In this document: piece by piece, positions 1-64,000 of the stretch
Layout of the letters: every line of letters starts with the position of its first letter
How positions within the stretch are numbered: position 1 is the stretch's first letter
Assembly: GCF_004216555.1 (NCBI RefSeq)
Contig: NZ_SGWQ01000002.1
Span: 651,219-715,218 of the forward strand
DNA length: 64,000 bases
Reading direction: 5' to 3'
From: Herbihabitans rhizosphaerae
GTDB taxonomy: Bacteria > Actinomycetota > Actinomycetes > Mycobacteriales > Pseudonocardiaceae
The notes under the pieces: generated by a model
Database searches by the model: none
The model's input: the letters and a program-made list of their open reading frames with translations, nothing else
Told to the model about the DNA's origin: nothing
Translations under genes and position numbers: made by a program

Positions 1-1
1 G

Positions 2-349
2 ACGAAAGCACCGGCCTGGTTCGACATCACCGCACGGAACGCCGAGCGGTCCCGCCGGTTCTACGGCGAGCTGTTCGACTGGGAGATCGCCGTGGACGAG
101 TCGATGAACTACGGCCTGACCAGCACGGCCGACGGGGTGCCCGGCGGAATCGGCGAGACGGGCGACGGCAGCCCGCACCCGGCCGGGGTGGTGCTGTACT
201 TCCCGGTCGAGGACCTGGACGGCGCGGTGGCCAGGGCCGAGCGGCTCGGCGGCTCGATCGCTGTGCCCGCGTGGGAGCTCCCCGGCCTCGGCCGCATGGC
301 GGTGATCCTCGACGTGGACGGCAACCGGATCGGCCTGTGGCAGCGCTGA
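2..349 (+). CDS. VOC-family protein, 5' end outside window
   Basis: Reads open from base 2 in one frame to a TGA at 347-349, so the true start lies upstream of the window. The visible 115 residues begin with a W-F-D-I strand and an R-R-F-Y-G-E-L-F-D-W helix, followed later by a Y-F-P-V-E-D-L strand and a terminal strand ending D-V-D-G-N-R-I-G-L-W. This is the usual beta-alpha-beta-beta-beta layout of glyoxalase/bleomycin-resistance (VOC) proteins, in which the first and last strands carry metal ligands. The substrate cannot be inferred. Confidence 0.8.
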   Translation, partial: TKAPAWFDITARNAERSRRFYGELFDWEIAVDESMNYGLTSTADGVPGGIGETGDGSPHPAGVVLYFPVEDLDGAVARAERLGGSIAVPAWELPGLGRMAVILDVDGNRIGLWQR

Positions 350-406
350 TCGTGCTCGGCGGGGTGGCGCGGGCACGACCAACGTAGGTCTGATTAGGTC
401 GAGATC

Positions 407-2479
407 GTGACCGACGACTTTCTCCGCATGCAGGCCAGGACCCAACGATTCACGCTCGGGACGCCCAGGGGGTTCCAGGTCGCGCCGGACGGGTCGCGGG
501 TGCTGTTCCTGCGGTCCAACTCCGGTGAGGACCGGGTGCACTGCCTGTGGCGGCTCGACCTGGCGACCGGCGAGGAGACCCGGCTCGCCGATCCGGCCGA
601 GTTGCTCGGCGGCGACGAGGAGCTGTCCGATGTGGAGCGGGCGCGCCGCGAGCGCAGCCGGCAGCAGGCGGGCGGAGTGGTCGGCAACGCCACGGACGCC
701 GAGGTGCGGATCGCGGTGTTCTCGTTGTCCGGCAAGGTGTTCGTGACCGACGCGATCACCGGCGACACCCGCGATCTGAGCACCGCGACGCCCGTGGTCG
801 ACCCGCGTCCGGACCCGACCGGCACGCAGGTCGCCTACGTGGCGGACCACGCGCTGCGGGTCGTCGGCGTGGACGGCACGGGCGATCGCGTGCTGGCCGA
901 GCCGGGTGGCGAGGACGAGGCGTACGGGCTCGCCGAGTTCATCGCCGCAGAGGAGATGGGGCGCTCGCGCGGGTTCTGGTGGTCGCCCGACGGCACCCGG
1001 CTGCTGGTGGCGCACACCGATCGGTCGGCGGTGCAACGGTGGCACATCAGCGATCCGGCCGATCCGTCGGCGGCACCGCGCACGGTGGCCTACCCGGCGG
1101 CCGGCACGTCCAATGTGGACGTTCGGCTGGTGGTGCTCGGCCTGGACGGCACGCGCGTGGAGGTCGACTGGGACCGGATCGCGTTGCCGTACCTGGCGTC
1201 CGTGCACTGGTCGGCGAGCGGGCCACCGGTGATCACCGTCCAGTCGCGAGACCAGAAGGTGATGCGGTTCCTCGCGGTGGACCCGGACAGCGGCGCGACG
1301 AGCCTGGTGCGCGAGGACACCGACGTGCACTGGGTGGAGATCGTTCCGGGGACGCCCGCGTGGACGGCGGCCGGTGATCTGGTGACGGTGTCCGCGATGG
1401 ACGGCGCGTACCGGCTGATGATCGGCGACGAGCCGGCGACGCCCACCTCGCTGCAGGTGCGCTCGGTGCTGGACGTCGGCGAGGACGTGCTGTTCACCGC
1501 GTCGGAGGCGGACCCGACGCAGGTGCACGTGTACCGCGCCGGAGAGGGCGAGCCGGTGCGTCTGTCCACTGTGGACGGTGTGCACTCGGCGGCCCGCGGC
1601 GGCGAGGTGACCGTGCTGACGTCGTGGTCGATGGACCGCTCCGGGCCGGACGTGCGGGTGCTCGGCACCGAGCGGACCGTGCGGTCCTCCGCGGTGACAC
1701 CGCCACTGGAGCCCGAGGTGATCACGCTGACGCTCGGGGAGCGCGGCCTGCGGGCGGCGCTGCTGTTCCCGCGCGGGCACCAGCGGGGGAGCCGAAAGCT
1801 GCCCGTACTGCTGGATCCGTACGGCGGCCCGCACGCGCAGCGGGTGTTGTCCACGCGCAACGCGTACCTGACCCCGCAGTGGTTCGCCGACCAGGGGTTC
1901 GCGGTGCTGGTCGTGGACGGGCGCGGCGCACCGGGCCGTGGACCGGCCTGGGATCGCGAGATCGCGCACGCGTTGGCCGACGTGACGCTGACCGACCAGG
2001 TGGACGCGCTGCACGCGGCGGCGGAGGAATTCGAGGACCTTGATCTGTCCACTGTGGCCATTCGCGGCTGGTCCTTCGGCGGGTACCTGGCGGCGCTGGC
2101 GGTGTTGCGCCGGCCGGACGTGTTCCACGCGGCGATCGCGGGCGCGCCGGTGACCGACCAGCGGCTGTACGACACGCACTACACCGAGCGGTACCTCGGG
2201 CACCCCGACGAGCACCCCGAGGTGTACGAGGCGAACTCGCTGCTCGGGCTGGCCGGTTCGCTCGAGCGGCCGCTGATGATCATCCACGGTCTGGTGGACG
2301 ACAACGTGGTGGTGGCGCACGCACTGCGGCTGTCCGGCGCACTGGTCAAGGCGGGAAAGCCGCACACGATGCTGCCACTGTCCGGTGTCACCCACATGAC
2401 GCCGCACGACGAGGAGGCGGCGGTCAACTTCCTGCGGCTGCAGGTGTCGTGGCTGAACAACGCGCTGCGGCTGAACTAG
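407..2479 (+). CDS. S9 family peptidase, dipeptidyl-peptidase IV-like
   Basis: A 690-residue protein with an N-terminal beta-propeller and a C-terminal alpha/beta-hydrolase domain. The catalytic triad is readable: Ser556 in G-W-S-F-G-G, Asp631 in H-G-L-V-D-D-N-V and His663 in G-V-T-H-M. The propeller carries the paired glutamates of A-E-E-M-G-R-S-R-G-F-W-W, which in DPP-IV bind the substrate N-terminus, so removal of dipeptides (X-Pro or similar) from peptides is expected. No signal peptide is seen, so it is probably cytoplasmic. The GTG at 407 has no Shine-Dalgarno; TAGGTC sits 6 nt upstream, so leaderless initiation is possible. Confidence 0.9.
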   Translation: MTDDFLRMQARTQRFTLGTPRGFQVAPDGSRVLFLRSNSGEDRVHCLWRLDLATGEETRLADPAELLGGDEELSDVERARRERSRQQAGGVVGNATDAEVRIAVFSLSGKVFVTDAITGDTRDLSTATPVVDPRPDPTGTQVAYVADHALRVVGVDGTGDRVLAEPGGEDEAYGLAEFIAAEEMGRSRGFWWSPDGTRLLVAHTDRSAVQRWHISDPADPSAAPRTVAYPAAGTSNVDVRLVVLGLDGTRVEVDWDRIALPYLASVHWSASGPPVITVQSRDQKVMRFLAVDPDSGATSLVREDTDVHWVEIVPGTPAWTAAGDLVTVSAMDGAYRLMIGDEPATPTSLQVRSVLDVGEDVLFTASEADPTQVHVYRAGEGEPVRLSTVDGVHSAARGGEVTVLTSWSMDRSGPDVRVLGTERTVRSSAVTPPLEPEVITLTLGERGLRAALLFPRGHQRGSRKLPVLLDPYGGPHAQRVLSTRNAYLTPQWFADQGFAVLVVDGRGAPGRGPAWDREIAHALADVTLTDQVDALHAAAEEFEDLDLSTVAIRGWSFGGYLAALAVLRRPDVFHAAIAGAPVTDQRLYDTHYTERYLGHPDEHPEVYEANSLLGLAGSLERPLMIIHGLVDDNVVVAHALRLSGALVKAGKPHTMLPLSGVTHMTPHDEEAAVNFLRLQVSWLNNALRLN

Positions 2480-2510
2480 GGTCCGGGTGAACGCACCTGG
2501 AGGAGTCGCG

Positions 2511-3461
2511 ATGGACCGGTGGGGAATCACGCTGCCGCTGACCGGCGTGCCGCTGACGGCGCACCGGGAGCTCGTGAAGGAACTGCCGGATCTCGGGTAC
2601 ACCGATGTGTGGTCGGCGGAGACCGCGGGCACCGACGCGTTCTCTCCGCTGGTGCTGGCCGCCGAGTGGGCGCCGGAACTGCGGCTGGGCACGGCGATCG
2701 CCCCCGTGTACACCCGGGGAGCGGGCCTGCTGGCGATGAGCGCGGCCACCGTCGCGGAGGTCGCGCCGGGCCGGTTCGTGCTGGGCATCGGCACGTCCTC
2801 GCCGACGATCGTGGAGGGCTGGAACGGGCTCTCGTTCGACGAGCCGTTCGCGCGCAGCAAGGACACGATCGCCTTTCTGCGGTCGGCGCTGGCCGGCGAG
2901 AAGGTGACGCGGGAGTACTCGACGTTCTCGGTGCGCAAGTTCCGGTTGGAGCGCCCGCCGGACCCGCCGCCGCAGATCATGCTGGCGGCGCTGCGGCCCG
3001 GCATGTTGCGCCTCGCGGCTCGGGAGGCGGACGGCGCGATCACGAACTGGCTGGCGCCGGCGGACGTGCCGACGGTGCGCGCGGAACTCGGGCCGGAGCG
3101 CGAACTCGTCGCCCGCATCTTCGTGTGCCCGACCGAGGACGCGGACGCCGCGCGCGGGCTCGGCCGCCTGTTGATCTCGAGCTACCTGACCGTGCCGGTG
3201 TACGCGGCGTTCCACGAGTGGCTCGGCCGTGGGGACAAGCTGCGCCCGATGCACGAGGCGTGGGCCGCCGGCGACCGGGCGACGGCGAACACCGCGATTC
3301 CGGACGACGTGGTGGACGAGCTGATCGTGTACGGCAGCCCGCAAGCGTGCCGGGAGCGCGTGGCCGAGTACGTGGAAGCGGGACTTGACACGCCGGTGAT
3401 CTCGGTGCTCCCGTCCGGCATGGACCAGTTCGAGGCCGTGCGAGTCCTCGGTCGGACCTAA
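2511..3461 (+). CDS. LLM-class flavin/F420-dependent oxidoreductase
   Basis: A 316-residue luciferase-like TIM-barrel protein. It opens M-D-R-W-G-I-T-L-P-L, has the glycine-rich G-R-F-V-L-G-I-G-T-S-S strand typical of F420-dependent members, and ends with a conserved G-S-P-Q-A-C-R-E-R-V segment. I chose the ATG at 2511 over the GTG at 2487 because GGAGG (2499-2503) is well spaced before it. Actinobacterial relatives act on varied substrates with coenzyme F420; none can be named here. Its stop codon lies inside the ArsR-type operator of the next gene. Confidence 0.88.
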   Translation: MDRWGITLPLTGVPLTAHRELVKELPDLGYTDVWSAETAGTDAFSPLVLAAEWAPELRLGTAIAPVYTRGAGLLAMSAATVAEVAPGRFVLGIGTSSPTIVEGWNGLSFDEPFARSKDTIAFLRSALAGEKVTREYSTFSVRKFRLERPPDPPPQIMLAALRPGMLRLAAREADGAITNWLAPADVPTVRAELGPERELVARIFVCPTEDADAARGLGRLLISSYLTVPVYAAFHEWLGRGDKLRPMHEAWAAGDRATANTAIPDDVVDELIVYGSPQACRERVAEYVEAGLDTPVISVLPSGMDQFEAVRVLGRT

Positions 3462-3487
3462 TACATCAAACAAGATTGATGTATTAT
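3459..3487 (+). promoter_or_regulatory. ArsR-type operator with embedded -10 element
   Basis: A perfect inverted repeat, TAATACATCAA (3459-3469) and TTGATGTATTA (3476-3486), separated by six bases. The core ATCAA-N6-TTGAT fits the operators of ArsR-family repressors of metals and arsenic. TATTAT (3482-3487) makes a -10 element 8 nt before the GTG of the fusion gene, so bound repressor would cover the promoter and the transcript would be leaderless. The left arm overlaps the TAA of the upstream gene. Confidence 0.8.
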
Positions 3488-3495
3488 CAAGCCCC

Positions 3496-4251
3496 GTGAA
3501 GGTCGAGCCGACCCCGGTTCCGCTGCTGATGCGGATGGCCGCGCACCCGCTGCGCTGGGCGCTGCTGACCGAGTTGGCGGCGAGTGACCGCCGGGTGCGG
3601 GAACTCGTCGCGGCGGTCGGCGAGCCGCAGAACCTGGTGTCGTATCACTTGCGTCTGCTGCGCGCGGCCGGGTTGATCACGGTGCGCCGCAGCGATTTCG
3701 ACGGCCGCGACAGCTACTACCACCTCGATCTCGCCCGCTGTGGTGCCGCTTTCGCCGAGGCCGCCGCCGCGCTGCACCCGGCGCTGACGGGTGCCGCCGC
3801 GAGGTCCGAGGAGGCGGCCGGCGGTGCGGTGTTGTTTCTGTGCACCGGAAACAGCGCGCGTTCACCCATCGCCGAGGCGCTGCTGCGGCACCGCGGAGGC
3901 GGGCGGATCGAGGTGGCCAGCGCGGGCAGTCATCCCAAACCCGCGTTGCACCCGAACGCCGTGCGGGTCATGGGGGAGCGTTACGGCATCGACCTTGGTG
4001 ATCACCACACCACGGCGCTGTCGGCCGTCGCCGGCCGCCGCTTCGACTACGTGATCACGTTGTGCGACAAGGTTCGCGAGGTTCCTCGCGATCACGGATC
4101 GGCCAGGACCGCGCACTGGAGCCTGCCGGATCCGGCCGCCGCCGGCTATCCCGAGTTCCGCCGCGTCGCCGAGGAAATCGATCTCCGCAACCGATTCCTG
4201 CTGCCGCTGCTCACAACCACAACGAGGAGTGTCGATCATGTCGAGCACTGA
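3496..4251 (+). CDS. ArsR-family repressor fused to low-Mr phosphatase-type arsenate reductase
   Basis: A 251-residue two-domain protein. Residues 1-100 are an ArsR winged helix (R-E-L-V-A-A-V-G-E-P-Q-N-L-V-S-Y-H-L-R-L-L). Residues about 110-245 are a low-molecular-weight phosphatase/ArsC fold: the P-loop C116-T-G-N-S-A-R122-S, a second cysteine C190 in T-L-C-D-K, and the general acid D212 in H-W-S-L-P-D-P. The third redox cysteine of thioredoxin-coupled ArsC is not visible, so mycothiol coupling or a protein-phosphatase role is possible (inference). No arsenite pump gene is adjacent. The next gene overlaps by 14 bp and is probably translationally coupled. Confidence 0.87.
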   Translation: MKVEPTPVPLLMRMAAHPLRWALLTELAASDRRVRELVAAVGEPQNLVSYHLRLLRAAGLITVRRSDFDGRDSYYHLDLARCGAAFAEAAAALHPALTGAAARSEEAAGGAVLFLCTGNSARSPIAEALLRHRGGGRIEVASAGSHPKPALHPNAVRVMGERYGIDLGDHHTTALSAVAGRRFDYVITLCDKVREVPRDHGSARTAHWSLPDPAAAGYPEFRRVAEEIDLRNRFLLPLLTTTTRSVDHVEH

Positions 4252-4624
4252 ACAGGCCATCGTCCGTTACCTCGTCGACGACGTGGCCGCCGCCGTCGAG
4301 TTCTACACCACGCACTTCGGCTTCGCCGTCGACCTCGACGCCGGCCCCGCGTTCGCGGCGGTCAGCCGAGGCCCGCTGCGACTGCTGCTGTCGGGGCCGA
4401 AGAGCTCCGCTGGTCGCCCCATGCCCGACGGCGCCACCCCGGAAGCGGGTGGCTGGAACCGCGTCCAGTTCGTCGTCGCGGACATCGCCGCCGAAGTGGA
4501 GCGGCTGCGCGCCGCCGGGCTGAGCTTCCGCAACGACATCGTCAGCGGTCCGGGCGGACAGCAGATCCTGTTGCACGATCCCGCTGGCAACTTCGTCGAG
4601 CTGTTCCAGCCGGCTGCGCGGTAG
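4238..4624 (+). CDS. VOC-family (glyoxalase/bleomycin-resistance-like) protein
   Basis: A 128-residue single VOC unit pair: R-Y-L-V-D-D-V-A-A-A-V-E-F-Y-T near the N-terminus and F-V-V-A-D-I-A-A-E-V ... D-P-A-G-N-F-V-E-L-F at the C-terminus. The ATG at 4238 has GAGGAG (4224-4229) at good spacing and overlaps the end of the ArsR-ArsC fusion, implying one operon under the ArsR operator. It contains no cysteine, which argues against an ArsI C-As lyase. Function unknown; a stress or resistance role is inferred from context only. Confidence 0.85.
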   Translation: MSSTEQAIVRYLVDDVAAAVEFYTTHFGFAVDLDAGPAFAAVSRGPLRLLLSGPKSSAGRPMPDGATPEAGGWNRVQFVVADIAAEVERLRAAGLSFRNDIVSGPGGQQILLHDPAGNFVELFQPAAR

Positions 4625-4652
4625 GCCGCACCGACGCGGACGTCGGTGCGGC
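4625..4652. terminator. Bidirectional intrinsic-type hairpin
   Basis: Perfect 12-bp stem, GCCGCACCGACG / CGTCGGTGCGGC, with a CGGA loop. It starts directly after the VOC stop codon and lies between two convergent genes. There is no U-tract, which is common for actinobacterial terminators. Confidence 0.75.
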
Positions 4653-4673
4653 TTCCGCACTACGAACTGTCGC

Positions 4674-6248
4674 CTACAACGTCAGCGTCCAGGTGTCGAT
4701 GGTTCCGGTGTCGATGGCCGCGGCGTCTTGGACTCGGAGTGTCCAGTTGCCGTTGGCGGTCTCCCCGGCGACGTTGGCCGTGTAGGTCTGGTTGATGTTG
4801 TCGGTACTGCCGCCCGATCTGTTGTGCAGCGTGTAGGCCGTGCCATCCGGCGCGACCAGACTCACCACGAGGTCGCCGATGTAGGTGTGCTGAATGTGCA
4901 CTTCGACTTTGGAGGTGGTTGACGGGCTCCGGTCACAGTTGGAGATCGTCAGTGGTGAGGTCACGGTGGTGTTGTCCGGAATGGCGACGTTGTTCCCGTT
5001 CGTGCCGGAACAACTGGCACCTCCGGTCGGATTGATCGTCCAGGAGAACTGTGTGCTGCCGCTCTTGACGGGGCTGGAGTTGTCTGTCGCGGTCGCGGTC
5101 ACATTGAACGTGCCGGCGGTCGACGGCGTGCCGGAAATCGCACCGGATGCGCTCATGGTCAAACCGGTGGGCATTCCGGTGGCCGACCAGGTGTACGGCG
5201 TCGCACCACCGGAAGCGCTCAACTGCAGATTCACCGGGGTGCCGACCGTCCCGGTCTGGTTGCCCGGATTCGTGACGGCCACACTGCCGGTTCCGCTGCC
5301 GACCGCGGTCCACACCGCGTGCGCGATGCCGTCCGCGGCACGGTTCAGGACCGTGGCGCTGATGTTGCTCGTGGTGTCGCACGACCGGTGGTAGCACGGG
5401 TCGAACGCGCCACCGGACGTGCCGCCCCACTTGCTGGCCTGCGCCGAGGTCTTGCGCGCGCTGGCGCCGGCGGCGTAGCCGGACGTCGGGATGCCGCCCT
5501 GCTGGAAGGAGTAGTCGTCGGACCGCCCCTGGCCCTCGGTGTTCTCCTCCGGGGACAGGTTCAGCGAGTCCCAGTACGCCTTCAGCGGTGCCGCCGTCGT
5601 CGAGGTGATCCGGTTGATGAAGTAGCCGCCGTTGATCGAGCCGACCATGTCGAAGTTGTAGTACGCCTTGATCGACGCCCGCTGAGTCGAACTCAGGTTG
5701 TTGACGTAGAACTCGGACCCGTTCAGGCCCTGCTCCTCGTCGGTCCACCAGGCGAACCGGACGTGCTTGGTCATGGTCGGATTGGCCTGGGCCAGCGCCA
5801 GCGCGTTCTCCAGCAGCGCGCCCGAGCCGGAGGCGTTGTCGTTGATGCCCGGGCCCGCCGACACGCTGTCGAGGTGCGCGCCGAACATGATCACGTTGTC
5901 CGCGGGGCCGCCCGGCCAGTCCGCGATCAGGTTGTTGGACCGATAGGTGCAGGTGGTGCAGTCCTGTAGGGCGACCGTGTAGCCGGCCTGGGTCAGTTTG
6001 TCCTTGATGTAGTTGACCGACGCGGTGTAGCCGGCACTGCCCGCACGCCGGTGTCCGCCACTGTTGCTGGCGATCGTATTGAACTGGGTGAGGTGTGCCT
6101 GAATGTTGCTCACGCTGATGTCCGGGGGTGCCAGGACGGTGGCAGCGGGCGGGGCCTCGGCCGTGGCTGGTGTGACACCGAGCGCGGCCACGGCGAAACC
6201 GGCGACGAGGGCGAAAGTTGCCCCAGCCGCCAAGGATCTGCGGAACAT
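4674..6248 (-). CDS. Secreted M28 aminopeptidase with Ig-like and P domains
   Basis: A 524-residue exported zinc aminopeptidase resembling Streptomyces griseus aminopeptidase. Residues 1-30 are a signal peptide ending A-T-A-E-A. The M28 domain (about 45-315) shows the expected ligand series H125, D137, E172, D200, H287 with catalytic E171 (W-T-D-E-E-Q-G). A putative Ig (He_PIG-like) segment with repeated S-A-S-G and G-T-P-S-T-A-G-T-F motifs follows, then a C-terminal proprotein-convertase P-domain ([14 protein letters not shown]). I chose the ATG at 6248 because GGAGGAACCACC precedes it and the longer reading lacks a clean signal peptide. Likely releases N-terminal hydrophobic residues outside the cell. 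Confidence 0.92.
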
Positions 6249-6657
6249 GGGTGGTTCCTCCAAATGGGTGCAGGGAGAGAAACCGGCTCGATCGAGCGCC
6301 TGTCGCGCCCGCTCCGCAGCCCAGGGGAGTCGGACGACGGCCGGCAACGCGATCGATCGGGTGTAGCGACATTCGCATGTACGCATAGGACGAACAAGAG
6401 GGCGTCCTGTTTACGGGTACTCATTTATTCGTGACCGTTGTTCCTGACGAGAAATCGCGGCCCGTTTGGGAATTCCCAACTCCCTCAGTGCGCCCTACGG
6501 GCGGTGCGGAACGCGGGACTCGCCGGTGCAGGGCGCGGGACTCGCGCGGTCGGGGCAGTCGGGCGCGTCGGGGCGAAGAAAAAGCAAGCACGCATGCTTG
6601 ATTTCGGTTGAGCCGTGTGCGACGGTGAACCTCGAGGCACCCCGACGAGGAGGCACC
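6249..6657. other. Divergent intergenic region (409 bp)
   Basis: No credible gene. It holds the Shine-Dalgarno of the M28 gene at its left edge, a moderately AT-rich stretch around 6380-6440 (likely promoter area), the 14-bp perfect palindrome TTGGGAATTCCCAA (6466-6479), and the CAAGCA-N4-TGCTTG repeat (6585-6600) described separately. Confidence 0.7.
6585..6600 (+). promoter_or_regulatory. Candidate TetR operator for the acyl-CoA operon
   Basis: Inverted repeat CAAGCA-CGCA-TGCTTG about 60 bp before the first gene of the AtuA/acyl-CoA operon. Its size and symmetry suit a TetR dimer. The operon's last gene encodes a TetR regulator, the natural candidate to bind here (inference). Confidence 0.5.
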
Positions 6658-7455
6658 GTGGTCGCGCTGTCCGCCCTGCTCCAGGATCTCCACGACGAAA
6701 GTGCGGAGCTCGACGCACTGGTCGAGCCGCTCTCGGCGACTCAGTGGGCGGCCCCGACCCCGGCGGAAGGCTGGACGATCGCCCACCAGGTCGCCCACCT
6801 CGCCTGGACCGACGACCGCGCGATCCTCGCCGCCACCGATGAGGTCGGCTTCCAGCAGGAGATCCAGGAATTCGCCGCCTCCGGCGCGTTCGACAAGGTC
6901 GTGGACAACGCCGCCGACGACGGCGCGAAAGCCACACCGGACCGGCTACTCGAACGCTGGCGCACCGGCCGCCGGCAGCTCGCCGAGGCCCTGGCCGCGC
7001 TGCCGGAAGCGGCGACCGTGCCGTGGTACGGCCCGCCGATGCGCCCCGCGTCCATGGTCACCGCGCGAATCATGGAGACCTGGGCGCACAGTTTGGATGT
7101 CGCCGACGCGTTGGGTGTCACCAAACTGCCCACCAACAGGATCAAGCACGTCGCGCACATCGGCGTCCGCACTCGCGACTTCGCGTTCAACGTCCACGGA
7201 CTGACTCCACCAGCCGAGCCGTTCCGCGTCGAGCTGACCGCACCGGACGGCGAGGTGTGGACCTGGGGCCCCGACGACGCCGCCGAGCGGGTCACCGGAC
7301 CGGCGATCGACTTCTGCCATGTGGTCACCCAGCGCCGCAACCGCGCCGACACCGCGCTGGAAACCGTTGGGACACAGGCGAACCAGTGGCTGGATATCGC
7401 GCAGGCGTTTGCCGGCCCACCCGGGCCGGGACGGGAAGCGGGGCAGCACGCATGA
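6658..7455 (+). CDS. TIGR03084-type DinB-like/maleylpyruvate isomerase-fold protein
   Basis: A 265-residue protein with the four-helix DinB/MDMPI N-terminal fold: W-A-A-P-T-P-A-E-G-W-T-I-A-H-Q-V-A-H-L-A-W holds the first metal-binding histidines, and E-T-W-A-H-S-L-D-V-A-D-A-L a later one. The GTG at 6658 follows GAGGAGG (6647-6653); upstream codons are low-complexity and have no ribosome site. This family is regularly found beside AtuA and acyl-CoA dehydrogenases, exactly as here. Its chemistry is not established; a metal- or thiol-dependent step in acyl catabolism is plausible. Overlaps the next gene by ATGA. Confidence 0.85.
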   Translation: MVALSALLQDLHDESAELDALVEPLSATQWAAPTPAEGWTIAHQVAHLAWTDDRAILAATDEVGFQQEIQEFAASGAFDKVVDNAADDGAKATPDRLLERWRTGRRQLAEALAALPEAATVPWYGPPMRPASMVTARIMETWAHSLDVADALGVTKLPTNRIKHVAHIGVRTRDFAFNVHGLTPPAEPFRVELTAPDGEVWTWGPDDAAERVTGPAIDFCHVVTQRRNRADTALETVGTQANQWLDIAQAFAGPPGPGREAGQHA

Positions 7456-9146
7456 GCGCCCCGATCCGCATCGGCAACGCGTCGGGCTTCTACGGCGACC
7501 GGTTCGAGGCCGTGCGGGAGATGCTCACCGGCGGCGAGTTGGACGTACTCACCGGCGACTACCTCGCCGAGGTGACCATGCTGATCCTCGGGCGCGACCG
7601 GCTGAAGGATCCGAGCCGCGGCTACGCCAAGACCTTCCTGCGCCAGATGGAGCAGAACCTGGCGCTGGCCAAGGCCAAGGGCGTCACCATTGTCGCCAAC
7701 GCGGGTGGGCTCAACCCGGCTGGGCTCGCGGATGCCTTGCGGGACTTGGCGAAACGGCTCGACGTTGACGTGTCGATCGCGCACGTGGACGGCGACGACC
7801 TGTTGCCGCGCGCGGCCGAGCTGGGCCTCGGGTCGCCGGTCACCGCCAACGCCTACCTCGGCGCGTGGGGCATCGCCGAATGCCTACGGGCCGGCGCCGA
7901 CATCGTGGTCACCGGCCGGGTGACCGACGCGTCGGTCGTGGTCGGCCCAGCCGCCGCGCACTTCGGCTGGGCTCGCGACGACTACGACAAGCTCGCCGGC
8001 GCCGTGGTCGCCGGGCACGTGATCGAGTGCGGCGCCCAGGCCACCGGCGGCAACTACGCGTTCTTCACCGAGCTGCCGGACCTGCGCCATCCGGGTTTCC
8101 CGATCGCGGAGATCAGCGCCGACGGCTCCAGCGTGATCACCAAGCACCCGGGCACCGGGGGAGCGGTGACCGAGGGAACCGTTACCGCGCAACTGGTCTA
8201 CGAGATCACCGGCGCACGGTACGCCGGCCCGGACGTGACCGCCAGGTTCGACACGATCACCCTCACCGACCCCGGAGACGACCGGGTGGAGATCACCGGC
8301 GTGCGCGGCGAGCCGCCACCGCCGACGCTGAAGGTGTCGGTCAACGGGCTCGGCGGCTTCCGCAACGAGGTCGTGTTCGTGCTGACCGGGCTGGACATCG
8401 AGGAGAAGGCGCGGCTGGCGCACGACCAGATGTCCGCGGCGCTCGCGGCGAACGCGCCGAGCCAGATCTCCTGGACGCTGGCGCGCACCGACCACGCCGA
8501 CTCCGGCACCGAGGAGACCGCCAGCGCACTGCTGCGGTGTGTGGTGAAGGACCCCGATCCGAAGGTCGTCGGACGCCCGTTCAGCAACGCCGCGGTCGAG
8601 ATGGCGCTGGCCAGCTACCCGGGCTTCCATCTCACCGCGCCGCCTGGTGAGGCCAAGCCGTACGGCTCGTACCGCCCGGAATTCGTTGACGGTAAAGAGG
8701 TTCCGCACCTCGCGCACCTCGCCGACGGGTCCACTGTGGACATCCCACCGGCCGACGACACCCGCGAGTTGGCCGAGGTCGAGCAGCCGGACCTGCCCGC
8801 ACCGGTGGACGGACCGGCCCGGCGAGTGCCGCTCGGCACGATCGCGGCGGCCCGCAGCGGCGACAAGGGCGGCAGCGCCAACGTCGGCGTGTGGGTGCGC
8901 ACCGACGAGCAGTGGGCGTGGCTCGCGAACACCCTGACCGTGGAGCGGTTCCGCGAGCTGCTGCCGGAGACCGCCGACCTGCCGGTCACCCGACACGTGC
9001 TGCCGAACCTGCGCGCGCTGAACTTCGTGGTCGACGGCCTGCTTGGAGACGGCGTCGCCGCGCAGGCCCGGTTCGACCCGCAGGCCAAGGCGGTCGGGGA
9101 GTGGCTCCGCTCGCGGCACGTCGACATTCCGGAGGGCCTGCTGTGA
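7452..9146 (+). CDS. atuA: AtuA-family (acyclic terpene utilisation, DUF1446) protein
   Basis: A 564-residue protein starting M-S-A-P-I-R-I-G-N-A-S-G-F-Y-G-D-R and containing G-D-Y-L-A-E-V-T-M and V-A-N-A-G-G-L-N-P, hallmarks of the AtuA/DUF1446 family. A C-terminal segment with A-A-A-R-S-G-D-K-G-G-S-A-N-V-G-V-W matches the AtuA-like tail domain, so both halves are fused in one chain. Pseudomonas AtuA is needed for citronellol/geranyl-CoA breakdown although its reaction is unknown. ATG overlaps the previous stop (ATGA), and GTGA overlaps the next start. Confidence 0.88.
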   Translation: MSAPIRIGNASGFYGDRFEAVREMLTGGELDVLTGDYLAEVTMLILGRDRLKDPSRGYAKTFLRQMEQNLALAKAKGVTIVANAGGLNPAGLADALRDLAKRLDVDVSIAHVDGDDLLPRAAELGLGSPVTANAYLGAWGIAECLRAGADIVVTGRVTDASVVVGPAAAHFGWARDDYDKLAGAVVAGHVIECGAQATGGNYAFFTELPDLRHPGFPIAEISADGSSVITKHPGTGGAVTEGTVTAQLVYEITGARYAGPDVTARFDTITLTDPGDDRVEITGVRGEPPPPTLKVSVNGLGGFRNEVVFVLTGLDIEEKARLAHDQMSAALAANAPSQISWTLARTDHADSGTEETASALLRCVVKDPDPKVVGRPFSNAAVEMALASYPGFHLTAPPGEAKPYGSYRPEFVDGKEVPHLAHLADGSTVDIPPADDTRELAEVEQPDLPAPVDGPARRVPLGTIAAARSGDKGGSANVGVWVRTDEQWAWLANTLTVERFRELLPETADLPVTRHVLPNLRALNFVVDGLLGDGVAAQARFDPQAKAVGEWLRSRHVDIPEGLL

Positions 9147-10288
9147 CCACTCCGTTCGAGACGGCCGAGCGCCGCCAGCTCCGCGAGACCGTGCGCGCGT
9201 TCATGGTCTCCGATGTGTTGCCGCATTTGGATTCCTGGGAGCGCGAGGGCGAACTGCCGCGCGAGCTGCACCGGCGTGCGGGTGACCTTGGCCTGCTCGG
9301 GGTGGCGTTCCCGGAGCCGGTCGGCGGCGGTGGCGGCGAGCTGATCGACGCGATGGTCGTGGTGGAGGAGATGCACTACGCCGGCGCGTCCGGCGGGCTG
9401 ATCGCCTCGTTGCTGACCTGTGGCATCGCGGTGCCGCACATCGTGACCGCCGGCGACGAACGGCAGATCGACCGCTGGGTGCGGCCGACGCTCGCCGGTG
9501 AGCTGATCGGGGCGCTGGCGATCACCGAACCGGACGGCGGCTCCGACGTCGCGTCGATCCGCACCACGGCCAAGCGCGACGGCGACCACTACATCGTCAA
9601 CGGCGCCAAGACCTACATCACCTCCGGCTGCCGCGCCGACTTCGTGACCACCGCGGTGCGCACCGGCGATCCGGGCGCGCACGGCATCTCGCTGCTCGTG
9701 GTGGAACGGGACACGCCGGGGTTCACCGTCACCCGCAAGCTGGAGAAGATGGGCTGGCTGTGCTCCGACACCGCCGAACTGTCCTATGTGGACTGCCGGG
9801 TGCCGGCCGTCAACCTGGTCGGCCAGGAGAACTCCGGGTTCGTCCAGATCGTCACACAATTCGTGGCCGAGCGGCTCACCCTCGCCGTGCAGGCCTACGC
9901 GGCGGCGCAGCGCGCGCTGGACGTGACCGTCGAATGGTGCCGGCTGCGCGAGACGTTCGGCCGGCCGCTGATCTCCCGGCAGACCGTCCAGCACACGCTC
10001 ACCGAGATGGCGCGCCGAGTCGACGTGGCCCGCACGTACACGCGGGGCGTGGCGCTGCGGCACCTCGCCGGCGAAGACGTGATCGCGCAGGTGTGCTTCG
10101 CGAAGAACACCGCCGTCGAGGCCGGCGAATGGGTGGCGCACCAGGCGGTGCAACTGCACGGCGGGCTCGGCTACATGCGCGAGTCCGAGGTGGAGCGGCA
10201 CTACCGGGACATGCGCATCCTCGGCATCGGCGGCGGCACCAACGAGATCATGACCGGCCTCGCGGCGAAACGGTTGGGGTACAAGTGA
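9143..10288 (+). CDS. Acyl-CoA dehydrogenase
   Basis: A 381-residue flavoprotein of the usual ACAD length. Family signatures are A-I-T-E-P-D-G-G-S-D-V-A-S-I (FAD/substrate loop), Y-I-V-N-G-A-K-T-Y-I-T-S-G and the C-terminal Q-L-H-G-G-L-G-Y-M-R-E-S. In Atu/Liu-type pathways such enzymes make the alpha,beta-unsaturated acyl-CoA that is then carboxylated by the neighbouring carboxylase. Start GTG 9143 overlaps the preceding stop (GTGA) and its own stop overlaps the next GTG, so the genes are translationally coupled. Confidence 0.92.
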   Translation: MTTPFETAERRQLRETVRAFMVSDVLPHLDSWEREGELPRELHRRAGDLGLLGVAFPEPVGGGGGELIDAMVVVEEMHYAGASGGLIASLLTCGIAVPHIVTAGDERQIDRWVRPTLAGELIGALAITEPDGGSDVASIRTTAKRDGDHYIVNGAKTYITSGCRADFVTTAVRTGDPGAHGISLLVVERDTPGFTVTRKLEKMGWLCSDTAELSYVDCRVPAVNLVGQENSGFVQIVTQFVAERLTLAVQAYAAAQRALDVTVEWCRLRETFGRPLISRQTVQHTLTEMARRVDVARTYTRGVALRHLAGEDVIAQVCFAKNTAVEAGEWVAHQAVQLHGGLGYMRESEVERHYRDMRILGIGGGTNEIMTGLAAKRLGYK

Positions 10289-11883
10289 CTCAGCTCAAGT
10301 CCACTGTGGACACAGGATCCGACGAGTTCGCGGCGAACCGGGACGCGATGCTCGGCAAGCTCACCGAGATCGAGGGCGAGCACGCCAAGGCGGTGGCCGG
10401 CGGCGGCGAGAAGTACGTGACCCGGCACCGCGATCGCGGCAAGCTGCTCGCCCGCGAACGGGTGGAATTGCTCGTCGACGAGGACTCGCCGTTCCTCGAG
10501 CTGTCCCCGCTGGCCGGATGGGGCTCGGACTACAAGGTCGGCGCGAGCATGGTCACCGGCATCGGCGTGGTCGAGGGCGTCGAGTGCGTGATCACCGCGA
10601 GCGACCCGACGGTCAAGGGCGGGTCGATGAACCCGTGGAGCGTGAAGAAGGGCTTCCGGGCCGCGGACATCGCCGCGCAGAACCGGCTCCCGTCGATCAA
10701 CCTGGTCGAGTCCGGCGGCGCGGATCTCCCGACACAGAAGGAGATCTTCATCCCGGGCGGGCGCACGTTCCGCGACCTGACCCGCTCGTCGGCGGCCAAG
10801 ATCCCGACCGTGGCGCTGGTGTTCGGCAACTCGACGGCGGGCGGCGCGTACCTGCCCGGCATGTCCGACTACGTGGTGATGGTCAAGGAGCGCGCGAAGG
10901 TGTTCCTCGGCGGGCCGCCGCTGGTGAAGATGGCCACTGGCGAGGAGTCCGACGACGAGTCCCTCGGCGGCGCGGAGATGCACGCCCGCACCTCCGGCCT
11001 CGCCGACTACCTCGCGGTGGACGAGAAGGACGCGATCCGGCTCGGGCGCAGCATCGTCAAGCGGCTCAACTGGCGCAAGCACGGGCCGGCGCCGGAGCTT
11101 TCCTACGACGAGCCCATGCACGATCCCGAGGACCTGCTCGGCATCGTGCCACCCGATTTGAAGACGCCCTTCGACCCGCGCGAGGTGATCGCCCGGGTTG
11201 TCGACGGCTCCGACTTCGACGAGTTCAAACCGTTGTACGGCAACAGTTTGGTGACCGGATGGGCCACCGTGCACGGCTATCCGGTCGGGATTCTGGCCAA
11301 CGCGCGCGGTGTGCTGTTCAGCGAGGAGTCGCAGAAGGCGGCGCAGTTCATCCAGCTGGCCAACCAGACCGACACGCCGCTGATCTTCCTGCACAACACG
11401 ACCGGCTACATGGTCGGCAAGGACTACGAGCAGGGCGGGATCATCAAGCACGGCGCGATGATGATCAACGCGGTGTCCAACTCGACGGTCCCGCACATCT
11501 CGATCCTGATGGGCGCCTCGTACGGCGCCGGTCACTACGGCATGTGCGGCCGCGCCTACGACCCCCGATTCCTGTTCGCCTGGCCCTCGGCGAAGTCCGC
11601 GGTCATGGGCCCGCAGCAGCTCGCCGGCGTGCTGTCGATCGTCGCGCGCGCGGCGGCGCAGAGCAGGGGACAGGACTACAGCGAAGAGAACGACAAGGCG
11701 ATGCGCTCGATGGTGGAGAACCAGATCGAGGCGGAGTCGCTGCCGATGTTCCTGTCCGGGATGTTGTACGACGACGGGATCATCGATCCGCGCGACACCC
11801 GCACGGTGCTCGGCATGAGTCTATCGACTATCCACAATGGACCGATCAAAGGCGCGGACGGCTTCGGCGTCTTCCGGATGTGA
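10285..11883 (+). CDS. Acyl-CoA carboxylase carboxyltransferase (beta) subunit
   Basis: A 532-residue crotonase-fold carboxyltransferase, about the size of MccB, AtuC and LiuB. It shows the acyl-CoA and biotin-pocket motifs N-S-T-A-G-G-A-Y-L-P-G-M-S-D-Y and G-A-S-Y-G-A-G-H-Y-G-M-C-G-R-A-Y. It should transfer CO2 from carboxybiotin to an unsaturated acyl-CoA such as methylcrotonyl- or geranyl-CoA. No biotin carboxylase/carrier (alpha) gene is found anywhere in the window, so it must borrow one encoded elsewhere. Codons near the start include a GTCCACTGTGGAC repeat (10299-10311). Confidence 0.92.
   Translation: MTQLKSTVDTGSDEFAANRDAMLGKLTEIEGEHAKAVAGGGEKYVTRHRDRGKLLARERVELLVDEDSPFLELSPLAGWGSDYKVGASMVTGIGVVEGVECVITASDPTVKGGSMNPWSVKKGFRAADIAAQNRLPSINLVESGGADLPTQKEIFIPGGRTFRDLTRSSAAKIPTVALVFGNSTAGGAYLPGMSDYVVMVKERAKVFLGGPPLVKMATGEESDDESLGGAEMHARTSGLADYLAVDEKDAIRLGRSIVKRLNWRKHGPAPELSYDEPMHDPEDLLGIVPPDLKTPFDPREVIARVVDGSDFDEFKPLYGNSLVTGWATVHGYPVGILANARGVLFSEESQKAAQFIQLANQTDTPLIFLHNTTGYMVGKDYEQGGIIKHGAMMINAVSNSTVPHISILMGASYGAGHYGMCGRAYDPRFLFAWPSAKSAVMGPQQLAGVLSIVARAAAQSRGQDYSEENDKAMRSMVENQIEAESLPMFLSGMLYDDGIIDPRDTRTVLGMSLSTIHNGPIKGADGFGVFRM
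10299..10311. repeat. Representative copy of the GTCCACWGTGGAC repeat
   Basis: Thirteen-base near-palindrome with 6-bp arms. Exact copies in this window: 1564-1576, 8729-8741, 10299-10311, 21236-21248, 32257-32269, 40365-40377 and 42987-42999; a one-mismatch copy is at 43874-43886. Four of the five copies inside intact genes of either strand read tcc-acw-gtg-gac (Ser-Thr-Val-Asp) with the otherwise rare ACT or ACA threonine codon, and the fifth does the same on the minus strand. Confidence 0.75.
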
Positions 11884-11892
11884 GGTGTACCA

Positions 11893-13056
11893 ATGGTTTT
11901 CTCCGAATCCGATGAGCGGATCGCACTCCGGTCGGCGGTCTTCGAGCTGGGCAGGAAGTACGGCCACGAGTACATGCGCCGGCAGGTGCGCAGCGGCGGC
12001 AAGACCAACGAGCTGTGGGACGAGGCCGGCAAGCTCGGCTACCTCGGCGTGAACGTGCCGGAGGAGTTCGGCGGCGGGGGCGGCGGCATCGGCGATCTCG
12101 CCGCGGTGTGCGAGGAGTTGAGCGCGGCCGGCTGCGGGCTGTTGCTGATGGTCGTGTCGCCGGCGATCTGCTCCACGATCATCGCCCGGTACGGCACCGG
12201 CGAGCAGAAGCGGCAGTGGCTGCCCGGGTTCGCCCAGGGGACCACCCGCATGGCGTTCGGGATCACCGAGCCGGACGCCGGGTCCAACGCGCACAAGATC
12301 ACCACCACGGCCCGCCGGGACGGCGACGGCTGGCTGCTGTCCGGCCGCAAGGTGTTCATCTCCGGCGTGGACGAGGCGGACGCCGTGATGATCGTCGGGC
12401 GCATCAGAGACGAACACAGCCGCGAAGGCCGATTGAAGCCGGCGCTGTTCATCGTGCCGACCAACGCGGAAGGCTTTACCTACCAAGAGATCGAGATGGA
12501 CATCGCGTCGCCGGACAAGCAGTTCCTGCTGTTCCTGGACGACGTGTCGCTGCCGGCCGACGCGCTGGTCGGGTCCGAGGACGCGGCGCTGCTGCAACTG
12601 TTCGCCGGGCTCAACCCGGAGCGGATCATGGCGGCCTCGTTCGCGATCGGCACCGGGCGCTACGCCCTGGACAAGGCGGTCGAGTACGCCAAGACCCGCA
12701 CGGTGTGGAAGGAGCCGATCGGCGCGCACCAGGGCATCGCGCACCCGCTCGCCGACGCCAAGATCAGCCTGGAGCTGGCCAAGGTCATGACGCAGAAGGC
12801 GGCCGCGCTGTACGACGCGGGCGACGACATGGGTGCCGGCGAGGCGGCCAACATGGCGAAGTACGCGGCGGCCGAGGCGTCGATCAAGGCGGTGGACGTC
12901 GCGGTGCAGACGCACGGCGGCAACGGGCTCGCCAGCGAGTATGGGCTGGGCTCGCTGATCGCGGCGTCCCGGATCAGCCGGATCGCGCCGGTGAGCCGTG
13001 AGATGATCCTGAACTTCGTCGCCCAGAACTCACTGGGATTGCCGAAGTCCTACTAG
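11893..13056 (+). CDS. Acyl-CoA dehydrogenase
   Basis: A 387-residue ACAD, distinct from the one at 9143. It has F-G-I-T-E-P-D-A-G-S-N-A-H-K-I, W-L-L-S-G-R-K-V-F-I-S-G and V-Q-T-H-G-G-N-G-L-A-S-E-Y-G-L. It follows the carboxyltransferase gene by 9 bp with a GAGGTG ribosome site. Having two ACADs flank the carboxylase gene suggests two oxidation steps of one catabolic spiral, for example entry and chain-shortening of methyl-branched acyl-CoAs (inference). Confidence 0.92.
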   Translation: MVFSESDERIALRSAVFELGRKYGHEYMRRQVRSGGKTNELWDEAGKLGYLGVNVPEEFGGGGGGIGDLAAVCEELSAAGCGLLLMVVSPAICSTIIARYGTGEQKRQWLPGFAQGTTRMAFGITEPDAGSNAHKITTTARRDGDGWLLSGRKVFISGVDEADAVMIVGRIRDEHSREGRLKPALFIVPTNAEGFTYQEIEMDIASPDKQFLLFLDDVSLPADALVGSEDAALLQLFAGLNPERIMAASFAIGTGRYALDKAVEYAKTRTVWKEPIGAHQGIAHPLADAKISLELAKVMTQKAAALYDAGDDMGAGEAANMAKYAAAEASIKAVDVAVQTHGGNGLASEYGLGSLIAASRISRIAPVSREMILNFVAQNSLGLPKSY

Positions 13057-13064
13057 GAGAAGGA

Positions 13065-13676
13065 ATGCGGGTCACCGAAGACGGTTCACGCGCGCCGCAG
13101 CAGGACCGCAGCCGGGCCACCCGGCAGCGGCTGCTGGAGGCCGCCGTGGACTGTCTGGCCGAGGTCGGCTGGACGGGCAGCACGGTGGCGGTCGTGGCCG
13201 AGCGGGCGGGTGTGTCCCGAGGGGCGGCGCAGCACCATTTCCCGACCCGCGAGGATCTGTTCACCGCGGCGATCCCGTACGTGACCGAGCAGCGGATCGC
13301 CGGGCTCGCCGAGCGGCTGGGCACACTGCCGGCCGGCCGGGCGCGTACGGCGGCCGTGGTCGACATGATCGGCGCCATGTTCACCGGCAAGCTGTTCCGG
13401 GCCGCGCTGCAGCTCTGGGTGGCGGCGTCGTCCGACGAGCAACTGCGCGCGCAGATCGTGCCGTTGGAGGCACAGCTCGGCCGCGAGTGCCACCGGCTGG
13501 TGGTGGACGCGCTCGGCGCTGACGAGTCGGTGCCCGGGGTGCGCGAGTCGATCCAGGCGACGCTGGACATGGCGCGCGGCTTCGGTCTGGCCAACCTGCT
13601 GACCGACGACTCGAAGCGCCGGGCCCGGGTGCTCAGCGTCTGGGCCGACGCGCTGGATCGCGCGCTCGCGGGTTAG
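13065..13676 (+). CDS. TetR/AcrR-family regulator closing the acyl-CoA operon
   Basis: A 203-residue regulator: the HTH lies at about residues 18-65 (A-T-R-Q-R-L-L-E-A-A-V-D-C-L ... V-S-R-G-A-A-Q-H-H-F-P-T-R-E-D-L-F), followed by a helical ligand-binding domain. AGGAGAAGG precedes the ATG and the gap to the ACAD is 8 bp, so it is co-transcribed. It probably senses an acyl-CoA intermediate and represses the operon at 6585-6600 (inference). Its TAG stop overlaps the stop of the opposing cupin gene. Confidence 0.9.
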   Translation: MRVTEDGSRAPQQDRSRATRQRLLEAAVDCLAEVGWTGSTVAVVAERAGVSRGAAQHHFPTREDLFTAAIPYVTEQRIAGLAERLGTLPAGRARTAAVVDMIGAMFTGKLFRAALQLWVAASSDEQLRAQIVPLEAQLGRECHRLVVDALGADESVPGVRESIQATLDMARGFGLANLLTDDSKRRARVLSVWADALDRALAG

Positions 13677-14065
13677 GCGACTCGGCGGCCGGTCGTGGTC
13701 GTGATGTGCTCGGGAAGCGCGTCGTGACGATCACCGGTGCTCGGGGTTCCGGTCGGTTCGACCACCATGATCGTCGCACCGTCCACTGAGGACGGTTTGT
13801 GCTCGATTCCGCGTGGCACCACGAAGACCGACCCTCGGGGGAGTGTCACGTGGCGTTCGCCGTGCTCGTCGCGCACCCCGATGCGCAGCTCGCCGTCCAG
13901 GACGAGGAAGAACTCGTCGGTGTCGTCGTGCGTGTGCCAGACGAACTCGCCGGCCACCTTGGCGACCCGGACGTCGTAGTCGTTGATCCGGGTGAGGATG
14001 CGCGGGCTCCACAGGTCGGTGAAAGTGGCCAGGACGGATTCGATGGCGATGGGTTCGTTGCTCAC
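13673..14065 (-). CDS. Cupin-domain protein
   Basis: A 130-residue single cupin barrel. Motif 1 is W-H-T-H-D-D-T-D-E-F-F-L-V-L-D-G, holding two His and a Glu as metal ligands; motif 2 includes P-R-G-I-E-H-K-P. GTG at 14065 is the best start in this frame, although no good ribosome site precedes it. It is transcribed divergently from the GlxA-type regulator gene and ends tail-to-tail in the TetR stop. Substrate unknown; small cupins of this kind are often isomerases, dioxygenases or sensors. Confidence 0.85.
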   Translation of the reverse strand: MSNEPIAIESVLATFTDLWSPRILTRINDYDVRVAKVAGEFVWHTHDDTDEFFLVLDGELRIGVRDEHGERHVTLPRGSVFVVPRGIEHKPSSVDGATIMVVEPTGTPSTGDRHDALPEHITTTTGRRVA

Positions 14066-14116
14066 GTTTTCATCGTGGTGCGGGCGGCGGCTCGACGGGA
14101 GTGCTAGAAATCGCGT

Positions 14117-15085
14117 ATGTCGCGTGGATCCTCGCATCGGGTGGCGGTGATCGTCGACGAGGGCTCGAACCCGTTCGAGCTGGGCGTCGCCACCGAGCTG
14201 TTCGGGTTGCGACGGCCGGAACTGGACCGGCCGTGGTACGAGTTCTCCTTGTGTGCCGCCGAAAAGTCGGTGCGGATGCACGGCGGACTGTTCGCGCTGT
14301 CCGAGGTGGCCTCGCTGGACGCGGTGAAGGACGCCGACACCGTGATCGTGCCGAACCGGCCGGACCCGGAGGTGGATCCGTCGCCGAAGGTGGTCGCGGC
14401 CGTTCGGCGAGCGGCCGCGCGGGGTGGGCGGCTGGTGAGCTTCTGCACCGGTGCGTTCACCCTGGCGGAATCGGGCGTGCTGGACGGGCGCCGGGCCACG
14501 ACGCACTGGCGGTGGGCCGAGCGCTTCGCCGTCCGCTATCCGGCGGTGCGCCTGGAGCCGGACGTGCTCTACGTCGACGACGGTGACGTGCTCACCTCGG
14601 CGGGCAGCGCGGCCGCGTTGGACCTCGGCCTGCACCTGATTCGCCGCGACCACGGCGCCGAGATCGCGAACGCGGTCAGCCGCCGCCTGGTGTTCGCCGC
14701 GCATCGCGACGGCGGGCAGCGTCAGTTCGTCGAGCGACCGGTCGCCGTCGTCCCGGACACCTCGCTGGCGCCCGTACTCGCCTGGGCGCAACGGAATCTG
14801 AGCCGGCCGGTCACCGTGGTCGACCTGGCCAGGCATGCCGCCGTGAGCGCGGCGACGCTGCATCGCCGATTCCAGACCGAGCTGGGAACCACGCCGTTGG
14901 CCTGGCTCACCGCCGAGCGCGTGGCGCTGGCCTGCCGGTTGATCGAACGGGGCGAGTTGCGGCTGGACCGTGTCGCCCAGGAGAGCGGATTGGGCACGAC
15001 GTCCAACCTCCGAGTCCAGATGCGCAGGCGAACCGGGCTGACGCCGACCGCCTACCGCCGCCGGTTCGCCGAGCCGCTCGCTTGA
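14117..15085 (+). CDS. GlxA-type transcriptional regulator (DJ-1/PfpI plus AraC HTH)
   Basis: A 322-residue regulator. Residues 5-180 form a DJ-1/PfpI-like domain with the nucleophile-elbow cysteine in V-S-F-C-T-G-A-F-T-L-A-E-S-G and T-T-H-W following. Residues about 215-320 are an AraC-type double HTH (H-A-A-V-S-A-A-T-L-H-R-R-F-Q-T-E-L-G ... G-L-G-T-T-S-N-L-R-V-Q-M-R-R-R-T-G). GlxA relatives activate catabolic or stress genes; the divergently transcribed cupin gene is the closest target. The promoter of the next gene sits directly after its stop codon. Confidence 0.9.
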   Translation: MSRGSSHRVAVIVDEGSNPFELGVATELFGLRRPELDRPWYEFSLCAAEKSVRMHGGLFALSEVASLDAVKDADTVIVPNRPDPEVDPSPKVVAAVRRAAARGGRLVSFCTGAFTLAESGVLDGRRATTHWRWAERFAVRYPAVRLEPDVLYVDDGDVLTSAGSAAALDLGLHLIRRDHGAEIANAVSRRLVFAAHRDGGQRQFVERPVAVVPDTSLAPVLAWAQRNLSRPVTVVDLARHAAVSAATLHRRFQTELGTTPLAWLTAERVALACRLIERGELRLDRVAQESGLGTTSNLRVQMRRRTGLTPTAYRRRFAEPLA

Positions 15086-15088
15086 CGC

Positions 15089-15117
15089 TTGACAAATTGA
15101 GCGAGCGCTCATTAAAT
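15089..15117 (+). promoter_or_regulatory. TetR promoter with operator between -35 and -10
   Basis: A TTGACA -35 box (15089-15094), a 17-bp spacer and TTAAAT as -10 (15112-15117). The spacer contains the palindrome TGAGCG-AG-CGCTCA (15098-15111), the typical half-site of TetR self-regulation. The ATG at 15124 is only 6 nt past the -10, so the transcript is predicted to be leaderless. Confidence 0.75.
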
Positions 15118-15123
15118 AACCAC

Positions 15124-15780
15124 ATGGACGAAGCACCGACCGTCAGGCGGCGAGGCCGGCCACCCAAGAGCGAGGGCCGGGCAACCCGGGAAATGCTGCT
15201 GGACGCGGCGCTCGAACTGTTCGCCCGCCAGGGTTTCGCGGCCACCACGGTTCGCCAGCTCGCCGCTCAGGTCGGTGTCCGGGACAGCGCGATCTACGGC
15301 CATTTCTCCGGCAAGCAGGAGATCTACGACGCGCTGTTCGCCGAGGCGGGCCCGGCGTCGTTCGAGTTCCTGCGGATCGACGTGGACGCGCTGATCGCCG
15401 CCGGGCCGCGTGCGGCGGTGCCGGACCTGGTGTCGCGGGTGATGGCGAGCTGGTGCAGTCCCCGGTCCCGGCGGTTCACCAGCGTGCTGCTGCGCGACGG
15501 GAGCGGGGCCGGCGGGTTGCGCGGCCTGTCCGCCGCCATCGAGGAGGCCAGGGACCGCCTGCAGGAGCCGTTCCTGCGCTGGCAGGACACCGGCCAAGTC
15601 CGGAGCGATCTGCCCGCCCGGCAACTGGTGTGGGAATTGTTCGCGCCGCTGCAGGTGCCGCGAATGCTGCATTTGCACGCCGATGCCACCGACGACGACC
15701 TGGCCACCGCCCGGCGCCTGGTCGACGACCACGTGCGGTTCTTCCTGAGCTGCGCGCTACCGACGGAGAGGAGCGAGTGA
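15124..15780 (+). CDS. TetR-family regulator of the MBL/hydrolase operon
   Basis: A 218-residue regulator with basic N-terminus R-R-R-G-R-P-P-K and HTH core T-T-V-R-Q-L-A-A-Q-V-G-V-R-D-S-A-I-Y-G-H-F, followed by a helical effector domain. Upstream in-frame ATG at 15082 lies before the -35 box, so ATG 15124 is used. Its stop overlaps the next start by one base (TGATG). Autorepression through the palindrome in its promoter and control of the downstream MBL and hydrolase genes are inferred. Confidence 0.9.
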   Translation: MDEAPTVRRRGRPPKSEGRATREMLLDAALELFARQGFAATTVRQLAAQVGVRDSAIYGHFSGKQEIYDALFAEAGPASFEFLRIDVDALIAAGPRAAVPDLVSRVMASWCSPRSRRFTSVLLRDGSGAGGLRGLSAAIEEARDRLQEPFLRWQDTGQVRSDLPARQLVWELFAPLQVPRMLHLHADATDDDLATARRLVDDHVRFFLSCALPTERSE

Positions 15781-16739
15781 TGTACGGACACATTCCGGTC
15801 GTTCACGAAATGAGCGAACGGCCGCCCGAATTCGTGGCACCGAATCTCAGCCCGGCCGGTCTGCGGCTGGCACCTCAGGAATTGGGGGAGGGCGTCTATG
15901 CCTTGATGGCCAACGAGGTGCCCAAGGACAACAACGGGCTCATCGTCGGCGAGAAGGCGGCACTGGTGGTCGATTCCGGGATCAGCCCGGACGTCGGCCG
16001 GTACATCCAGGAAGTGGCGGCGGGCCTGACCGGCAAGCCGATCCAGTTCTTGGCCAACACCACCTACCACGGCGACCACACGTTCGGTAACACCGCTTTC
16101 GGCGACGAGGTCACCGTGTTCTCCTCGCGGGTCAACAAGGCCGCGATGACCGACCTCACCGCGGAGAAGCGGATGCGGGCGGAGAGCATGTACGGCGACG
16201 ATTCCTTGGACCAGGTGCACACCTGGCGCAAACCGGACGTGGTGTTCGATCGGTTCTGCGAGATCGATCTCGGCGGCCGGATCGTCCACCTGTGGCATCT
16301 CGGCCCCGGCAACGGTTCCGGCGACACGCTCGTGCACGTGCCCGACGCCAAGGTCACCTTCACCGGCAACTTCGTCCTGCCAGCCGGTGTCACGCCGATG
16401 ATGCTGATCGGCGACCCGCTCGGCTACGCCCGAAGCCTGCGCACGATGCGAACGCTGCTCGACACGGACACCATCGTGCCGGGACACGGCTTTCTCGGCC
16501 CCGCCGAGCCGGGCATCACGGCGTGGATCTCCTACCTCGAACACCTCGCCGCCGCCGTGCACCGAGGCCGGGAGGCGAACGTGCCGGTCGAGGTGCTCTA
16601 CGACGAGCTGCCCATGTGGGGAATCGAGCCGCCGGCCGCCGCGCCCGAACGGTTCCACGCTCTGGTGCGCTCGCTGCACCGGCTGAACATTCTGCTCACC
16701 TACCGCTGGCTCGACGGCGTGCGCACCACGGCGGCCTGA
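15780..16739 (+). CDS. MBL-fold protein with altered metal-binding motifs
   Basis: A 319-residue metallo-beta-lactamase-fold protein. The signature reads N93-T-T95-Y-H97-G-D99-H100, so the first histidine of H-x-H-x-D-H is Thr95. At the second site G-P-G-N178-G-S-G-D has Asn where His is usual, and F-T-G-N197-F has Asn in place of the bridging Asp; H236 (P-G-H-G) is kept. Only part of a di-metal site remains, so a mononuclear or altered hydrolase is expected. GAGAGGAG precedes the ATG. Flanked by TetR and an alpha/beta hydrolase in a one-base-overlap operon, which suggests a degradative pathway of unknown substrate. Confidence 0.87.
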   Translation: MYGHIPVVHEMSERPPEFVAPNLSPAGLRLAPQELGEGVYALMANEVPKDNNGLIVGEKAALVVDSGISPDVGRYIQEVAAGLTGKPIQFLANTTYHGDHTFGNTAFGDEVTVFSSRVNKAAMTDLTAEKRMRAESMYGDDSLDQVHTWRKPDVVFDRFCEIDLGGRIVHLWHLGPGNGSGDTLVHVPDAKVTFTGNFVLPAGVTPMMLIGDPLGYARSLRTMRTLLDTDTIVPGHGFLGPAEPGITAWISYLEHLAAAVHRGREANVPVEVLYDELPMWGIEPPAAAPERFHALVRSLHRLNILLTYRWLDGVRTTAA

Positions 16740-17500
16740 TGGACACCCGGGTCATCGGGTCAGGCCCGCACCGGGTCCTGGTGTTGCACGACTGGCTCGT
16801 GCCCACCGACGCGTGGGGTTCGTTCCTGGACTACCTCGACGGGGTCCGGTTCACCTACGCGCTGCTGGACGCCCGAGGCTACGGGCGCCGGCGTGACGTG
16901 GCGGGGGAGTACACCATGCCGGAGTTGGCCGGCGACGTCATCGCGCTCGCCGACCAACTCGGCTGGGACGAGTTCTCGCTGATCGGGCATTCCATGGGAG
17001 GCAAGGCGATCCAACGCGTCATGGCCGACGCGCCGACACGGGTGCGCAACCTCGTCGCGATCACGCCAACGCCGGCCGGGCGGGTGCTGCTCACTGACCA
17101 GAAGCAGGCGACGTTCGCTTCCGCGGCGCACTCGGCCGACGCCCGCCGCGAGCTGCTGGACTTCTCGACTGGGAACAGATGCAGCCGTGCGTGGTTGCGT
17201 CACATGGTCACAGCATCTGAGAACGGTTCCACAACAGAGGCCTTCGCCGCGTACCCGAAATCGTTCCTGCACAACGACTTCACCGCCGACGTCACCGGCA
17301 ACCCGACACCCGTCAAGGTCATCGCGGGCGAGCACGACCTGGCCATTCCGGAACAAGCGATACGGAACGCCTGGTCGGCGTGCTACCCGAACCTGGAGAT
17401 CGAGGTACTCGCCAACGCCGGCCACTATCCGATGCACGAGACACCGGTCGCGCTCGCCGCCGCCATCGAGAACTTCCTCAACCGGTGGTGGTCGCCGTGA
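16739..17500 (+). CDS. Alpha/beta hydrolase
   Basis: A 253-residue hydrolase with the nucleophile elbow G-H-S-M-G-G, the acid in A-G-E-H-D-L-A-I-P and the histidine in N-A-G-H-Y-P-M-H. V-L-V-L-H-D-W near the N-terminus replaces the more usual H-G oxyanion segment. The ATG overlaps the MBL stop by one base. The last 23 bp overlap the end of the opposing methyltransferase gene. Serine esterase, lactonase or C-C hydrolase activity is possible. Confidence 0.88.
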   Translation: MDTRVIGSGPHRVLVLHDWLVPTDAWGSFLDYLDGVRFTYALLDARGYGRRRDVAGEYTMPELAGDVIALADQLGWDEFSLIGHSMGGKAIQRVMADAPTRVRNLVAITPTPAGRVLLTDQKQATFASAAHSADARRELLDFSTGNRCSRAWLRHMVTASENGSTTEAFAAYPKSFLHNDFTADVTGNPTPVKVIAGEHDLAIPEQAIRNAWSACYPNLEIEVLANAGHYPMHETPVALAAAIENFLNRWWSP

Positions 17501-18488
17501 ACTCGACCAGCGTTCGGTCCACGGCGACCGGGGTCTTCGACACGGCCGTGAGGCCGAACGGGCGGGCCATTTCGTTCAGCTCCTCGATGGTTCGCTCACC
17601 ACCGCCGAAGAACACCAGCATGCAGAGGTCGTACATAGTGTTGACGTCGTGCTCGCGCAGCATTTCGATCACGAGTACCCGACCGTGCTCGCCCGCCGCC
17701 TCGGCACATCGGGACAGGATCACGCGGGCGTGCTCGTCGTCCCAGTCGTGCAGGATGTCGCAGAGCAGGTAAGCGGCAGCACCTCGAGGCAGTGGATCGA
17801 AGAAGCTCCCGGCGACGGTCGTGACACGGTGGTCGAGACCGGCCGCCGCGAACGCCTCCGCGGCGCGGGTGACGGTGGGCTCCAGATCCACCACTTGCCC
17901 GGTCACCGTCGGGTGCTCCTCGACGATCGCGCGCAGAACGGTGCCCACTCCGCCGCCGACGTCCACGATGGTGCCGAAGCGGCTCCAGTCGAACCGCCTC
18001 GCCATCTCCGGCGCCCGGACGTCGAACCGCCGCTCCATCCGGGCGTCGAACGACTGGCGCAGGGCCGGCCGGTCGGCGAGGTCCGCCCAGAAGTCACGGC
18101 CGTACCGGCGCGGGTACGCGGCGGTCGAGGTCTTCACCACGTCGAGCAGGTCGACGAACGCCAGTGTGGCTCGCCCGATGGCGGAGTCGATGTCGAGCTG
18201 ATCGAGAAGGTGGGTGTCGTGGTCGGCGCGCAGCGGACCGGCGAGCGCGGTCAGGCCGTACCGGTCCTCGACGAACTCGAGCACGCCGATCGTGACGAGG
18301 TGGTCGAGGACTCGCGTCAACGCCATCGGTGCCGTCGCGGTGGCTTCGGCGAGTTGCGCCGCGGTGGCACCGGTGTCGCCGATCAGGTCGGCCAGGCGCA
18401 GTGTCGCGGCGACTCGAATCGACATCGGCGTCGCCAAGCTCGCCATCTCCCACAGCGTCTCGGTCGGCGAACTGTGTCGATCAACCAT
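17478..18488 (-). CDS. SAM-dependent O-methyltransferase (plant-type, dimerising)
   Basis: A 336-residue enzyme of the O-methyltransferase family 2: an N-terminal winged-helix dimerisation domain (A-T-L-R-L-A-D-L-I), the SAM loop V-D-V-G-G-G-V-G-T-V-L-R (about residue 175), D-L-E-P-T, and L-L-C-D-I-L-H-D-W-D-D-E with the probable catalytic histidine. Close types methylate antibiotic and pigment hydroxyls, but no biosynthetic core gene is nearby, so the acceptor is unknown. Overlaps the facing hydrolase gene by 23 bp. Confidence 0.9.
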   Translation of the reverse strand: MVDRHSSPTETLWEMASLATPMSIRVAATLRLADLIGDTGATAAQLAEATATAPMALTRVLDHLVTIGVLEFVEDRYGLTALAGPLRADHDTHLLDQLDIDSAIGRATLAFVDLLDVVKTSTAAYPRRYGRDFWADLADRPALRQSFDARMERRFDVRAPEMARRFDWSRFGTIVDVGGGVGTVLRAIVEEHPTVTGQVVDLEPTVTRAAEAFAAAGLDHRVTTVAGSFFDPLPRGAAAYLLCDILHDWDDEHARVILSRCAEAAGEHGRVLVIEMLREHDVNTMYDLCMLVFFGGGERTIEELNEMARPFGLTAVSKTPVAVDRTLVEFTATTTG

Positions 18489-18562
18489 GGACCGAGGCTA
18501 GCCGCGAAATGAGAGCGGCGGAACCCGTTGCGGTACAACGGGTTCCGCCGCACTACCTCCCC

Positions 18563-20209
18563 TTACAGCGGCTGCTCCAGCACGTACTGCTTGCGCAGTC
18601 CCTCGCCGCAGTCCACCTCGACGGTGCGGCGGGCGACCAGCGTGCCGTCACCGTTCTGCAGCGAGTAGCCGACCTCCGTGGTCTCCGGGACCACGGTCAC
18701 ATTGGTCGGCACCCGACCACTGGCCGACAGCCGGCGCAGCAGCCGTTGCTGCTGCTGGTCCAGCACCTCGTCCACCGACGACGCAGAGGACCGCGCACTG
18801 GACGCGGAACCCGACGGGTCCGGCGGCACGGACGCCGACCGGTCGAGCACGTCCTCGACCCTGCGGCTGGCGTCCACGATGCGGGTCACCGTGCCGGTGC
18901 CGTCCACGCTCACCCGGACCTCGCCGACGCCCGGCGTGACGACCGGAACGCCGTCGATCACCTGGGTCAGCACCACGGTGGTCTCCTGACGACGCGGGTC
19001 GACCGTCTCCTCGCGGCTCGCGCCGGCGTTGTACGCGTGGCGCACCTTGTCCGCGATGAGATCGACGTTCTCCGCCAGTCCGAACGATTCCACGGCCTGC
19101 TGGGCGAGCCGCACCGCTTCCTCGGCGTCCGGCGCGTCCCGGCCGCCGCCGTCCGGCCTGGCGAACCTGATCTCCCGGGTGCCGTCGGCGGTGACCGACA
19201 GCGTCGGGCCGTCCCCGCCGGAGCGGAGCACGATGCCCTGCGAACCCGCCGGCATCTCGGCGCGCTCCTCGCTCGACACGCCGAACTGTTGTGCCAGTTG
19301 GGAAAGCCGGTCGGTGGACAGGTCCGGTGCGAGGAACCGAACGCTGGTCACGGCGTCCGGCAGCGTCTCCAACGGCGCGGAGATCTGCTTGGCCGCGTCG
19401 TACCAACGCCACCACCACCAGGCCTTGCTCGGCCTGCCGTCGAAGAAAGCGCGCTCGTTGAAGCACCGGTCCTGCGCCTCGGCCTGAGTGGCACCGAATC
19501 CGACGGCGGACGGCGCCTGCTTGGTGTAAATGCGCCACGACGCGTCCAGCCACGCGTCGCTGAACGAGTGGTCCGCGCCCTTGTTCCATTCCTGGAAGAA
19601 GAACTTCCCGTAGTTCGGGCTGTCGATGCTGATCGTTTCGAAACCGAACAGCATGCGCAGTCCGAGATTCGAGTTGTACCAAGTGCGAATCGGACTGTGG
19701 CCGGCGTGCACCCGCAGCGAAAGGCACGTGGAGAAGAACACGTACCGCGCCATCTCGTTGCCGAGCCGCATGTCGTTGGAGCTGGCCCAGGCCGTTCCGC
19801 CCCAGGTCGCACCCATGGGAATCCAGAAGACGCCGTTGCCGTCCATGTCGCCGTGGCCGGAGTGGTAGACCACTCGCGCCGCGTCGAATCCGTAGTCGTC
19901 CTGCCAGTTGTCGTATGTCTCGCCGTAGATCCAGGCCTGGACGTTTCCGTCCTTGTACCAGAAGTTCGGCGTGTTGAACTGTTTGACGTAATCGTGGAAA
20001 CCCAGAGCGTCTTCATGCGTGGCACCCAGGTCGCTGATTCCCGCTGGGAAATCCTCGATCGAACAGAAGCCGTACATGTCCTGCTTGACGCCCTTGGTTT
20101 CCTCCCGCGTCGCCTTGCCGGGCGCGAACGGGTTAGCCGCACCGATCACGCTCAACCCGGCGGTAGCCGTCTCCGCCGCGGTCGCGGTGTCGGGCTTCAG
20201 TAAAGCCAT
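18563..20209 (-). CDS. DUF6345-like protein with caspase-like His/Cys pair
   Basis: A 548-residue protein. The N-terminal half (about 40-290) looks like a DUF6345 domain. It contains V-V-Y-H-S-G-H119-G120-D and, after the next core strand, Y-V-F-F-S-T-C162-L-S-L. A His-Gly after one hydrophobic strand and a Cys after the next is the arrangement of caspase/gingipain-fold peptidases (inference). The C-terminal half has PepSY/FTP-like strands and a flexible S-S-A-S-S-rich linker. No signal peptide or TM segment is seen. The strong ribosome site AGGAGGAGGG is complementary to an upstream leader segment. Confidence 0.75.
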   Translation of the reverse strand: MALLKPDTATAAETATAGLSVIGAANPFAPGKATREETKGVKQDMYGFCSIEDFPAGISDLGATHEDALGFHDYVKQFNTPNFWYKDGNVQAWIYGETYDNWQDDYGFDAARVVYHSGHGDMDGNGVFWIPMGATWGGTAWASSNDMRLGNEMARYVFFSTCLSLRVHAGHSPIRTWYNSNLGLRMLFGFETISIDSPNYGKFFFQEWNKGADHSFSDAWLDASWRIYTKQAPSAVGFGATQAEAQDRCFNERAFFDGRPSKAWWWWRWYDAAKQISAPLETLPDAVTSVRFLAPDLSTDRLSQLAQQFGVSSEERAEMPAGSQGIVLRSGGDGPTLSVTADGTREIRFARPDGGGRDAPDAEEAVRLAQQAVESFGLAENVDLIADKVRHAYNAGASREETVDPRRQETTVVLTQVIDGVPVVTPGVGEVRVSVDGTGTVTRIVDASRRVEDVLDRSASVPPDPSGSASSARSSASSVDEVLDQQQQRLLRRLSASGRVPTNVTVVPETTEVGYSLQNGDGTLVARRTVEVDCGEGLRKQYVLEQPL

Positions 20210-20212
20210 GGT

Positions 20213-20260
20213 CCCTCCTCCTGCAGCTGCGCGTGGGTGGCCCCACGCTTAGGAGGAGGG
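20213..20260 (-). promoter_or_regulatory. Leader hairpin able to sequester the Shine-Dalgarno
   Basis: In the minus-strand transcript CCCUCCUCCU (20260-20251) is a perfect 10-base complement of the ribosome site AGGAGGAGGG (20222-20213), 3 nt from the AUG. The loop contains a second stem GCGTGGG/CCCACGC (20248-20242 with 20237-20231). It could control translation (a thermometer or ligand switch); the inner stem could also serve as a terminator for the upstream DHFR-like gene. Confidence 0.6.
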
Positions 20261-20287
20261 CGCGGCGTTACCGGAGATACACCCTGA

Positions 20288-20854
20288 CTAGGGATTCTCC
20301 GGAGCGAAGCTCGAGTACGTGATGCCGCTGCGGAACGCCTGGACGTCCAGCCGCCGCAACGTCGGGACCTCGAACCCGTCGGGGAACAGCCGCCGGCCAC
20401 GCCCCTGCACGACGGGGAAGGTGTACAGGCGGTACTCGTCGACCAGACCCGCCTCGATCAGCGTGTGGCACAGCGTGATGCTGCCGGTGACCACGATGTC
20501 GCGACCCGGCTGTTCCTTCAGCGCGCGAACCTCGGCCACCGGATCACCGGACAGCACGGTCGTGTTCTGCCACGCCGGATCGGTGATCGTCGACGAGACG
20601 ACGTACTTGTGCACGTCGTTGAGGTAGGCCGACACACCCGTGGTGTCCTCATCGATCACAGTCGGCCAGTAGCCGCGCAGGTCCTCGAAGGTCTGCCGGC
20701 CGGCGAGGAACGCGTCCGCCGCGCCCATGTGCCGGTGCTGCACCTCCAGCAGATCGGACATGTCGACATCGCCGCCCTGCGCGGCGAACCAGTCGCCGAG
20801 CATCTCGATCGAACCGTCGAGCGTGATGTTCTGGGTGATCGCGAGCGTGCGCAT
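20288..20854 (-). CDS. Dihydrofolate reductase-family protein (RibD C-terminal-like)
   Basis: A 188-residue NADPH-dependent reductase fold: M-R-T-L-A-I-T-Q-N-I-T-L-D-G-S-I-E at the N-terminus, G-R-Q-T-F-E-D-L-R-G-Y-W, Y-V-V-S-S-T-I, and D-I-V-V-T-G-S-I-T-L-C-H-T-L as the nucleotide loop. Proteins of this family are common in actinobacteria and mostly uncharacterised; they are not the housekeeping FolA. AGGAGGACCAC precedes the ATG. It lies upstream of the DUF6345-like gene on the same strand, 78 bp away. Confidence 0.88.
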   Translation of the reverse strand: MRTLAITQNITLDGSIEMLGDWFAAQGGDVDMSDLLEVQHRHMGAADAFLAGRQTFEDLRGYWPTVIDEDTTGVSAYLNDVHKYVVSSTITDPAWQNTTVLSGDPVAEVRALKEQPGRDIVVTGSITLCHTLIEAGLVDEYRLYTFPVVQGRGRRLFPDGFEVPTLRRLDVQAFRSGITYSSFAPENP

Positions 20855-20908
20855 GTGGTCCTCCTTCTGGTCGTCACCCGTACCGACTCGCGCGGCGGCG
20901 AGAACTCA

Positions 20909-22213
20909 TCACACCCGGCTCAGGAAATGGTCCAGCACCTCGACGCCGAACCGCAGCCCGTCGACCGGCACCCGCTCGTCCACGCCGTGTGCCATCGCCC
21001 GGTAGTCGAACCCGACCGGGAGCCGCAGCGGCGCGAACCCGTAGCACTGGATCCCGAGTCGGGAGAACGCCTTCGCGTCGGTGCCGCCACCGAGGCAGTA
21101 CGGCACCACGATCGCCTCGGAATCGTTGGCGCGCAACGCATCCGCCATCGCGTCGAACCACGGCGAATCGATCGGCGCGTGCACGGCGGGGGAGCGGTGC
21201 AGGAACTCGCGGGTGATCTTCGGCCCGAGCAGTGAGTCCACTGTGGACAGGAACTCGTCCTCGCTGCCGGGCAGCGTGCGGCCGTCCACGTGCGCGTGCG
21301 CGACGCTCGGGATCACGTTCACCCGATTGCCCGCGGACAGCACGGTCGGGGTGGTGCTGCTGCGCACCGTGGACTCGACGATCTTCGCCGCCGGGCCGAG
21401 CCGCGCCAGTGTTCCGTCCACATCGGACAGATCCACCTCGACGCCCAGTGCCGCGCCGGCGCGCTCCAGGAACGCCTGCGTGGCGGAGAACAGCCGCACC
21501 GGCCAGTCGTGCGCGGCCAGCCGGGACAACGCGTCGACCAGGGTGCGCACGGCGTTGTCGTCGTTGCGACGGGAGGCGTGGCCGGCCCGTCCGGTCGCGG
21601 TCAGCCGCAGCGACGACGTGCCGCGCTCCGCGGTCCCGACGGGGTAGAGGCGCACGGGCTCGCCGGACGCCGAGGTGGCGTGGTAGCTGTACCCGCCGGA
21701 CTCGCTGATCGCCGCCGCGCAACCGTCGAACAGCTCCGGGTGCTCCTCGGCCAGCCACGCTGCGCCGTAGTGCCCGCCGGTCTCCTCGTCGGCGACGAAC
21801 GCCAGCACGATGTCGCGGCGCGGCCGCCGACCGTCCAGCGCCCAGCGGCGCAGCACGGCGAGCAGCATCGCGCACATGTCCTTCATGTCCACCGCGCCAC
21901 GCCCCCACACGTAGCCGTCCGCGATCTCACCGGCGAACGGCGACACCGACCACAGCTCCGGGTCGGCCGGCACGACGTCCAGGTGCGCGTGCACGAGCAA
22001 CGGGTCCAGCGTCGGGTCGCTGCCCGGCACTCGCGCCACGACATTGGTGCGCCCCGGCTCGCGTTCGTAGGACCGCGGGGCGAGCCCGGCGGCGGTCAGG
22101 TGATCGGTGACGAACTCCGCCGCCGCCGCTTCTCCGCGCGCCTCGCCGACGGCGAAGTTGGTGGTGTCGAAGCGGATCAGCTCCGCGAGCAACTGCTCGA
22201 CCGACTCAGCCAT
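20909..22213 (-). CDS. M20-family metallopeptidase
   Basis: A 434-residue M20/M25/M40 zinc peptidase. Metal-site motifs are V-H-A-H-L-D-V-V-P-A, G-A-V-D-M-K-D-M and catalytic A-D-E-E-T-G-G, with a lid/dimerisation insert (G-R-A-G-H-A-S) and a late histidine in L-G-G-G-T-D-A-K-A-F. It should cleave dipeptides or N-acyl amino acids in the cytoplasm. Its ATG overlaps the end of the upstream D-aminopeptidase gene by 8 bp, so the two are an operon. Carries a GTCCACTGTGGAC repeat (21236-21248). Confidence 0.9.
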   Translation of the reverse strand: MAESVEQLLAELIRFDTTNFAVGEARGEAAAAEFVTDHLTAAGLAPRSYEREPGRTNVVARVPGSDPTLDPLLVHAHLDVVPADPELWSVSPFAGEIADGYVWGRGAVDMKDMCAMLLAVLRRWALDGRRPRRDIVLAFVADEETGGHYGAAWLAEEHPELFDGCAAAISESGGYSYHATSASGEPVRLYPVGTAERGTSSLRLTATGRAGHASRRNDDNAVRTLVDALSRLAAHDWPVRLFSATQAFLERAGAALGVEVDLSDVDGTLARLGPAAKIVESTVRSSTTPTVLSAGNRVNVIPSVAHAHVDGRTLPGSEDEFLSTVDSLLGPKITREFLHRSPAVHAPIDSPWFDAMADALRANDSEAIVVPYCLGGGTDAKAFSRLGIQCYGFAPLRLPVGFDYRAMAHGVDERVPVDGLRFGVEVLDHFLSRV

Positions 22214-23033
22214 ATTCCTCGACCACCGCCCCGCCCGCGATCGCCGTCACGATCTTGAACGCCTTCATCGCCTCGGTCATCGACTCCGCGTCGAACCCGA
22301 TCCTGCGCGTGTCGACCAGTTCCACGGTGGGGATCACCGCGGCGGCGTGCGCCAGATGGGTGGCGTCGAACTCGACCTCGATCCGGTGCGGCGCGACGGA
22401 TTTCGCCACCCGGCCGGCGATGGCCATGGCTGCCTTCGACGCGTCGGCGATCTGCTTGGCGGTGACCGAGGGCGGTGCGCAGATCGCCGCGTACCGGCTC
22501 ACGCATTCCTTCACGGCGACCCGCTCGGCGGTCGGCGCGTACTCGGTGGCGTCGGCGCAGGTGCGGTCGTCGCCGGTCACCACGAGTACCGGGACACCGT
22601 GCTCGGCGGCCAGCGCCGCGTTGAGCCGTCCTTCGCTGGCCGGCACGCCGTCCAGGAACACACCGGTGATCGAGTTCTCCAGATAGGTGTGGGCGAGCAC
22701 GCCGTCCTCGCCGGCGCCCGCGTGATATCCGAGAAGCACCACACCGTCCACTTCGGACTCGATACCCTGCATCATGGACAACGGCTTGTGGCGCCCGGTC
22801 AGCATCCGTGCGCGCGGGTCGAGCTGCTCGAGCAGCAGGTTCCGTTGCGACGAATGCGCTTCGTTCACCAGTACGCCGGTCGCCCCGCCATCGAACAGCC
22901 CGGCGACGCACGCGTTCACGTCGCCGGTGAAGATCGGGCGGAACCGATGCCACTGCTCCGTTCCGGGAATGACGTCGGACGCGTGGGTGACGCCGGTGGC
23001 GCCTTCCATGTCCGCAGAGATCAGGATTCGCAC
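22206..23033 (-). CDS. dppA: M55 D-aminopeptidase, DppA-like
   Basis: A 275-residue zinc aminopeptidase. Residues D8 and E10 (I-S-A-D-M-E-G), H60 (N-E-A-H), H104 (L-G-Y-H) and H115 fall at the same positions as in Bacillus subtilis DppA, which trims D-Ala-D-Ala and similar D-peptides. GTG 23033 is preferred: it gives the conserved M-R-I-L-I-S-A-D start, and TAACGT (23046-23041) lies 7 nt upstream, suggesting a leaderless mRNA. It faces a dipeptide ABC transporter operon, so it likely processes imported cell-wall D-peptides. Confidence 0.92.
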   Translation of the reverse strand: MRILISADMEGATGVTHASDVIPGTEQWHRFRPIFTGDVNACVAGLFDGGATGVLVNEAHSSQRNLLLEQLDPRARMLTGRHKPLSMMQGIESEVDGVVLLGYHAGAGEDGVLAHTYLENSITGVFLDGVPASEGRLNAALAAEHGVPVLVVTGDDRTCADATEYAPTAERVAVKECVSRYAAICAPPSVTAKQIADASKAAMAIAGRVAKSVAPHRIEVEFDATHLAHAAAVIPTVELVDTRRIGFDAESMTEAMKAFKIVTAIAGGAVVEEYG

Positions 23034-23137
23034 ACCGCTAACGTTACGGCTTGGCATGATCTGTCGACAGTCGTTGACACTCCCCACTGGCAAATGGTTA
23101 TTTCTTGGCACCTTCGAGGCTGGAAGAGGTGGTGCGC
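23034..23137. promoter_or_regulatory. Divergent promoter region of the peptide-scavenging locus
   Basis: Rightward, TTGACA (23074-23079) is followed 17-18 bp later by GTTATT/TTATTT (23097-23103) before the transporter genes. Leftward, TAACGT (23046-23041) is placed for dppA. The palindrome CTGTCGACAG (23061-23070) lies between the two, where one regulator could act on both operons. Confidence 0.6.
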
Positions 23138-25024
23138 GTGGTCGCCACGGGTAAACAGGGACGCAAGCGGAGTCGGAGAGGCCCCGCGATCGGCGTGGTC
23201 GCCGCGGCGCTGGGCATGGCGATGCTGCCCGCTGTGGCGGTGCCTGACGTGGCGCCGGTCGCGAAGGCCGAGCAGCCGCAGGGCAAGGTCCTGCGTGTCG
23301 CGGTCACGCAGGACATCAAGAAGCTGAACCCGTTCCAGGGGACCTCGCTGGTGGACACTCAGGTCGGCCGGCTCATGTACGAGTTCCTGGTCATCCCGAA
23401 CGCCACCGATTCCACGCCGGAGGGTGCTCTCGCGGAGAGCTGGACGCCGTCGCAGGACGGCAAGACGTGGACGTTCAAGATGCGCAAGGGCGTCCAGTGG
23501 TCCGACGGGCAGCCGATCACCGCCAAGGACGTCGAGTTCACCTACAACCAGATCATGACCAACCCGGGGGCCAAGGACGCCAACGAGGTCGCGGTGGCCA
23601 GCTTCGAGTCGGTGAAGGCGACCGACCCGGAGACCGTGGAGATCAGGACCAAGTTCGTCAACGTCGCGGTGATCGGCAGCGTCGGCGAGATCCCGATCGT
23701 CCCGGAGCACGTGTGGCGGGACAAGGTCGCCGGGATCAAGGACTTCAAGAACGAGCAGACGCCCGTCGTCGGCAGCGGGCCGTACGTGCTGTCCGGCGTC
23801 GAGTCGGGTCGCTCGGTCACCCTCAAGGCCAACGACAAGTTCTGGCGCGGCCGGCCCAAGGTCGACACGCTGCAGATGGTCAAGTACGAGAACACCGAGG
23901 CGGCCAGCCAGGCGCTGATCAAGGGCGACGCCGACCTGGTGTACAACCTGACGCCGGCCCAGTACCGCACGCTGGAGAAGACCTCGGGAATCAAGGCCAG
24001 CGCCGGCCGCAACCGCCGGTTCACCGAGATCATCATGCACACCGGCGCCAAGAAGGCGGACGGCAGCACCTGGGGCACCGGCAACCCGGTGCTCGCCGAC
24101 GTCGAGTTCCGCAAGGCGCTCGACCACGCGGTGAACCGCAAGACGCTGATCGAGAAGGTCTTCGGCGGATACGCGGAGGAGGCCACGCAGCTCATCCCGC
24201 CGGTGTACCCGGACTGGACGTTCAAGCTGTCCGACGACAAGAAGCGCAACTTCGACATCGGCAAGGCGAACTCGATCCTGGACGCGGCCGGTTACCGCAA
24301 GGGTGACGGCGGGGCGCGGCTGGACAAGCAGGGCAAGCCGATCACGCTACGGCTGCTGAGCCGCAACGACCGCGCCGAGCAGGCGCAGATGGCCGAGTAC
24401 GTCAAGGAGTGGTTCGGTCAGCTCGGCGTCACCGTCGACCACAAGAGCATCGCGTCCAGCCAGCTCAACGACGACACCACGTCGGGCAACTTCGACCTGT
24501 CGTTCTCCGGCTGGAGCGTCGGGCCCGACCCGGACAACATGCTGGGTCAGCAGCTCTGCAAGCTGGTCGGCACGGAGTTGGGTGACACCAACATCTGCAA
24601 CCCCGAGTACGACCGGCTCTTCGCGCAGCAGCAGGCGGAGTTGAACAAGGACAAGCGCAAGGAGACCGTCCAGCGGATGCAGCAGATGCTGTACGACAAC
24701 GTGTCCGCGATCATGCTCAGCTACGACAAACTCCTCGAGGCGTACCGGTCCGACCGGTTCACCACGTTCGTGACGCAGCCGCAGAACGGCGGCATCATCA
24801 ACAACCAGAGCGGTTACTGGGGCTACTACGGCGCCACGCCGGTGGGCGAGACCCCGCCGGCTGGTGCGCCGAAGGCGGCTGAGCAGACGAACTCCGACAG
24901 CGACAGCTCGGGGCTGGGCACCGGCGGCTGGGCGGCGATCATCATCGGCGCCGTCGTGGTGCTCGGTGGTCTCGGCCTGCTGGGCGCTCGGCGCAAGCGC
25001 GTCTCAGCGGACGACAGGGAGTAG
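23138..25024 (+). CDS. Peptide ABC transporter substrate-binding protein with C-terminal membrane anchor
   Basis: A 628-residue family-5 (DppA/OppA-type) binding protein: an exported N-terminus (R-K-R-S-R-R then a hydrophobic core ending A-V-A-K-A), L-R-V-A-V-T-Q-D-I-K-K-L-N-P-F, and W-T-F-K-M-R-K-G-V-Q-W-S-D-G-Q-P-I-T-A-K-D-V. There is no lipobox cysteine. Instead the C-terminus has a Ser/Asp linker, a hydrophobic helix (W-A-A-I-I-I-G-A-V-V-V-L-G-G-L-G-L-L) and R-R-K-R, so it seems anchored by a C-terminal TM helix. GTG 23138 is chosen from the GAAGAGG site 8 nt upstream; GTG 23132 and TTG 23105 are alternatives. Confidence 0.88.
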   Translation: MVATGKQGRKRSRRGPAIGVVAAALGMAMLPAVAVPDVAPVAKAEQPQGKVLRVAVTQDIKKLNPFQGTSLVDTQVGRLMYEFLVIPNATDSTPEGALAESWTPSQDGKTWTFKMRKGVQWSDGQPITAKDVEFTYNQIMTNPGAKDANEVAVASFESVKATDPETVEIRTKFVNVAVIGSVGEIPIVPEHVWRDKVAGIKDFKNEQTPVVGSGPYVLSGVESGRSVTLKANDKFWRGRPKVDTLQMVKYENTEAASQALIKGDADLVYNLTPAQYRTLEKTSGIKASAGRNRRFTEIIMHTGAKKADGSTWGTGNPVLADVEFRKALDHAVNRKTLIEKVFGGYAEEATQLIPPVYPDWTFKLSDDKKRNFDIGKANSILDAAGYRKGDGGARLDKQGKPITLRLLSRNDRAEQAQMAEYVKEWFGQLGVTVDHKSIASSQLNDDTTSGNFDLSFSGWSVGPDPDNMLGQQLCKLVGTELGDTNICNPEYDRLFAQQQAELNKDKRKETVQRMQQMLYDNVSAIMLSYDKLLEAYRSDRFTTFVTQPQNGGIINNQSGYWGYYGATPVGETPPAGAPKAAEQTNSDSDSSGLGTGGWAAIIIGAVVVLGGLGLLGARRKRVSADDRE

Positions 25025-25027
25025 GGC

Positions 25028-26077
25028 TTGGCGGACATACCGGCCACGACCGAGCCGGCCGCGGAGGCATTCGGAGGGCGTCGGGCACGAGGTGGCGGGC
25101 AGAGCACCGTCCGCTACCTCGCCACCAAGCTCGGTGGCGGCGCGATCAGTCTCGCGCTCGTCGCCGTGCTCGGCTTCTTCCTATTCCGCGCCATGCCCGG
25201 AAACCCGGTGCGCTCCGTGATCGAGGGACGCGGGTCCGCTTCCTACGAGGAGATCAAGCGGATCAAGGCCGAGTGGAAGATGGACGAGCCGCTGTGGACC
25301 CAGTTCGTCGACTACATGGGCGACCTGCTGCGCGGTGATCTCGGCACCTCGATCAAGTACCGCGCGCCGGTCGCCGAGCTGATCGGCGAGCGGTTCTGGT
25401 GGACGATCCTGTTGACCGGCACCGCATTGCTGCTCGCCGTGGCGCTCGGCCTGTTGCTGGGCTCGCGGGCGGCGTGGCGGCACGGCAGCCGGTTCGACCG
25501 CTGGTCCACCGGCACCGCGCTGGTGCTCTGGTCGGTGCCGACGTTCTGGCTCGGCCTGATCATGCTCGTGGTGTTCTCGGTCGGGCTCGACCTGTTCCCG
25601 ACGGCGGGCATGACCACACCGGGCGGCGTGTCCGGCGGCTGGTTCGCCGAACTCCTGGACGTGTTGCACCACCTGGCCCTGCCGGCGATCACGATGACCG
25701 CGGTGATCTACGCGCAGTACCTGATGGTGATGCGCTCCTCGCTGCTGGAGGAGATGAACGCGGACTACCTGACCACCGCGCGCGCCAAGGGCCTGCGGGA
25801 CAACCTGGTGCGCCGCCGGCACGCGGTGCCCAACGCGCTGCTGCCCACGATCACGATCATCTTCCTGCACATGGGGCTGGTCGTGTCCGGCGCGGTGACC
25901 GTGGAGAAGGTGTTCTCCTGGCAGGGGCTCGGGCTGCTCACCTACGAGGCGATCGGTGTGCCGGACTACCCGCTGCTGCAGGGCACGCTGATCGTACTGG
26001 CGGCCGCGGTGATCGTGATGAATCTGCTCGCCGACGTGATCTATCGGTTCGTCGATCCCCGGGTGAGGTCGGCATGA
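25028..26077 (+). CDS. Peptide ABC transporter permease (DppB type)
   Basis: A 349-residue inner-membrane permease, first of the pair. It has the DppB/OppB N-terminal P-G-N-P-V motif after TM1, an extracytoplasmic loop with L-G-T-S-I-K-Y-R-A-P-V, and the cytoplasmic EAA loop (Y-L-T-T-A-R-A-K-G-L) that docks on the ATPase. TTG 25028 follows AGGGAG and is 3 bp after the binding-protein stop. The N-terminus is extended by about 30 polar residues before TM1. Confidence 0.9.
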   Translation: MADIPATTEPAAEAFGGRRARGGGQSTVRYLATKLGGGAISLALVAVLGFFLFRAMPGNPVRSVIEGRGSASYEEIKRIKAEWKMDEPLWTQFVDYMGDLLRGDLGTSIKYRAPVAELIGERFWWTILLTGTALLLAVALGLLLGSRAAWRHGSRFDRWSTGTALVLWSVPTFWLGLIMLVVFSVGLDLFPTAGMTTPGGVSGGWFAELLDVLHHLALPAITMTAVIYAQYLMVMRSSLLEEMNADYLTTARAKGLRDNLVRRRHAVPNALLPTITIIFLHMGLVVSGAVTVEKVFSWQGLGLLTYEAIGVPDYPLLQGTLIVLAAAVIVMNLLADVIYRFVDPRVRSA

Positions 26078-26985
26078 CGACAAACCAGAGTCCCCGAAAC
26101 AGTCCCAGAGCCGTCGCCTGGACGCGGCGGCGTGCCGCGCTCGGCAAGGTGTGGCGGGAGTTCGCGGCCAACAAGTCCGGCCTGTTCGGCCTCGCCGCGC
26201 TGGTGGTGATCGTTCTGGTGGCGGTGACCGTGCCGCTGTGGCTGGACCGGGAGGTCCTGTCGGTCACCAGGGCCACCGGCGAGATCCTGGCCCCGCCGGC
26301 CGGCGACTTCTGGCTGGGCACCGACCACGCCGGGCGCTCGGTACTGGCGCTGACCTTGTGGGGCGCGCGGATCTCGTTGCTGGTCGGCATTTCCGCGGCG
26401 ATCCTGTCGGTCGCGATCGGCACCATCGTCGGCATGCTCAGCGCGCACTTCCGCGGCTGGACCGCCGCCGTGCTGATGCGGGTGACCGACTTCTTCCTGG
26501 TGCTGCCGGCGCTGGTGCTGGCGATCGTGTTGTCCACCATGCTCGAACGGGGCGTCGGCACGATCATCCTCGCGATCGGCGTGACCTCGTGGCCGTCCAC
26601 CGCGCGACTGGTGCGCGCGCAGACGCTGACCATCGAGACCCGCCCGTACATCGAGCGGGCGCACGCACTCGGTGGCGGTCACATGCACGTGCTCAGCAAG
26701 CACGTGCTGCCCGCCGTGCTGCCGCTGGTGCTGGCGAACACCACGCTCGCCGTGGGCAGCGCGATCATCTCCGAGTCGACGCTGGCGTTCCTCGGACTGG
26801 GTGACGCGAGCACCGTGTCGTGGGGCGGGATGCTCAAGTCCGCGCTGGACACCGGCGCGGTGACCGCGGGCGCGTGGTGGTACCTGCTGCCGCCCGGATT
26901 CGCGATCGTGCTGATCGTCCTCGCGTTCACGCTGTGCGGCCGCGCGTTGGAGACAGTGTTGAACCCGAACCTGCGAGAGCGCTGA
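26074..26985 (+). CDS. Peptide ABC transporter permease (DppC type)
   Basis: A 303-residue permease with the DppC/OppC signature: one N-terminal TM helix, then W-L-G-T-D-H-A-G-R-S-V-L and the EAA loop (R-P-Y-I-E-R-A-H-A-L-G). The ATG overlaps the previous stop (ATGA), and its own TGA overlaps the ATPase start by one base. Forms the heterodimeric channel with the DppB-type protein. Confidence 0.9.
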   Translation: MTTNQSPRNSPRAVAWTRRRAALGKVWREFAANKSGLFGLAALVVIVLVAVTVPLWLDREVLSVTRATGEILAPPAGDFWLGTDHAGRSVLALTLWGARISLLVGISAAILSVAIGTIVGMLSAHFRGWTAAVLMRVTDFFLVLPALVLAIVLSTMLERGVGTIILAIGVTSWPSTARLVRAQTLTIETRPYIERAHALGGGHMHVLSKHVLPAVLPLVLANTTLAVGSAIISESTLAFLGLGDASTVSWGGMLKSALDTGAVTAGAWWYLLPPGFAIVLIVLAFTLCGRALETVLNPNLRER

Positions 26986-28637
26986 TGAGCCAACCACTGC
27001 TGGAGTTCCGCGACGTCTCGGTGCACTACCGGGCCCGGGCCGCCGACACCACCGCCGAGGAGATCCACGCCGTGCGCGGGGTGAGCCTGTCGTTGGCGGC
27101 GGGGGAGAAGCTCGGACTGGCCGGCGAGTCGGGGTGCGGAAAGTCGACCCTGGCGATGTCGGTGCTGCGCCTGCTGCCGAAGTCGGCGCGGCTCGAGGGC
27201 GAGATCCTGCTGGACGGCGAGGACATCTCCACGATGAGCTGGGGGCGGCTGCGCGCGGTGCGCTGGGCGGCCGGCTCGGTGGTGTTCCAGGGTGCGATGA
27301 ACGCGCTGAACCCGGTGCACCGCATCGGCGACCAGATCGCCGAGCCGATCAGGCTGCACGGATCGCTCGGCTCGTCGCCGTCCACGTCGGCGGTCGATCG
27401 CAGGGTCGCCGAGTTGCTCGAACAGGTGGAGCTGCCGGTCGAGCGGGCGCGGGCGTACCCGCACGAGCTGTCCGGCGGGCAGAAGCAGCGCGTCATGATC
27501 GCGATGGCGCTGGCCTGCGAGCCGAAGCTGATCATCGCCGACGAGCCGACGACGGCGCTGGACGTGGTGGTGCAGGCTCAGGTTCTCGACCTGATGACTC
27601 GGCTGGTCGAGGAGCGTGGGATCGGTCTGGTGATGATCAGCCACGACCTCGCGGTGCTGGCGTCGACGTGTGAGCGGCTGGCCGTGATGTACCAGGGCGA
27701 GTTGGTCGAGCAGGGTGAGTCGGCCGCGGTGATCGCTCGTCCGGAACACGCGCATACCAAGGCGCTGGCGGCGGCGTTTCCGACCGTGGGCGATCCGGTG
27801 TATCGGTACGCGCCGGCGACGTCGAGTCCGCTCGGGCTGCCGGAGGCACCGTCCACTTCGGACGATGAGCCGGCGGAACCGTTGCTGCGCACGGAGGATC
27901 TTCGTGTGACGTTCGGTGGGACGCACGCTGTCGCCGGAGTCGATCTGTCGGTGGCGCCGGGGGAGATCGTGGCGCTGGTGGGGCAGTCGGGGTCGGGGAA
28001 GACGACGCTCGCGCGGGCGGTGTTGGGGTTGCAGCGGCCGACGTCCGGCTCCGTGTACTTCGAAGGGGAGCGGGTGCCCCGGTCGGCTTCGGGGTTGAAG
28101 GCGTATCGGCGGCAGGTGCAGTTGGTGTTGCAGGATCCGACGAGTGCGCTGAATCCGCGGCACTCGGTTTACGAAGCGGTGGCTGAGGGGCTGCGGATTC
28201 ACAAGGTGCCGGGGGATGAGCGGGAGCACGTGGCGGCGGCGCTGGAGGCGGCGGAGTTGCGGCCGGCTGATCGATACATGTCGGTGTTGCCGCACGAGTT
28301 GTCGGGTGGGCAGCGGCAGCGGGTGGTGATCGCCGGGGCGTTGGCTTTGGAGCCTCGGTTGTTGGTGGCGGATGAGCCGGTGGCGTCGCTGGATGCTTCG
28401 GTGCGGGGGGAGATTCTGGCGTTGCTGTTGCGGTTGCGGGCGAGGTTGGGGTTGGCCGCGCTGGTGATTACTCACGATTTGGGGTTGGCGTGGAATATCG
28501 CTGATCGGGTGGCGGTGATGTTTCGCGGTGAACTGGTTGAGGTCGGCGCTGTCGACTCTGTTTTGCGATCGCCGTCGCATTCGTATACGCAATCGTTGTT
28601 GGATGCTTTGCCTAGTGCGAGCGTTTTGGGGCGTTGA
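26985..28637 (+). CDS. Peptide ABC transporter ATPase, DppD-DppF fusion
   Basis: A 550-residue tandem ATPase. The first unit has Walker A G-E-S-G-C-G-K-S-T (about 47-55) and signature L-S-G-G-Q-K-Q-R-V; the second has G-Q-S-G-S-G-K-T-T (about 332-340) and L-S-G-G-Q-R-Q-R-V. Both have full Walker B/D-loop segments (I-I-A-D-E-P-T and L-V-A-D-E-P), so both sites look active. It powers import through the two upstream permeases. From about 27,850 to the end the codons change to TTG, GTT and GGG-rich usage with less C at third positions than the first half, suggesting a different history for the 3' part. Confidence 0.9.
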   Translation: MSQPLLEFRDVSVHYRARAADTTAEEIHAVRGVSLSLAAGEKLGLAGESGCGKSTLAMSVLRLLPKSARLEGEILLDGEDISTMSWGRLRAVRWAAGSVVFQGAMNALNPVHRIGDQIAEPIRLHGSLGSSPSTSAVDRRVAELLEQVELPVERARAYPHELSGGQKQRVMIAMALACEPKLIIADEPTTALDVVVQAQVLDLMTRLVEERGIGLVMISHDLAVLASTCERLAVMYQGELVEQGESAAVIARPEHAHTKALAAAFPTVGDPVYRYAPATSSPLGLPEAPSTSDDEPAEPLLRTEDLRVTFGGTHAVAGVDLSVAPGEIVALVGQSGSGKTTLARAVLGLQRPTSGSVYFEGERVPRSASGLKAYRRQVQLVLQDPTSALNPRHSVYEAVAEGLRIHKVPGDEREHVAAALEAAELRPADRYMSVLPHELSGGQRQRVVIAGALALEPRLLVADEPVASLDASVRGEILALLLRLRARLGLAALVITHDLGLAWNIADRVAVMFRGELVEVGAVDSVLRSPSHSYTQSLLDALPSASVLGR

Positions 28638-28661
28638 TCGGCGTTGGGGCTTGGGGTGATC

Positions 28662-28830
28662 GGCGGCGCGGTATTGTGCGGGCCGATTCTCACAAGTCAA
28701 GGGCGCCTTCGGCGTCGGCTTCGCCGACTCGGCCCTGGGGGGCCGAGCCCTGGACTTGTGAGCCTCGATCGGCCCTAACGGCTGGCGCTACGGGCAGGCT
28801 CCGCCTGCCTTTTGCCCGTACCGCGCCGCC
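28662..28830. repeat. Multi-stem foldback (inverted-repeat) element
   Basis: Nested complementary arms: GGCGGCGCGGTA (28662-28673) with 28819-28830, perfect 12 bp; GGGCCGAT (28680-28687) with 28768-28775, perfect 8 bp; CTCACAAGTCAAGGGC (28689-28704) with 28747-28762, 15 of 16; inside, GTCGGC-TTC-GCCGAC. A side hairpin TACGGGCA/TGCCCGTA occupies about 28789-28820. It codes for nothing obvious and fills the gap between the ATPase gene and the HNH gene. It may be a small mobile or dispersed palindromic element, a structured RNA, or a strong terminator; copy number elsewhere would decide. Confidence 0.65.
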
Positions 28831-28901
28831 TCTGGAACGGTGATCGACCAGCGGGTTTCACCTGGTCGAGTGACGCTTTCCGGGGTCGCGATCCGGTAGG
28901 C

Positions 28902-28917
28902 TCGAACACATGTTCGA
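28902..28917 (+). promoter_or_regulatory. LexA/SOS box overlapping the HNH start codon
   Basis: TCGAAC-ACAT-GTTCGA is an exact match to the mycobacterial-type SOS box TCGAAC-N4-GTTCGA. The ATG at 28910 is inside the spacer. TAGGCT (28897-28902) is a -10 element 7 nt before the ATG, so LexA bound here would block initiation of a leaderless message. Confidence 0.85.
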
Positions 28918-30082
28918 CACGACGATGGCGCGGCTGCTCGACGCGCTCGCTGACACCGAGCGGGTGAAGGCACGCGCGGAGGCGGAGCAGATGCGCATCC
29001 TCACCGAGATTCGGCAATTGCGGGCCGGCACCCATCTTGAAGAATTCACTGCCGATGAAGTTGCCGCACACATGCGGTGGTCCACCCGCACCGCGCAAAA
29101 CCGGATCGATGATGCGATGTCGATTGTGACACGCCTGCCCGGGACATTGGCAGCCCTGGAACAGGGTGCCATCGACCGGATCAAAGCCGCCGCGATCAAC
29201 AATGCGACGGCGACACTGTCACCCGAGCACGCTGGCACGGTGGAAACCCGGGTACTCGGGAAAGCCTCCGAGCAGGTGGTGTCCACCCTGCGCGGCCACC
29301 TCCGGGGTGAGGTGGCCGCGATCGACCCCGACGGCGCACAACGCCGGCATCGGGAACGTGCCCAGGGGCGGAAGGTGTGGGTGGTCGCCGAAGAGGACGG
29401 CATGGCCACCCTCTCCTGCTACACCACCGCCGCAGCAGCCGAAGCCTGCTACCGCCGAATCATGGAGTTGGCGCGCAAGGCGAAGACCGAGGGTGATGAG
29501 CGCACCGAGCCCCAGCGGCAGGCCGACGTGTTCCAGGACGCCTTGTGCGGCAAGGATTTTGAGCACGTGCAGGTGGTGTTGACGTTGACCGGCTCAGCGG
29601 AGGAGCCGTCGGTGGTCGAGTTGGACGGGCACGGACCGCTCACCCCAGACGCCGCCACCGACCTGCTGTCGCAAGCGACGGTGATCCGCAAAGTCGCGAC
29701 CACACCCACCAAGAACAACAAGCCACTCAACCGGAAAGCCCGGTGTTACCGGCCGCCACCGGATCTGGTCGAGCATGTGCGGTCACGCGACAAAACCTGC
29801 CGCTTCCCGGGCTGTCACCGCAAAGCCGAACGTTGCGACCTCGACCACACCATCCCCTTCCACCAACACGGTGACACCGTGCCCGAAAACCTGGGACCAC
29901 TATGCCGGCACCACCATCGGTTGAAACAACAACAAGGCTGGACACTCCTGCAACCCGAACCGGGCGTGTTCGTGTGGCGAACCCCCACCGGCACCACCAT
30001 CACCATCGAACCCGACCACGCACAACGACAACAACCCGACCCCGTACCAAGTCCTGGTGGTAGCGATGACCCACCTAACTAA
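28910..30082 (+). CDS. DUF222/13E12-family HNH endonuclease-like protein
   Basis: A 390-residue protein with an N-terminal helical DUF222 region (E-E-F-T-A-D-E-V-A-A-H-M-R-W-S) and a C-terminal HNH domain: C-R-F-P-G-C ... C-D-L-D-H-T-I-P-F ... N-L-G-P-L-C-R-H-H-H-R-L-K. The two C-x-x-C-like pairs bind zinc and the D-H...N...H residues form the nicking centre. This is the repeated 13E12 family of mycobacteria, several copies of which are SOS-regulated; here a perfect SOS box covers the start. Biological role unknown; 13E12 loci are also phage and recombination targets. Confidence 0.9.
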   Translation: MFDTTMARLLDALADTERVKARAEAEQMRILTEIRQLRAGTHLEEFTADEVAAHMRWSTRTAQNRIDDAMSIVTRLPGTLAALEQGAIDRIKAAAINNATATLSPEHAGTVETRVLGKASEQVVSTLRGHLRGEVAAIDPDGAQRRHRERAQGRKVWVVAEEDGMATLSCYTTAAAAEACYRRIMELARKAKTEGDERTEPQRQADVFQDALCGKDFEHVQVVLTLTGSAEEPSVVELDGHGPLTPDAATDLLSQATVIRKVATTPTKNNKPLNRKARCYRPPPDLVEHVRSRDKTCRFPGCHRKAERCDLDHTIPFHQHGDTVPENLGPLCRHHHRLKQQQGWTLLQPEPGVFVWRTPTGTTITIEPDHAQRQQPDPVPSPGGSDDPPN

Positions 30083-30243
30083 CCCAACCACCCACGAAAC
30101 GGGCGTGCCCCGCTTCTCGGTGGCAAGCCGGTCGCCGGAACACCCCCACAACGACCAACCCGCAACCGGCGACCGGCGCGGCAGCACCCCACCCACCCGG
30201 CAAGCTCCACAACAGAGACAAGCCGGCCCTCGTCCAAGCCCCC

Positions 30244-30568
30244 TCAGTGCACCAGCCGATCGATCAGCCTCCCAAGCTCACCCGCAACCGATCCTCGACG
30301 CCTCGACACTCGTGTCACCGTCGCGAAACACCTCCGCGTCGAACGAGCCGCTCCGCGTGTCCACGATGGACAACGCACCCTCGGCCACCGCCCGCAGCCC
30401 GTCCACCACGGCAAGCCCGCGCACCACGCCCGGCATGTCGACCAATCACAGGCGCTCGCGCTCGTCCCACAACACAGTCAACTCCGCTGTCCGACCGGTC
30501 CGGAACAGCTCCGCCGGCCCGAACCGCACGATCGGCTCCGCGCGCGCCACCACGCCGTCGAGATCCAC
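30244..30568 (-). pseudogene. Decayed gene of unknown family
   Basis: Starting at GTG 30568 the frame reads V-D-L-D-G-V-V-A-R-A-E-P-I-V-R-F-G-P and then T-V-L-W-D-E-R-E-R-L. A TGA (30448-30446) interrupts it, after which L-V-D-M-P-G-V-V-R-G-L-A-V-V-D-G-L continues in the same frame. Near 30285-30290 a frameshift is needed to reach the probable original C-terminus G-E-L-G-R-L-I-D-R-L-V-H. One in-frame stop plus one shift in a 108-codon reading frame with good coding bias means a pseudogene. I do not recognise the parent family. Confidence 0.6.
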
Positions 30569-30677
30569 GCCGCGAGGCTAGCCATGACCTACCCTCTCCG
30601 CGTACCGCAACGCCCTCAACCGCCACACGGTCACCACTCCCATGACGACAAATCGCCCTGTGTAATCTCGATACGCC

Positions 30678-32252
30678 ATGCCGACCACCCCTTCCTCGGC
30701 GTCCGACAGCGACGCATCGACGGACACCGCTCCCGACGGCGCGACAGCCCAAGCCGCAGCGCCGGTCGCTCCCTCGACACCGGCCGATCCGGCCCCCACA
30801 AAGCCGTTCCCGTACCGCACGACGATCCTGGGACTGGTCGGCTCCCTGATGATCCTGCTCGGCGGGCTCGGAGCGGCCGGCATCCTGGTCCACGACCCGA
30901 TACTCGGCAACGGCCCGCTCTCCTGGCTGCGCTACGGCCACGGGCAGATGCTCGCCACCGGCGTTCTCTACCTGGGCTTCGGCTTCGTGGTGTGGGCCTG
31001 GGTACGTATGGGCCGGTACGTCCTCGCGGGCGACGTGGACACCCGATCGGTGCTGATCGCGGCGGGCTGCTGGATCGCGCCGCTGATCATCGCACCGCCG
31101 GTGTTCACCAGGGACGTCTTCTCCTACCTCGGCCAGGGCACGCTCCCGCTGTACGGCTACGACCCGTACGAGGTCGGGCCGATCGTGCTGGATCTGCCGG
31201 CCGTCGTGCAGAACGTGCACGAGTTCTGGCAGACCACCCCGGCGCCGTACGGGCCGATGTTCATCCTGGTCGCCAAGGCCGTCGCCTGGATCTCCGGCAG
31301 CAACATGATCCTCGGCGTCATCCTGATGCGGCTGGCCATGTCCACCGGCATCGTGCTGGTGCTGATCTCGCTGCCCGGCCTGGTGCGCCACCTCGGCGGC
31401 AAGCTCTCGGTCGCGACCTGGCTCGCGATCGCCAGTCCGATGACGGTCGTGCACCTCATCGGTGGCCCGCACAACGACTCGCTGATGCTCGGCTTCCTGG
31501 CCGCCGGCACACTTCTGGTGCTCAATCGCCACCACGTGCTCGGCATCGCCCTGGTGACGGCCGCGATGGGGGTCAAGCCCACCGCCGCGCTCGCGCTGCC
31601 GTTCCTCATCTGGGTGTGGGCGGGCCACCTCAAGTCCACCCAGTGGCGCAACTTCGCCCGCGCCATGGTCCTTGGCGTGTCGACCTTCGTGGTCACCTTC
31701 GGGGCGATCACTCTGGTCGCCGGTGTGAACTTGGGCTGGCTTCCCGCGCTGCGCGCGCCCGCGATGATCGTCAACTGGCTCTCGTTGCCGACCGCGGTGG
31801 GGGAGTTCTTCTACTGGTTGACCGACTTCGTGGTCGACGTCGACAAGACCCCGTTCATCGTGGTCACCCGCATCATCGGCGCCCTGCTGTTCTTCTACAT
31901 CGCGATCCGGCAGTGGTGGGCGGCCCGGCACGGCGGCGTCGAAGCGGTGCGCCGCATGACGCTCGTACTGTTCGCCATCGCCGTGCTGTCGCCGGCGACG
32001 CTGCCGTGGTATCTCACCTGGGGCCTGGTGATCGCCGCCGCGATGCCATGGCAGCCACGGCAACTCGTCTATGTGGTCACCGGCTCGGTCTTCCTGGTGC
32101 TGGTGTACTCGCCGGCGGGGGAGGACCTGCTCTACAACTGGCCGTTCATCATCAGCGCGATCGGCGTGAGCCTCCTCGCGGGGCAGTCGCTGCGCAAGGC
32201 GGATCCGCTGCGGCTGTTCAGCGTCGGCAAGCAGCCGTCACCGTCCCCTTAG
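30678..32252 (+). CDS. mptB: Alpha-1,6-mannopyranosyltransferase MptB-like (GT-C)
   Basis: A 524-residue polytopic membrane glycosyltransferase. After a Pro/Ala-rich cytoplasmic tail come about a dozen TM helices. The first large loop has P-P-V-F-T-R-D-V-F-S-Y-L-G-Q-G with the catalytic Asp, then Y-G-Y-D-P-Y-E-V-G, and later G-G-P-H-N-D-S-L-M-L-G, all typical of MptB. It uses polyprenyl-phosphate mannose to extend the alpha-1,6 mannan of lipomannan on the outer face. TAATCT 9 nt before the ATG may be a leaderless promoter. Its stop overlaps the stop of the facing MFS remnant. Confidence 0.9.
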   Translation: MPTTPSSASDSDASTDTAPDGATAQAAAPVAPSTPADPAPTKPFPYRTTILGLVGSLMILLGGLGAAGILVHDPILGNGPLSWLRYGHGQMLATGVLYLGFGFVVWAWVRMGRYVLAGDVDTRSVLIAAGCWIAPLIIAPPVFTRDVFSYLGQGTLPLYGYDPYEVGPIVLDLPAVVQNVHEFWQTTPAPYGPMFILVAKAVAWISGSNMILGVILMRLAMSTGIVLVLISLPGLVRHLGGKLSVATWLAIASPMTVVHLIGGPHNDSLMLGFLAAGTLLVLNRHHVLGIALVTAAMGVKPTAALALPFLIWVWAGHLKSTQWRNFARAMVLGVSTFVVTFGAITLVAGVNLGWLPALRAPAMIVNWLSLPTAVGEFFYWLTDFVVDVDKTPFIVVTRIIGALLFFYIAIRQWWAARHGGVEAVRRMTLVLFAIAVLSPATLPWYLTWGLVIAAAMPWQPRQLVYVVTGSVFLVLVYSPAGEDLLYNWPFIISAIGVSLLAGQSLRKADPLRLFSVGKQPSPSP

Positions 32253-32806
32253 GACAGTCCACTGTGGACGGTGGGCGTCACGCGGGTCCGTTGCGCCCAC
32301 CGAACGGCCGGCCCCGTCGCCGCACCGGCCACCAGGAACAGTCCACCGAGGACGAACCAGCCCGGTGTTCCCCAGGACACGATCAGACTGGTCAACAGCA
32401 GCGGCCCGAGCATCCTGGCGATCGCCGTACTCATGCCGAAGAAGCCCTGGCAGGCAACCAGCGCCGACGTGTCGGCCGAGGACACCGCGAACACCGCGCA
32501 CGCGGCCAGCATCACGAGTCCGGACAGGCGCACGTAGCGCGCCGCCGAGTCGAGCCCACGCACCCCGCGTGCCACGCGTACCTGGAACAGCACCACGCTC
32601 AGCGTGTTCGACACGAGCAGCGTGGACACGGCCCAGCGAGGCGCGTCGGTCCGCTCCACGATCCACAGCGGCAGCACGAGGCTGAGCAGCGGCATGTACA
32701 GCAGCGTGATCGAGTTCAGCAGCGTGATCACCGCGTACGGGCGATCACGCAGCACGGCAAGCCTGGGCGCGCCGTCGGTGGTGGCGGGCGCCGGCGGGCA
32801 CGATCT
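32249..32806 (-). pseudogene. Remnant of an MFS transporter
   Basis: Only about 185 codons remain of a protein normally near 400 residues. The frame opens without a start after a stop at about 32806, reads D-G-A-P-R-L-A-V-L-R-D-R-P-Y-A-V (the middle cytoplasmic loop of MFS proteins), then TM helices. At A-L-V-A-C-Q-G-F-F-G-M it joins a late-helix motif to a mid-helix one, implying an internal deletion, and ends with V-R-W-A-Q-R-T. The N-terminal half is missing. It lies downstream of the LD-carboxypeptidase gene. Confidence 0.65.
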
Positions 32807-33718
32807 TCACGTGAGCGCCGGCTCCTCGATGACGAGCGTGCCCTCGTCCGCGTTCAGTTCCGCCATGACGCCGAGCGGCACGGTCAGCGCGTCCTCACAG
32901 TGGCCGAACCCCAGCTCCCACACGGTCGGCATTCCCAGGCTCGCCAACAGATCCGCCATCACCGCGTACACGGCGTCCGGATCGCCGCACTTCCGCCACG
33001 ACCCGAGCGCGATGCCGGACACCCCGGTGAAGAACCCCGTGCGCTGCAACTGCGTGATGTACCCGTCGAGCCGGTACGGGCTCTCGGTGATGTCCTCCAG
33101 GAGCACGATCGCGTCGTCCGGAGGCGGCGGCGAACTGCCCACGGTCGCCGCGAGCAGGCTCAGGTTCCCGCCGACCGTGATGCCCCGCGCCACGCCGTGC
33201 TCCATCGTGGCCGCCTTCGGCCCGGACAGGCGCAACACCGTCTCCGGCTCGAACAACGTCGACCGCAGGTGCGTGAGTGCCTCGCCGGTGAAGCTCTCGG
33301 TCGCGGCCATCGGCCCGAACAGGGTGCTCACGCCGAGGTTGTCGCCGATCGCCTGATGCAGGACTGTCACGTCGCTCGACCCGACGAACACCTTCGGACC
33401 CGCCGCGGCCATCGCGTCCCAGTCGAGCAGGTCCACCATCCGCAGACAGCCGTACCCGCCCCGGACGCAGAACACCGCCTCCACGTCCGGGTCGCACCAG
33501 GCGCGCTCCAGGTCGGCGGCGCGCGCCGAGTCCGTGCCGGCCAGGTAGCGGAGCTTCGGGTGCCGTTCGCGCACGTGCTCGCCGACACGGACGTCGAGGC
33601 CCCATTCGCGGAGCACGGCCAGACCGGTGTCCAACAGGTGTTCCGGCGCGGGCCCGGCCGGCGCGACCACGGCCACCCGACTGCCCTCGCGCAGCCGGGG
33701 CGGACGAATACGCTTCAC
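32807..33718 (-). CDS. LD-carboxypeptidase (S66 family)
   Basis: A 303-residue S66 serine peptidase like E. coli LdcA: R-P-P-R-L-R-E-G-S-R-V-A-V-V-A-P-A-G-P, V-R-G-G-Y-G-C-L-R and the nucleophile segment V-F-V-G-S-S-D-V-T, with a late Glu and His (G-H-C-E-D-A-L-T-V-P-L-G). These enzymes remove the terminal D-Ala from murein tetrapeptides in recycling, although some relatives hydrolyse microcin-type compounds. GTG 33718 overlaps the upstream S9 peptidase stop (GTGA), so the pair are an operon. Confidence 0.9.
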   Translation of the reverse strand: MKRIRPPRLREGSRVAVVAPAGPAPEHLLDTGLAVLREWGLDVRVGEHVRERHPKLRYLAGTDSARAADLERAWCDPDVEAVFCVRGGYGCLRMVDLLDWDAMAAAGPKVFVGSSDVTVLHQAIGDNLGVSTLFGPMAATESFTGEALTHLRSTLFEPETVLRLSGPKAATMEHGVARGITVGGNLSLLAATVGSSPPPPDDAIVLLEDITESPYRLDGYITQLQRTGFFTGVSGIALGSWRKCGDPDAVYAVMADLLASLGMPTVWELGFGHCEDALTVPLGVMAELNADEGTLVIEEPALT

Positions 33719-35631
33719 AACGCCAGATCCAACACCGGTACTCCGGGTGGCGTGAACCCGAATACCTGTCCGTAGAACGACAGCTCCGCCTCCAGCGTGC
33801 GCTCGATGGTCTTGGCGCGCCTGAACCCGTGCTGCTCGCCCTCGAACGTAAGGTACGCGTGCGGGATGCCGGTACCGTCCAGCGCTGCCACGAACCGGTC
33901 CGCCTGCTCCGGCGGGCACACCTCGTCCTCGAGCCCCTGCAGCAGGAGCACCGGCCCGGCCAGCTTGTCGATGTGGTTGATCGGGGAGCGTTCGGCGTAC
34001 CGGTCCGCGTGCTCGGGCAGCGTGCCGACCAGGTTCTCGATGTAGCGCGACTCGAAGTCGTGCGTCTCGCCGCCCGCTCCGGTCCACCCGGTGAGGTCCA
34101 GGATCGGGTACATGATCGTGCCGCACCGGTAGGTCCGCACGGTGGTCATCGACGCGGCCGACGTCCAGCCGCCCGCACTGCCGCCGCGCACCGCCAGCCG
34201 CTCGCCGTCCGCGGTGCCCTCCTCGGCCAGCGCCTCCGCCACCGACGCGCAGTCCTGCACGTCGACCACGCCCCACTCGCCGATGAGCAACTCGCGGAAC
34301 GCGCGCCCGTAGCCGGACGATCCGCCGTAGTTCACCGCGACCACGCCCAGCCCACGGCTGGTGAAGTACGCGATCCTCGGATCGAGTGCCCGGCTGGACG
34401 CGCCGGTCGGGCCGCCGTGCACGTGCACCAGGTACGGCGGGAGTTCGCCGTCCGGGCCGGCGAACTCCGGGTTGGTCGGCGGGTACACGTAGGCCGGAAT
34501 CGACCGCCCGTTCTCACCCGTGAACCAGCGCTTCTCCGGCACCGGCAGGTACGCCTCGTCCGGGATGCGCTCCGGCGCCTCGGTCAGCGTGGTCAGCTCG
34601 CCAGTCGACAGGTCCAGCCGCACGACCGCCGAGGACTGGCGCGGCCCGGCCGCCACCGACACGATCACGCCGTCCCGCGCGACCAGGTTCGGCGTCCACA
34701 GTGGATAGTCGTTGTCCACCTCGGTGATCGTGCCGGTGCGCTCGTCCAGTACGGACAGCGCGCCGGACACCAGCACGGCGTGCCGCCCGCCGCCGAGCGG
34801 GGCGAACCAGTGCCAGCCGAGCTTCCACATCGGCCCGCCGAGGTCGTCCTCGATCGTCGCCAGGTTCCGCGCCTGGCCGTCGAGCGTCACCCGGTGCAGG
34901 TTCCACCAGCCGTCCGGGTCGGTCATCGCGAGCAGCGCGTCGTCGGACTCCCACTCGAACTGGCACACCGACTCGCGTTCGCCACCGGCGATCACGCGGT
35001 GCTCGCCGAACGTGCCGTCGTCGTTGATCGGCGCGACGCACAGCTCGGCTGAGTCCCACGGCATGTCCGGGTGATTCCAGCCGATCCACGCGGCGTGCCG
35101 GCCGTCCGGGCTCGGCCGGGGCGCGGTGAGGAAGTGGTGGCTCGCGGTCAGCACGCGCGGCTCGCCGCCGGCGGCCGGGAGCGCCACGAGATCGCGGCGC
35201 ACGTCGGTCGGGCGATCGCCGGTGATCGTCTCGCGGACACACCACACCTCGTCGCCGGTGGCGCGCAGATCGCCGTAGCGCAGGCCGTGCTCGCGCTGTG
35301 GCTCGGCGCTGATCGGCACCGGCTCGCCGCCCGGTTCGGCCAGGTAGACACGCTGGTCGTGCCAGTTGGTGAACGCCACGCGCCCGTCGTCGAGCACCGT
35401 GAACGGGCGACCGCCGTACTCGTGCACGCGGTTGCGCACGTTCCACCGGTCGTCGATCACCTCGACTCCGTCACGCAACAGGGCGACCCGCCCGGACTCG
35501 TGCGGGCGGCTCTCCGCCCACCACACGTGACCGTCGTGCAGGTCCGTCCACTCGGGACTCGTACCGGCCGCCGCTGCGTCGGCCGCGCTGATGGGGGACG
35601 TCCAGGTCCCGTATGCCGCGATGTTGACCAC
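33715..35631 (-). CDS. S9 family peptidase, acylaminoacyl-peptidase-like
   Basis: A 638-residue serine peptidase with N-terminal propeller and C-terminal hydrolase domain. Triad: Ser485 in R-G-G-S-A-G-G, Asp569 in Q-G-L-E-D-E-V-C, His601 in E-G-E-Q-H-G-F. The G-G-S-A-G-G elbow and Q-H-G-F motif point to the S9C branch, not the DPP-IV branch seen at 407. Likely an oligopeptidase or acylaminoacyl-peptidase in the cytoplasm. Begins with GTG, coupled to the LD-carboxypeptidase gene downstream. Confidence 0.9.
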   Translation of the reverse strand: MVNIAAYGTWTSPISAADAAAAGTSPEWTDLHDGHVWWAESRPHESGRVALLRDGVEVIDDRWNVRNRVHEYGGRPFTVLDDGRVAFTNWHDQRVYLAEPGGEPVPISAEPQREHGLRYGDLRATGDEVWCVRETITGDRPTDVRRDLVALPAAGGEPRVLTASHHFLTAPRPSPDGRHAAWIGWNHPDMPWDSAELCVAPINDDGTFGEHRVIAGGERESVCQFEWESDDALLAMTDPDGWWNLHRVTLDGQARNLATIEDDLGGPMWKLGWHWFAPLGGGRHAVLVSGALSVLDERTGTITEVDNDYPLWTPNLVARDGVIVSVAAGPRQSSAVVRLDLSTGELTTLTEAPERIPDEAYLPVPEKRWFTGENGRSIPAYVYPPTNPEFAGPDGELPPYLVHVHGGPTGASSRALDPRIAYFTSRGLGVVAVNYGGSSGYGRAFRELLIGEWGVVDVQDCASVAEALAEEGTADGERLAVRGGSAGGWTSAASMTTVRTYRCGTIMYPILDLTGWTGAGGETHDFESRYIENLVGTLPEHADRYAERSPINHIDKLAGPVLLLQGLEDEVCPPEQADRFVAALDGTGIPHAYLTFEGEQHGFRRAKTIERTLEAELSFYGQVFGFTPPGVPVLDLAL

Positions 35632-35745
35632 AAATGGACCCTATCCATCCGGGCCAACGAGAAACACGCGCCGGAAGCAGGAAGAATCGCGGCGAAGGGG
35701 ACGTTTTCGCTCTGCAGGGGCATGTGCCCTAGGGTCGGAGGTGCC

Positions 35746-36321
35746 ATGGCTCGCGTAATCCACGTCTTTCGTCAACCCGACCGGTTCGTCGCGGGAACCG
35801 TCGGGGAACCCGGCGACCGCACGTTCTACCTGCAGGCCTCCGAGGAGGTCCGCACGATCAGTGTGTCGCTGGAGAAACAGCAGGTCTCCGTGCTGGCCGA
35901 CCGGATCGGGTCGCTGCTCGAAGAGGTACACCGGCGCTTCGGCGCCGAGGTGCCGGAGGAGACACCCGAGGAGGAAGTCGACACCGAACCGCTCCAGGTG
36001 CCCCTCGAGGAGGAGTTCCGCGTCGGCACGATGGGGCTGGGCTGGGACTCCGAATCGCACGCGATCGTGATCGAGTTGCTGGCGGTCACCGAGGGCGAGG
36101 TCGACGAGTCGGTCGTGCTCGACGACACCGAGGAGGGCCCGGACGCGGTGCGGGTGTTCCTCACGCCGTCCGAGGCGCGCGCGTTCGCCGAGCGGGCCGA
36201 CCGGGTGCTCAACGCCGGCCGCAAGCCGTGCCCGCTGTGTGCCGAGCCGCTCGATCCGGACGGTCACGTCTGTCCACGTCAGAATGGCTACCGCCGGCCG
36301 AGTGACGAGCCAGAGGCCTGA
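35746..36321 (+). CDS. DUF3090-family protein
   Basis: A 191-residue actinobacterial conserved protein. It opens M-A-R-V-I-H-V-F-R-Q-P-D-R-F-V-A-G-T-V-G, contains L-G-W-D and a very acidic middle, and ends with a zinc-ribbon-like C-P-L-C ... H-V-C-P-R-Q-N-G-Y. GGAGGTGCC precedes the ATG. It is consistently paired with SCO1664-family genes, as here with a 1-bp gap. No function is established. Confidence 0.92.
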   Translation: MARVIHVFRQPDRFVAGTVGEPGDRTFYLQASEEVRTISVSLEKQQVSVLADRIGSLLEEVHRRFGAEVPEETPEEEVDTEPLQVPLEEEFRVGTMGLGWDSESHAIVIELLAVTEGEVDESVVLDDTEEGPDAVRVFLTPSEARAFAERADRVLNAGRKPCPLCAEPLDPDGHVCPRQNGYRRPSDEPEA

Positions 36322-36322
36322 G

Positions 36323-37117
36323 GTGCGGCCGACCGACCCCGCGGCCGTCGAGCTGATCACGCACGGGACGATCGACGTCGAAGGACGGCTCGTCGACGCG
36401 TCCAACGCCACCCTGTTCGGCGGGATCTCGCTGGACGGTCTCGAGGCCAAGTGCGTGTACAAGCCGATCAACGGCGAGCGCCCGCTGTGGGACTTCCCGG
36501 ACGGCACGCTGGCCGGGCGCGAGGTCGCGTCGTACCTGATCTCCGAGGCGTCCGGCGCGGGGCTGATCCCGCCGACCGTGCACCGCGAGGGGCCGTTCGG
36601 GGCCGGCATGGTGCAACTCTGGGTGGACACCAAGGAAGGCGACGATCTGGTCGACGTCACCGCGCCGTCGGACGTGCCGCCGGGGTGGAAGGCCGTGCTG
36701 CACGCGATGGACCGGTTCGGCGAGCCCGCCGTGCTCGCACACTCGGACAATCCCGGGGTGGCGCTGATGGCCGCGCTGGACGTCGTGCTCAACAACGCCG
36801 ACCGCAAGGGCGGCCACGTGCTGCACGCGACCGACGGTGGCGTGTACGGCGTGGACCATGGCATCTGCCTGCACACGGAGAACAAGCTGCGCACGGTGCT
36901 GTGGGGCTGGATGGGCGAGGCTCTGCCGGCCGAGGCGGTGGACATGTTGCGCGCTCTGCTCGACGCGCTGGCTGGTGATCTCGGCGAGCAACTGCACGAG
37001 CACCTGACCCGGCGCGAGGTCCGCGCACTGGTCGAGCGGACCGAGAACCTGTTGCGGGACAACGCTTTTCCGGAGCCCAGCTCCGAGTGGCGCGCGATCC
37101 CATGGCCAGCGTTCTGA
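36323..37117 (+). CDS. SCO1664-family PI3/4-kinase-like protein
   Basis: A 264-residue protein with a distant phosphatidylinositol-kinase/HipA-like fold: K-C-V-Y-K-P-I-N-G-E-R-P-L-W-D-F-P (nucleotide-binding lysine strand), D-V-V-L-N-N-A-D-R-K-G-G-H-V (catalytic loop) and Y-G-V-D-H-G-I-C-L-H (metal Asp). These residues suggest an intact kinase-type active site. GTG 36323 is preferred, having AGAGG 6 nt upstream, directly after the DUF3090 stop; ATG 36284 is an alternative. Substrate unknown. Confidence 0.9.
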   Translation: MRPTDPAAVELITHGTIDVEGRLVDASNATLFGGISLDGLEAKCVYKPINGERPLWDFPDGTLAGREVASYLISEASGAGLIPPTVHREGPFGAGMVQLWVDTKEGDDLVDVTAPSDVPPGWKAVLHAMDRFGEPAVLAHSDNPGVALMAALDVVLNNADRKGGHVLHATDGGVYGVDHGICLHTENKLRTVLWGWMGEALPAEAVDMLRALLDALAGDLGEQLHEHLTRREVRALVERTENLLRDNAFPEPSSEWRAIPWPAF

Positions 37118-37207
37118 CTGGACCACGGGTAACCCGCTGCCCCTTTGGAGTGGAACCACGCGCGCAATCCCGTGTTCGCGGCTGCTCTCTCAGTAGCGTC
37201 GACAGAC

Positions 37208-38110
37208 ATGAGCGAGAGAGAAATCGCGGCCCGGGATCGTGCGGTCGGTGCCGAGTTGCGGCGGTGGCGTGAGCACGCCGGCTTCGAAGCGAGGGACCTG
37301 GCCCGTGCGCTGAACTGCTCGCCCAGCAAGGTGTCCCACATGGAGCGCGGCACCAGAGGAGTGTCCGAAGTGGACGCTGCCAGGTACCTGGGGCACTGCC
37401 GCCCGCCACACCAGCACATCGACGAGATCCTGGAGTTCTTCCACGAGCACAGCGGCTACTGGGTCCAACACCACGGCATCGAACTCGCGGACTCACTGCG
37501 CAGCCTCATCGCATTGGAGACAACGGCGAGTGCGATCGTGTGCTACGAGTTCGGCGTGGTTCCCGGCTTGTTGCAGACGGAGGACTACACGCGCGCGCTG
37601 GCCATCGAGAGTGGCCTCACGCCTGAGAAGGCCGAGTCTTGCGTGGTCGTGCGCCGCCAGCGACAGGCGCTGCTCGCGCGACGGATGCCTCCGTGGAGCA
37701 CCTTCTTCATCCACGAGAACGCCTTGCGAATGGCCGTTGGCAGTCGCGCGGCCATGAACGAGCAGCTTCTCCACCTTGTGTTCACCGGCTCACGGCAACG
37801 AGTCCAGATCCGTGTCGTGCCGACATCGAGCAGTGCGCATTCGGGCCTACGCGGCCCGTTTCAGTCGATGGCGTACCGCATCGGCCATCCAGTCGTATGT
37901 CTGGACAGCGAAGTGGTCACTGTCCTCGTCGACCGCTCCGAAGCTGTGAAGCGGTACCGATCCATTACCCGTCATCTTGAGACGGTTGCTCTGAACGAGG
38001 GACAATCGCGGTCGTGGCTTGCCCAGATGGCAAGCGAGTACGAGCGACCGCGAGAGGCACCTGATGAGCACGTCGACGCTGGATGTCCGCTGGCGCAGGA
38101 GCAGCTATAG
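37208..38110 (+). CDS. XRE-type HTH regulator with DUF5753 domain
   Basis: A 300-residue protein: HTH at about 15-75 (A-R-D-L-A-R-A-L-N-C-S-P-S-K-V-S-H-M-E-R-G), then the DUF5753 sensor-like domain (I-V-C-Y-E-F-G-V-V-P-G-L-L-Q-T-E-D-Y-T-R-A-L). With the overlapping DUF397 gene it forms the WhiJ-like/Scr1-like pair abundant in filamentous actinobacteria, often linked to development or antibiotic control. TAGCGT (37194-37199) lies 8 nt before the ATG, so the message is probably leaderless. Confidence 0.92.
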   Translation: MSEREIAARDRAVGAELRRWREHAGFEARDLARALNCSPSKVSHMERGTRGVSEVDAARYLGHCRPPHQHIDEILEFFHEHSGYWVQHHGIELADSLRSLIALETTASAIVCYEFGVVPGLLQTEDYTRALAIESGLTPEKAESCVVVRRQRQALLARRMPPWSTFFIHENALRMAVGSRAAMNEQLLHLVFTGSRQRVQIRVVPTSSSAHSGLRGPFQSMAYRIGHPVVCLDSEVVTVLVDRSEAVKRYRSITRHLETVALNEGQSRSWLAQMASEYERPREAPDEHVDAGCPLAQEQL

Positions 38111-38255
38111 CCAGGGAGATGCGACCAGCTCCAACTGCGTCGAGGTGGCACATCCTGGCGCCGCGGTGTCCGTCAGGGACTCGAAGAACGCTGACGGCGA
38201 GATCATCTCGGTATCGCCGCGCGCGTGGGCACGCCTAATGCGTCAGCTCGGATAG
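38064..38255 (+). CDS. DUF397-domain protein
   Basis: A 63-residue protein with the family pattern W-R-R-S-S-Y-S-Q-G ... N-C-V-E-V-A ... V-R-D-S-K-N ... W-A-R-L. The ATG overlaps the HTH gene by 47 bp and follows GAGAGG. DUF397 partners bind or antagonise the DUF5753 regulators in known pairs, sometimes described as toxin-antitoxin-like; direct evidence is limited. The last 21 bp overlap a truncated P-loop gene on the other strand. Confidence 0.92.
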   Translation: MSTSTLDVRWRRSSYSQGDATSSNCVEVAHPGAAVSVRDSKNADGEIISVSPRAWARLMRQLG

Positions 38256-38363
38256 TCCGCGCCGCAGGCCGTGCCGGTCCGCGAGGCGCCGCGCGATGGT
38301 CGACTTGCCGGCACCGCTGCCGCCACCGATCCGGTAGACGTGCCGCAGCCGCTCAGCCAGCAC
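38235..38363 (-). pseudogene. Truncated P-loop kinase/NTPase fragment
   Basis: On the minus strand 42 codons read L-R-H-V-Y-R-I-G-G-G-S-G-A-G-K-S-T-I-A-R-R-L-A-D-R-H-G-L and then leave homology and stop. G-G-G-S-G-A-G-K-S-T is an intact Walker A of a small-molecule kinase or AAA-type ATPase, which should continue for well over 100 residues. The break falls at the 3' end of the HTH/DUF397 pair, suggesting that the pair arrived by a rearrangement that cut this gene. Confidence 0.65.
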
Positions 38364-38422
38364 TGTTCCGCTCAGAGTGAAAGTGAATCGACGGCACACC
38401 GATCGAGGCTAGCTTCGATTGC

Positions 38423-39079
38423 ATGGTGCTCGCATTCAGAGAAACCGGCCCGGCCGACGGGCATCCAGTGGTGCTGCTGCACGCGTTGGGCGGCTCCGGC
38501 GCGGACTGGGAGGAGTTCACAGAAACCCTTGTAGCACAAGGCTTACGGGTGATCGCGGCGGACTTGCCGGGCCACGGTGCCAGTTACCGGGCGGCCCGCT
38601 ACACCGTCGGCGGGATCGCCGACGACGTGGTGGAGCTGATCGACTCGTTGAGCCTCGACGCGTTCGACCTGGTCGGTCACTCGCTGGCCGGGCGGGTCGC
38701 GCCCGTGGTCGCCGCGCGGCTGGGCGACCGGGTGCGGCACCTGGTGATCGAGGACGCGATGGGTCCGCCGGACGAGCCGGTGCACGTCGAGATCTCGGCG
38801 CCTCCGGACGAGGAGCTGGACTTCGACTGGCACGCGGTCGAGCAGCTCTTTCCCTTACTGCGCATGCCCGATCCCGAGTGGTGGTCCGCGCTGGAGAAGA
38901 TCACCGCGCGCACGTTGGTGCTCGACGGCGGCCCCACCACCACGATGGATCGCGCGCTCGTGCTCAAGGTCGGCGAGGCGATCCCGGGCGCGAAAGTGAT
39001 CACCATCGACGCGGGCCATCATATTCACGAGACCAAGCCGGACGAGTTCACCGAGGCGGTGATGCCGTTCTTGAGTTGA
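38423..39079 (+). CDS. Alpha/beta hydrolase
   Basis: A 218-residue hydrolase: V-V-L-L-H-A-L-G-G-S (oxyanion region), G-H-S-L-A-G (nucleophile elbow), L-V-L-D-G-G and D-A-G-H-H-I-H-E (histidine). TAGCTT (38410-38415) lies 7 nt before the ATG, so leaderless expression is likely. The lid region is short. Substrate unknown. Confidence 0.88.
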   Translation: MVLAFRETGPADGHPVVLLHALGGSGADWEEFTETLVAQGLRVIAADLPGHGASYRAARYTVGGIADDVVELIDSLSLDAFDLVGHSLAGRVAPVVAARLGDRVRHLVIEDAMGPPDEPVHVEISAPPDEELDFDWHAVEQLFPLLRMPDPEWWSALEKITARTLVLDGGPTTTMDRALVLKVGEAIPGAKVITIDAGHHIHETKPDEFTEAVMPFLS

Positions 39080-39106
39080 CCTTGTCCCTGGGGGAGACCT
39101 CAGGGT
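39076..39106 (+). promoter_or_regulatory. MerR-type promoter
   Basis: TTGACC (39076-39081) and CAGGGT (39101-39106) are separated by 19 bp, the over-long spacer that MerR activators correct. The spacer contains CCCTGGGGGAG with partial dyad symmetry. It sits just before the MerR-PP2C gene and probably serves autoregulation. Confidence 0.5.
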
Positions 39107-39146
39107 GGGTGTGGCCGGGCACCGTGCTCGGCATGGGGAGGTTTCA

Positions 39147-40199
39147 GTGCTGACGATCGGCGCGTTCGCGCGGGCGTCCCGCCTGTCGCAGAAGGCCTTG
39201 CGGCTCTACGACGAGCTGGGGTTGCTCAAGCCAGCGACCGTGGACCCGGTGTCCGGCTACCGCCGGTACGCACCGGAGCAACTCGAGCGCGCGCGGCTGG
39301 TCGCCTGGCTGCGGCATCTCGGCATGCCACTGGCCCGCATCCAGCAGGTGTGTGATCTCGACGCCGCGCAGGCGGCCGACGAGGTGCGCGCCTACTGGGT
39401 ACAGGTCGAGGTGGACACCGCCGAACGGCGAAAGCTGGCCGCCTTCCTCATCGAGCAGCTGTCCAGAAAGGACGCTCCCATGACCGGTGAGGCACCGACA
39501 CTCGACATCCGCTTCGCGATGCGCACCGATCGCGGCCTCGTGCGGGAGTCCAACCAGGACTCCGGCTACGCGGGCGCCCGGCTGCTCGCGGTGGCCGACG
39601 GCTTCGGCGCGCACGGCGAACCGGCCAGCGCCGTGGCCATCGACGCGTTGAAACCGCTCGACAGCGCGCTGCCGGCCGGCGACCTGCTCAACGCGCTGTC
39701 CGACGCGGTCGACCGGGCCGGCGCGGCGGTCGGCGACTGCGTGGCCGACGGCACGAGCGGGACGACGCTGACAGCGATGGTCTGGTCCGGCTCACAGCTC
39801 GGCCTGGTGCACGTGGGCGACTCGCGGGTCTACCTGATGCGCGACGGCGAGCTGTTCCGGTTCACCCACGACCACACGATCGTGCAGTCGTTGATCGACG
39901 AGGGGCGGCTGACCGAGGAGGAGGCGGAGACGCACCCGCAACGGGCGATCCTGGCGCGGGCGCTGCACGGCGAGGCGGTCCAGCCGCACCTGGAGCTGCG
40001 GGACGCGCGGGCCGGTGATCGCTACCTGCTGTGCTCGGACGGGCTGTACGGCGTGGTCCACACCGACGAGCTGCGCATGGTGCTGACCACGAAGCCCGAC
40101 CCGGAGCAGGCCGTGCGGCACCCGGTCGAGTTGGCCAACTCCAAGGGCGGCCCGGACAACGTGACCTGCGTGGTCGCCGATCTCGTGGCGGCCACATGA
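39147..40199 (+). CDS. MerR-type HTH fused to PP2C phosphatase
   Basis: A 350-residue fusion. Residues 1-75 are a MerR winged helix (L-T-I-G-A-F-A-R-A-S-R-L-S-Q-K-A-L-R-L-Y-D), then a coiled-coil dimerisation helix to about 108. Residues 117-348 are a PP2C Ser/Thr phosphatase with the metal motifs E-S-N-Q-D138, V-A-D151-G, H-V-G-D-S-R-V-Y, L-L-C-S-D-G and G-G-P-D-N, all acids present. GTG 39147 follows GGGGAGG. A second in-frame ATG at 39480 has its own AGAAAGGA and could give a free phosphatase. May couple dephosphorylation signalling to transcription. Confidence 0.9.
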   Translation: MLTIGAFARASRLSQKALRLYDELGLLKPATVDPVSGYRRYAPEQLERARLVAWLRHLGMPLARIQQVCDLDAAQAADEVRAYWVQVEVDTAERRKLAAFLIEQLSRKDAPMTGEAPTLDIRFAMRTDRGLVRESNQDSGYAGARLLAVADGFGAHGEPASAVAIDALKPLDSALPAGDLLNALSDAVDRAGAAVGDCVADGTSGTTLTAMVWSGSQLGLVHVGDSRVYLMRDGELFRFTHDHTIVQSLIDEGRLTEEEAETHPQRAILARALHGEAVQPHLELRDARAGDRYLLCSDGLYGVVHTDELRMVLTTKPDPEQAVRHPVELANSKGGPDNVTCVVADLVAAT

Positions 40200-40233
40200 C
40201 GCGTTCTCAGCAAACGGGTGGCACATTGGAGAC

Positions 40234-41190
40234 ATGCTGACTGGATCGAACTCGAAGAGGGGCGCGCGGCGGGTGTGGCCTCGGTCGTTCTCCGACCGGC
40301 TGACCGCACCGCTGCCGCGGCCGGCCGACATGGTCCGGATCATGCGCGAGGGCGGGTTCCGCGGGTCCACAGTGGACGCGGACCGGATTCCCGTGCTGCG
40401 CAACGGTTTGGCGCCCGTTCCGACCGGAACGACGGCGCTCACCTGGGTCGGCCACGCCACGTACCTGATCCGGATGGGCGGCGCGTGCGTGCTGGCCGAC
40501 CCGGTGTGGTCGGACAAGATCCCCGGCGTGCCGCGCCGGCTCACTCCGCCCGGCGTCGCCTGGTCCGAACTGCCCAAGGTGGACGCGGTGGTGATCAGTC
40601 ACAACCACTACGACCACCTGGACGCGCCGACGATCAAGCGGCTGCCGAGGAACACGCCCGTGCTGGTGCCCGCCGGGCTGGGCGAGTGGTTCACCCGCCG
40701 CGGGTTCACCGACGTGACCGAACTGGACTGGTGGGAGTCCGCCGAGGTGGCAGGCCTGCGGTTCGACTTCGTGCCGGCCCACCACTGGAGCCGGCGCGGC
40801 GTGCGCGACACCTGCCGCAGCCTGTGGGGCGGCTGGGTGATCACCGACGACCCCGGCTTCCGGGTGTTCCACGCGGGTGACACCGGCTACGGCCACTGGT
40901 TCGGCGAGATCGGCGAGCGCTACCCGGACATCGACGTCGCGATGCTGCCGATCGGGGCGTACGCGCCGCGCTGGTTCATGAAGTCGGTGCACATGGATCC
41001 GGACGAGGCGGTCAAAGCACTCGACGACCTGGGCGCACAACGGCTGGCCAGCATGCACTGGGGCACGTTCGTGCTCACCCAGGAGCCGGTGATCGAACCG
41101 CTCGACCGGATCCGTGAGGTGTGGGCGGCCCGCGGCAAGGATCAAGCGGACCTGTGGGATCTCGCCGTGGGGGAGACCCGCTGCCTCTGA
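40234..41190 (+). CDS. MBL-fold hydrolase, NAPE-PLD/UlaG-like
   Basis: A 318-residue metallo-hydrolase with a complete di-metal signature: S-H-N-H-Y-D-H-L-D, A-H-H-W-S, H-A-G-D-T-G-Y and S-M-H-W-G-T-F. T-W-V-G-H-A-T-Y-L-I-R at the N-terminus is typical of the N-acylphosphatidylethanolamine phospholipase D-like branch. No signal peptide or TM segment is evident. The real substrate in bacteria is unsettled. It starts 34 bp after the MerR-PP2C stop. Carries a GTCCACAGTGGAC repeat at 40365-40377. Confidence 0.9.
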   Translation: MLTGSNSKRGARRVWPRSFSDRLTAPLPRPADMVRIMREGGFRGSTVDADRIPVLRNGLAPVPTGTTALTWVGHATYLIRMGGACVLADPVWSDKIPGVPRRLTPPGVAWSELPKVDAVVISHNHYDHLDAPTIKRLPRNTPVLVPAGLGEWFTRRGFTDVTELDWWESAEVAGLRFDFVPAHHWSRRGVRDTCRSLWGGWVITDDPGFRVFHAGDTGYGHWFGEIGERYPDIDVAMLPIGAYAPRWFMKSVHMDPDEAVKALDDLGAQRLASMHWGTFVLTQEPVIEPLDRIREVWAARGKDQADLWDLAVGETRCL

Positions 41191-41202
41191 TGTCGGGTTG
41201 TC

Positions 41203-41559
41203 TCAGCAGTGGGCGTTGACGGCGGCCAAGAACTTGGAACCGGACCATCGGTGCGGACCGAGCTCACGGAATCCCACGGTCACCGTCGTCGAGGCGCGCA
41301 CGATCTGTCCCTGTTTGAGGAATCCGACTATCTTGGCGTTGTTGTTCGGCGCTTCGCGGATCCTGAGCGATGCCGTGGTCACCTTGTAGCAGGCAGTCGC
41401 GCCCCTTGGTACCGCCGCCACTTCATGCACACCAGGAACCTCACGCGTTTGGGTCGCCGCGGACATGTGCGATACCTCCGGAGTCGCGGCCGCGGGGAGA
41501 GCGAATAGTCCGGCTCCACCGATGGTCAGCAGTGCGACAGCGGCAAGTTTCGTTTTCAT
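41203..41559 (-). CDS. Small secreted SH3-like protein
   Basis: A 118-residue protein with signal peptide (M-K-T-K-L-A-A-V-A-L-L-T-I ... A-L-P-A-A-A) and a C-terminal bacterial SH3-type unit (V-T-T-A-S-L-R-I-R-E-A-P-N-N-N-A-K-I-V-G-F-L). Two cysteines, C63-type and the last residue, could form a disulfide. ATG 41559 is preferred over 41580 because AAGGA lies at correct spacing. Likely binds cell-wall peptides or proteins outside the cell. Second in a tandem with the SH3-like gene at 41662. Confidence 0.82.
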   Translation of the reverse strand: MKTKLAAVALLTIGGAGLFALPAAATPEVSHMSAATQTREVPGVHEVAAVPRGATACYKVTTASLRIREAPNNNAKIVGFLKQGQIVRASTTVTVGFRELGPHRWSGSKFLAAVNAHC

Positions 41560-41661
41560 CGTCGTTATCCTTCCCCTCATTGGTATTAGACAGAGTGTCC
41601 CGGCAGGGTTTCTGCCGGAACACTCGTCTCTATGCTCGTGGTCCCGCCGTGAATGGTCAGA

Positions 41662-42012
41662 TCACACGATCTTCAAACCAGGTACCGGTTGGTTGTTCGC
41701 GCCACCCTTGATGTACACGACGCTGACCCACACTTTCTTGTGGCCATTGTCGTCGTCGGTCAGCGCCCACCAGGTGTTCTCGTACGCGCCCACCTTGACC
41801 CGAACCTTCGTGTTCGACTGGTGGTAAAAGTAGTTGCGACCAGCTTTCAATCGCCCCACCCGCCGGCCGCCCGGCTTGTCATAGCTCGGCGCTTCCGCCC
41901 ACGTCACCTTCCACGTCACCCCAGGCGGCGCAAGGGTTTCCGCGAAGGACTCCATGGCGTCGTCTTCGAGTTCCTCCGCTGGCACGACAATCTCGTCAAC
42001 GGCACTGCTCAC
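41662..42012 (-). CDS. Small SH3-like protein without signal peptide
   Basis: A 116-residue protein. After an acidic N-terminus (V-P-A-E-E-L-E-D-D-A-M-E) comes an SH3-like unit: V-T-W-A-E-A-P-S-Y-D-K-P, N-T-W-W-A-L-T and the tail G-G-A-N-N-Q-P-V-P-G-L, a motif seen in actinobacterial SH3-like small proteins. GTG 42012 has GGGGAGG 9 nt upstream. The lack of a signal peptide next to a secreted paralog-like neighbour is odd; the acidic segment looks like a leader. Function unknown. Confidence 0.75.
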   Translation of the reverse strand: MSSAVDEIVVPAEELEDDAMESFAETLAPPGVTWKVTWAEAPSYDKPGGRRVGRLKAGRNYFYHQSNTKVRVKVGAYENTWWALTDDDNGHKKVWVSVVYIKGGANNQPVPGLKIV

Positions 42013-42154
42013 GGTTGATCAGCCTCCCCGTAGATAAAACAGCTTCACATAAGTGCGACTGTTATCGACGTTCCGCCAATCACTATCCCCGCGCCTGTAT
42101 CGGAAAGCCAGGGTGGTCACCGTGTCGTGTCCGGGCCTCACTCACATAGTCTCG

Positions 42155-42168
42155 CGATTGCGCAATCG
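42155..42168. promoter_or_regulatory. 14-bp palindrome in 217-bp intergenic region
   Basis: CGATTGCGCAATCG is a perfect palindrome about 145 bp before the SH3-like gene and just past the end of the marR gene. The rest of 42013-42229 is relatively AT-rich near 42030-42090 and probably holds the SH3 gene promoter; no gene is seen. Confidence 0.4.
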
Positions 42169-42229
42169 GTGACGTCTTACTCGTTCTTTCGTCCACCAAG
42201 AGAGGTAGCGCCCATTCGGCGCCAAGCCG

Positions 42230-42694
42230 CTATCCGGGCAGCGACGGGTCACCGCCGACATTGGCGATCATGCGCCGCAGCACGCCGAGCGTCCGCGCGT
42301 ACTCCTCGTCGGTGACGCCGGCGTGGATCTCCGCACGCACCCGCTTGATGTCGACCATGGTGCGCGCACGTCCAGCGCGCCCCTGCTCGGTGAGGTGCAG
42401 CAGGCCGTCGGAGGACACGGAGATCCAGCGACGGTCGATCAGGTCCTCGATCACCTGGTCGACGGACTCACGGTCGCCGATCGTGGGGGTGACGAACGGC
42501 CGGACCAAGTCGCCGAGCCCGATCCGCGTGATGCGGCCGTCGTTGCGGGACAGCATGTTCAGGGCCATCCAGTGGCGCTGGGTGTTGCCGAACCGGGCGT
42601 GGGCCGCGTTGATGTGCCGAATAATGGCCTCGTGGGCGAGGCCGGTCCAGTAGCCGATGGGCTGCTTGGCCAGCTCAGCCGTGGTCTCGTTCAT
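42230..42694 (-). CDS. MarR-family regulator
   Basis: A 154-residue winged-helix regulator: helices around H-E-A-I-I-R-H-I-N-A-A-H-A-R-F, recognition region I-T-R-I-G-L-G-D-L-V-R-P-F-V ... V-I-E-D-L-I-D-R-R-W-I, and wing S-S-D-G-L-L-H-L-T-E-Q-G-R. It starts at ATG 42694 with TAGCGT 7 nt upstream (leaderless). The operator between its -35 and -10 suggests autorepression, and the same site covers the start of the adjacent pseudogene. Confidence 0.88.
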   Translation of the reverse strand: MNETTAELAKQPIGYWTGLAHEAIIRHINAAHARFGNTQRHWMALNMLSRNDGRITRIGLGDLVRPFVTPTIGDRESVDQVIEDLIDRRWISVSSDGLLHLTEQGRAGRARTMVDIKRVRAEIHAGVTDEEYARTLGVLRRMIANVGGDPSLPG

Positions 42695-42701
42695 GATTCG
42701 C

Positions 42702-42732
42702 ACGCTAGAACTTCTACTTAACTGGAGGTCAA
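42702..42732 (-). promoter_or_regulatory. marR promoter and operator
   Basis: On the minus strand TTGACC (42732-42727) and TAGCGT (42707-42702) are 19 bp apart. The spacer contains TAGAA-C-TTCTA (42706-42716), a perfect palindrome of MarR size, ideal for self-repression. Confidence 0.6.
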
Positions 42733-43067
42733 ATGACAGATTCCGTGACGCTGGCGACACGTGACCGTGGCGAGGGAAGCCCGGTCGTGCTGCTGCACGG
42801 CCTCGGCCTGGACGCCACCACGTGGGACACCTTCGCCGGCGCACTCGCCGCCGCTGGGCGGCGAGTGCGCCGTGGATCTTTGGGGCCACGGCGACAGCCC
42901 GCGCACGAGCTTCCGTTCGACTGGCCCGTGGTGCCGTCGAGCCGCCGGGAGATGCGCCGGCCGGACCCGCGATGGTGGACCGCACTGTCCACAGTGGACA
43001 TGACCACATCCACCGGGACGCGCCGGCCGAGTTCAGCGCCGTCGTCCTGCCGTTCCTGACCGGCTAA
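42733..43067 (+). pseudogene. Broken alpha/beta hydrolase
   Basis: Good ribosome site (TGGAGG) and N-terminus V-V-L-L-H-G-L-G-L-D-A-T-T-W-D-T-F. After about codon 40 the frame shifts: V-D-L-W-G-H-G-D-S-P-R-T-S reads in another frame. The region for the G-H-S-x-G elbow is deleted, and the C-terminus H-D-H-I-H-R-D-A-P-A-E-F reads in a third register to the TAA at 43065. So the catalytic core is lost. It lies divergent to marR, probably its former target. Confidence 0.75.
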
Positions 43068-43999
43068 CTCGCTGGCGGCTGGTACAGCTGGAACCGGGTG
43101 CCCTGGTCGTCCGAGCACTCGACGAGTTGGCCGTACGGCTTGGACTCGATCTCACCGACCTGCCCGCCGTTGGCACGTACCCGCTCGACCGCCGCCGCCA
43201 TGTCGTTGACGCGGTAGCACAGCTGCACCTCGGGCCGCTCCGCCCCGCCGGACATGCCGAACGAGTCCTCCTTGCCGGTGAGCACCCAACCGCGCTCCGC
43301 CGACCCGGACGCGAAGTCCCAGCCCAACACCGCGCCGTAGAACGCCTTGGCCGCCTCGTCGTCCGGCACGAAGATCGTCGTGAACGCGACCTCTCCGTGC
43401 CGGGCGCGAGGAGCGGCGCCGCGCGGCTGGTTGAACATCCACCGGTGGCCGAACGGGTCGACGATCGTGGCCACCCGGCCGTACGGCTGGTCGTCCGGAC
43501 GGCGCTCAATCGTGGCACCGGCCGACTCGGCGCGCTCGATCGTCGCGTCCACATCGGACACCTGAAGGTTCAGCGACGTGCTGTGCAGCTCGCCGGTCGG
43601 CGGCGCCACCGGAATACCCGGGTAGGTGCCCTCGGCGAGCATCAACACCGCGTCTCCGAACCGCAGTTCGGCGTGCCCGATGCTGCCGTCCGGCATCACG
43701 TACGCCTCGCCCCTTCGCTTGGCGCCCAACACATCCACGTACCAGTCCAGCGCGCGGCGGGCGTCCGCCACGTGAATGTGCGGCTGCAGTGTGGGCCCCC
43801 AGGCGAGATCCTCGGGCTCCTCGACGGTCTGCTGTGTCACGGTCTCCGCCATCGTCCTCTCCGTTCCAGTCGAGTCCATTGTGGACGGTGCTCCGGAGAG
43901 CACCGCGCGGCGCAGGCGCTCGCGTAGCCGCTCGGCGAACGCGGCGTCCGGCCGCACCGGCTCGACCTCCGCGCGGAGGGCGTCGAGTGGATCTGTCAT
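43064..43999 (-). CDS. Double-VOC protein in an ECF sigma operon
   Basis: A 311-residue protein. A 45-residue helical N-terminus (P-L-D-A-L-R-A-E-V-E-P-V-R-P-D-A-A-F-A-E-R-L-R) precedes two VOC units: about 70-185 (L-Q-P-H-I-H-V-A-D-A-R-R-A-L-D-W-Y ... D-P-F-G-H-R-W) and about 195-310. Its ATG overlaps the sigma factor stop (ATGA). ECF factors with VOC partners are known; the helical extension may contact sigma, while the VOC part senses or modifies a small molecule (inference). Confidence 0.88.
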   Translation of the reverse strand: MTDPLDALRAEVEPVRPDAAFAERLRERLRRAVLSGAPSTMDSTGTERTMAETVTQQTVEEPEDLAWGPTLQPHIHVADARRALDWYVDVLGAKRRGEAYVMPDGSIGHAELRFGDAVLMLAEGTYPGIPVAPPTGELHSTSLNLQVSDVDATIERAESAGATIERRPDDQPYGRVATIVDPFGHRWMFNQPRGAAPRARHGEVAFTTIFVPDDEAAKAFYGAVLGWDFASGSAERGWVLTGKEDSFGMSGGAERPEVQLCYRVNDMAAAVERVRANGGQVGEIESKPYGQLVECSDDQGTRFQLYQPPAS

Positions 44000-44529
44000 G
44001 GCGCGCCCTCCTCTCCGCGATAGGTCCGCCGGAACGCGTTGCGGGCGCGCACCAGCAACGCCTCGGTGGCGTGCACGGTCCGTCCGAGATGCTCGGCCAC
44101 CTGTGGCACGCCGAGCCCGTCGAGATAGCGCAGGGTCAGCGCCGCCTGGTGGTGCGGGCCGAGCTGACAGAGCACCTCGTGCGCCACCATCACGTCGACC
44201 TCTTCGTCCCAGGGGTCGACGGTGTCCTGCTGGTCGCTGTCCACCAGCCGCAGGCCGCGCTGCTCGCGCTCGGCCCGCCGCCAGTGGTCGGCCAGCTTGT
44301 GCCGTGCCACCCCGATGAGCCAGCCGACCGACAGCTCCGGCGCCGGCTGTTTGCGCAGCGCGCTCACCGCGGCGAGAAACGTCTCCGCGGTGAGGTCCTC
44401 AGCGAGCGGCACGTCGCGCACGCGGGCCAGCAGGTAGCCGTAGACGTGCGGCAGCGCGTCGTCGTACAGCTCCAGCAGCCCGAACGCCGGGTCGGGCCGC
44501 ACGTCGGGTGCGCCCCTGTGTCCGCTCAC
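43996..44529 (-). CDS. ECF RNA polymerase sigma factor
   Basis: A 177-residue sigma factor with region 2 (V-Y-G-Y-L-L-A-R-V-R-D-V-P-L-A-E-D-L-T-A-E-T-F-L) and region 4 (L-T-L-R-Y-L-D-G-L-G-V-P-Q-V-A-E-H-L-G-R-T-V-H-A-T-E-A-L-L-V-R-A). No anti-sigma gene with a typical zinc motif is adjacent; the upstream 56-residue membrane protein is the only membrane candidate. Coupled to the VOC gene. Confidence 0.92.
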   Translation of the reverse strand: MSGHRGAPDVRPDPAFGLLELYDDALPHVYGYLLARVRDVPLAEDLTAETFLAAVSALRKQPAPELSVGWLIGVARHKLADHWRRAEREQRGLRLVDSDQQDTVDPWDEEVDVMVAHEVLCQLGPHHQAALTLRYLDGLGVPQVAEHLGRTVHATEALLVRARNAFRRTYRGEEGAP

Positions 44530-44533
44530 ATCT

Positions 44534-44704
44534 CTATCGTCGTCCGGCGAGCGCCTCCTCCGACGCCCGAGTGCGCGAATTTCTCAACATCCACACGATC
44601 GGGATCCCCGCCAGCGCCACCACGGCGATCCCGAGCCCGTTGCCGTGCGACTCGGCCAGCGCGCCCCAACTGAGCGCCGCGACCATGGCGGCCAGCTCCG
44701 TCAT
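44534..44704 (-). CDS. Small single-span membrane protein
   Basis: Fifty-six codons from ATG 44704 to TAG 44534: a first hydrophobic helix (L-A-A-M-V-A-A-L-S-W-G-A-L-A), then a clear TM helix (L-G-I-A-V-V-A-L-A-G-I-P-I-V-W-M-L) and a basic tail R-N-S-R-T-R. It lies 4 bp before the ECF sigma gene on the same strand. GGAGG lies 13 nt before the ATG, slightly far. Amino-acid composition is clearly membrane-like, not random GC reading. A sigma-operon membrane partner or anti-sigma-like role is possible. Confidence 0.65.
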   Translation of the reverse strand: MTELAAMVAALSWGALAESHGNGLGIAVVALAGIPIVWMLRNSRTRASEEALAGRR

Positions 44705-44778
44705 GTGCCGATCATCGCCTCCGGACGTCCGGCGTGGCGGTGAGTGTGGCGGACGCCAACTTCGCTACCTTCGCGCTC

Positions 44779-45594
44779 GTGCGTTCCATGGACTACGGCG
44801 ATGTGTTCGCCGGCAAGAAGAAGCGGTCCGTCCCCGAGGTGCCGGCCGAGCCGGGCCTGGTCGTGGAGGACCCGGGCAGCGGCTACTGCGGCGCGGTCGT
44901 GAAGATCGAGTACGGCAACGTGGTGCTCGAGGACCGGCACGGCAAGCATCGCGTGTTTCCCTTGTCCGAGGCGGGTTTCCTGGTCGACGGCAAGCCGGTC
45001 ACGCTTATCAAGCCGAAGGTCGAGCCCACGAAGCAGCGCACCATGTCCGCCTCCGGCTCGGTGCGCGTCGAGGGCCACACTGCCCGCACCGCGCGGGACA
45101 GCCGGATCTGGGTCGAGGGCATCCACGACGCCGAGCTGGTCGAGCGGGTCTGGGGACACGACCTGCGCGTCGAGGGCGTGGTGGTGGAACCGCTGCACGG
45201 GGTGGACGACCTGCCCGGCCTGGTGGCCGAGTTCGGCACCGCGCCGGACCGCCGGCTCGGTGTGCTGGTCGACCACCTGGTCGCCGGCAGCAAGGAATCC
45301 CGCATCGTGGATTCGGTGCGCGACGACAACGTGCTCGTCACCGGTCACCCGTACGTGGATATCTGGCAGGCGGTCAAACCCGCGGCGGTCGGAATTCGCG
45401 GCTGGCCGACCGTGCCGAAGGGCCGGCCGTGGAAGGAAGGCGTGTGCGCGGCGCTGAACTGGGGCGATCCGCTCGACGGCTGGCGGCGGGTCAGCGCGGG
45501 CGTGCGCGACTACCGTGATTTGGAGACGCCACTCATCGGCGCGGTGGAGCGGCTGATCGACTTCGTGACCATCGACTCTGGATCACCACGGTAG
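44779..45594 (+). CDS. DUF3097-family protein
   Basis: A 271-residue conserved actinobacterial protein: M-D-Y-G-D-V-F-A-G-K-K-K-R, V-P-A-E-P-G-L-V-V-E-D, R-I-W-V-E-G-I-H-D-A-E-L-V-E-R-V-W-G-H-D-L-R and F-G-T-A-P-D-R-R-L-G-V-L-V-D-H-L. The I-W-V-E-G-x-H-D-A segment recalls TOPRIM-like folds. GTG 44779 is chosen because TACCTT is 7 nt upstream (leaderless); ATG 44788 is equally compatible with homology. No known function. Confidence 0.9.
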   Translation: MRSMDYGDVFAGKKKRSVPEVPAEPGLVVEDPGSGYCGAVVKIEYGNVVLEDRHGKHRVFPLSEAGFLVDGKPVTLIKPKVEPTKQRTMSASGSVRVEGHTARTARDSRIWVEGIHDAELVERVWGHDLRVEGVVVEPLHGVDDLPGLVAEFGTAPDRRLGVLVDHLVAGSKESRIVDSVRDDNVLVTGHPYVDIWQAVKPAAVGIRGWPTVPKGRPWKEGVCAALNWGDPLDGWRRVSAGVRDYRDLETPLIGAVERLIDFVTIDSGSPR

Positions 45595-45614
45595 CCTTCT
45601 GACAACATAGGGTC

Positions 45615-46058
45615 ATGGGAGCAGCGCTGATCTGGCTGGGTGGCGGCGTCGTGTTGATCGCCGCGGAGGTTCTCTCGGGTGACCTGTGGCTGCTCATGGT
45701 CGGCATCGGCGCGCTGTGCGGCGCCATCGCGGCCTGGGCGGGCGCGGAAGTGGTGCTCAGCGCCGGCGTTTTCGCGCTCGCGTCGATCGCCCTGGTCACC
45801 GTCGCCCGTCCGTGGCTCAAGAACAAGCTGCAGACGATCGACTACAAGACGAACGTGGACGCGCTGATCGGCGCCAAGGCGATCGTGTTGTCCGTCGTGG
45901 ACTCCAACCGCGGCGAGGTGAAGATCGGCGGGGAGATCTGGACCGCGCGAACCTTCGGCGACGGCGAGAAGTTCGACGAAGGTGACGAGGTCACGGTCAT
46001 CCAGATCGCCGGCGCCACGGCGGTGGTGTCCGATTCGCTGCGCGTCGACCGTTCTTGA
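45615..46058 (+). CDS. NfeD-family membrane protein
   Basis: A 147-residue protein with two or three N-terminal TM helices (A-L-I-W-L-G-G-G-V-V-L-I-A-A-E and L-S-A-G-V-F-A-L-A-S-I-A-L-V) and a C-terminal OB fold (D-A-L-I-G-A-K-A-I-V-L ... G-E-I-W-T-A-R-T). Short NfeD proteins pair with SPFH/stomatin proteins, and the next gene is one. Expected to act in membrane-domain organisation or protein quality control. Confidence 0.9.
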   Translation: MGAALIWLGGGVVLIAAEVLSGDLWLLMVGIGALCGAIAAWAGAEVVLSAGVFALASIALVTVARPWLKNKLQTIDYKTNVDALIGAKAIVLSVVDSNRGEVKIGGEIWTARTFGDGEKFDEGDEVTVIQIAGATAVVSDSLRVDRS

Positions 46059-46118
46059 TCCAGAATCAGAGCACCATGACAGACTGATCACCAACGTATC
46101 CACTGAGTGGAGGCACAG

Positions 46119-47384
46119 TTGCCCGTCACACTGATCGTCGTCGCGGTCATCGTCTTGTTCGCGCTCGTGGTCGTGGTCAAGTCGGTGCTGGTGATCCCGC
46201 AGTCGCAGTCGGCGGTGGTCGAGCGACTGGGCAAGTTCCGCACGGTGGCGACCGCAGGCCTCAACTTCCTGGTGCCCTTCCTCGACCGGGTGCGCGAACG
46301 GCTGGACCTGCGCGAACAGGTGGTTTCGTTCCCGCCGCAGCCGGTGATCACGCAGGACAACCTGACCGTGTCGATCGACACCGTCGTGTACTTCCAGGTG
46401 ACCGATTCCCGTTCTGCGGTCTACGAGATCTCCAACTACATCGTCGGTGTCGAGCAGCTGACCACCACCACGCTGCGCAACGTGGTCGGTGGCATGAGCC
46501 TCGAGGAAACGTTGACCTCCCGCGACTCGATCAACAGCCAGCTGCGCGGCGTGCTCGACGAGGCGACCGGCCGGTGGGGGATCAAGGTCAACCGAGTCGA
46601 GTTGAAGGCGATCGACCCGCCGCCCTCCATCCAGGACTCGATGGAGAAGCAGATGCGCGCCGACCGTGAGAAGCGCGCCATGATCCTCACCGCGGAAGGT
46701 ACGCGGGAAGCGGCGATCAAGACCGCGGAAGGTCAGAAGCAGAGCCAGATTCTCGCCGCCGAGGGTGCCAAGCAGGGCGCGATCCTGGAGGCCGAGGCGG
46801 AGCGGCAGTCCCGCATCCTGCGCGCCCAGGGTGAGCGCGCGGCCCGGTACCTCCAGGCGCAGGGTCAGGCCAAGGCGATCGAGAAGGTGTTCAACGCGAT
46901 CAAGGCGGGCAAGCCGACGCCCGAGGTACTCGCGTACCAGTACCTGCAGACGCTGCCGCAGATGGCGCAGGGCGACGCGAACAAGGTGTGGCTGGTGCCC
47001 AGCGACTACGGCAAGGCGCTGGAGGGCTTCGCCAAGATGCTCGGCGCGCCCGGCGACGACGGCGTGTTCCGCTACGAGCCGCCGGAGCCCGAGGTCGAGT
47101 CCCGTCCCGAGGAGGACGACGAGTCGATCGCCGCCTGGTTCGACACGTCGACCGACCCGAAGGTGGCCGAGGCCGTTCGTGCGGCGGAAGCCGTTGCGCG
47201 GCAAGAGGTTCCGGGTCCGCTCTCGGTCCGGCCGACGCCGACGGTGGCCGCCGGCCTGCGCGGCGCACCGGTCCCCGAGCCCACCGAGGAGCTGCCCGGC
47301 CTGCCGATGCAGCCGCCGCTCCCACCCGTGCCGCCGCGGCCGCAGGAGTCGACCGAACTGTCCGACGAGCCGCCCAACCGCTAA
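46119..47384 (+). CDS. SPFH/stomatin-like (paraslipin) protein
   Basis: A 421-residue protein: N-terminal TM helix, SPFH domain from I-P-Q-S-Q-S-A-V-V-E-R-L-G-K-F-R, the coiled-coil helix rich in A-E-G and A-E-A repeats (about 185-270), and a disordered Pro-rich tail of about 110 residues, longer than usual. TTG 46119 is preferred, with GGAGG 5 nt upstream; GTG 46107 overlaps that site. Forms large oligomers with NfeD. Its stop overlaps the MFS gene stop. Confidence 0.92.
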   Translation: MPVTLIVVAVIVLFALVVVVKSVLVIPQSQSAVVERLGKFRTVATAGLNFLVPFLDRVRERLDLREQVVSFPPQPVITQDNLTVSIDTVVYFQVTDSRSAVYEISNYIVGVEQLTTTTLRNVVGGMSLEETLTSRDSINSQLRGVLDEATGRWGIKVNRVELKAIDPPPSIQDSMEKQMRADREKRAMILTAEGTREAAIKTAEGQKQSQILAAEGAKQGAILEAEAERQSRILRAQGERAARYLQAQGQAKAIEKVFNAIKAGKPTPEVLAYQYLQTLPQMAQGDANKVWLVPSDYGKALEGFAKMLGAPGDDGVFRYEPPEPEVESRPEEDDESIAAWFDTSTDPKVAEAVRAAEAVARQEVPGPLSVRPTPTVAAGLRGAPVPEPTEELPGLPMQPPLPPVPPRPQESTELSDEPPNR

Positions 47385-48601
47385 CGCAGCGCGCGGATCA
47401 GCGACACGGCGGTCAGCGCCGTCACGAGCGTGCCGGCGGCGCCGGCGATCACGAAGGTCACCGGCGCGCTGGTGGCGTCCAGCAACACGCCGCCGGCGAT
47501 GTACGACACTGCCGCCGCGATGCCGATCAGTCCGTAGAGGTTGCCGAACACCCGGCCGAACATGCTGGTCGGGACCAGCCGGTGCAGCAGCGTGTTCGAC
47601 GCGACGTCCATCGCGGCGAGCCCCAGACCGCGCACCGCCTGCACGGTGAACGCGGCCGCGACGGCCCACGCCAGGCCGGTGAGCAGATTGCCGACACTGC
47701 TGATCGCGAACCCGGCCAGCAGCAGCACGGGCATCGACAGGCGTGCTGAGTACTTGGCCAGCAGGGCGTATCCGACGATCAGCCCGATGCCGACCGAGGC
47801 GAGCAGCAGGGCCACCGCCGAGTCACCGGAGGCGAACGTGTCCTTGGCCAGCAGCACCAGCGCCACGTCGTCGATGCCGTTGGCCGCCACGACCGAGCAG
47901 AACCCGATCGTGATCACCCGGACGGCGCGGGTGTGCCAGATGAACCGGAGACCCGCTTTCGCTTGTCCGACAAGGGAATCGTCGTGATCGCCGTCCGGGT
48001 TGGGCGGGAGCGTGGGCAGCGTGCACAGCAGTATCGCGGAGAGCACGAACGACGCCGCGTCGACCAGCAGCACGCCGCTCACGCCGACGAACGGGAAGAG
48101 CGCCGCGGCCACCAGCGGGCCGATCACCTCCGCGCCGTTGGTGCCGAAGCCGATCACCGAGTTCGCCGTGGGCAACTCGCGGTCGTCCACCAGCGCGGGC
48201 ACGGCGGCGCGTGAAGCGGGCTGGAACACCTGCCCGGCGATCGCGCGCAGGGCGACCAGCACCAGCAGCACGGGCAGCGGGGGAAGGGTGAACGCGATGA
48301 TCGCGAGCAGCGCGCCCTGCACCAGCTCGCAGGTGATCATCACCTTGCGCAGGTCGAACCGATCGCTGATCGCGCCGGTGATCGGGCTGAACAGCGCCGG
48401 CGCCACGTCGCCGACCAGCAGCAGTACGGACACCGCGAGCGCCTGGCCGGTGCTGCTCGCGACGTACAGCATCAGCGCGACCAGGCTCAGCGAGTCGCCG
48501 ACGAACGAGACGATCCGCGCCACGCACAGCGACCGGAACCGGGGGCGTGCTCGCAGCAGGGCTAACGCGCCGGGCTGCTCCGGCTCCGTGGTCTCGCTCA
48601 T
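47381..48601 (-). CDS. MFS transporter
   Basis: A 406-residue, 12-helix major-facilitator protein of the macrolide/MDR-like branch: R-F-R-S-L-C-V-A-R-I-V-S-F-V-G-D-S-L at TM1, A-I-S-D-R-F-D-L-R-K-V in the TM2-3 loop, and a repeated half after a hydrophilic mid-loop (P-N-P-D-G-D-H-D-D). ATG 48601 lies 1 bp after the stop of the sucrase-ferredoxin-like gene, so they are co-transcribed. Confidence 0.9.
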   Translation of the reverse strand: MSETTEPEQPGALALLRARPRFRSLCVARIVSFVGDSLSLVALMLYVASSTGQALAVSVLLLVGDVAPALFSPITGAISDRFDLRKVMITCELVQGALLAIIAFTLPPLPVLLVLVALRAIAGQVFQPASRAAVPALVDDRELPTANSVIGFGTNGAEVIGPLVAAALFPFVGVSGVLLVDAASFVLSAILLCTLPTLPPNPDGDHDDSLVGQAKAGLRFIWHTRAVRVITIGFCSVVAANGIDDVALVLLAKDTFASGDSAVALLLASVGIGLIVGYALLAKYSARLSMPVLLLAGFAISSVGNLLTGLAWAVAAAFTVQAVRGLGLAAMDVASNTLLHRLVPTSMFGRVFGNLYGLIGIAAAVSYIAGGVLLDATSAPVTFVIAGAAGTLVTALTAVSLIRALR

Positions 48602-48602
48602 C

Positions 48603-49514
48603 TCACCCCAGAAGTCGAACGCCGGCCGGTGCCAGCGCGGTCGCCGGCTCGGGTGCGGCGCCACAGCTCGGCGGACGCCTCATTGGCAGGTCCTCCTGCC
48701 GCACGGACGCCAGCCACCGCCGACCGTCCACATGGGACACCTCTACCGTCCATAGCGGACCATCTTCGCCGGACTCGCCGACCGTCAACGCGTCGGGGTC
48801 GTGCTCGCCGATGGCCGAGCGCACGGCCAGCTCGCCGACCTGTGCCGGCTTGCTCCAAGTGGACCGGCCGCGGCACCGGTCGGTGACGGCGCCGGCCCCG
48901 GCGAGCAAGCGGCTCGCCAGGTCGAGATCGATCCGGCCGAAGCAGTAGCCGGACGGCAGGCACAGCGCGGTCGGGGCGAACCGGTGGCCGCCGAGGTGGG
49001 TGCTCTCCCACACCGCGTCACCGTGGCTCTCGGCCAACGTGGTCGCGATCGGCCGGCCGCGCAGCGCACAGCAGACGTCCCGCTTTCCGTTGGTGCATAC
49101 CAGAAGGAGGGGAGTGGTGCGCGGTTCGCCGAGGACCGGGGCCTCGCCGGCGCCGATCGCCGCGAAGTCGAGATCGAGGAGCTCCTTGGGCTCGCCGATC
49201 AGCCCCTGGCGCAACCACGTCCGGCCGGGCCGGGTGTGCGCGAGGTAGACCCGCCGGGGGACCGGCTGATGCCGGTCGGGGTGGCTGCCCGGACGCCTGA
49301 TCAGCACCATCCGCACGCCGGTGCCCTTGATGCGCGCGGCCAGCTCGGCGGCCACGTCGTGATCGAGGTGACTGTGGGTGATCGCGTCCGCGCCCCACGG
49401 GCCGGGTTGCTCGAGGCACAGCCAGCTCGTCGCCACGGCGGCCGTGCCGGCCAGTGGCTCGCTCAGGCTCTCGGCCACGGCAGCGCAGTGTGCTCCCGTG
49501 CGTGCATCGATCAC
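48603..49514 (-). CDS. Sucrase/ferredoxin-like (thioredoxin-fold) protein
   Basis: A 303-residue protein of the sucrase ferredoxin-like family. The thioredoxin-fold half has L-V-C-T-N-G-K-R-D-V-C-C-A and H-L-G-G-H-R-F-A-P-T-A-L with late conserved Cys/His, suggesting [2Fe-2S] or zinc binding. The original sucrase label in this family is historical. Forms a two-gene operon with the MFS gene. Confidence 0.88.
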   Translation of the reverse strand: MIDARTGAHCAAVAESLSEPLAGTAAVATSWLCLEQPGPWGADAITHSHLDHDVAAELAARIKGTGVRMVLIRRPGSHPDRHQPVPRRVYLAHTRPGRTWLRQGLIGEPKELLDLDFAAIGAGEAPVLGEPRTTPLLLVCTNGKRDVCCALRGRPIATTLAESHGDAVWESTHLGGHRFAPTALCLPSGYCFGRIDLDLASRLLAGAGAVTDRCRGRSTWSKPAQVGELAVRSAIGEHDPDALTVGESGEDGPLWTVEVSHVDGRRWLASVRQEDLPMRRPPSCGAAPEPATALAPAGVRLLG

Positions 49515-49622
49515 GAGGTCAGCCTCTCATGCCCGGTACCGCCGACGGAGTGAACAACAGGACACCCGATCGGAGGACAAGGGTGATGGTCGCCCCGTCC
49601 GCACCCGCGTTAGCGTCACGGC

Positions 49623-50228
49623 GTGGAGACGACCGCGCAGCCCGCCCTGCGAACCGAACGGCTGCACCTCGTGCCGCTCGCCGACGCGCACCTCGAACTC
49701 GAGGTCGAGCTGGACTCCGATCCCCAGGTCATGCGCCATCTCACCGGACGAGCGGCCCCGCGCGCCGAGGTGGAGCAGGCGCACCTGCGCCGGATCGCCT
49801 CCGCGCACGAGGTCCCCGGCCTCGGCTTCTGGATCGGCTTCGACGCCGACGAGTTTGTCGGCTGGTGGCTGCTGCGCCCACCCAACGGACCGGATCAGCC
49901 GAAGGTCGCCGGCGAGGCCGAGATCGGTTACCGGCTGATGAGCCGACACTGGCGCCGCGGCTACGCGACCGAGGGTGGGCGCGAGCTGATCCGCCACGGC
50001 TTCGAGGACAGCGGCCTCAACCGGATCTTCGGCCAGACGCTGGCGGTCAACACCGCGTCACGCGCGACGATGACCGCGTTGCGGCTCACCTTCGCCCGAG
50101 CGTTCGTCTCCCAAGACCCTTACGGAGCCGCGGTTCCGGGCGCTGACGAAGGCGAGGTCGAGTACGAGATCACCCGCGCCGCCTGGCTGGGCTCGCGGAA
50201 CGCGACGGTCAGCTCTCCGCCTCGCTGA
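49623..50228 (+). CDS. GNAT N-acetyltransferase (RimJ/RimL type)
   Basis: A 201-residue acetyltransferase: R-T-E-R-L-H-L-V-P-L at the start, E-I-G-Y-R-L-M-S-R-H-W-R-R-G-Y-A-T-E-G-G as the acetyl-CoA loop, and L-A-V-N-T-A-S-R-A-T-M as the last conserved segment. GTG 49623 has TAGCGT 6 nt upstream and no ribosome site. Overlaps the facing hydrolase gene by 20 bp. Confidence 0.9.
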   Translation: METTAQPALRTERLHLVPLADAHLELEVELDSDPQVMRHLTGRAAPRAEVEQAHLRRIASAHEVPGLGFWIGFDADEFVGWWLLRPPNGPDQPKVAGEAEIGYRLMSRHWRRGYATEGGRELIRHGFEDSGLNRIFGQTLAVNTASRATMTALRLTFARAFVSQDPYGAAVPGADEGEVEYEITRAAWLGSRNATVSSPPR

Positions 50229-50859
50229 GGGCGATCAGCTTCTCGGCCAGTTCGACCGGGCGGCTGAGGTACACGCAGTGGCTGCCGCCCATCTCGTCCG
50301 GCTCGGTGATCCCGAGCCGCTCGCGCACCAGTGGGCGGATGAACTCGGGCGTGAAGAACCGGTCGTCGCGCGGCATCAGGTACCGCGTCGGCACGTCCGG
50401 CCACTTCGCCAGCGGCCACGGCTTGCTTGTCGGCGTGCCCGACTGGTCGCGGCCGCGCCGCAGCGCCTCCTCGGCGAGGTCGCGCGGCACGTCGTGCAGA
50501 AACATCGCGATGTCGTCGCCCTCGGGCCAGACATGCCCGGTCTTCGCCCACCAGTCGCCGGGATTCTCGCCGGGCTTGGGGATCATCGCGGACAGCATCA
50601 CCAGCAGCCGCACCGGCACCCGCTCGCACATCAGCGGCGCCGTGAACCCGCCGAACGAGTGACCCACCACGACCAGGTCACGCCGGTCGCCGATCTCGGC
50701 CACCACGGCGTCCGCGTAGTCCTCGAAATCCAGCGCGTCGTCCTCGGTCGGCATGTCCGGCGCCACCACGTCGTGGCCGCGCCGCCGCAGCTCCGGCTCG
50801 ACCAGGTGGTACTCCCAGCCGGAGCCGCCGCCACCGTGAATGAACACGAAAGTCGTCAT
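50209..50859 (-). CDS. Alpha/beta hydrolase
   Basis: A 216-residue hydrolase: F-V-F-I-H-G-G-G-G-S, V-G-H-S-F-G-G elbow, and G-S-H-C-V-Y-L-S-R-P histidine. Overall like the salicylate-esterase/MES-type plant-like hydrolases common in actinobacteria. Product unknown. Confidence 0.88.
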   Translation of the reverse strand: MTTFVFIHGGGGSGWEYHLVEPELRRRGHDVVAPDMPTEDDALDFEDYADAVVAEIGDRRDLVVVGHSFGGFTAPLMCERVPVRLLVMLSAMIPKPGENPGDWWAKTGHVWPEGDDIAMFLHDVPRDLAEEALRRGRDQSGTPTSKPWPLAKWPDVPTRYLMPRDDRFFTPEFIRPLVRERLGITEPDEMGGSHCVYLSRPVELAEKLIALSEAES

Positions 50860-50924
50860 GTGCCTGTCCTTCTCTTCTCGACGGTGTCACCCCACCGACG
50901 AACGGCCGCACGCGAGACAGACAC

Positions 50925-51263
50925 TCACTCCGCGAGCGGACGCACCTCGATCAAGCCGTACTTCGCCACCGGGTGCTTCGCCGCGATCTCCAACGCCTCG
51001 TCCAGGTCCGCGCACTCGATCACGCACAGGCCGCCGATCTGCTCCTTGGTCTCCGCGAACGGGCCGTCGGTGCGCAACACCTCGCCGCCGCGCACCCGCA
51101 CGGTCACCGCGTCCTCGACCGGTCGCAGCACCGCGCCGGACACGAACATGTCCCGCCGCACCAGGTCCTCGGCCCACGCCCGCGCGTCGTCGGCGGCGCA
51201 CACCTCGGCGGACGTGGCATCCGACGCGTCCTCGTCCCCGCCGATCAGCAACGCGTACCGCAC
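50925..51263 (-). CDS. YciI/DGPF-domain protein, ECF42 partner
   Basis: A 112-residue DGPF (YCII-related) protein with R-T-D-G-P-F-A-E-T-K-E-Q-I-G-G. It lies 10 bp downstream of the large ECF sigma gene. This genomic pairing defines ECF42 factors. The DGPF protein is not a classical anti-sigma; its role is unclear. Confidence 0.9.
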   Translation of the reverse strand: MRYALLIGGDEDASDATSAEVCAADDARAWAEDLVRRDMFVSGAVLRPVEDAVTVRVRGGEVLRTDGPFAETKEQIGGLCVIECADLDEALEIAAKHPVAKYGLIEVRPLAE

Positions 51264-51273
51264 GATGTCCTCC

Positions 51274-52569
51274 TCATGCCTGCGCCGCGCGGGCCAGCAG
51301 CAGCGCGCGCTCCCGCTCGTTGCGGGTCAGCGACGCGGCCCGCTCCCACTCCCGGCGCGCCTCGTCGGTCTTGCCCAGTTTGCCCAACATGTCGGCGCGC
51401 ACGCTGGGCAGCAGGTGGTAGCTCTTCATGGCCGGCTCGTCCAGCAGCCCGTCCACGATCTCCAGGCCCGCCGCCGGCCCGAACGCCATGCCGATCGCCA
51501 CCCCGCGGTTCAGCTCGATCACCGGCGACGGCACCCGCTGCACGAGCGCGGCGTACAGGGCCGCGATCCGCGCCCACTCGGTCTCCTCGGCGGTGCGCGC
51601 CCGCGCGTGGCACGCGGCGATCTTGGCCTGCAGCGCGTACGGGCCAGGGGAGTCGGTCAGCTCGTCGACCCGGTCCAGCGCGGCCAGCCCGCGCCGGATC
51701 AGCAGCTGGTCCCACCTGGCCCGGTTCTGCTCCAGCAACAGGATCGGCTCGCCGTCCTTGTCGGTGCGCGCCGCCGACCGTGACGCCTGGATCTCCATCA
51801 GCGCGACCAGCCCGCGCACCTCCGGCTCGTCCGGCGCGAGGCCGGCGAGGATCCGGCCGAGCCGCATCGCGTCCTCGCACAGCGCCGGGCGCATCCAGTG
51901 GTCGCCGGTGGTCGCCGAGTAGCCCTCGTTGAACACGAGGTACACGACCTCCAGCACGGACGACAGCCTCGGCGCGAGATCGGCACCGCCCGGCACCTCG
52001 AACGGCACCTTCTTCTGCGCCAGCGTCTTCTTCGCGCGCACGATCCGCTGTGCCACGGTCGGCTCCGGCACCAGGAACGCGCGGGCGATCTCGTCGGTGG
52101 TGAGCCCGCCGAGCAGGCGCAGCGTCAGCGCCACCCGCGCCTCGGTGGACAGCACCGGGTGACACGCGGTGAACACCAGCCGCAGCATGTCATCGCCGAT
52201 GTCGCCGTGCAGATCACGGTCCGCGGCGGCGATCGCGGCGTCGTCGATGTCCGGCTCCTGGCTGGTCTCCAGGTCCCGGCCGATCTCCTGCTGCTTCTGC
52301 TCCAGCCGCTGGTCGCGCCGGATCTGGTCGATCGCGCGGCGCTTGGCCGTGGTCATCAGCCACGCGCCCGGGTTGTCCGGAACGCCTTGCGCCGGCCACT
52401 GTTCCATCGCGGCGACCAGCGCGTCCTGGGCCAATTCCTCGGCGAGCCCGACGTCGCGAACCATCCTCGCCAGGCCCGCGATCAACCGCGCCGACTCGAT
52501 GCGCCACACGGCCTCGATCGCTCTGTGTGTCGCCGCCTCCGACGTCACGCCCGGCGCTGTACCCGTCAC
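51274..52569 (-). CDS. ECF42-like sigma factor with C-terminal TPR-like extension
   Basis: A 431-residue sigma factor. Region 2 (L-A-E-E-L-A-Q-D-A-L-V-A-A-M-E-Q-W-P) and region 4 (L-T-L-R-L-L-G-G-L-T-T-D-E-I-A-R-A-F) occupy the first 180 residues. A 250-residue helical extension follows (N-E-G-Y-S-A-T ... L-N-R-G-V-A-I), which in ECF42 proteins is needed for activity. No anti-sigma gene is present. Starts with GTG; divergent from the AAA-LuxR gene. Confidence 0.9.
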   Translation of the reverse strand: MTGTAPGVTSEAATHRAIEAVWRIESARLIAGLARMVRDVGLAEELAQDALVAAMEQWPAQGVPDNPGAWLMTTAKRRAIDQIRRDQRLEQKQQEIGRDLETSQEPDIDDAAIAAADRDLHGDIGDDMLRLVFTACHPVLSTEARVALTLRLLGGLTTDEIARAFLVPEPTVAQRIVRAKKTLAQKKVPFEVPGGADLAPRLSSVLEVVYLVFNEGYSATTGDHWMRPALCEDAMRLGRILAGLAPDEPEVRGLVALMEIQASRSAARTDKDGEPILLLEQNRARWDQLLIRRGLAALDRVDELTDSPGPYALQAKIAACHARARTAEETEWARIAALYAALVQRVPSPVIELNRGVAIGMAFGPAAGLEIVDGLLDEPAMKSYHLLPSVRADMLGKLGKTDEARREWERAASLTRNERERALLLARAAQA

Positions 52570-52686
52570 GAGGGATCATCAGAACACCTTCCGGTCGGGA
52601 GTGCCACCCTCGGTGTGTGTCAAGGATTGATCAGCATCTTTCGTGAACTCCGGCCGAATAGGACACAATGGCGGCCCGAGGTTTGG

Positions 52687-55017
52687 GTGGGTGATGACGT
52701 GACAGCGGGTGCGGCCGCCGATCGATCTCCAGCGAACACTCTCCCCGCGGAGCTGACCACGTATGTGGGGCGCCGCGCGGAGATCCTGGAGGTGCGCCGG
52801 TTACTGGGCGCTGCGTCCGTCATTACGCTGACCGGGCCCGGCGGAGTCGGCAAGACCAGGCTCGCGCTGCGAGTCGCGGCAGCCTCGCGCAGCACCTTCC
52901 CCGACGGGGTGGTGTTCGTCGCGCTGGCCGACCTGCACGAGCCGGCACTGCTGATGAACACGGTGGCGAGCCGCCTCGGCCTGGAGAACCGGTCCGTGAT
53001 GTCGGCGATCGACGTGATCGTGGATCATGTGCGCAACCGCCGGATGCTGCTCGTGCTGGACAACTGCGAGCACATGGTGGAGCCGTGCGCCCGGTTCGTC
53101 GAGGCACTGGTGACCGCCTGCCCTGGGCTCGTCGTGCTGACGACCAGCCGGCAGTCGCTCGGCGTCGCCGGCGAACGCGTGCTCCCGCTGCCGCCGCTGA
53201 GCGTGCCGGACACCGGTGCGGCCCCGACCGGGCTCGACCAGTACGACGCGGTGCGGCTGTTCGTGGACCGCGCCACCGCGATCGTGCCGGCGTTCACGAT
53301 CACCGAGGACAACGTCACCGACGTGGTCACCCTGTGCCGCAGGCTGGAGGGCCACCCGCTGGCCATAGAGCTGGCCGCGGCCCGGCTCCGCGCGCTGTCC
53401 GTGCGGCAGGTGACCGAGCGGCTCGACGAGCAGCTCACCGTGCTCACCGGCGGCAGCCGCAGCGGCCCAGGCCGGCACGAGACGCTGCGCGCGATGGTCG
53501 ACTGGAGCTACGACCTGTGCACCGAACCGGAACGCCTGCTGTGGGGACGCGCGTCGGTGTTCTCCGGCAGCTTCGACCTGGACGCCGCCGAGCAGGTGTG
53601 CTCCGGCGACGGGCTCGACCGCGACGCGGTGCTCGACGTCCTCGACGGCCTGCTGGACAAGTCGATCCTGCTGCGCGAGGAGGACGACGGGCTGGCCAGG
53701 TACCGGATGCTGGAGACGATGCGCCAGTACGGCGAGGACCGGCTGCGCTCGTCCGGCGACCTGCTCCGCATGCGCCGGCGGCACCGCGACTGGTGCTTCG
53801 CGATGACCAGCCGGTTCGAGTCCGAGTGGATCGGTCCCGACCAGGTGGCGTGGATCGACCGGCTCCGCCGCGAGCACCCCAACCTGCGGGTCGCGCTGGA
53901 CTTCTGCGCCGGCGACCCGGCCGAGGCGGCGGTGGCACTGCGGACCGTGCTCTCGTTCAAGGAGTACTGGATCATCCGCGGCCTGACCGAGGGGCGGATG
54001 TGGCTCAGCCGGCTCGTCGCGGCCGCGCCGGACGACGCGCCGGGACGCGGGCACGCGCAGTGGATCGCCGCCTTCCTCGCCCTCGTGCAGGGCGACATCC
54101 CCGCGTTCGAGGCGAGCCTCGGCGACGCGGCCGGGGTCGCCGAGCGCACCGACGACGACCGGATCCGCGCCTACGTGTACCACGTGCGCGCGTACCAGGC
54201 GCTGATCGGTGATCAGATGTCCGAGGCGATGGAGCTGTTCGGCATCGCGAAGGACATGTTCCGCCAGCTCGGCGACCAGGGCGGCGAGTTGTGGTCCACC
54301 TACAACTACGGGCTGGCGCTCAGCCTCGGCGGCGAGCTCGCCGCCGGCCGCCGGGTGCTGTGGGACTGCGTGGACACCCTGGTGTCCAACGGCGAGGTGT
54401 TCTGGCGGTCGTGGACGCTGTGGTCGGTCGGCGCGGCCGAGTATCTGCGGGGCGACATCGACGAGGCGCGCAAGGCGTGCAAGGAGGTCCTGCTCCTGCA
54501 GCGGCGGGTGCACGACAGGGTGATCGTGGCGTTCGCGATGACCGTGATCGCCGGCTGCGCGGCGCACAGCGACCGGCCGAGGGAGGCGGCACAACTGCTC
54601 GGCGGAGCCGCCACGGTGTGGCGCTCGCTCGGCGCGTCTCCGAACAACTACGCCGCGTTCGTCGAGCCGATTCGCAAGGACACCGAGCTGGTGGCCGGTC
54701 AGCTCGGGTTCGACGAGGCCGCACGGGAGTTCATGGTGGGCGCGGCATGGCCCACCGAGGACGCCGTCGCCTACGCGCTGGGGGAGAAGCGCGCGGGCAA
54801 CGGCGCCACGGTCGGGCGGACGGACAGCCCGTTGACCAAGCGGGAGACCGAGATCGCCGGTCTGGTGGCCGAGGGCCTGACCAACCGGCAGATCGCGGTC
54901 AAGCTGAGCATCGCGCCACGCACCGCGGAGACGCACGTCGAGCACATCCTGACCAAGCTGGGCTTCACCAACCGGGCGCAGATCGCGGCCTGGGTGGTCG
55001 AGTCACGCCGCTCGTGA
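52687..55017 (+). CDS. AAA/NB-ARC ATPase regulator with C-terminal LuxR HTH
   Basis: A 776-residue regulator. Walker A is G-P-G-G-V-G-K-T-R (about 50-58), with L-L-V-L-D-N-C-E-H Walker B, followed by TPR-like helical repeats and a LuxR HTH at the C-terminus (L-T-K-R-E-T-E-I-A-G-L-V-A-E-G-L-T-N-R-Q-I-A). The GTG at 52687 has GAGG 5 nt upstream; GTG 52699 is an alternative. Such proteins are ATP-dependent activators. The divergent ECF42-like gene is a plausible partner. Overlaps the facing pucR-like gene by 15 bp. Confidence 0.9.
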   Translation: MGDDVTAGAAADRSPANTLPAELTTYVGRRAEILEVRRLLGAASVITLTGPGGVGKTRLALRVAAASRSTFPDGVVFVALADLHEPALLMNTVASRLGLENRSVMSAIDVIVDHVRNRRMLLVLDNCEHMVEPCARFVEALVTACPGLVVLTTSRQSLGVAGERVLPLPPLSVPDTGAAPTGLDQYDAVRLFVDRATAIVPAFTITEDNVTDVVTLCRRLEGHPLAIELAAARLRALSVRQVTERLDEQLTVLTGGSRSGPGRHETLRAMVDWSYDLCTEPERLLWGRASVFSGSFDLDAAEQVCSGDGLDRDAVLDVLDGLLDKSILLREEDDGLARYRMLETMRQYGEDRLRSSGDLLRMRRRHRDWCFAMTSRFESEWIGPDQVAWIDRLRREHPNLRVALDFCAGDPAEAAVALRTVLSFKEYWIIRGLTEGRMWLSRLVAAAPDDAPGRGHAQWIAAFLALVQGDIPAFEASLGDAAGVAERTDDDRIRAYVYHVRAYQALIGDQMSEAMELFGIAKDMFRQLGDQGGELWSTYNYGLALSLGGELAAGRRVLWDCVDTLVSNGEVFWRSWTLWSVGAAEYLRGDIDEARKACKEVLLLQRRVHDRVIVAFAMTVIAGCAAHSDRPREAAQLLGGAATVWRSLGASPNNYAAFVEPIRKDTELVAGQLGFDEAAREFMVGAAWPTEDAVAYALGEKRAGNGATVGRTDSPLTKRETEIAGLVAEGLTNRQIAVKLSIAPRTAETHVEHILTKLGFTNRAQIAAWVVESRRS

Positions 55018-56268
55018 GTCCTCCTCCGGCGGGAGCTCCTCCTCGGCGACGGCGTCGTTGTTGCCGGTCAGCAGCAGCTTGGCGCGCGCGGCCAGCTCCA
55101 GCTCGAAGCGCCCCTGCGGGTCGGTGAGCGAGTCGCCGAACAGCTCCTGCAGCTTGTTGACGCGGTAGCGCACCGACTGTGGGTGCAGCCGCAGCCGCTC
55201 GGCCACCTCGGCGACCCGGCCGCGCGAGCTCAGCCACTCGTGCAGCGTCACCAGCAGCCGGTGCTGCTGACGGTCGGTCAGGGTGCGCAGCGGAGCGAGC
55301 CGGCGATCGATGATCTGGTCGATCAGCAGGTCGTCGGCGAACAGTGTCAGCGGCAGCGGGTGGTCCGCGCAGTCGATCACCGGCTGCGGCGTGATCAGCC
55401 CGCGCTCGGCCAGCGTCAGCGCGCGCCGGGCGACCCGCAGCGAGGCGGCCGCGTCGGCGATCGGCACCGCCGGGCCGATCGCGGCACGCCAGCGGGGAAG
55501 TGCCGCGGTCAGCGTGCGCAGCGCCGGGTCACCGGCCGGCACGATCAGGCACGGCTCGGCCGTCTCGAAGTCGGCCAGCACTGCCGGCCCGAGATCGTTC
55601 GGCCGCCCGGTCGTGGGACCGCTCAGCGCCACGACCGTCACCCGCTCCGGCAGCTCCCAGTTCGCGGCACGCGCGGCACCGGTCAGGGTGCGCTCGTCGG
55701 TGGCCGTGTCGGCCAGCATCAGCCGCACGAGCTGCCGGCGGCTCACCTCCACGGTGTCGCTGTGGTCGGCCCGCTCGAGCAAGTAACTGTCGGTCGACAG
55801 CCCGCACGCCATCGTCAGGTACTTGGAGATCGACTCGGCCGCCCAGCGCAGCAGATCCGGCGGCGCGCCGTGCGACCGCAGATAACGGGACACGTGCCGC
55901 CACGCGACCTGCCCACCGGCGCGGTACGCGGCCTGCAGCGACTCCAGCGAACGCCCCTCGGCGCGCTCGGTCTTGCCGATACCGCGGAACACCGGCGTCC
56001 AGTCGTCCTGCGGCGCGTTCGGGTCGGCGAGCATGTCCACACACCGGAGCGTGCCGGCCTGCACGGCCGCCTTCATGATCTCGCCGAACGGGCCGGACAG
56101 CGGCGCGTCGTACTCCGGCACGGCCTGCCGGATCGCGGTGACGACGTCCCGGGCCAGATGCGGCGCGTGCGGACGGAAGCCGTCCACGATTCCGCGCGGC
56201 AATCTCCTGGTCCGCGTCGTCGTCGAGTTGGTTCCCCCGCTCGGGACCGCACACTGCTGTAGCGACAT
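55003..56268 (-). CDS. PucR/CdaR-family transcriptional regulator
   Basis: A 421-residue regulator with an N-terminal sensor region (R-A-E-G-R-S-L-E-S-L-Q-A-A-Y-R-A-G), a degenerate GGDEF-like middle and a C-terminal PucR-type HTH (R-V-A-E-V-A-E-R-L-R-L-H-P-Q-S-V-R-Y-R-V-N-K-L). Typically an activator of catabolic genes. The inverted repeat at 56358-56375 is 90 bp upstream of its start. Confidence 0.9.
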   Translation of the reverse strand: MSLQQCAVPSGGTNSTTTRTRRLPRGIVDGFRPHAPHLARDVVTAIRQAVPEYDAPLSGPFGEIMKAAVQAGTLRCVDMLADPNAPQDDWTPVFRGIGKTERAEGRSLESLQAAYRAGGQVAWRHVSRYLRSHGAPPDLLRWAAESISKYLTMACGLSTDSYLLERADHSDTVEVSRRQLVRLMLADTATDERTLTGAARAANWELPERVTVVALSGPTTGRPNDLGPAVLADFETAEPCLIVPAGDPALRTLTAALPRWRAAIGPAVPIADAAASLRVARRALTLAERGLITPQPVIDCADHPLPLTLFADDLLIDQIIDRRLAPLRTLTDRQQHRLLVTLHEWLSSRGRVAEVAERLRLHPQSVRYRVNKLQELFGDSLTDPQGRFELELAARAKLLLTGNNDAVAEEELPPEEDSRAA

Positions 56269-56357
56269 TGCTCAGCTCCCTGCTCAGAACCGGGCCGCCC
56301 TCTTACGACCACGGCATGACCATTCCGTACGGGGTGCAGAGCGCGCGTCGTCAGGAA

Positions 56358-56375
56358 TACGTACGTAGGTACGTA
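56358..56375. promoter_or_regulatory. Candidate operator, TACGTAC-N4-GTACGTA
   Basis: Perfect 7-bp inverted repeats with a 4-bp spacer, in the 305-bp divergent region between the pucR-like gene and the SRPBCC gene. Nothing else of note is seen in 56269-56573 apart from the ribosome site GGAGGAG of the SRPBCC gene at 56562-56568. Confidence 0.55.
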
Positions 56376-56573
56376 ATTTCGTGTTCACATGGTGGGTACT
56401 TGGCGGTCAACGACTCACCCGCGTGCGACGGTAACCGTGCCCATGGAGCACCGCCACCATCGTTTCCACTGGTCAAGGCCGTTGCTCTGGCTGATCGTCG
56501 CGAGGTTGGCCCACCCTTGCCGGCGTTCCCTGTCCGCTGGTCTACTCACGACCACACCAGCGGAGGAGTGCCC

Positions 56574-57074
56574 ATGCGGATCCCACGCATCCCGCGGTTC
56601 CCGGAGCCGGCCGCGACCGGCGCGGTGACCATCCACGCGGACGCCGCCGAGGCGTACCGAATCATCAGCGACCCACCGGTCATGATCCAGTTCGCCGAGG
56701 AGGCACACCGCGCCCGCTGGCTGGACGACGCCGGCGGTGCCGCCGTGGGCGCGCGCTTCCGCGGTTACAACCGCAACGGCCCGCGTCGCTGGGTCACCAC
56801 GTGCCGGGTCACCGACGCCGACCCGAACCGGCGGTTCGCCTACGAGGTGACCGCGCCACTGGGCATCCCCATCTCTCGCTGGCAGTACGACATCGAGGCC
56901 GGCCCGGACGGTTGCACCGTCACCGAGACCAACTGGCTACGGGCTCCACTGTGGTTCATCCCGTTCGCCATTCTGATCACCGGTGCGCTCGACCGTCCTG
57001 GCGTGAACAAAGCCAACATCGCCACGACGCTGCACCGGCTGAAGGCTCATTTGGAAGGTGCCGCCGCGGCGTGA
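56574..57074 (+). CDS. SRPBCC-family (polyketide cyclase/dehydrase-like) protein
   Basis: A 166-residue START-like protein: A-V-T-I-H-A-D-A-A-E-A-Y-R-I-I-S-D at strand 1/helix 1, W-V-T-T-C-R-V-T-D-A-D-P-N-R-R-F-A-Y-E-V, and a hydrophobic C-terminal helix (W-F-I-P-F-A-I-L-I-T-G). ATG 56574 follows GGAGGAG. Probably binds a hydrophobic ligand; no ligand known. Confidence 0.88.
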   Translation: MRIPRIPRFPEPAATGAVTIHADAAEAYRIISDPPVMIQFAEEAHRARWLDDAGGAAVGARFRGYNRNGPRRWVTTCRVTDADPNRRFAYEVTAPLGIPISRWQYDIEAGPDGCTVTETNWLRAPLWFIPFAILITGALDRPGVNKANIATTLHRLKAHLEGAAAA

Positions 57075-57081
57075 CCGCGTA

Positions 57082-57117
57082 GACGGTGGCGGCGCCCGGG
57101 GGAGCACCGCCACCGTC
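57082..57117. terminator. Bidirectional hairpin between convergent genes
   Basis: Perfect 11-bp stem GACGGTGGCGG (57082-57092) with CCGCCACCGTC (57107-57117) and a 14-nt loop, between the SRPBCC gene and the YciI gene. Confidence 0.7.
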
Positions 57118-57128
57118 GTCGCCGCAGA

Positions 57129-57560
57129 TCAGGACTGCTGGTTCTGCTCGATCTGCTCGCGGATACGCTGCTCGGTCGCGCGCGACTCGTCGGAGTAGGC
57201 GTCGCCGAAATCATCGGCCTCGAACACCTGGCGAATCTCGATCTCCTCGGTGCGGTTGGGGTCGCTCGGGCACCGCTTGATCCACTCGACGGCCTCTTCC
57301 ATCGACTTCACCTCGAGCAGCCAGAAGCCCGCGACGAGCTCCTTAGTCTCGGCGAACGGGCCGTCCAGGACGCTGGTCTTGCCGCCCTCGAACCGCACGC
57401 GCGCACCCTTCGTGCTGGGGTGCAGGCCCTCGCCGGCGAGCATGACGCCCGCCTTCACCAGCTCCTCGTTGTACTTCATCATCGCCGTGAGAACCTCCTC
57501 GGAGGGCATCTCGCCGGCTTCGCTCTCCTGGGTGGCTTTGACCAGGACCATGACTCGCAT
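57129..57560 (-). CDS. YciI-family protein
   Basis: A 143-residue YCII/DGPF protein: M-R-V-M-V-L-V-K-A-T, then L-D-G-P-F-A-E-T-K-E-L-V-A-G-F-W and E-E-A-V-E-W-I-K-R-C-P, plus an acidic Glu/Gln-rich tail. ATG 57560 follows AAGGAG. Unlike the copy at 50925 it has no adjacent sigma gene. Confidence 0.9.
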   Translation of the reverse strand: MRVMVLVKATQESEAGEMPSEEVLTAMMKYNEELVKAGVMLAGEGLHPSTKGARVRFEGGKTSVLDGPFAETKELVAGFWLLEVKSMEEAVEWIKRCPSDPNRTEEIEIRQVFEADDFGDAYSDESRATEQRIREQIEQNQQS

Positions 57561-57705
57561 CGGGATCTCCTTCGTGCTGACCGGCTCGTTCCGGCTCACC
57601 AACGCGTCGAACCGGCACCCGGCCGATCGACACGGCGCGCCAACTTTTTCGCAGATTCCTCGATCCCGCACGTGTCCGGCGTGTGTCGGAGGTATGTCGG
57701 ACCGA

Positions 57706-58059
57706 TCAGCTGCCGTACTGCTTGGTGTCCGGGTGCTCGATCAGCAGGATGTGGGCGGTCTCGTCGGCGACCGGACGGTGCCGCAGTCCGCGCGGGACGA
57801 CGAACAGCTCGCCCTGCCTCAACACCACCGGATCACGACCCTCCAGCTCGATCCGGAAGGTCCCGTCCCAGCACAGGAACAGCTCGTCCTCGTCGTGGTG
57901 GTGCCAGGGGAACTCGCCCTCCAGCCGGGCCAACCGCACGACCGTGGTGTCGTTCACCGCCGCCAGGGTGTGCTGCTGGAAGGGGCCGGGCAGCGCCGCG
58001 ATGGCGTCGGACACCGAGACGGCGGCCAGGGCGCGTGGGTCCTCGTGGTGTGTCGTCAT
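57706..58059 (-). CDS. Cupin-domain protein
   Basis: A 117-residue cupin: F-P-W-H-H-H-D-E-D-E-L-F-L-C-W-D-G (His, His, Glu ligands) and V-P-R-G-L-R-H-R-P. GAGGA precedes ATG 58059. It is followed upstream by a WYL-regulator remnant on the same strand. Function unknown. Confidence 0.88.
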   Translation of the reverse strand: MTTHHEDPRALAAVSVSDAIAALPGPFQQHTLAAVNDTTVVRLARLEGEFPWHHHDEDELFLCWDGTFRIELEGRDPVVLRQGELFVVPRGLRHRPVADETAHILLIEHPDTKQYGS

Positions 58060-58116
58060 GCGGCGATCCTCACCGTCGCCGTACCGAGCGAGAAGAGCCA
58101 ATGCCCAACGATTGGC

Positions 58117-58284
58117 TCAGCCGTAGCGCGCGGCCAGCTCGGCGCCGATCCTGGCCGTTTCGGCGCGGACCTCCGGCGGATCGAGAACCTCCACCTGCGC
58201 ACCCCATCCGGCGAGGTCGCGGGCGATGTCCAGGGGAGTAGGGGCGGCGACGCGCAGGGGAGGGCGGCGCCCGATAGCAACCAT
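58117..58284 (-). pseudogene. C-terminal remnant of a WYL-domain regulator
   Basis: The last 50 codons of this frame (L-R-V-A-A-P-T-P-L-D-I-A-R-D-L-A-G-W-G and V-E-V-L-D-P-P-E-V-R-A ... A-A-R-Y-G) match the C-terminus of DeoR/WYL-type regulators (WCX region). The HTH and WYL domain that should precede it are absent. It sits beside the cupin gene and was probably its regulator. Confidence 0.55.
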
Positions 58285-58336
58285 CGGTTGCGTATCGCGT
58301 GCCGGTGGGCTAACGTGACACGCAACCGAACGTTGC
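58277..58336 (+). promoter_or_regulatory. Clustered GCAAC/GTTGC half-sites before SRPBCC-arsR operon
   Basis: Two inverted pairs: GCAACC-ATC-GGTTGC (58277-58291) and GCAAC-N5-GTTGC (58322-58336). Both lie within 80 bp before the ATG at 58354. The adjacent ArsR-type gene is the likely binder (inference). Confidence 0.5.
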
Positions 58337-58353
58337 ACTACACGGGAGATCAC

Positions 58354-58818
58354 ATGGAGTACGGCAGCATCGAGCGCGAGATCTACGTCGAAGCCTCGCC
58401 TGAGGTGGTGTACGAGGTCGTCAGCAGCCCCGAACACCTCAAGGAATGGTGGCCGGACGACGTGGAACTCGATCCCGTTCCCGGTGGCACCGGTGAACTG
58501 GTCTGGGGTGACCGGAACGCGCCCGAGGCGCGCATCTCCACGGTGACTGTCGTGGACGCCCAGCCTCCCCGATTGTTCTCGTTCCGCTGGTGTCACCAGG
58601 AAGGGGAGGTGGCGAGCCCGGGCAACTCGACGCTCGTGACGTTCGAATTGACCCCTTCCGAGAACGGGACGACCGTTCACCTCACGGAAAGCGGATTCCG
58701 TGAGCAAGGGTGGGAGGCCGCGGTTCTCGAAGCGTCGTACAACTCGCACGTCGAGGGCTGGGATTACTTCGTTCCGCGCCTCGGCGCGTACGTCGCCCGT
58801 CTGGTGTCCACGCCATGA
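58354..58818 (+). CDS. SRPBCC/AHSA1-like protein
   Basis: A 154-residue START-like protein: I-E-R-E-I-Y-V-E-A-S-P-E-V-V-Y-E-V-V-S-S-P-E-H-L-K-E-W-W and F-S-F-R-W-C-H-Q. Its ribosome site is GGGAG, and its stop overlaps the ArsR start (ATGA). SRPBCC-ArsR pairs are widespread; the SRPBCC protein's ligand is unknown. Confidence 0.9.
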   Translation: MEYGSIEREIYVEASPEVVYEVVSSPEHLKEWWPDDVELDPVPGGTGELVWGDRNAPEARISTVTVVDAQPPRLFSFRWCHQEGEVASPGNSTLVTFELTPSENGTTVHLTESGFREQGWEAAVLEASYNSHVEGWDYFVPRLGAYVARLVSTP

Positions 58819-59153
58819 CCACCGCGGTGGACGACGACCTCTGGTCGGCGATCGGAGATCCCACCCGGCGGCGGATGCTCGATCTGCTGCTGTCCGACGG
58901 GCAGGCGACGGCGACCTCGCTCAGCGAACGACTGCCGGTGAGCCGGCAGGCCGTGGCGAAGCATCTCGGCGTCCTCGATCGGGTCGGCCTGGTTCGCAGT
59001 ACGCCGGCCGGACGGGAGCGGAGATACGACGTGGACGAGGCGCAATTAGCCCGCGCGATAGCGCAACTCAATTCGGTCGGCGCCACCTGGGATTCCAGGC
59101 TGCGGCGCATCAAGCGGATCTCCGAGGCGATTCAACGCGCGCAGAACAAGTGA
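58815..59153 (+). CDS. ArsR-family HTH regulator
   Basis: A 112-residue winged-helix protein: W-S-A-I-G-D-P-T-R-R-R-M-L-D-L-L, P-V-S-R-Q-A-V-A-K-H-L-G-V-L-D as recognition helix, and G-R-E-R-R-Y in the wing. No metal-binding cysteines are seen, so it is not a metal sensor. Translationally coupled to the SRPBCC gene and probably autoregulatory through the GCAAC sites. Confidence 0.92.
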   Translation: MTTAVDDDLWSAIGDPTRRRMLDLLLSDGQATATSLSERLPVSRQAVAKHLGVLDRVGLVRSTPAGRERRYDVDEAQLARAIAQLNSVGATWDSRLRRIKRISEAIQRAQNK

Positions 59154-59225
59154 ATTCGAGAATTCGCTAGCTCTGCAAGGTGAATGCTTCGCGGGGTGAA
59201 GTATGTCCAAAATGAAGGAGGAGAA

Positions 59226-59666
59226 ATGGTAGACATTCTGCATCGGGTAGGCGTCAAGTCGGATCTCAACAGTGTTTACGACACACTCGCCACGATCGAC
59301 GGCCTCGCCGGATGGTGGACGACGAGTACGAGCGGCGACAGCACGGTGGGCGGAATCGTCGAATTCCGGTTCGGCGACGCCGGCGGTTCCGACATGCGGG
59401 TGCGCGAACTGGAGCCGGCCAAACGGGTGCTGTGGGAAGTCGTGGCAGGCCCGGACGAGTGGGTCGGCACGACGATCAGCTTTGATCTCAAGCAGGAGGA
59501 CGATTACACGATCGTGCTGTTCAACCATCAGGGCTGGCGCGAGCCGGTGGAGTTCATGCATCACTGCGGCACCACGTGGGCCAAGTTCCTGATGAGCCTG
59601 AAACAACTCGTCGAGACCGGGAAGGGCGCGCCCTACCCGGACGACGTCAGCGTCGGCAACTGGTGA
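59226..59666 (+). CDS. SRPBCC-family protein
   Basis: A 146-residue AHSA1-like protein: V-Y-D-T-L-A-T-I-D-G-L-A-G-W-W-T, F-R-F-G-D and N-H-Q-G-W-R-E-P-V-E-F-M-H-H-C-G-T-T-W-A. AAGGAGGAG precedes ATG 59226. Third gene after the SRPBCC/ArsR pair and perhaps in the same transcription unit. Confidence 0.9.
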   Translation: MVDILHRVGVKSDLNSVYDTLATIDGLAGWWTTSTSGDSTVGGIVEFRFGDAGGSDMRVRELEPAKRVLWEVVAGPDEWVGTTISFDLKQEDDYTIVLFNHQGWREPVEFMHHCGTTWAKFLMSLKQLVETGKGAPYPDDVSVGNW

Positions 59667-59719
59667 GTCGCGGACCTTCTACTTAACATAATGTAGATTA
59701 TCGAACTACGACGACACGT

Positions 59720-59771
59720 TGGGGACGAGCGTCTTCGGCACGCGGATCATCGCCGAATGCGCTCGTCCCCA
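59720..59771. terminator. Long interrupted hairpin between convergent genes
   Basis: Perfect 12-bp stem TGGGGACGAGCG (59720-59731) with CGCTCGTCCCCA (59760-59771), and an inner 6-bp stem TTCGGC (59734-59739) with GCCGAA (59752-59757). It lies between the SRPBCC and DUF1801 genes and is the likely terminator for both. The flanking 59667-59719 is AT-rich for this genome and holds nothing recognised. Confidence 0.7.
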
Positions 59772-59807
59772 GGGGCACGCTCACGAAGGTCGACTGACGT
59801 TCCAGCC

Positions 59808-60257
59808 TCAGCTGACCGCTTTCTTGATCAGCGCGACGATCTTCGCCTCGGCCGTGGCGTTCAACTCCGTCAGCGCGAAGGACGTCGCCCACATGGTGCC
59901 GTCGTCGAGGTTCGCGTCCTGCTCGAAACCGAACGTCGCGTACCTCGCGTTGAACTTCGCCGCGGCCTGGAAGAAACAGACGTTCTTGCCGTCCTTGTTG
60001 GCGTAGGCGGGCATCCCGTACCAGGTCTTCGGCTGCAGCTCCGGCGCGTTGGCCTTGACGAGTTCGTGGAACCGCTCGGCCATGACCCGGTCGGAGTCCG
60101 GCATCTCGGCGATCTTCGCGAGCGCCTCGGCCTCCTGGTCCGCCGCCTTCTTGCCGCGGCGTGCCTCCGCCTTCAGCTCCTTGGTCCGCTCCTTCATCGC
60201 GGCGCGTTCGTCGGCGGTGAGTCCGGTGTACTCGCTGGTGCCTTTACTCTCAGTCAT
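59808..60257 (-). CDS. DUF1801/YdhG-like protein
   Basis: A 149-residue protein: a Lys/Glu-rich helical N-terminus ([15 protein letters not shown]) and a DUF1801 core (W-Y-G-M-P-A-Y ... N-V-C-F-F-Q-A-A). Iron-chaperone annotations in this family rest on the frataxin-like fold and are weakly supported. ATG 60257 with AGGGGAG is preferred to GTG 60266. Confidence 0.88.
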
Positions 60258-60275
60258 GGCGTCCACTCCCCTTCG

Positions 60276-60630
60276 TCAGTCCTGAAGCAGCCCGACGACA
60301 TTGCCGTCGGGGTCGGTGAAGGTGGCGACCACGCGGCCACCACCGACGTCGTGCACGGGCTCCTTGACGGTCGCCCCGGCGGCGGTGACCTCGGCAAGCT
60401 TCGCATCGATGTCCGGCACGTGCCAGTAGGCAACCGGCGAGGTCATGGCCTGCGGTCCACCACCGGGAACCAGCCCGATGTGCTGGCCCTCGGCGTCGAA
60501 ACCGACGTAGTAGGACGAGTCGGCCTGCGGCGCGATACCGAGCAGCGCGGTGTACACAGCCTTGGCCTTGTCCAGGTCGGACACGGGGTGCAGCAGGGTC
60601 TTGAAACCCCCGGGTGGTCGAGTCGCTCAT
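60276..60630 (-). pseudogene. VOC-family gene with early frameshift
   Basis: ATG 60630 has an excellent ribosome site (AAGGAG), but the first codons (M-S-D-S-T-T) are out of frame with the VOC body. One extra base in the run CCCGGGGG (60614-60607, minus strand) explains it: the other frame reads G-F-K-T-L-L-H-P-V-S-D-L-D-K-A-K. The body to TAG 60276 is a normal VOC (Y-W-H-V-P-D-I-D, F-T-D-P-D-G-N-V-V-G-L). Either a real frameshift or a sequencing error; a GTG at 60584 would give a truncated product. Confidence 0.7.
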
Positions 60631-60688
60631 GGTCACTCCTTCACGTCGTGATCTCACTATGGCGATTACGCTATGTACTCCGTGCCGG

Positions 60689-61927
60689 TCAGTGCTTCTT
60701 GATTCCTGACCAGTCCCGCCGGCTCACCAGAAGCACCACGCAGGCGGTCACCCCGAGCAGCACGGTGACCAGCCCGGAGCCGCCGAGGGTCGTGCTCGGG
60801 CCGAGTGCGGTGGTGAGCGGACCGCCGAGTGCCGTACCGAGGGGCGCGGCGGTAAGCAACGCCGCGCTGCGGGCGGCGAGCATCGACGCGAGGTGTTCCG
60901 GCGGCGCCGTCTTCTGCATCAGGGTCACGGAGAGCGCGACGAACGGCCCGTAGATCGCGCCGCCGAGCGCGAAGCACCCGACGGTGACGGCTGTCGGCAC
61001 GTCGAGCCCGAACGGCGACAGGGTGAGCCCCCAGCCGATCACGATGGCGATCGTCACCGGCCACAGCGGCAGCCGCCGCAACGCGCCGATCGCGAGCGAA
61101 CCCAACACCGCGCCGACGCCGAACAAGGTCCAGTAGAGGCCCAGCAGGGTGCCCGGCGCGTGCAGGTCGTCGGTCACGTGCAGCGGCAGCGCGACCTCGA
61201 CGGGCCCGTACAGGAAGTTGAAGAACCAGGTCAGCGCCAGCAGCCCGAGCAACTCGGGATGCGTGCGCAGCAGCGCGAACCCGCCGCGCGCGGCCGTCTT
61301 GTCGACGATCGAGACGTGTCCGGACGCGGGCAGTCGGGTGCGCGCGACGAGCACGGCGAGGAAGACGTAGGTGAGTGCGTCCAGCCCGAGTACCAACGCC
61401 GGGCTGATGTAGGTCACCAGCACGCCGGCGATCGCCGGTCCGGCGATCATCGCCGCGAATTCGAGCGAGCTGACCAGCGTGTTGGCGGCGAGCCGCTGCT
61501 CGTCCGGCAGCAGCTCGGCCAGCAGCGTGTACTTGCCGGCGTTGCCCCACGCGTGCAGCAGCGACGAGACCGCGAGCAGCGCGAGGTACAACGGCGGTGA
61601 CAACAGCCCGGCGAGCCAAGCAAGCGGGACGGCGCCGAGGAGCACGCCGCGCACCACGTTGTCGATGAGCAGCAGCCGCCTGGCCGGCACCCGCCGAAGA
61701 CGGCGACCGAACACCAGCGCGCCCACCACACCCGGCAACGTGTACGCGGCCACCGCGCCGCCGACCCACAGGCCGGCCTGCCCCGGTGGCGCGAGTTCGA
61801 TGGCGAGCCACGCCACCGCGACGAAGCTCATCCCGTCCCCAAGGTAGGAGACCGCGAAGCCGAGGATCAGCCGCCGGAACACCCGGTTGCCGAGCACCGG
61901 CCGATAGGCGGACGGGATGAGCCCCAT
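60689..61927 (-). CDS. MFS transporter
   Basis: A 412-residue 12-TM major-facilitator protein of the drug-exporter type: R-V-F-R-R-L-I-L-G-F-A-V-S-Y-L-G-D-G-M at TM1, F-G-R-R-L-R-R-V-P-A-R-R-L in the TM2-3 loop, and a symmetrical second half. Next to a VOC gene, which suggests detoxification by modification and export (inference). Confidence 0.9.
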   Translation of the reverse strand: MGLIPSAYRPVLGNRVFRRLILGFAVSYLGDGMSFVAVAWLAIELAPPGQAGLWVGGAVAAYTLPGVVGALVFGRRLRRVPARRLLLIDNVVRGVLLGAVPLAWLAGLLSPPLYLALLAVSSLLHAWGNAGKYTLLAELLPDEQRLAANTLVSSLEFAAMIAGPAIAGVLVTYISPALVLGLDALTYVFLAVLVARTRLPASGHVSIVDKTAARGGFALLRTHPELLGLLALTWFFNFLYGPVEVALPLHVTDDLHAPGTLLGLYWTLFGVGAVLGSLAIGALRRLPLWPVTIAIVIGWGLTLSPFGLDVPTAVTVGCFALGGAIYGPFVALSVTLMQKTAPPEHLASMLAARSAALLTAAPLGTALGGPLTTALGPSTTLGGSGLVTVLLGVTACVVLLVSRRDWSGIKKH

Positions 61928-61941
61928 GATCGGCGGACGGC

Positions 61942-62352
61942 TCAGTTGACCTGTTTGACGCGGATCTCGTTGCCGGCCGGATCGCGGAAAGCACAGTCGC
62001 GAACGCCGTAGGGCTGGTCGGTCGGCTCCTGCACGACGTCGACGTCGTGCGCCTGCAACTGCTCGAACAGCGCGTCAAGGTTCTTGGTGGCCAGCAGGAT
62101 CCAGCCGTAGGTGCCCTTGGCCATCATCTCGGTGATGGTGCGCCGCTCGTCATCGGTGATGCCGGGAGCGACGGCCGGTGGCGCCAGCAGGATGTTCGTG
62201 TCGGGCTGGCCGGCGGGGCCGACGGTGATCCAGCGCATCGCGCCCTGCCCGACGTCGCCGCGGACCTCGAAGCCGAGAACGTCGCGATAGAAGGCCAGGG
62301 ACTCCTCCGGATCGTCGTGCGGGAGGAACGTGGTGTTGATGGTGATGTCCAT
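61942..62352 (-). CDS. VOC-family protein
   Basis: A 136-residue VOC protein: T-F-L-P-H-D-D-P-E-E-S-L-A-F-Y-R-D-V-L-G-F and V-R-D-C-A-F-R-D-P-A-G-N-E-I-R-V. TAGCGT (62365-62360) is 7 nt before ATG 62352, so it is probably leaderless and has its own promoter within the end of the araC-like gene. Followed 14 bp later by the MFS gene. Confidence 0.9.
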   Translation of the reverse strand: MDITINTTFLPHDDPEESLAFYRDVLGFEVRGDVGQGAMRWITVGPAGQPDTNILLAPPAVAPGITDDERRTITEMMAKGTYGWILLATKNLDALFEQLQAHDVDVVQEPTDQPYGVRDCAFRDPAGNEIRVKQVN

Positions 62353-62357
62353 GGCGA

Positions 62358-62807
<450 letters not shown>

Positions 62808-62895
62808 CCGGTGATCGTACTTCTCGGCGCCACTCCCCTCGCCCGAAACCGGCCGAACGGCAGTTGCGTCACGTGACGCAACTGCCCTGGGCCGC

Positions 62896-64000
62896 TCAGT
62901 TGGGCGCGGTGTTCTCCACCGACGGCATCTCCCTGGCGATGTCGGCCATCAGCTGCGGCCGGCGCGTCCAACGGCCCGACGCGTTGGCCAGCAGGCTCGA
63001 CAGCGGCTCGGGCTTGCCGAGGTGGAAGCCCTGCGCGACACGCACTCCGAGCCGGGACAGCGCGTCCACCTGAGTCGGCCGCTCGACCCACTCGGCCACG
63101 ACCGACAGGCCGAGGCCACGCGCGATGTCGACGATCCCGCTGACCAGGACGGTGTCCCGGCTGCCGTAGTCGATGCCGCGCACGAACTCCCCGTCGATCT
63201 TCAAACCGGTGATCGGCAGCTGCTTCAGGTGCACGAACGACCCGAAGCCGGCGCCGAAGTCGTCCAGCGTGATCCGGCAGCCGCTGGCCCGCAGCTGCTG
63301 CGACAGACTCCGCGCCGCGTCGAGATTCGTCACGGCGGCGGTCTCGGTGATCTCGAATCCCAGACGACCGGGAGCGACTCCGGCGGCGGCCAGCCGGTCC
63401 AGCACGAAGTCGCCGAAGTCCTCGTCCTCCAGCGTCCGTCCGGACACGTTGACGTTGAACCGCAGCCCCGGATACGGGTGCTCGACGAGTGCGTCGATCG
63501 CCGTATCGGCCACCCAGCGGTCGATGTCCAGAACAAGATCGGTACGCTCAGCCGCCGGCAGGAACTCGCCGGGCCCGAGGTGCGGAAGCCGATTATCCTC
63601 TAGCCGCAACAACAATTCGTGCCCGACGACGCGGCCGGTGCTCAGCTTCACCATCGGCATCGCGTGCAGCGCGAGCCCGCCGTCGGCCAACGCGTTGCGC
63701 ACTCTGTCCAAAACGGACACTCGCATGGCGGTGTCCATGTAGTGCCCCTGCTCGTACACGGTGACCCGGTTGCGACCGGCCGTCTTGGAGGCGAACAGGG
63801 CGAGATCGGCGTTGGCGAGCACCGCCTGCCAGTTGTCCCCAGCGTCGAATTTCGTCACACCCGCGCTGACCGTGGCGTGGCTACCCGACAGGCTTCCGCC
63901 CAGTGGAGTCGCCGCCACGGCGGTGCGTAACCGGTCGGCGACGGTTCTGGCCTCGGCCTCGTTGGCGTTCGGCATCAGCACGGCGAACTCGTCACCGCCG
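62896..64000 (-). CDS. GGDEF-EAL cyclic-di-GMP protein, N-terminus outside window
   Basis: The minus strand enters at 64000 with G-G-D-E-F-A-V-L-M-P, so the diguanylate cyclase motif is intact but its N-terminal part is missing. The EAL domain follows: H-E-L-L-L-R-L (E-x-L variant), N-V-N-V-S-G, E-I-T-E-T, L-D-D-F-G-A-G-F, L-K-I-D, A-E-W-V-E and Q-G-F-H-L-G-K-P, all catalytic acids present. Both synthesis and hydrolysis of c-di-GMP are possible. Sensor domains would lie upstream. Confidence 0.92.
   Translation of the reverse strand, partial: GGDEFAVLMPNANEAEARTVADRLRTAVAATPLGGSLSGSHATVSAGVTKFDAGDNWQAVLANADLALFASKTAGRNRVTVYEQGHYMDTAMRVSVLDRVRNALADGGLALHAMPMVKLSTGRVVGHELLLRLEDNRLPHLGPGEFLPAAERTDLVLDIDRWVADTAIDALVEHPYPGLRFNVNVSGRTLEDEDFGDFVLDRLAAAGVAPGRLGFEITETAAVTNLDAARSLSQQLRASGCRITLDDFGAGFGSFVHLKQLPITGLKIDGEFVRGIDYGSRDTVLVSGIVDIARGLGLSVVAEWVERPTQVDALSRLGVRVAQGFHLGKPEPLSSLLANASGRWTRRPQLMADIAREMPSVENTAPN

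Follow-up and report, generated by a model that had tools for sequence, protein, structure and literature searches.

The Shine–Dalgarno hairpin of a DUF6345 gene in Herbihabitans rhizosphaerae: probably an ordinary or incidental case rather than a switch

The window analysed here, a stretch of 64,000 nucleotides from Herbihabitans rhizosphaerae, contains a gene whose Shine–Dalgarno (SD) sequence is fully complementary to a segment of its own leader. Is this pairing a regulatory switch, or a structure of a more common kind? The original prediction, made from the sequence alone, proposed a thermosensor or a small-molecule switch in front of a caspase-like gene. According to the present analysis, the hairpin is most likely an ordinary or incidental case of a known kind, and the switch interpretation is not borne out.

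The hairpin and the genes around it are read on the minus strand, where its elements follow one another as CCCTCCTCCT, AA, GCGTGGG, GCCA, CCCACGC, GCAGCTGC, AGGAGGAGGG, ACC and the ATG start codon (20209–20207). The 5′ arm, the anti-SD CCCTCCTCCT (20251–20260), is a perfect complement of the SD AGGAGGAGGG (20213–20222), which lies 3 nt before the ATG and constitutes the 3′ arm. The ten base pairs enclose 28 nt, and the prediction of this pairing was correct to the base. A second stem of 7 bp had also been placed in the loop; it is present, formed by GCGTGGG (20242–20248) and CCCACGC (20231–20237). The stem of the hairpin is interrupted by an asymmetric 2/8 internal loop, the 8-nt side of which is GCAGCTGC (20223–20230). 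The minimum free energy (MFE) structure goes beyond the original prediction, since the start codon and codons 2–4 are predicted to be buried as well: CGGTAACGCCG (CGGTAA-C-GCCG; 20263–20273), the 5′ side of a lower stem, pairs with the last two bases of the ATG and codons GCT TTA CTG (20198–20208). A smaller hairpin (CGGAGA/TCTCCG, CCCT/AGGG; 20272–20301) is folded around the stop codon of the preceding gene. The SD hairpin has an MFE of −47.5 kcal/mol over 94 nt (z −3.55), and the fold of the 121-nt leader has a z of −4.26; each was equalled by 0 of 200 shuffles. In the 121-nt fold, the stop-codon hairpin, the ribosome-binding-site hairpin and an enclosing GCUUC/GAAGC stem together form a closed three-way arrangement.

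On the full leader, the computed cost of opening the SD falls from 21.3 kcal/mol at 30 °C (probability of an open SD 5e-16) through 19.8 at 37 °C (about 1e-14) and 18.8 at 42 °C (about 1e-13) to 14.8 at 60 °C (2e-10). The pairing of a good SD with 16S rRNA is given as about 8–9 kcal/mol at 37 °C in PMC2176067; this is less than the opening cost, so the pairing cannot pay for opening the hairpin. The earlier expectation that ribosomes would be excluded if the full leader is transcribed thus agrees with a calculated cost of about 20 kcal/mol. For an RNA beginning at 20252 or later, the computed cost is about 5 kcal/mol, a normal value.

The gene behind the hairpin (18563–20209) encodes a 548 aa protein with a DUF6345 domain (PF19872, E = 5.4e-12). 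The upstream gene (20288–20854) encodes a protein with a dihydrofolate-reductase-like RibD_C domain (PF01872, E = 7.5e-22), and its stop lies 78 nt before the DUF6345 ATG, an interval taken up nearly entirely by the hairpin. Beyond it, on that strand, lie genes for an M20 peptidase and for a presumed DppA. An O-methyltransferase gene lies downstream, separated from the DUF6345 gene by a terminator-like 17-bp hairpin (18515–18551) found by a terminator scan. An M20 match was found in 44 genomes, and in 11 of 11 relatives' loci inspected from these the DppA–M20 pair was present, adjoined in none of the 11 by RibD or DUF6345 (1.5 kb flanks); the RibD–DUF6345 junction therefore looks local to the lineage.

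The description of the product as caspase-like is not confirmed. An alignment of 13 DUF6345 homologues shows no variation at H116, G118, H119, G120 and S160-T161-C162, and the HxGHG and STC motifs that these residues form resemble those of clan CD peptidases. These His/Cys motifs are what speaks for the label, which is not established: the protein matches DUF6345 and no caspase family in Pfam, and profile searches against the PDB returned one chance match or none, with nothing significant. An AlphaFold model built from four sequences had a mean pLDDT of 43, with values of 20–33 over residues 1–200, and was too poor for a fold search; a literature search for DUF6345 by name gave no match. Distant homologues with 35–37% identity occur on Paracoccus replicons (NZ_CP141053.1 and six other plasmid records), and the matches cover at least 80% of the query in five of these seven records.

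Conservation of the pairing in orthologues had been suggested as a check. Matches to the DUF6345 protein were found in 18 of 390 genomes of the family and 2 of 394 genomes of the class (own genome included in both counts), and at three loci in the search of genome contigs. Twenty homologues had a readable start: 16 from genus g11 of the same family, full-length or nearly so, one from the class and three from the genome contigs. All 20 have a purine-rich SD-like run before the gene, and none of the 20 has an anti-SD complement of at least 8 bp. The longest Watson–Crick SD helices among them are 7 bp (L023) and 6 bp (L003), and L005 has a 9-bp helix at a different place when G–U pairs are allowed. 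Their SD opening costs are 3.5–13.1 kcal/mol, against 21.3 kcal/mol in H. rhizosphaerae. The window shares no upstream block with 15 same-family homologues, which, when aligned, have a strongly conserved promoter-like block about 70–110 nt upstream that is absent from the window; in genus g11 (L005–L019) this block reads CTGAAAAAATTGCGCTGAAGGTGTGGCAAAAAGATGTATCC. RibD was not found near any of the 20 homologues within the flanks examined. The upstream DNA of the homologues is unrelated to the leader in the window, and the leaders do not descend from a common one. With this reservation, all 20 homologues show the outcome that the original prediction had named as its refutation, an SD kept while the complement is absent, and a conserved leader was rejected. 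It is a fair statement that the pairing appears private to the lineage, the genus being represented in the comparison by its own genome alone. In genome G126 of genus g11, separated pieces of the DUF6345 gene lie in different matches (L021 and L022), apparently a decayed copy; since the gene is broken there, these fragments were left out of the counts.

The reading that we tentatively prefer is that of a lineage-specific, GC-rich and U-poor hairpin at the RibD/DUF6345 junction, possibly the terminator of the RibD gene, whose 3′ arm happens to serve as the SD of the next gene. It draws on the sequence, the predicted fold and energy, the rarity and the non-conservation of the structure; upstream transcription, termination and an internal start are what we infer in addition. 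RNA arriving from RibD or from further upstream would carry the SD and the start codon buried in the hairpin, which may also terminate or slow this RNA, so that DUF6345 would not be made by read-through. The protein would be translated hardly at all, or else only from RNA that starts inside or after the hairpin and has a short leader or none, as with T4 gene e. Most likely, the hairpin at most blocks stray read-through expression of DUF6345.

As a hairpin following a stop codon, the structure ranks 21st of 356 by energy in a 464-kb sample of the genome, which makes its position and stability ordinary for the post-stop hairpins of this genome. Its base lies 75 nt past the RibD stop and 3 U occur in the next 10 nt. 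This U content is not that of a canonical intrinsic terminator, in which a U tract comes after the hairpin. The terminator scan requires 5 T in 8; it listed the hairpin past DUF6345 and not the SD hairpin. The SD hairpin may be compared with the U-poor terminators of GC-rich actinobacteria: for Streptomyces, PMC12207403 describes terminators with 3–4 U and median distances of 66–76 nt from the coding sequence to the transcript end. With these, the SD hairpin shares its GC-richness, great stability, few U and a distance of about 75 nt from the stop; it differs in its interrupted stem and in that its 3′ arm is the SD of the next gene. Most of the strongest post-stop hairpins listed for this genome have stems free of a 2/8-type interruption, unlike the SD hairpin.

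The proposed release from such a hairpin has a parallel in phage T4, where leaders of e, soc, 49 and I-TevI are described as forming SD-hiding hairpins on longer transcripts, the repression of e being about 100-fold (PMC3014915). The predicted fold of the DUF6345 leader likewise pairs SD and start codon on a long transcript, and release in both would need RNA that lacks the 5′ arm. As reported in the same source, however, late promoters are known inside the T4 structures, whereas the DUF6345 hairpin belongs to a bacterial host, is unconserved and has no promoter found in it. A sigma-70 scan of 18400–21000 gave no promoter-like site, and many actinobacterial promoters would escape such a scan. 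Related bacteria often have mRNAs with short leaders or none: in Corynebacterium glutamicum, 33% of mRNAs are given as leaderless (PMC3890552). Should the blocking of read-through by the junction hairpin prove real, a bacterial chromosome would offer a case of the T4 arrangement, in which a gene is silent on read-through RNA and expressed from its own start; the gene concerned here would encode a possible protease-like protein.

The main rival explanation, which must be regarded as possible, is a chance match between a purine-rich SD and a pyrimidine-rich intergenic stretch in a genome of 69% GC, leaving the hairpin without a role. The frequency of such helices was estimated in a sample of 1.264 Mb, 19% of the genome (the window and 60 further stretches), where a crude gene caller, many of whose starts may be wrong, gave 988 genes, 581 of them with an SD-like start. 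By their longest SD helix, these 581 starts include 23, 6, 2, 1 and 1 cases of 6, 7, 8, 9 and 10 bp; that of DUF6345 is the sole 10-bp case and the longest in the sample. From the smooth fall of these counts, a few 10-bp cases are expected per whole genome in the absence of selection; such a helix is rare per gene, not per genome. The absence of the pairing from all 20 homologues also favours chance. Against it stand the two nested perfect stems with a paired start codon and the strongly negative z values of both folds. The opening cost at 30 °C is the second highest of the 581 (mean 7.7, sd 3.4 kcal/mol across the sampled genes) and was reached by 0 of 400 dinucleotide shuffles; when the 68 nt upstream were dinucleotide-shuffled with the SD held fixed, a 10-bp Watson–Crick helix arose in 1 of 1000 cases. 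The hairpin pattern is found a single time in the genome. No second copy of the 91-bp junction exists there (next best E = 0.04), the plasmid collection contains no match to it, and a repeat or mobile element was rejected on these grounds. The main use of the case is as a caution: a GC-rich genome is expected to contain a few SD helices of equal strength, and only a comparison of homologues tells them apart from genuine leaders like that of terC. Elsewhere in the genome (L101:16325–16425), the ATG of a gene that appears to encode an SRPBCC-type protein is immediately preceded by a short hairpin (CCTCCTCTTCGAGAGGAGG; 8 bp, TCG loop) that contains the SD.

The inverted repeat might also act as DNA, as the operator of a regulator, rather than as RNA. 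GCGTGGG-N4-CCCACGC is a perfect palindrome of operator size, but the 1.264-Mb sample contains it a single time, and the nine matches to the looser GTGGG-N2-6-CCCAC there have no evident context in common. None of the four neighbouring proteins examined was recognised as a regulator. This explanation is considered unlikely.

Slightly less credence still is given to a translational switch controlled by a ligand or a protein, such as a junction RNA composed of the stop-codon hairpin, the ribosome-binding-site hairpin and the enclosing GCUUC/GAAGC stem. The low z of the 121-nt three-way fold is in its favour, and so is a leader of the same genome that offers a control. A 9-bp SD helix, second in length within the sample, precedes the gene at L040:1425, which we assign to the TerC family from its protein sequence. 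Its leader (L040:1270–1424; G000:C2, about 281270–281424) contains the SD hairpin and, upstream, GGGGAGTA, which we take to be a signature of the yybP-ykoY family. Among the own gene and its homologues (30 loci fetched, 19 leaders examined), GGGGAGTA lies 123–204 nt upstream in 19 of 19 leaders. In 15 of the 19, CCTCCGG stands at most 66 nt from the start and is followed by CCGGAGG at most 22 nt from it; the exceptions are L129 and L131, where both or one of the two are missing, and L133 and L134, where both lie further upstream. An Rfam search of 8 of the 30 loci yielded one weak match to the yybP-ykoY Mn2+ riboswitch (L123, 23.4 bits against a gathering score of 45), and L040:1000–1600 gave no Rfam match at E up to 1. 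The leader is probably a divergent Mn2+ leader of the yybP-ykoY type below the Rfam gathering score; a yybP-ykoY leader preceding terC is described in C. glutamicum (PMC3890552).

Two consequences follow from the TerC leader. Its 9-bp SD helix means that a switch is not excluded just because the helix is strong, and its element, being common to homologues, means that a genuine SD-hiding leader of this genome can be recognised by comparing leaders. The DUF6345 hairpin resembles it in hiding an SD, but has neither GGGGAGTA nor TerC downstream; on comparison of the leaders, it does not behave like the conserved one, being shared by 0 of 20 homologues against 19 of 19 leaders for GGGGAGTA. The statement that the leader matches no recognised riboswitch class holds in Rfam: the hairpin region gave only three weak miRNA or sRNA matches at E up to 10 (best E = 3.9), and the window gave none at gathering score. 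A known riboswitch was consequently rejected. The proposed small-molecule switch found no Rfam match and no conservation, and little room, the 78 nt between the genes being nearly all hairpin, which has, in the predicted fold, no riboswitch-like part.

A more ambitious form of this explanation, held to be highly doubtful, is a new lineage-specific cis-regulatory RNA of about 110 nt over the RibD stop and the DUF6345 start, formed by the three-way junction, which would couple DUF6345 synthesis either to the termination of RibD translation or to a ligand or a protein. If true, a putative Cys-His hydrolase would be locked until released, with a rare TTA codon at position 3 inside the lock.

The least credible explanation is an RNA thermometer in which warming melts the helix and frees the SD: the SD does sit in a helix and is paired in the leader, as in ROSE and FourU thermometers, but known thermometers have mismatches and a U-rich strand, and the DUF6345 helix is perfect, GC-rich and far too stable. 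At the computed opening costs of 19.8 kcal/mol at 37 °C and 14.8 kcal/mol at 60 °C, the SD would stay closed through physiological temperatures, so the proposed thermosensor was rejected.

Codon 3 of the DUF6345 gene (20201–20203), within the lower stem, is TTA, a codon rare in this genome: any TTA is found in 17 of 216 SD-bearing genes. Dependence of DUF6345 on a bldA-type leucyl-tRNA through this codon is conceivable.

Follow-up and report, generated by a model that had tools for sequence, protein, structure and literature searches.

A dispersed cloverleaf foldback recurrently coupled to DUF222-HNH nuclease genes in actinobacteria

Introduction

Genes of the DUF222-HNH (13E12) family are multi-copy in many actinobacteria, including Mycobacterium tuberculosis, and have no defined function and no known route of spreading. 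The REP13E12 loci of M. tuberculosis are described as functionally undefined hotspots of gene conversion (PMC13061034), and DIVE counts REP13E12, HNH and DUF222 among repetitive elements (PMC10589994). The 64,000-nucleotide stretch of Herbihabitans rhizosphaerae DNA analysed here (the window) contains one such gene, with a large foldback directly upstream. What is a structure of this size doing next to a nuclease gene? The original prediction named three candidates: a non-autonomous mobile element, a recombination target for the neighbouring 13E12 HNH protein, or a structured RNA. The reading preferred here, at a probability of about 0.5, is a mobile foldback module that acts as folded single-stranded DNA and is recurrently coupled to a DUF222-HNH nuclease.

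Structure of the foldback

The element spans 169 bp (28662-28830) and forms a whole repeat unit. These borders, first proposed from the window alone, are the same as the repeat boundaries found independently by BLASTN in other full-length genomic copies. The folding z-score is -5.2 on the plus strand and -6.6 on the minus strand, and 0 of 200 shuffles folded as well. All the predicted arms are present. The outer P1 arms (28662-28673 and 28819-28830) form a perfect 12-bp inverted repeat, and the P2 arms (28680-28687 and 28768-28775) pair perfectly over 8 bp. The P3 stem has 15 bp with one mismatch, formed by CTCACAAGTCAAGGG (28689-28703) and CCCTGGACTTGTGAG (28748-28762). Its left arm includes a TCAAGGG that is near-invariant over 144 records, a conservation in part imposed by the search patterns. 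Enclosed by P3 are three side hairpins: hairpin 1, CGCC-TTC-GGCG (28704-28714), hairpin 2, TCGGC-TTC-GCCGA (28715-28727), and hairpin 3 (28728-28747), whose sequence differs among copies with the pairing mostly preserved. A further hairpin, P5, GGCAGGC-TCC-GCCTGCC (28793-28809), is also found in Actinomadura copies. All these parts are given on the plus strand. A mechanically called 69-aa ORF with a TTG start crosses the foldback.

The fold is held by compensatory change. Among 22 relatives the covariation score is 0.316, against 0.110 in shuffled alignments, and both sides change in 15 of the 26 pairs. In the true register 88% of cells are paired, compared with 33-41% when the register is slid. 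Relatives in many genera hold the same fold with different sequence. Rfam gave no match in the window or in 20 relatives, and a known RNA family was rejected.

The adjacent gene

The gene at 28910-30082 (plus strand) encodes 390 amino acids and scores above the Pfam cut-offs for DUF222 (PF02720, 76.4 bits) and HNH (PF01844, 21.9 bits), placing it in the DUF222-HNH (13E12) family. The zinc-type HNH residues C297, C302, H313 and C332 are invariant in 30 relatives and H335 is nearly so. The DUF222 N-terminus weakly resembles the DNA-binding domains of ParB and Noc (1vz0, E 0.0087; Foldseek probabilities 0.87 and 0.75). These weak matches are all that a fold search of the protein returned, with no nuclease fold, and among solved structures the only candidates for a homologue are weak ParB/Spo0J-like ones. 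A defence system was also considered and dropped, PADLOC and NCBIfam giving no match. A LexA/SOS box, TCGAACACATGTTCGA (28902-28917), overlaps the start codon. Beyond the stop codon lies a hairpin (30127-30177) with 12-bp arms at 30127-30138 and 30166-30177.

Copies in the home genome

The home genome, the sole member of its genus in the sample, has 32 places that match the foldback by BLASTN, most ending exactly at the 12-bp arms. About 30 of the copies are near-identical and almost all lie directly upstream of an HNH gene. Counted by hand, 27 of the 28 copies with right-hand sequence have a DUF222-HNH gene to the right in the same orientation, starting 56-101 bp (usually 56-80 bp) past the last matched base; the lone exception is L011. 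The element is thus multi-copy, widely conserved and strongly covarying, the opposite of the single-copy, unconserved and non-covarying sequence that the original prediction had named as its own undoing.

The linked proteins fall into three groups with a mutual identity of only 23-37%. Group A includes the window gene, and groups B and C are about 36% and 23% identical to its protein. The SOS box lies over the start codon in most of the group A and B copies inspected, sometimes with 1-2 changes; group C units lack it. Both other group A units retain the hairpin past the stop codon. The division into protein groups is not mirrored by the foldbacks. They are 94.2% identical for A against C, 96.6% for A against B (overall range between groups 93.5-96.6%) and 94.8% within C. 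The foldbacks have therefore either passed between units by exchange or conversion or been acquired separately.

The units also have a common right border. Homology ends near the HNH stop codon in group C, at the stop in group B and about 120 bp past it in group A. The right-hand neighbour gene, where present, often begins within about 15 bp of the unit and usually points toward the HNH gene. On the left, an alignment of 30 copies shows a conserved (T)TGGGGTG immediately outside the arm (28652-28659, plus strand), which in group C units is complementary to TTCACCCC beyond the right arm. Several contigs stop shortly past a foldback copy, a sign that short-read assembly breaks at such units.

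Several copies depart from this plan. Short variants at L029 and L030 retain just 21 bp on the left and 60 bp on the right, and an HNH gene still follows. Tandem repeats of 22-23 bp lie directly outside the left end of some units (L018:1665-1747; upstream of L011, L022 and L024); being confined to some copies and weak overall, they were rejected as a unit feature. Several group C HNH genes (L002, L009, L017, L019, L024) run into foreign sequence at the same codon (about 327) with two alternative continuations, one of which in L009 encodes an IS4-type transposase (PF13006), and this suggests a site-preferring insertion sequence in both orientations. At L023 the last bases of the HNH gene and the end of the converging neighbour form an inverted repeat (GTCGCGTAGAAGTGG / CCACTTCTACGCGAC).

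Distribution and linkage in other genomes

A covariance model of the cloverleaf core, built from 22 sequences and giving rough E-values, detected it in 133 of 249 genomes sampled from the family, in 62 of 250 from the order, roughly one in three of these belonging to the same family, and in 14 of 346 from the phylum. Because the seed of the model consisted of BLAST hits picked for similarity, these counts are minimum values and do not represent a random sample. As part of the best explanation, it is about an even bet that the family consists of dispersed elements of actinobacteria, some 150-230 bp long, in which the multi-branched (cloverleaf) fold of one DNA strand is itself selected. One genome of another order (G779:C1) has four inverted foldback pairs about 530-550 bp apart (770390, 1024980, 4079306 and 7643659).

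The nuclease linkage recurs outside the home genome. Counted by hand, 13 of 14 assessable foldbacks in G006 are linked to a DUF222-HNH gene, and most of the linked genes examined are bracketed by inverted foldbacks on both sides; in Labedaea rhizosphaerae (G029) at least 12 of the 13 foldbacks listed adjoin one. In Actinomadura, of another order, the gene accompanies 28 of 30 assessable foldbacks (the exceptions being L245 and L271), always on the right of the foldback: 13 sense, 12 antisense and 3 further away. The foldback there often forms an inverted pair around the gene. Within an Actinomadura unit the two foldbacks are 96.5% identical, against 89.6% otherwise, and 2 of 5040 pairings did as well, a likeness to which species relatedness contributes. 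Terminal inverted repeats, the classical mark of insertion sequences and MITEs, are thus found at two levels, as the 12-bp arms and as inverted whole foldbacks in G006 and Actinomadura. On a tree of 73 DUF222 proteins the linked label needs 7 changes, of which strongly supported branches force 5; it is scattered over several DUF222 lineages, so linkage arose or was lost several times.

The link is not universal, and in most genomes sampled the foldback stands alone. Among the other genera of the Actinomadura scan 0 of 49 foldbacks were HNH-linked. Amycolatopsis bartoniae (G241) has 35 foldbacks and Actinokineospora bangkokensis (G202) has 27, both with no DUF222 match, and G213 has 38 foldbacks with two DUF222 matches. 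In these three genomes the foldbacks are discrete intergenic repeats, some in inverted pairs. The family thus persists in genomes with zero to two DUF222 genes, and the HNH gene cannot be its general mobiliser. An enzyme of the RAYT/IS200 type was rejected as mobiliser, Y1_Tnp (PF01797) being absent from 6 of 7 carrier genomes (G000, G006, G029, G241, G202 and G008). In G235 two foldbacks of the same orientation enclose a gene for an IS110-family transposase (L153:3095-4249), which suggests that foldbacks are also targets of IS110 elements.

In the home genome, G029 and G006, the DUF222 groups that lack the foldback are preceded by palindromes of other kinds. Two of these have common flanks, GGCTGCCGCG...CTTGCCAACGG/CTTGCCACCGG, with differing arms. 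This second palindrome type, flanked by GGCTGCCGCG and CTTGCCA(A/C)CGG, is found upstream of other DUF222 groups in two genera (L038-L043, L315-L325), and in G029 an inverted copy also follows a DUF222 gene. A set of 27 DUF222 genes of the order, which included one from the home genome, had no excess of upstream inverted repeats over background. Palindromes are therefore not a general property of the gene family, and a universal foldback upstream of DUF222 genes was rejected for these 27.

Which strand folds

Three lines of evidence indicate that folding is constrained on the minus strand, which is complementary to the downstream HNH gene. First, at positions -8 to -3 of the P3 stem, numbered relative to TCAAGGG, 46 genomes give 32 A.C mismatches against 3 G.T mismatches, each genome-by-position case being counted once. 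Since a plus-strand A.C reads as G.T or G.U on the other strand, it is the minus strand that tolerates the mismatches. Second, 146 of 161 triloops outside hairpin 1, whose own loop was fixed by the search pattern and left out, read TNC with a closing C-G pair, and every base occurs at N; no plus-strand triloop is GNA. Seen from the minus strand, the 146 are C(GNA)G. Third, among 103 elements the minus strand gives the lower folding energy in 90 under RNA parameters and in 85 under DNA parameters.

C(GNA)G is an unusually stable DNA triloop, and GNA triloops are typical of DNA hairpins, not of RNA hairpins. The triloop type together with the minus-strand bias favours folded single-stranded minus-strand DNA, although GNA loops and G.T wobbles alone are also compatible with RNA. 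Triloops of the same type are used by the hairpins of Streptomyces telomeres (PMC4513846).

The minus strand also has a promoter-like pair, TTGACT-16-CACAAT (28673-28700). In 144 records the spacing from TTGAC to xAxxxT is 17 nt in 72, 16 nt in 13 and 18 nt in 5, with none at 12-15 or 19-22 nt; the TTGA itself was dictated by the search patterns. The hexamer pair could act as a promoter, perhaps one that works on folded DNA, or could be no more than a structural constant.

A structured non-coding RNA read from the minus strand, guide or regulatory, with copies spreading together with the nuclease gene, would account for the strong covariation, and the wobble bias would fit G.U pairs in it. HEARO and the omega RNA of IscB offer a precedent as many-copy structured elements directly upstream of an HNH gene. 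The likeness ends there. IscB omega RNA is not known to lie on the strand opposite to its HNH gene, whereas here the constrained strand is the opposite one; Pfam gives just DUF222 and HNH with no RuvC-type domain; and there is no Rfam match. The loops are nearly all GNA-type triloops, and transcription from the minus-strand promoter-like pair would start past most of the fold. An RNA is therefore an unlikely identity for the element.

Relation to known systems

REP/REPIN-RAYT elements (PMC3116915) are, like the foldbacks, dispersed intergenic palindromes, solo or in inverted pairs. The foldback pairs of G213, about 190-210 bp apart, and the foldbacks that bracket a nuclease gene also recall them. 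The foldback differs in its much larger branched fold and in having DUF222-HNH, not a Y1 HUH enzyme, as its partner.

The REP13E12 loci of mycobacteria (PMC13061034, PMC8151990) are similar in their multi-copy DUF222-HNH genes, gene conversion and SOS-linked HNH genes. The difference is the foldback module: none is described for these loci in the available portions of the literature on DUF222, REP13E12 and 13E12, weak evidence of novelty from a search that mostly excluded subscription journals.

The 3' overhang palindromes of Streptomyces telomeres (PMC4513846) and the "rabbit ear" ends of parvoviruses are branched hairpins with GNA-type (GCA) loops on one strand. In paired foldback units the 3' end of the constrained strand should likewise face outward. 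The foldbacks, in contrast, are internal, dispersed chromosomal repeats that accompany HNH and not Tap/Tpg genes, and membership is not claimed.

Plasmid single-strand initiation sites such as sso and Frpo are large imperfect foldbacks with promoter-like hexamers on the folded strand. The present family has both features but is chromosomal. Overall it is apparently an undescribed structured-repeat family of the broad REP or foldback kind, set apart by a new partner protein and by its distinctive fold.

A model for the coupled units

The preferred reading builds on repetition, common borders, covarying stems, the bias towards the minus strand, the association with divergent DUF222-HNH lineages and foldback exchange. 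The foldback would be a cis-acting recognition or initiation structure, formed when the DNA is single-stranded (nicked, displaced or replicating), and would serve the moving or gene conversion of a small unit. Alone, it behaves like a passenger of the REP or MITE type. In several lineages it is coupled to the gene as [foldback]-[DUF222-HNH], and an inverted second foldback often closes the unit. The nuclease of such a unit would cut the structure or its vicinity, after which repair would copy or homogenise the unit. In two-ended units the 3' end of the constrained strand should point outward at both ends, as deduced from their orientation. A cut-and-convert or terminal-structure mechanism, with the HNH nuclease and its weakly supported ParB/Noc-like N-terminal region, is the preferred one. 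In terms of the roles first proposed, mobile-element-like behaviour is supported and the element may be non-autonomous; the link to the DUF222-HNH gene is genuine, and we infer that the HNH protein recognises the foldback, which may thus be its recombination target.

By eye, there was no clear target duplication around the home-genome or Actinomadura copies. At the one Actinomadura locus checked an empty site was not found; the unit is common to three species and not polymorphic, so activity there is not recent.

More tentatively, the cloverleaf-bounded units could be a new class of mobile DNA, their ends folding as single-stranded DNA with the 3' end of the folding strand outward. They would be moved or converted by the DUF222-HNH protein with its ParB-like part, the solo foldbacks being non-autonomous derivatives.

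Alternatively, the foldback may be a passive REP- or MITE-like palindrome that is a preferred insertion target, beside which DUF222-HNH genes and IS110 elements home. The solo copies, the many genomes without DUF222, the transposase between two foldbacks in G235 and the origin of linkage in several DUF222 lineages all fit. On the other hand, nearly all home copies are HNH-linked with no clear pool of empty solo sites there, the units have a common right border near the HNH stop, and left and right foldbacks match within Actinomadura units. A passive target is therefore improbable, to about the same degree as an RNA.

A transcription terminator or intergenic insulator, amplified for regulation, would suit the usually intergenic location and the setting of 36 solo loci (13 convergent, 21 tandem and 1 divergent relative to neighbours). 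The element, however, contains no terminator-like hairpin with a T-run and is coupled in a fixed way to HNH genes, and its conserved structure goes far beyond a terminator's need, as had been predicted; this role is very unlikely. Chance structure is refuted, since palindromes form readily in GC-rich genomes but the z-scores of -5.2 and -6.6, the multiple copies, the covariation and the spread over many genera do not arise in that way.

Implications

A structured-repeat family is present in over half of the sampled genomes of the family and in other orders; it shapes intergenic regions and breaks short-read assemblies. The conserved foldback, coupled to several DUF222-HNH lineages, is a concrete and testable substrate candidate for the nuclease. 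If the units do constitute a mobile cloverleaf class, this would explain why 13E12/DUF222 genes are multi-copy and prone to conversion in actinobacteria.
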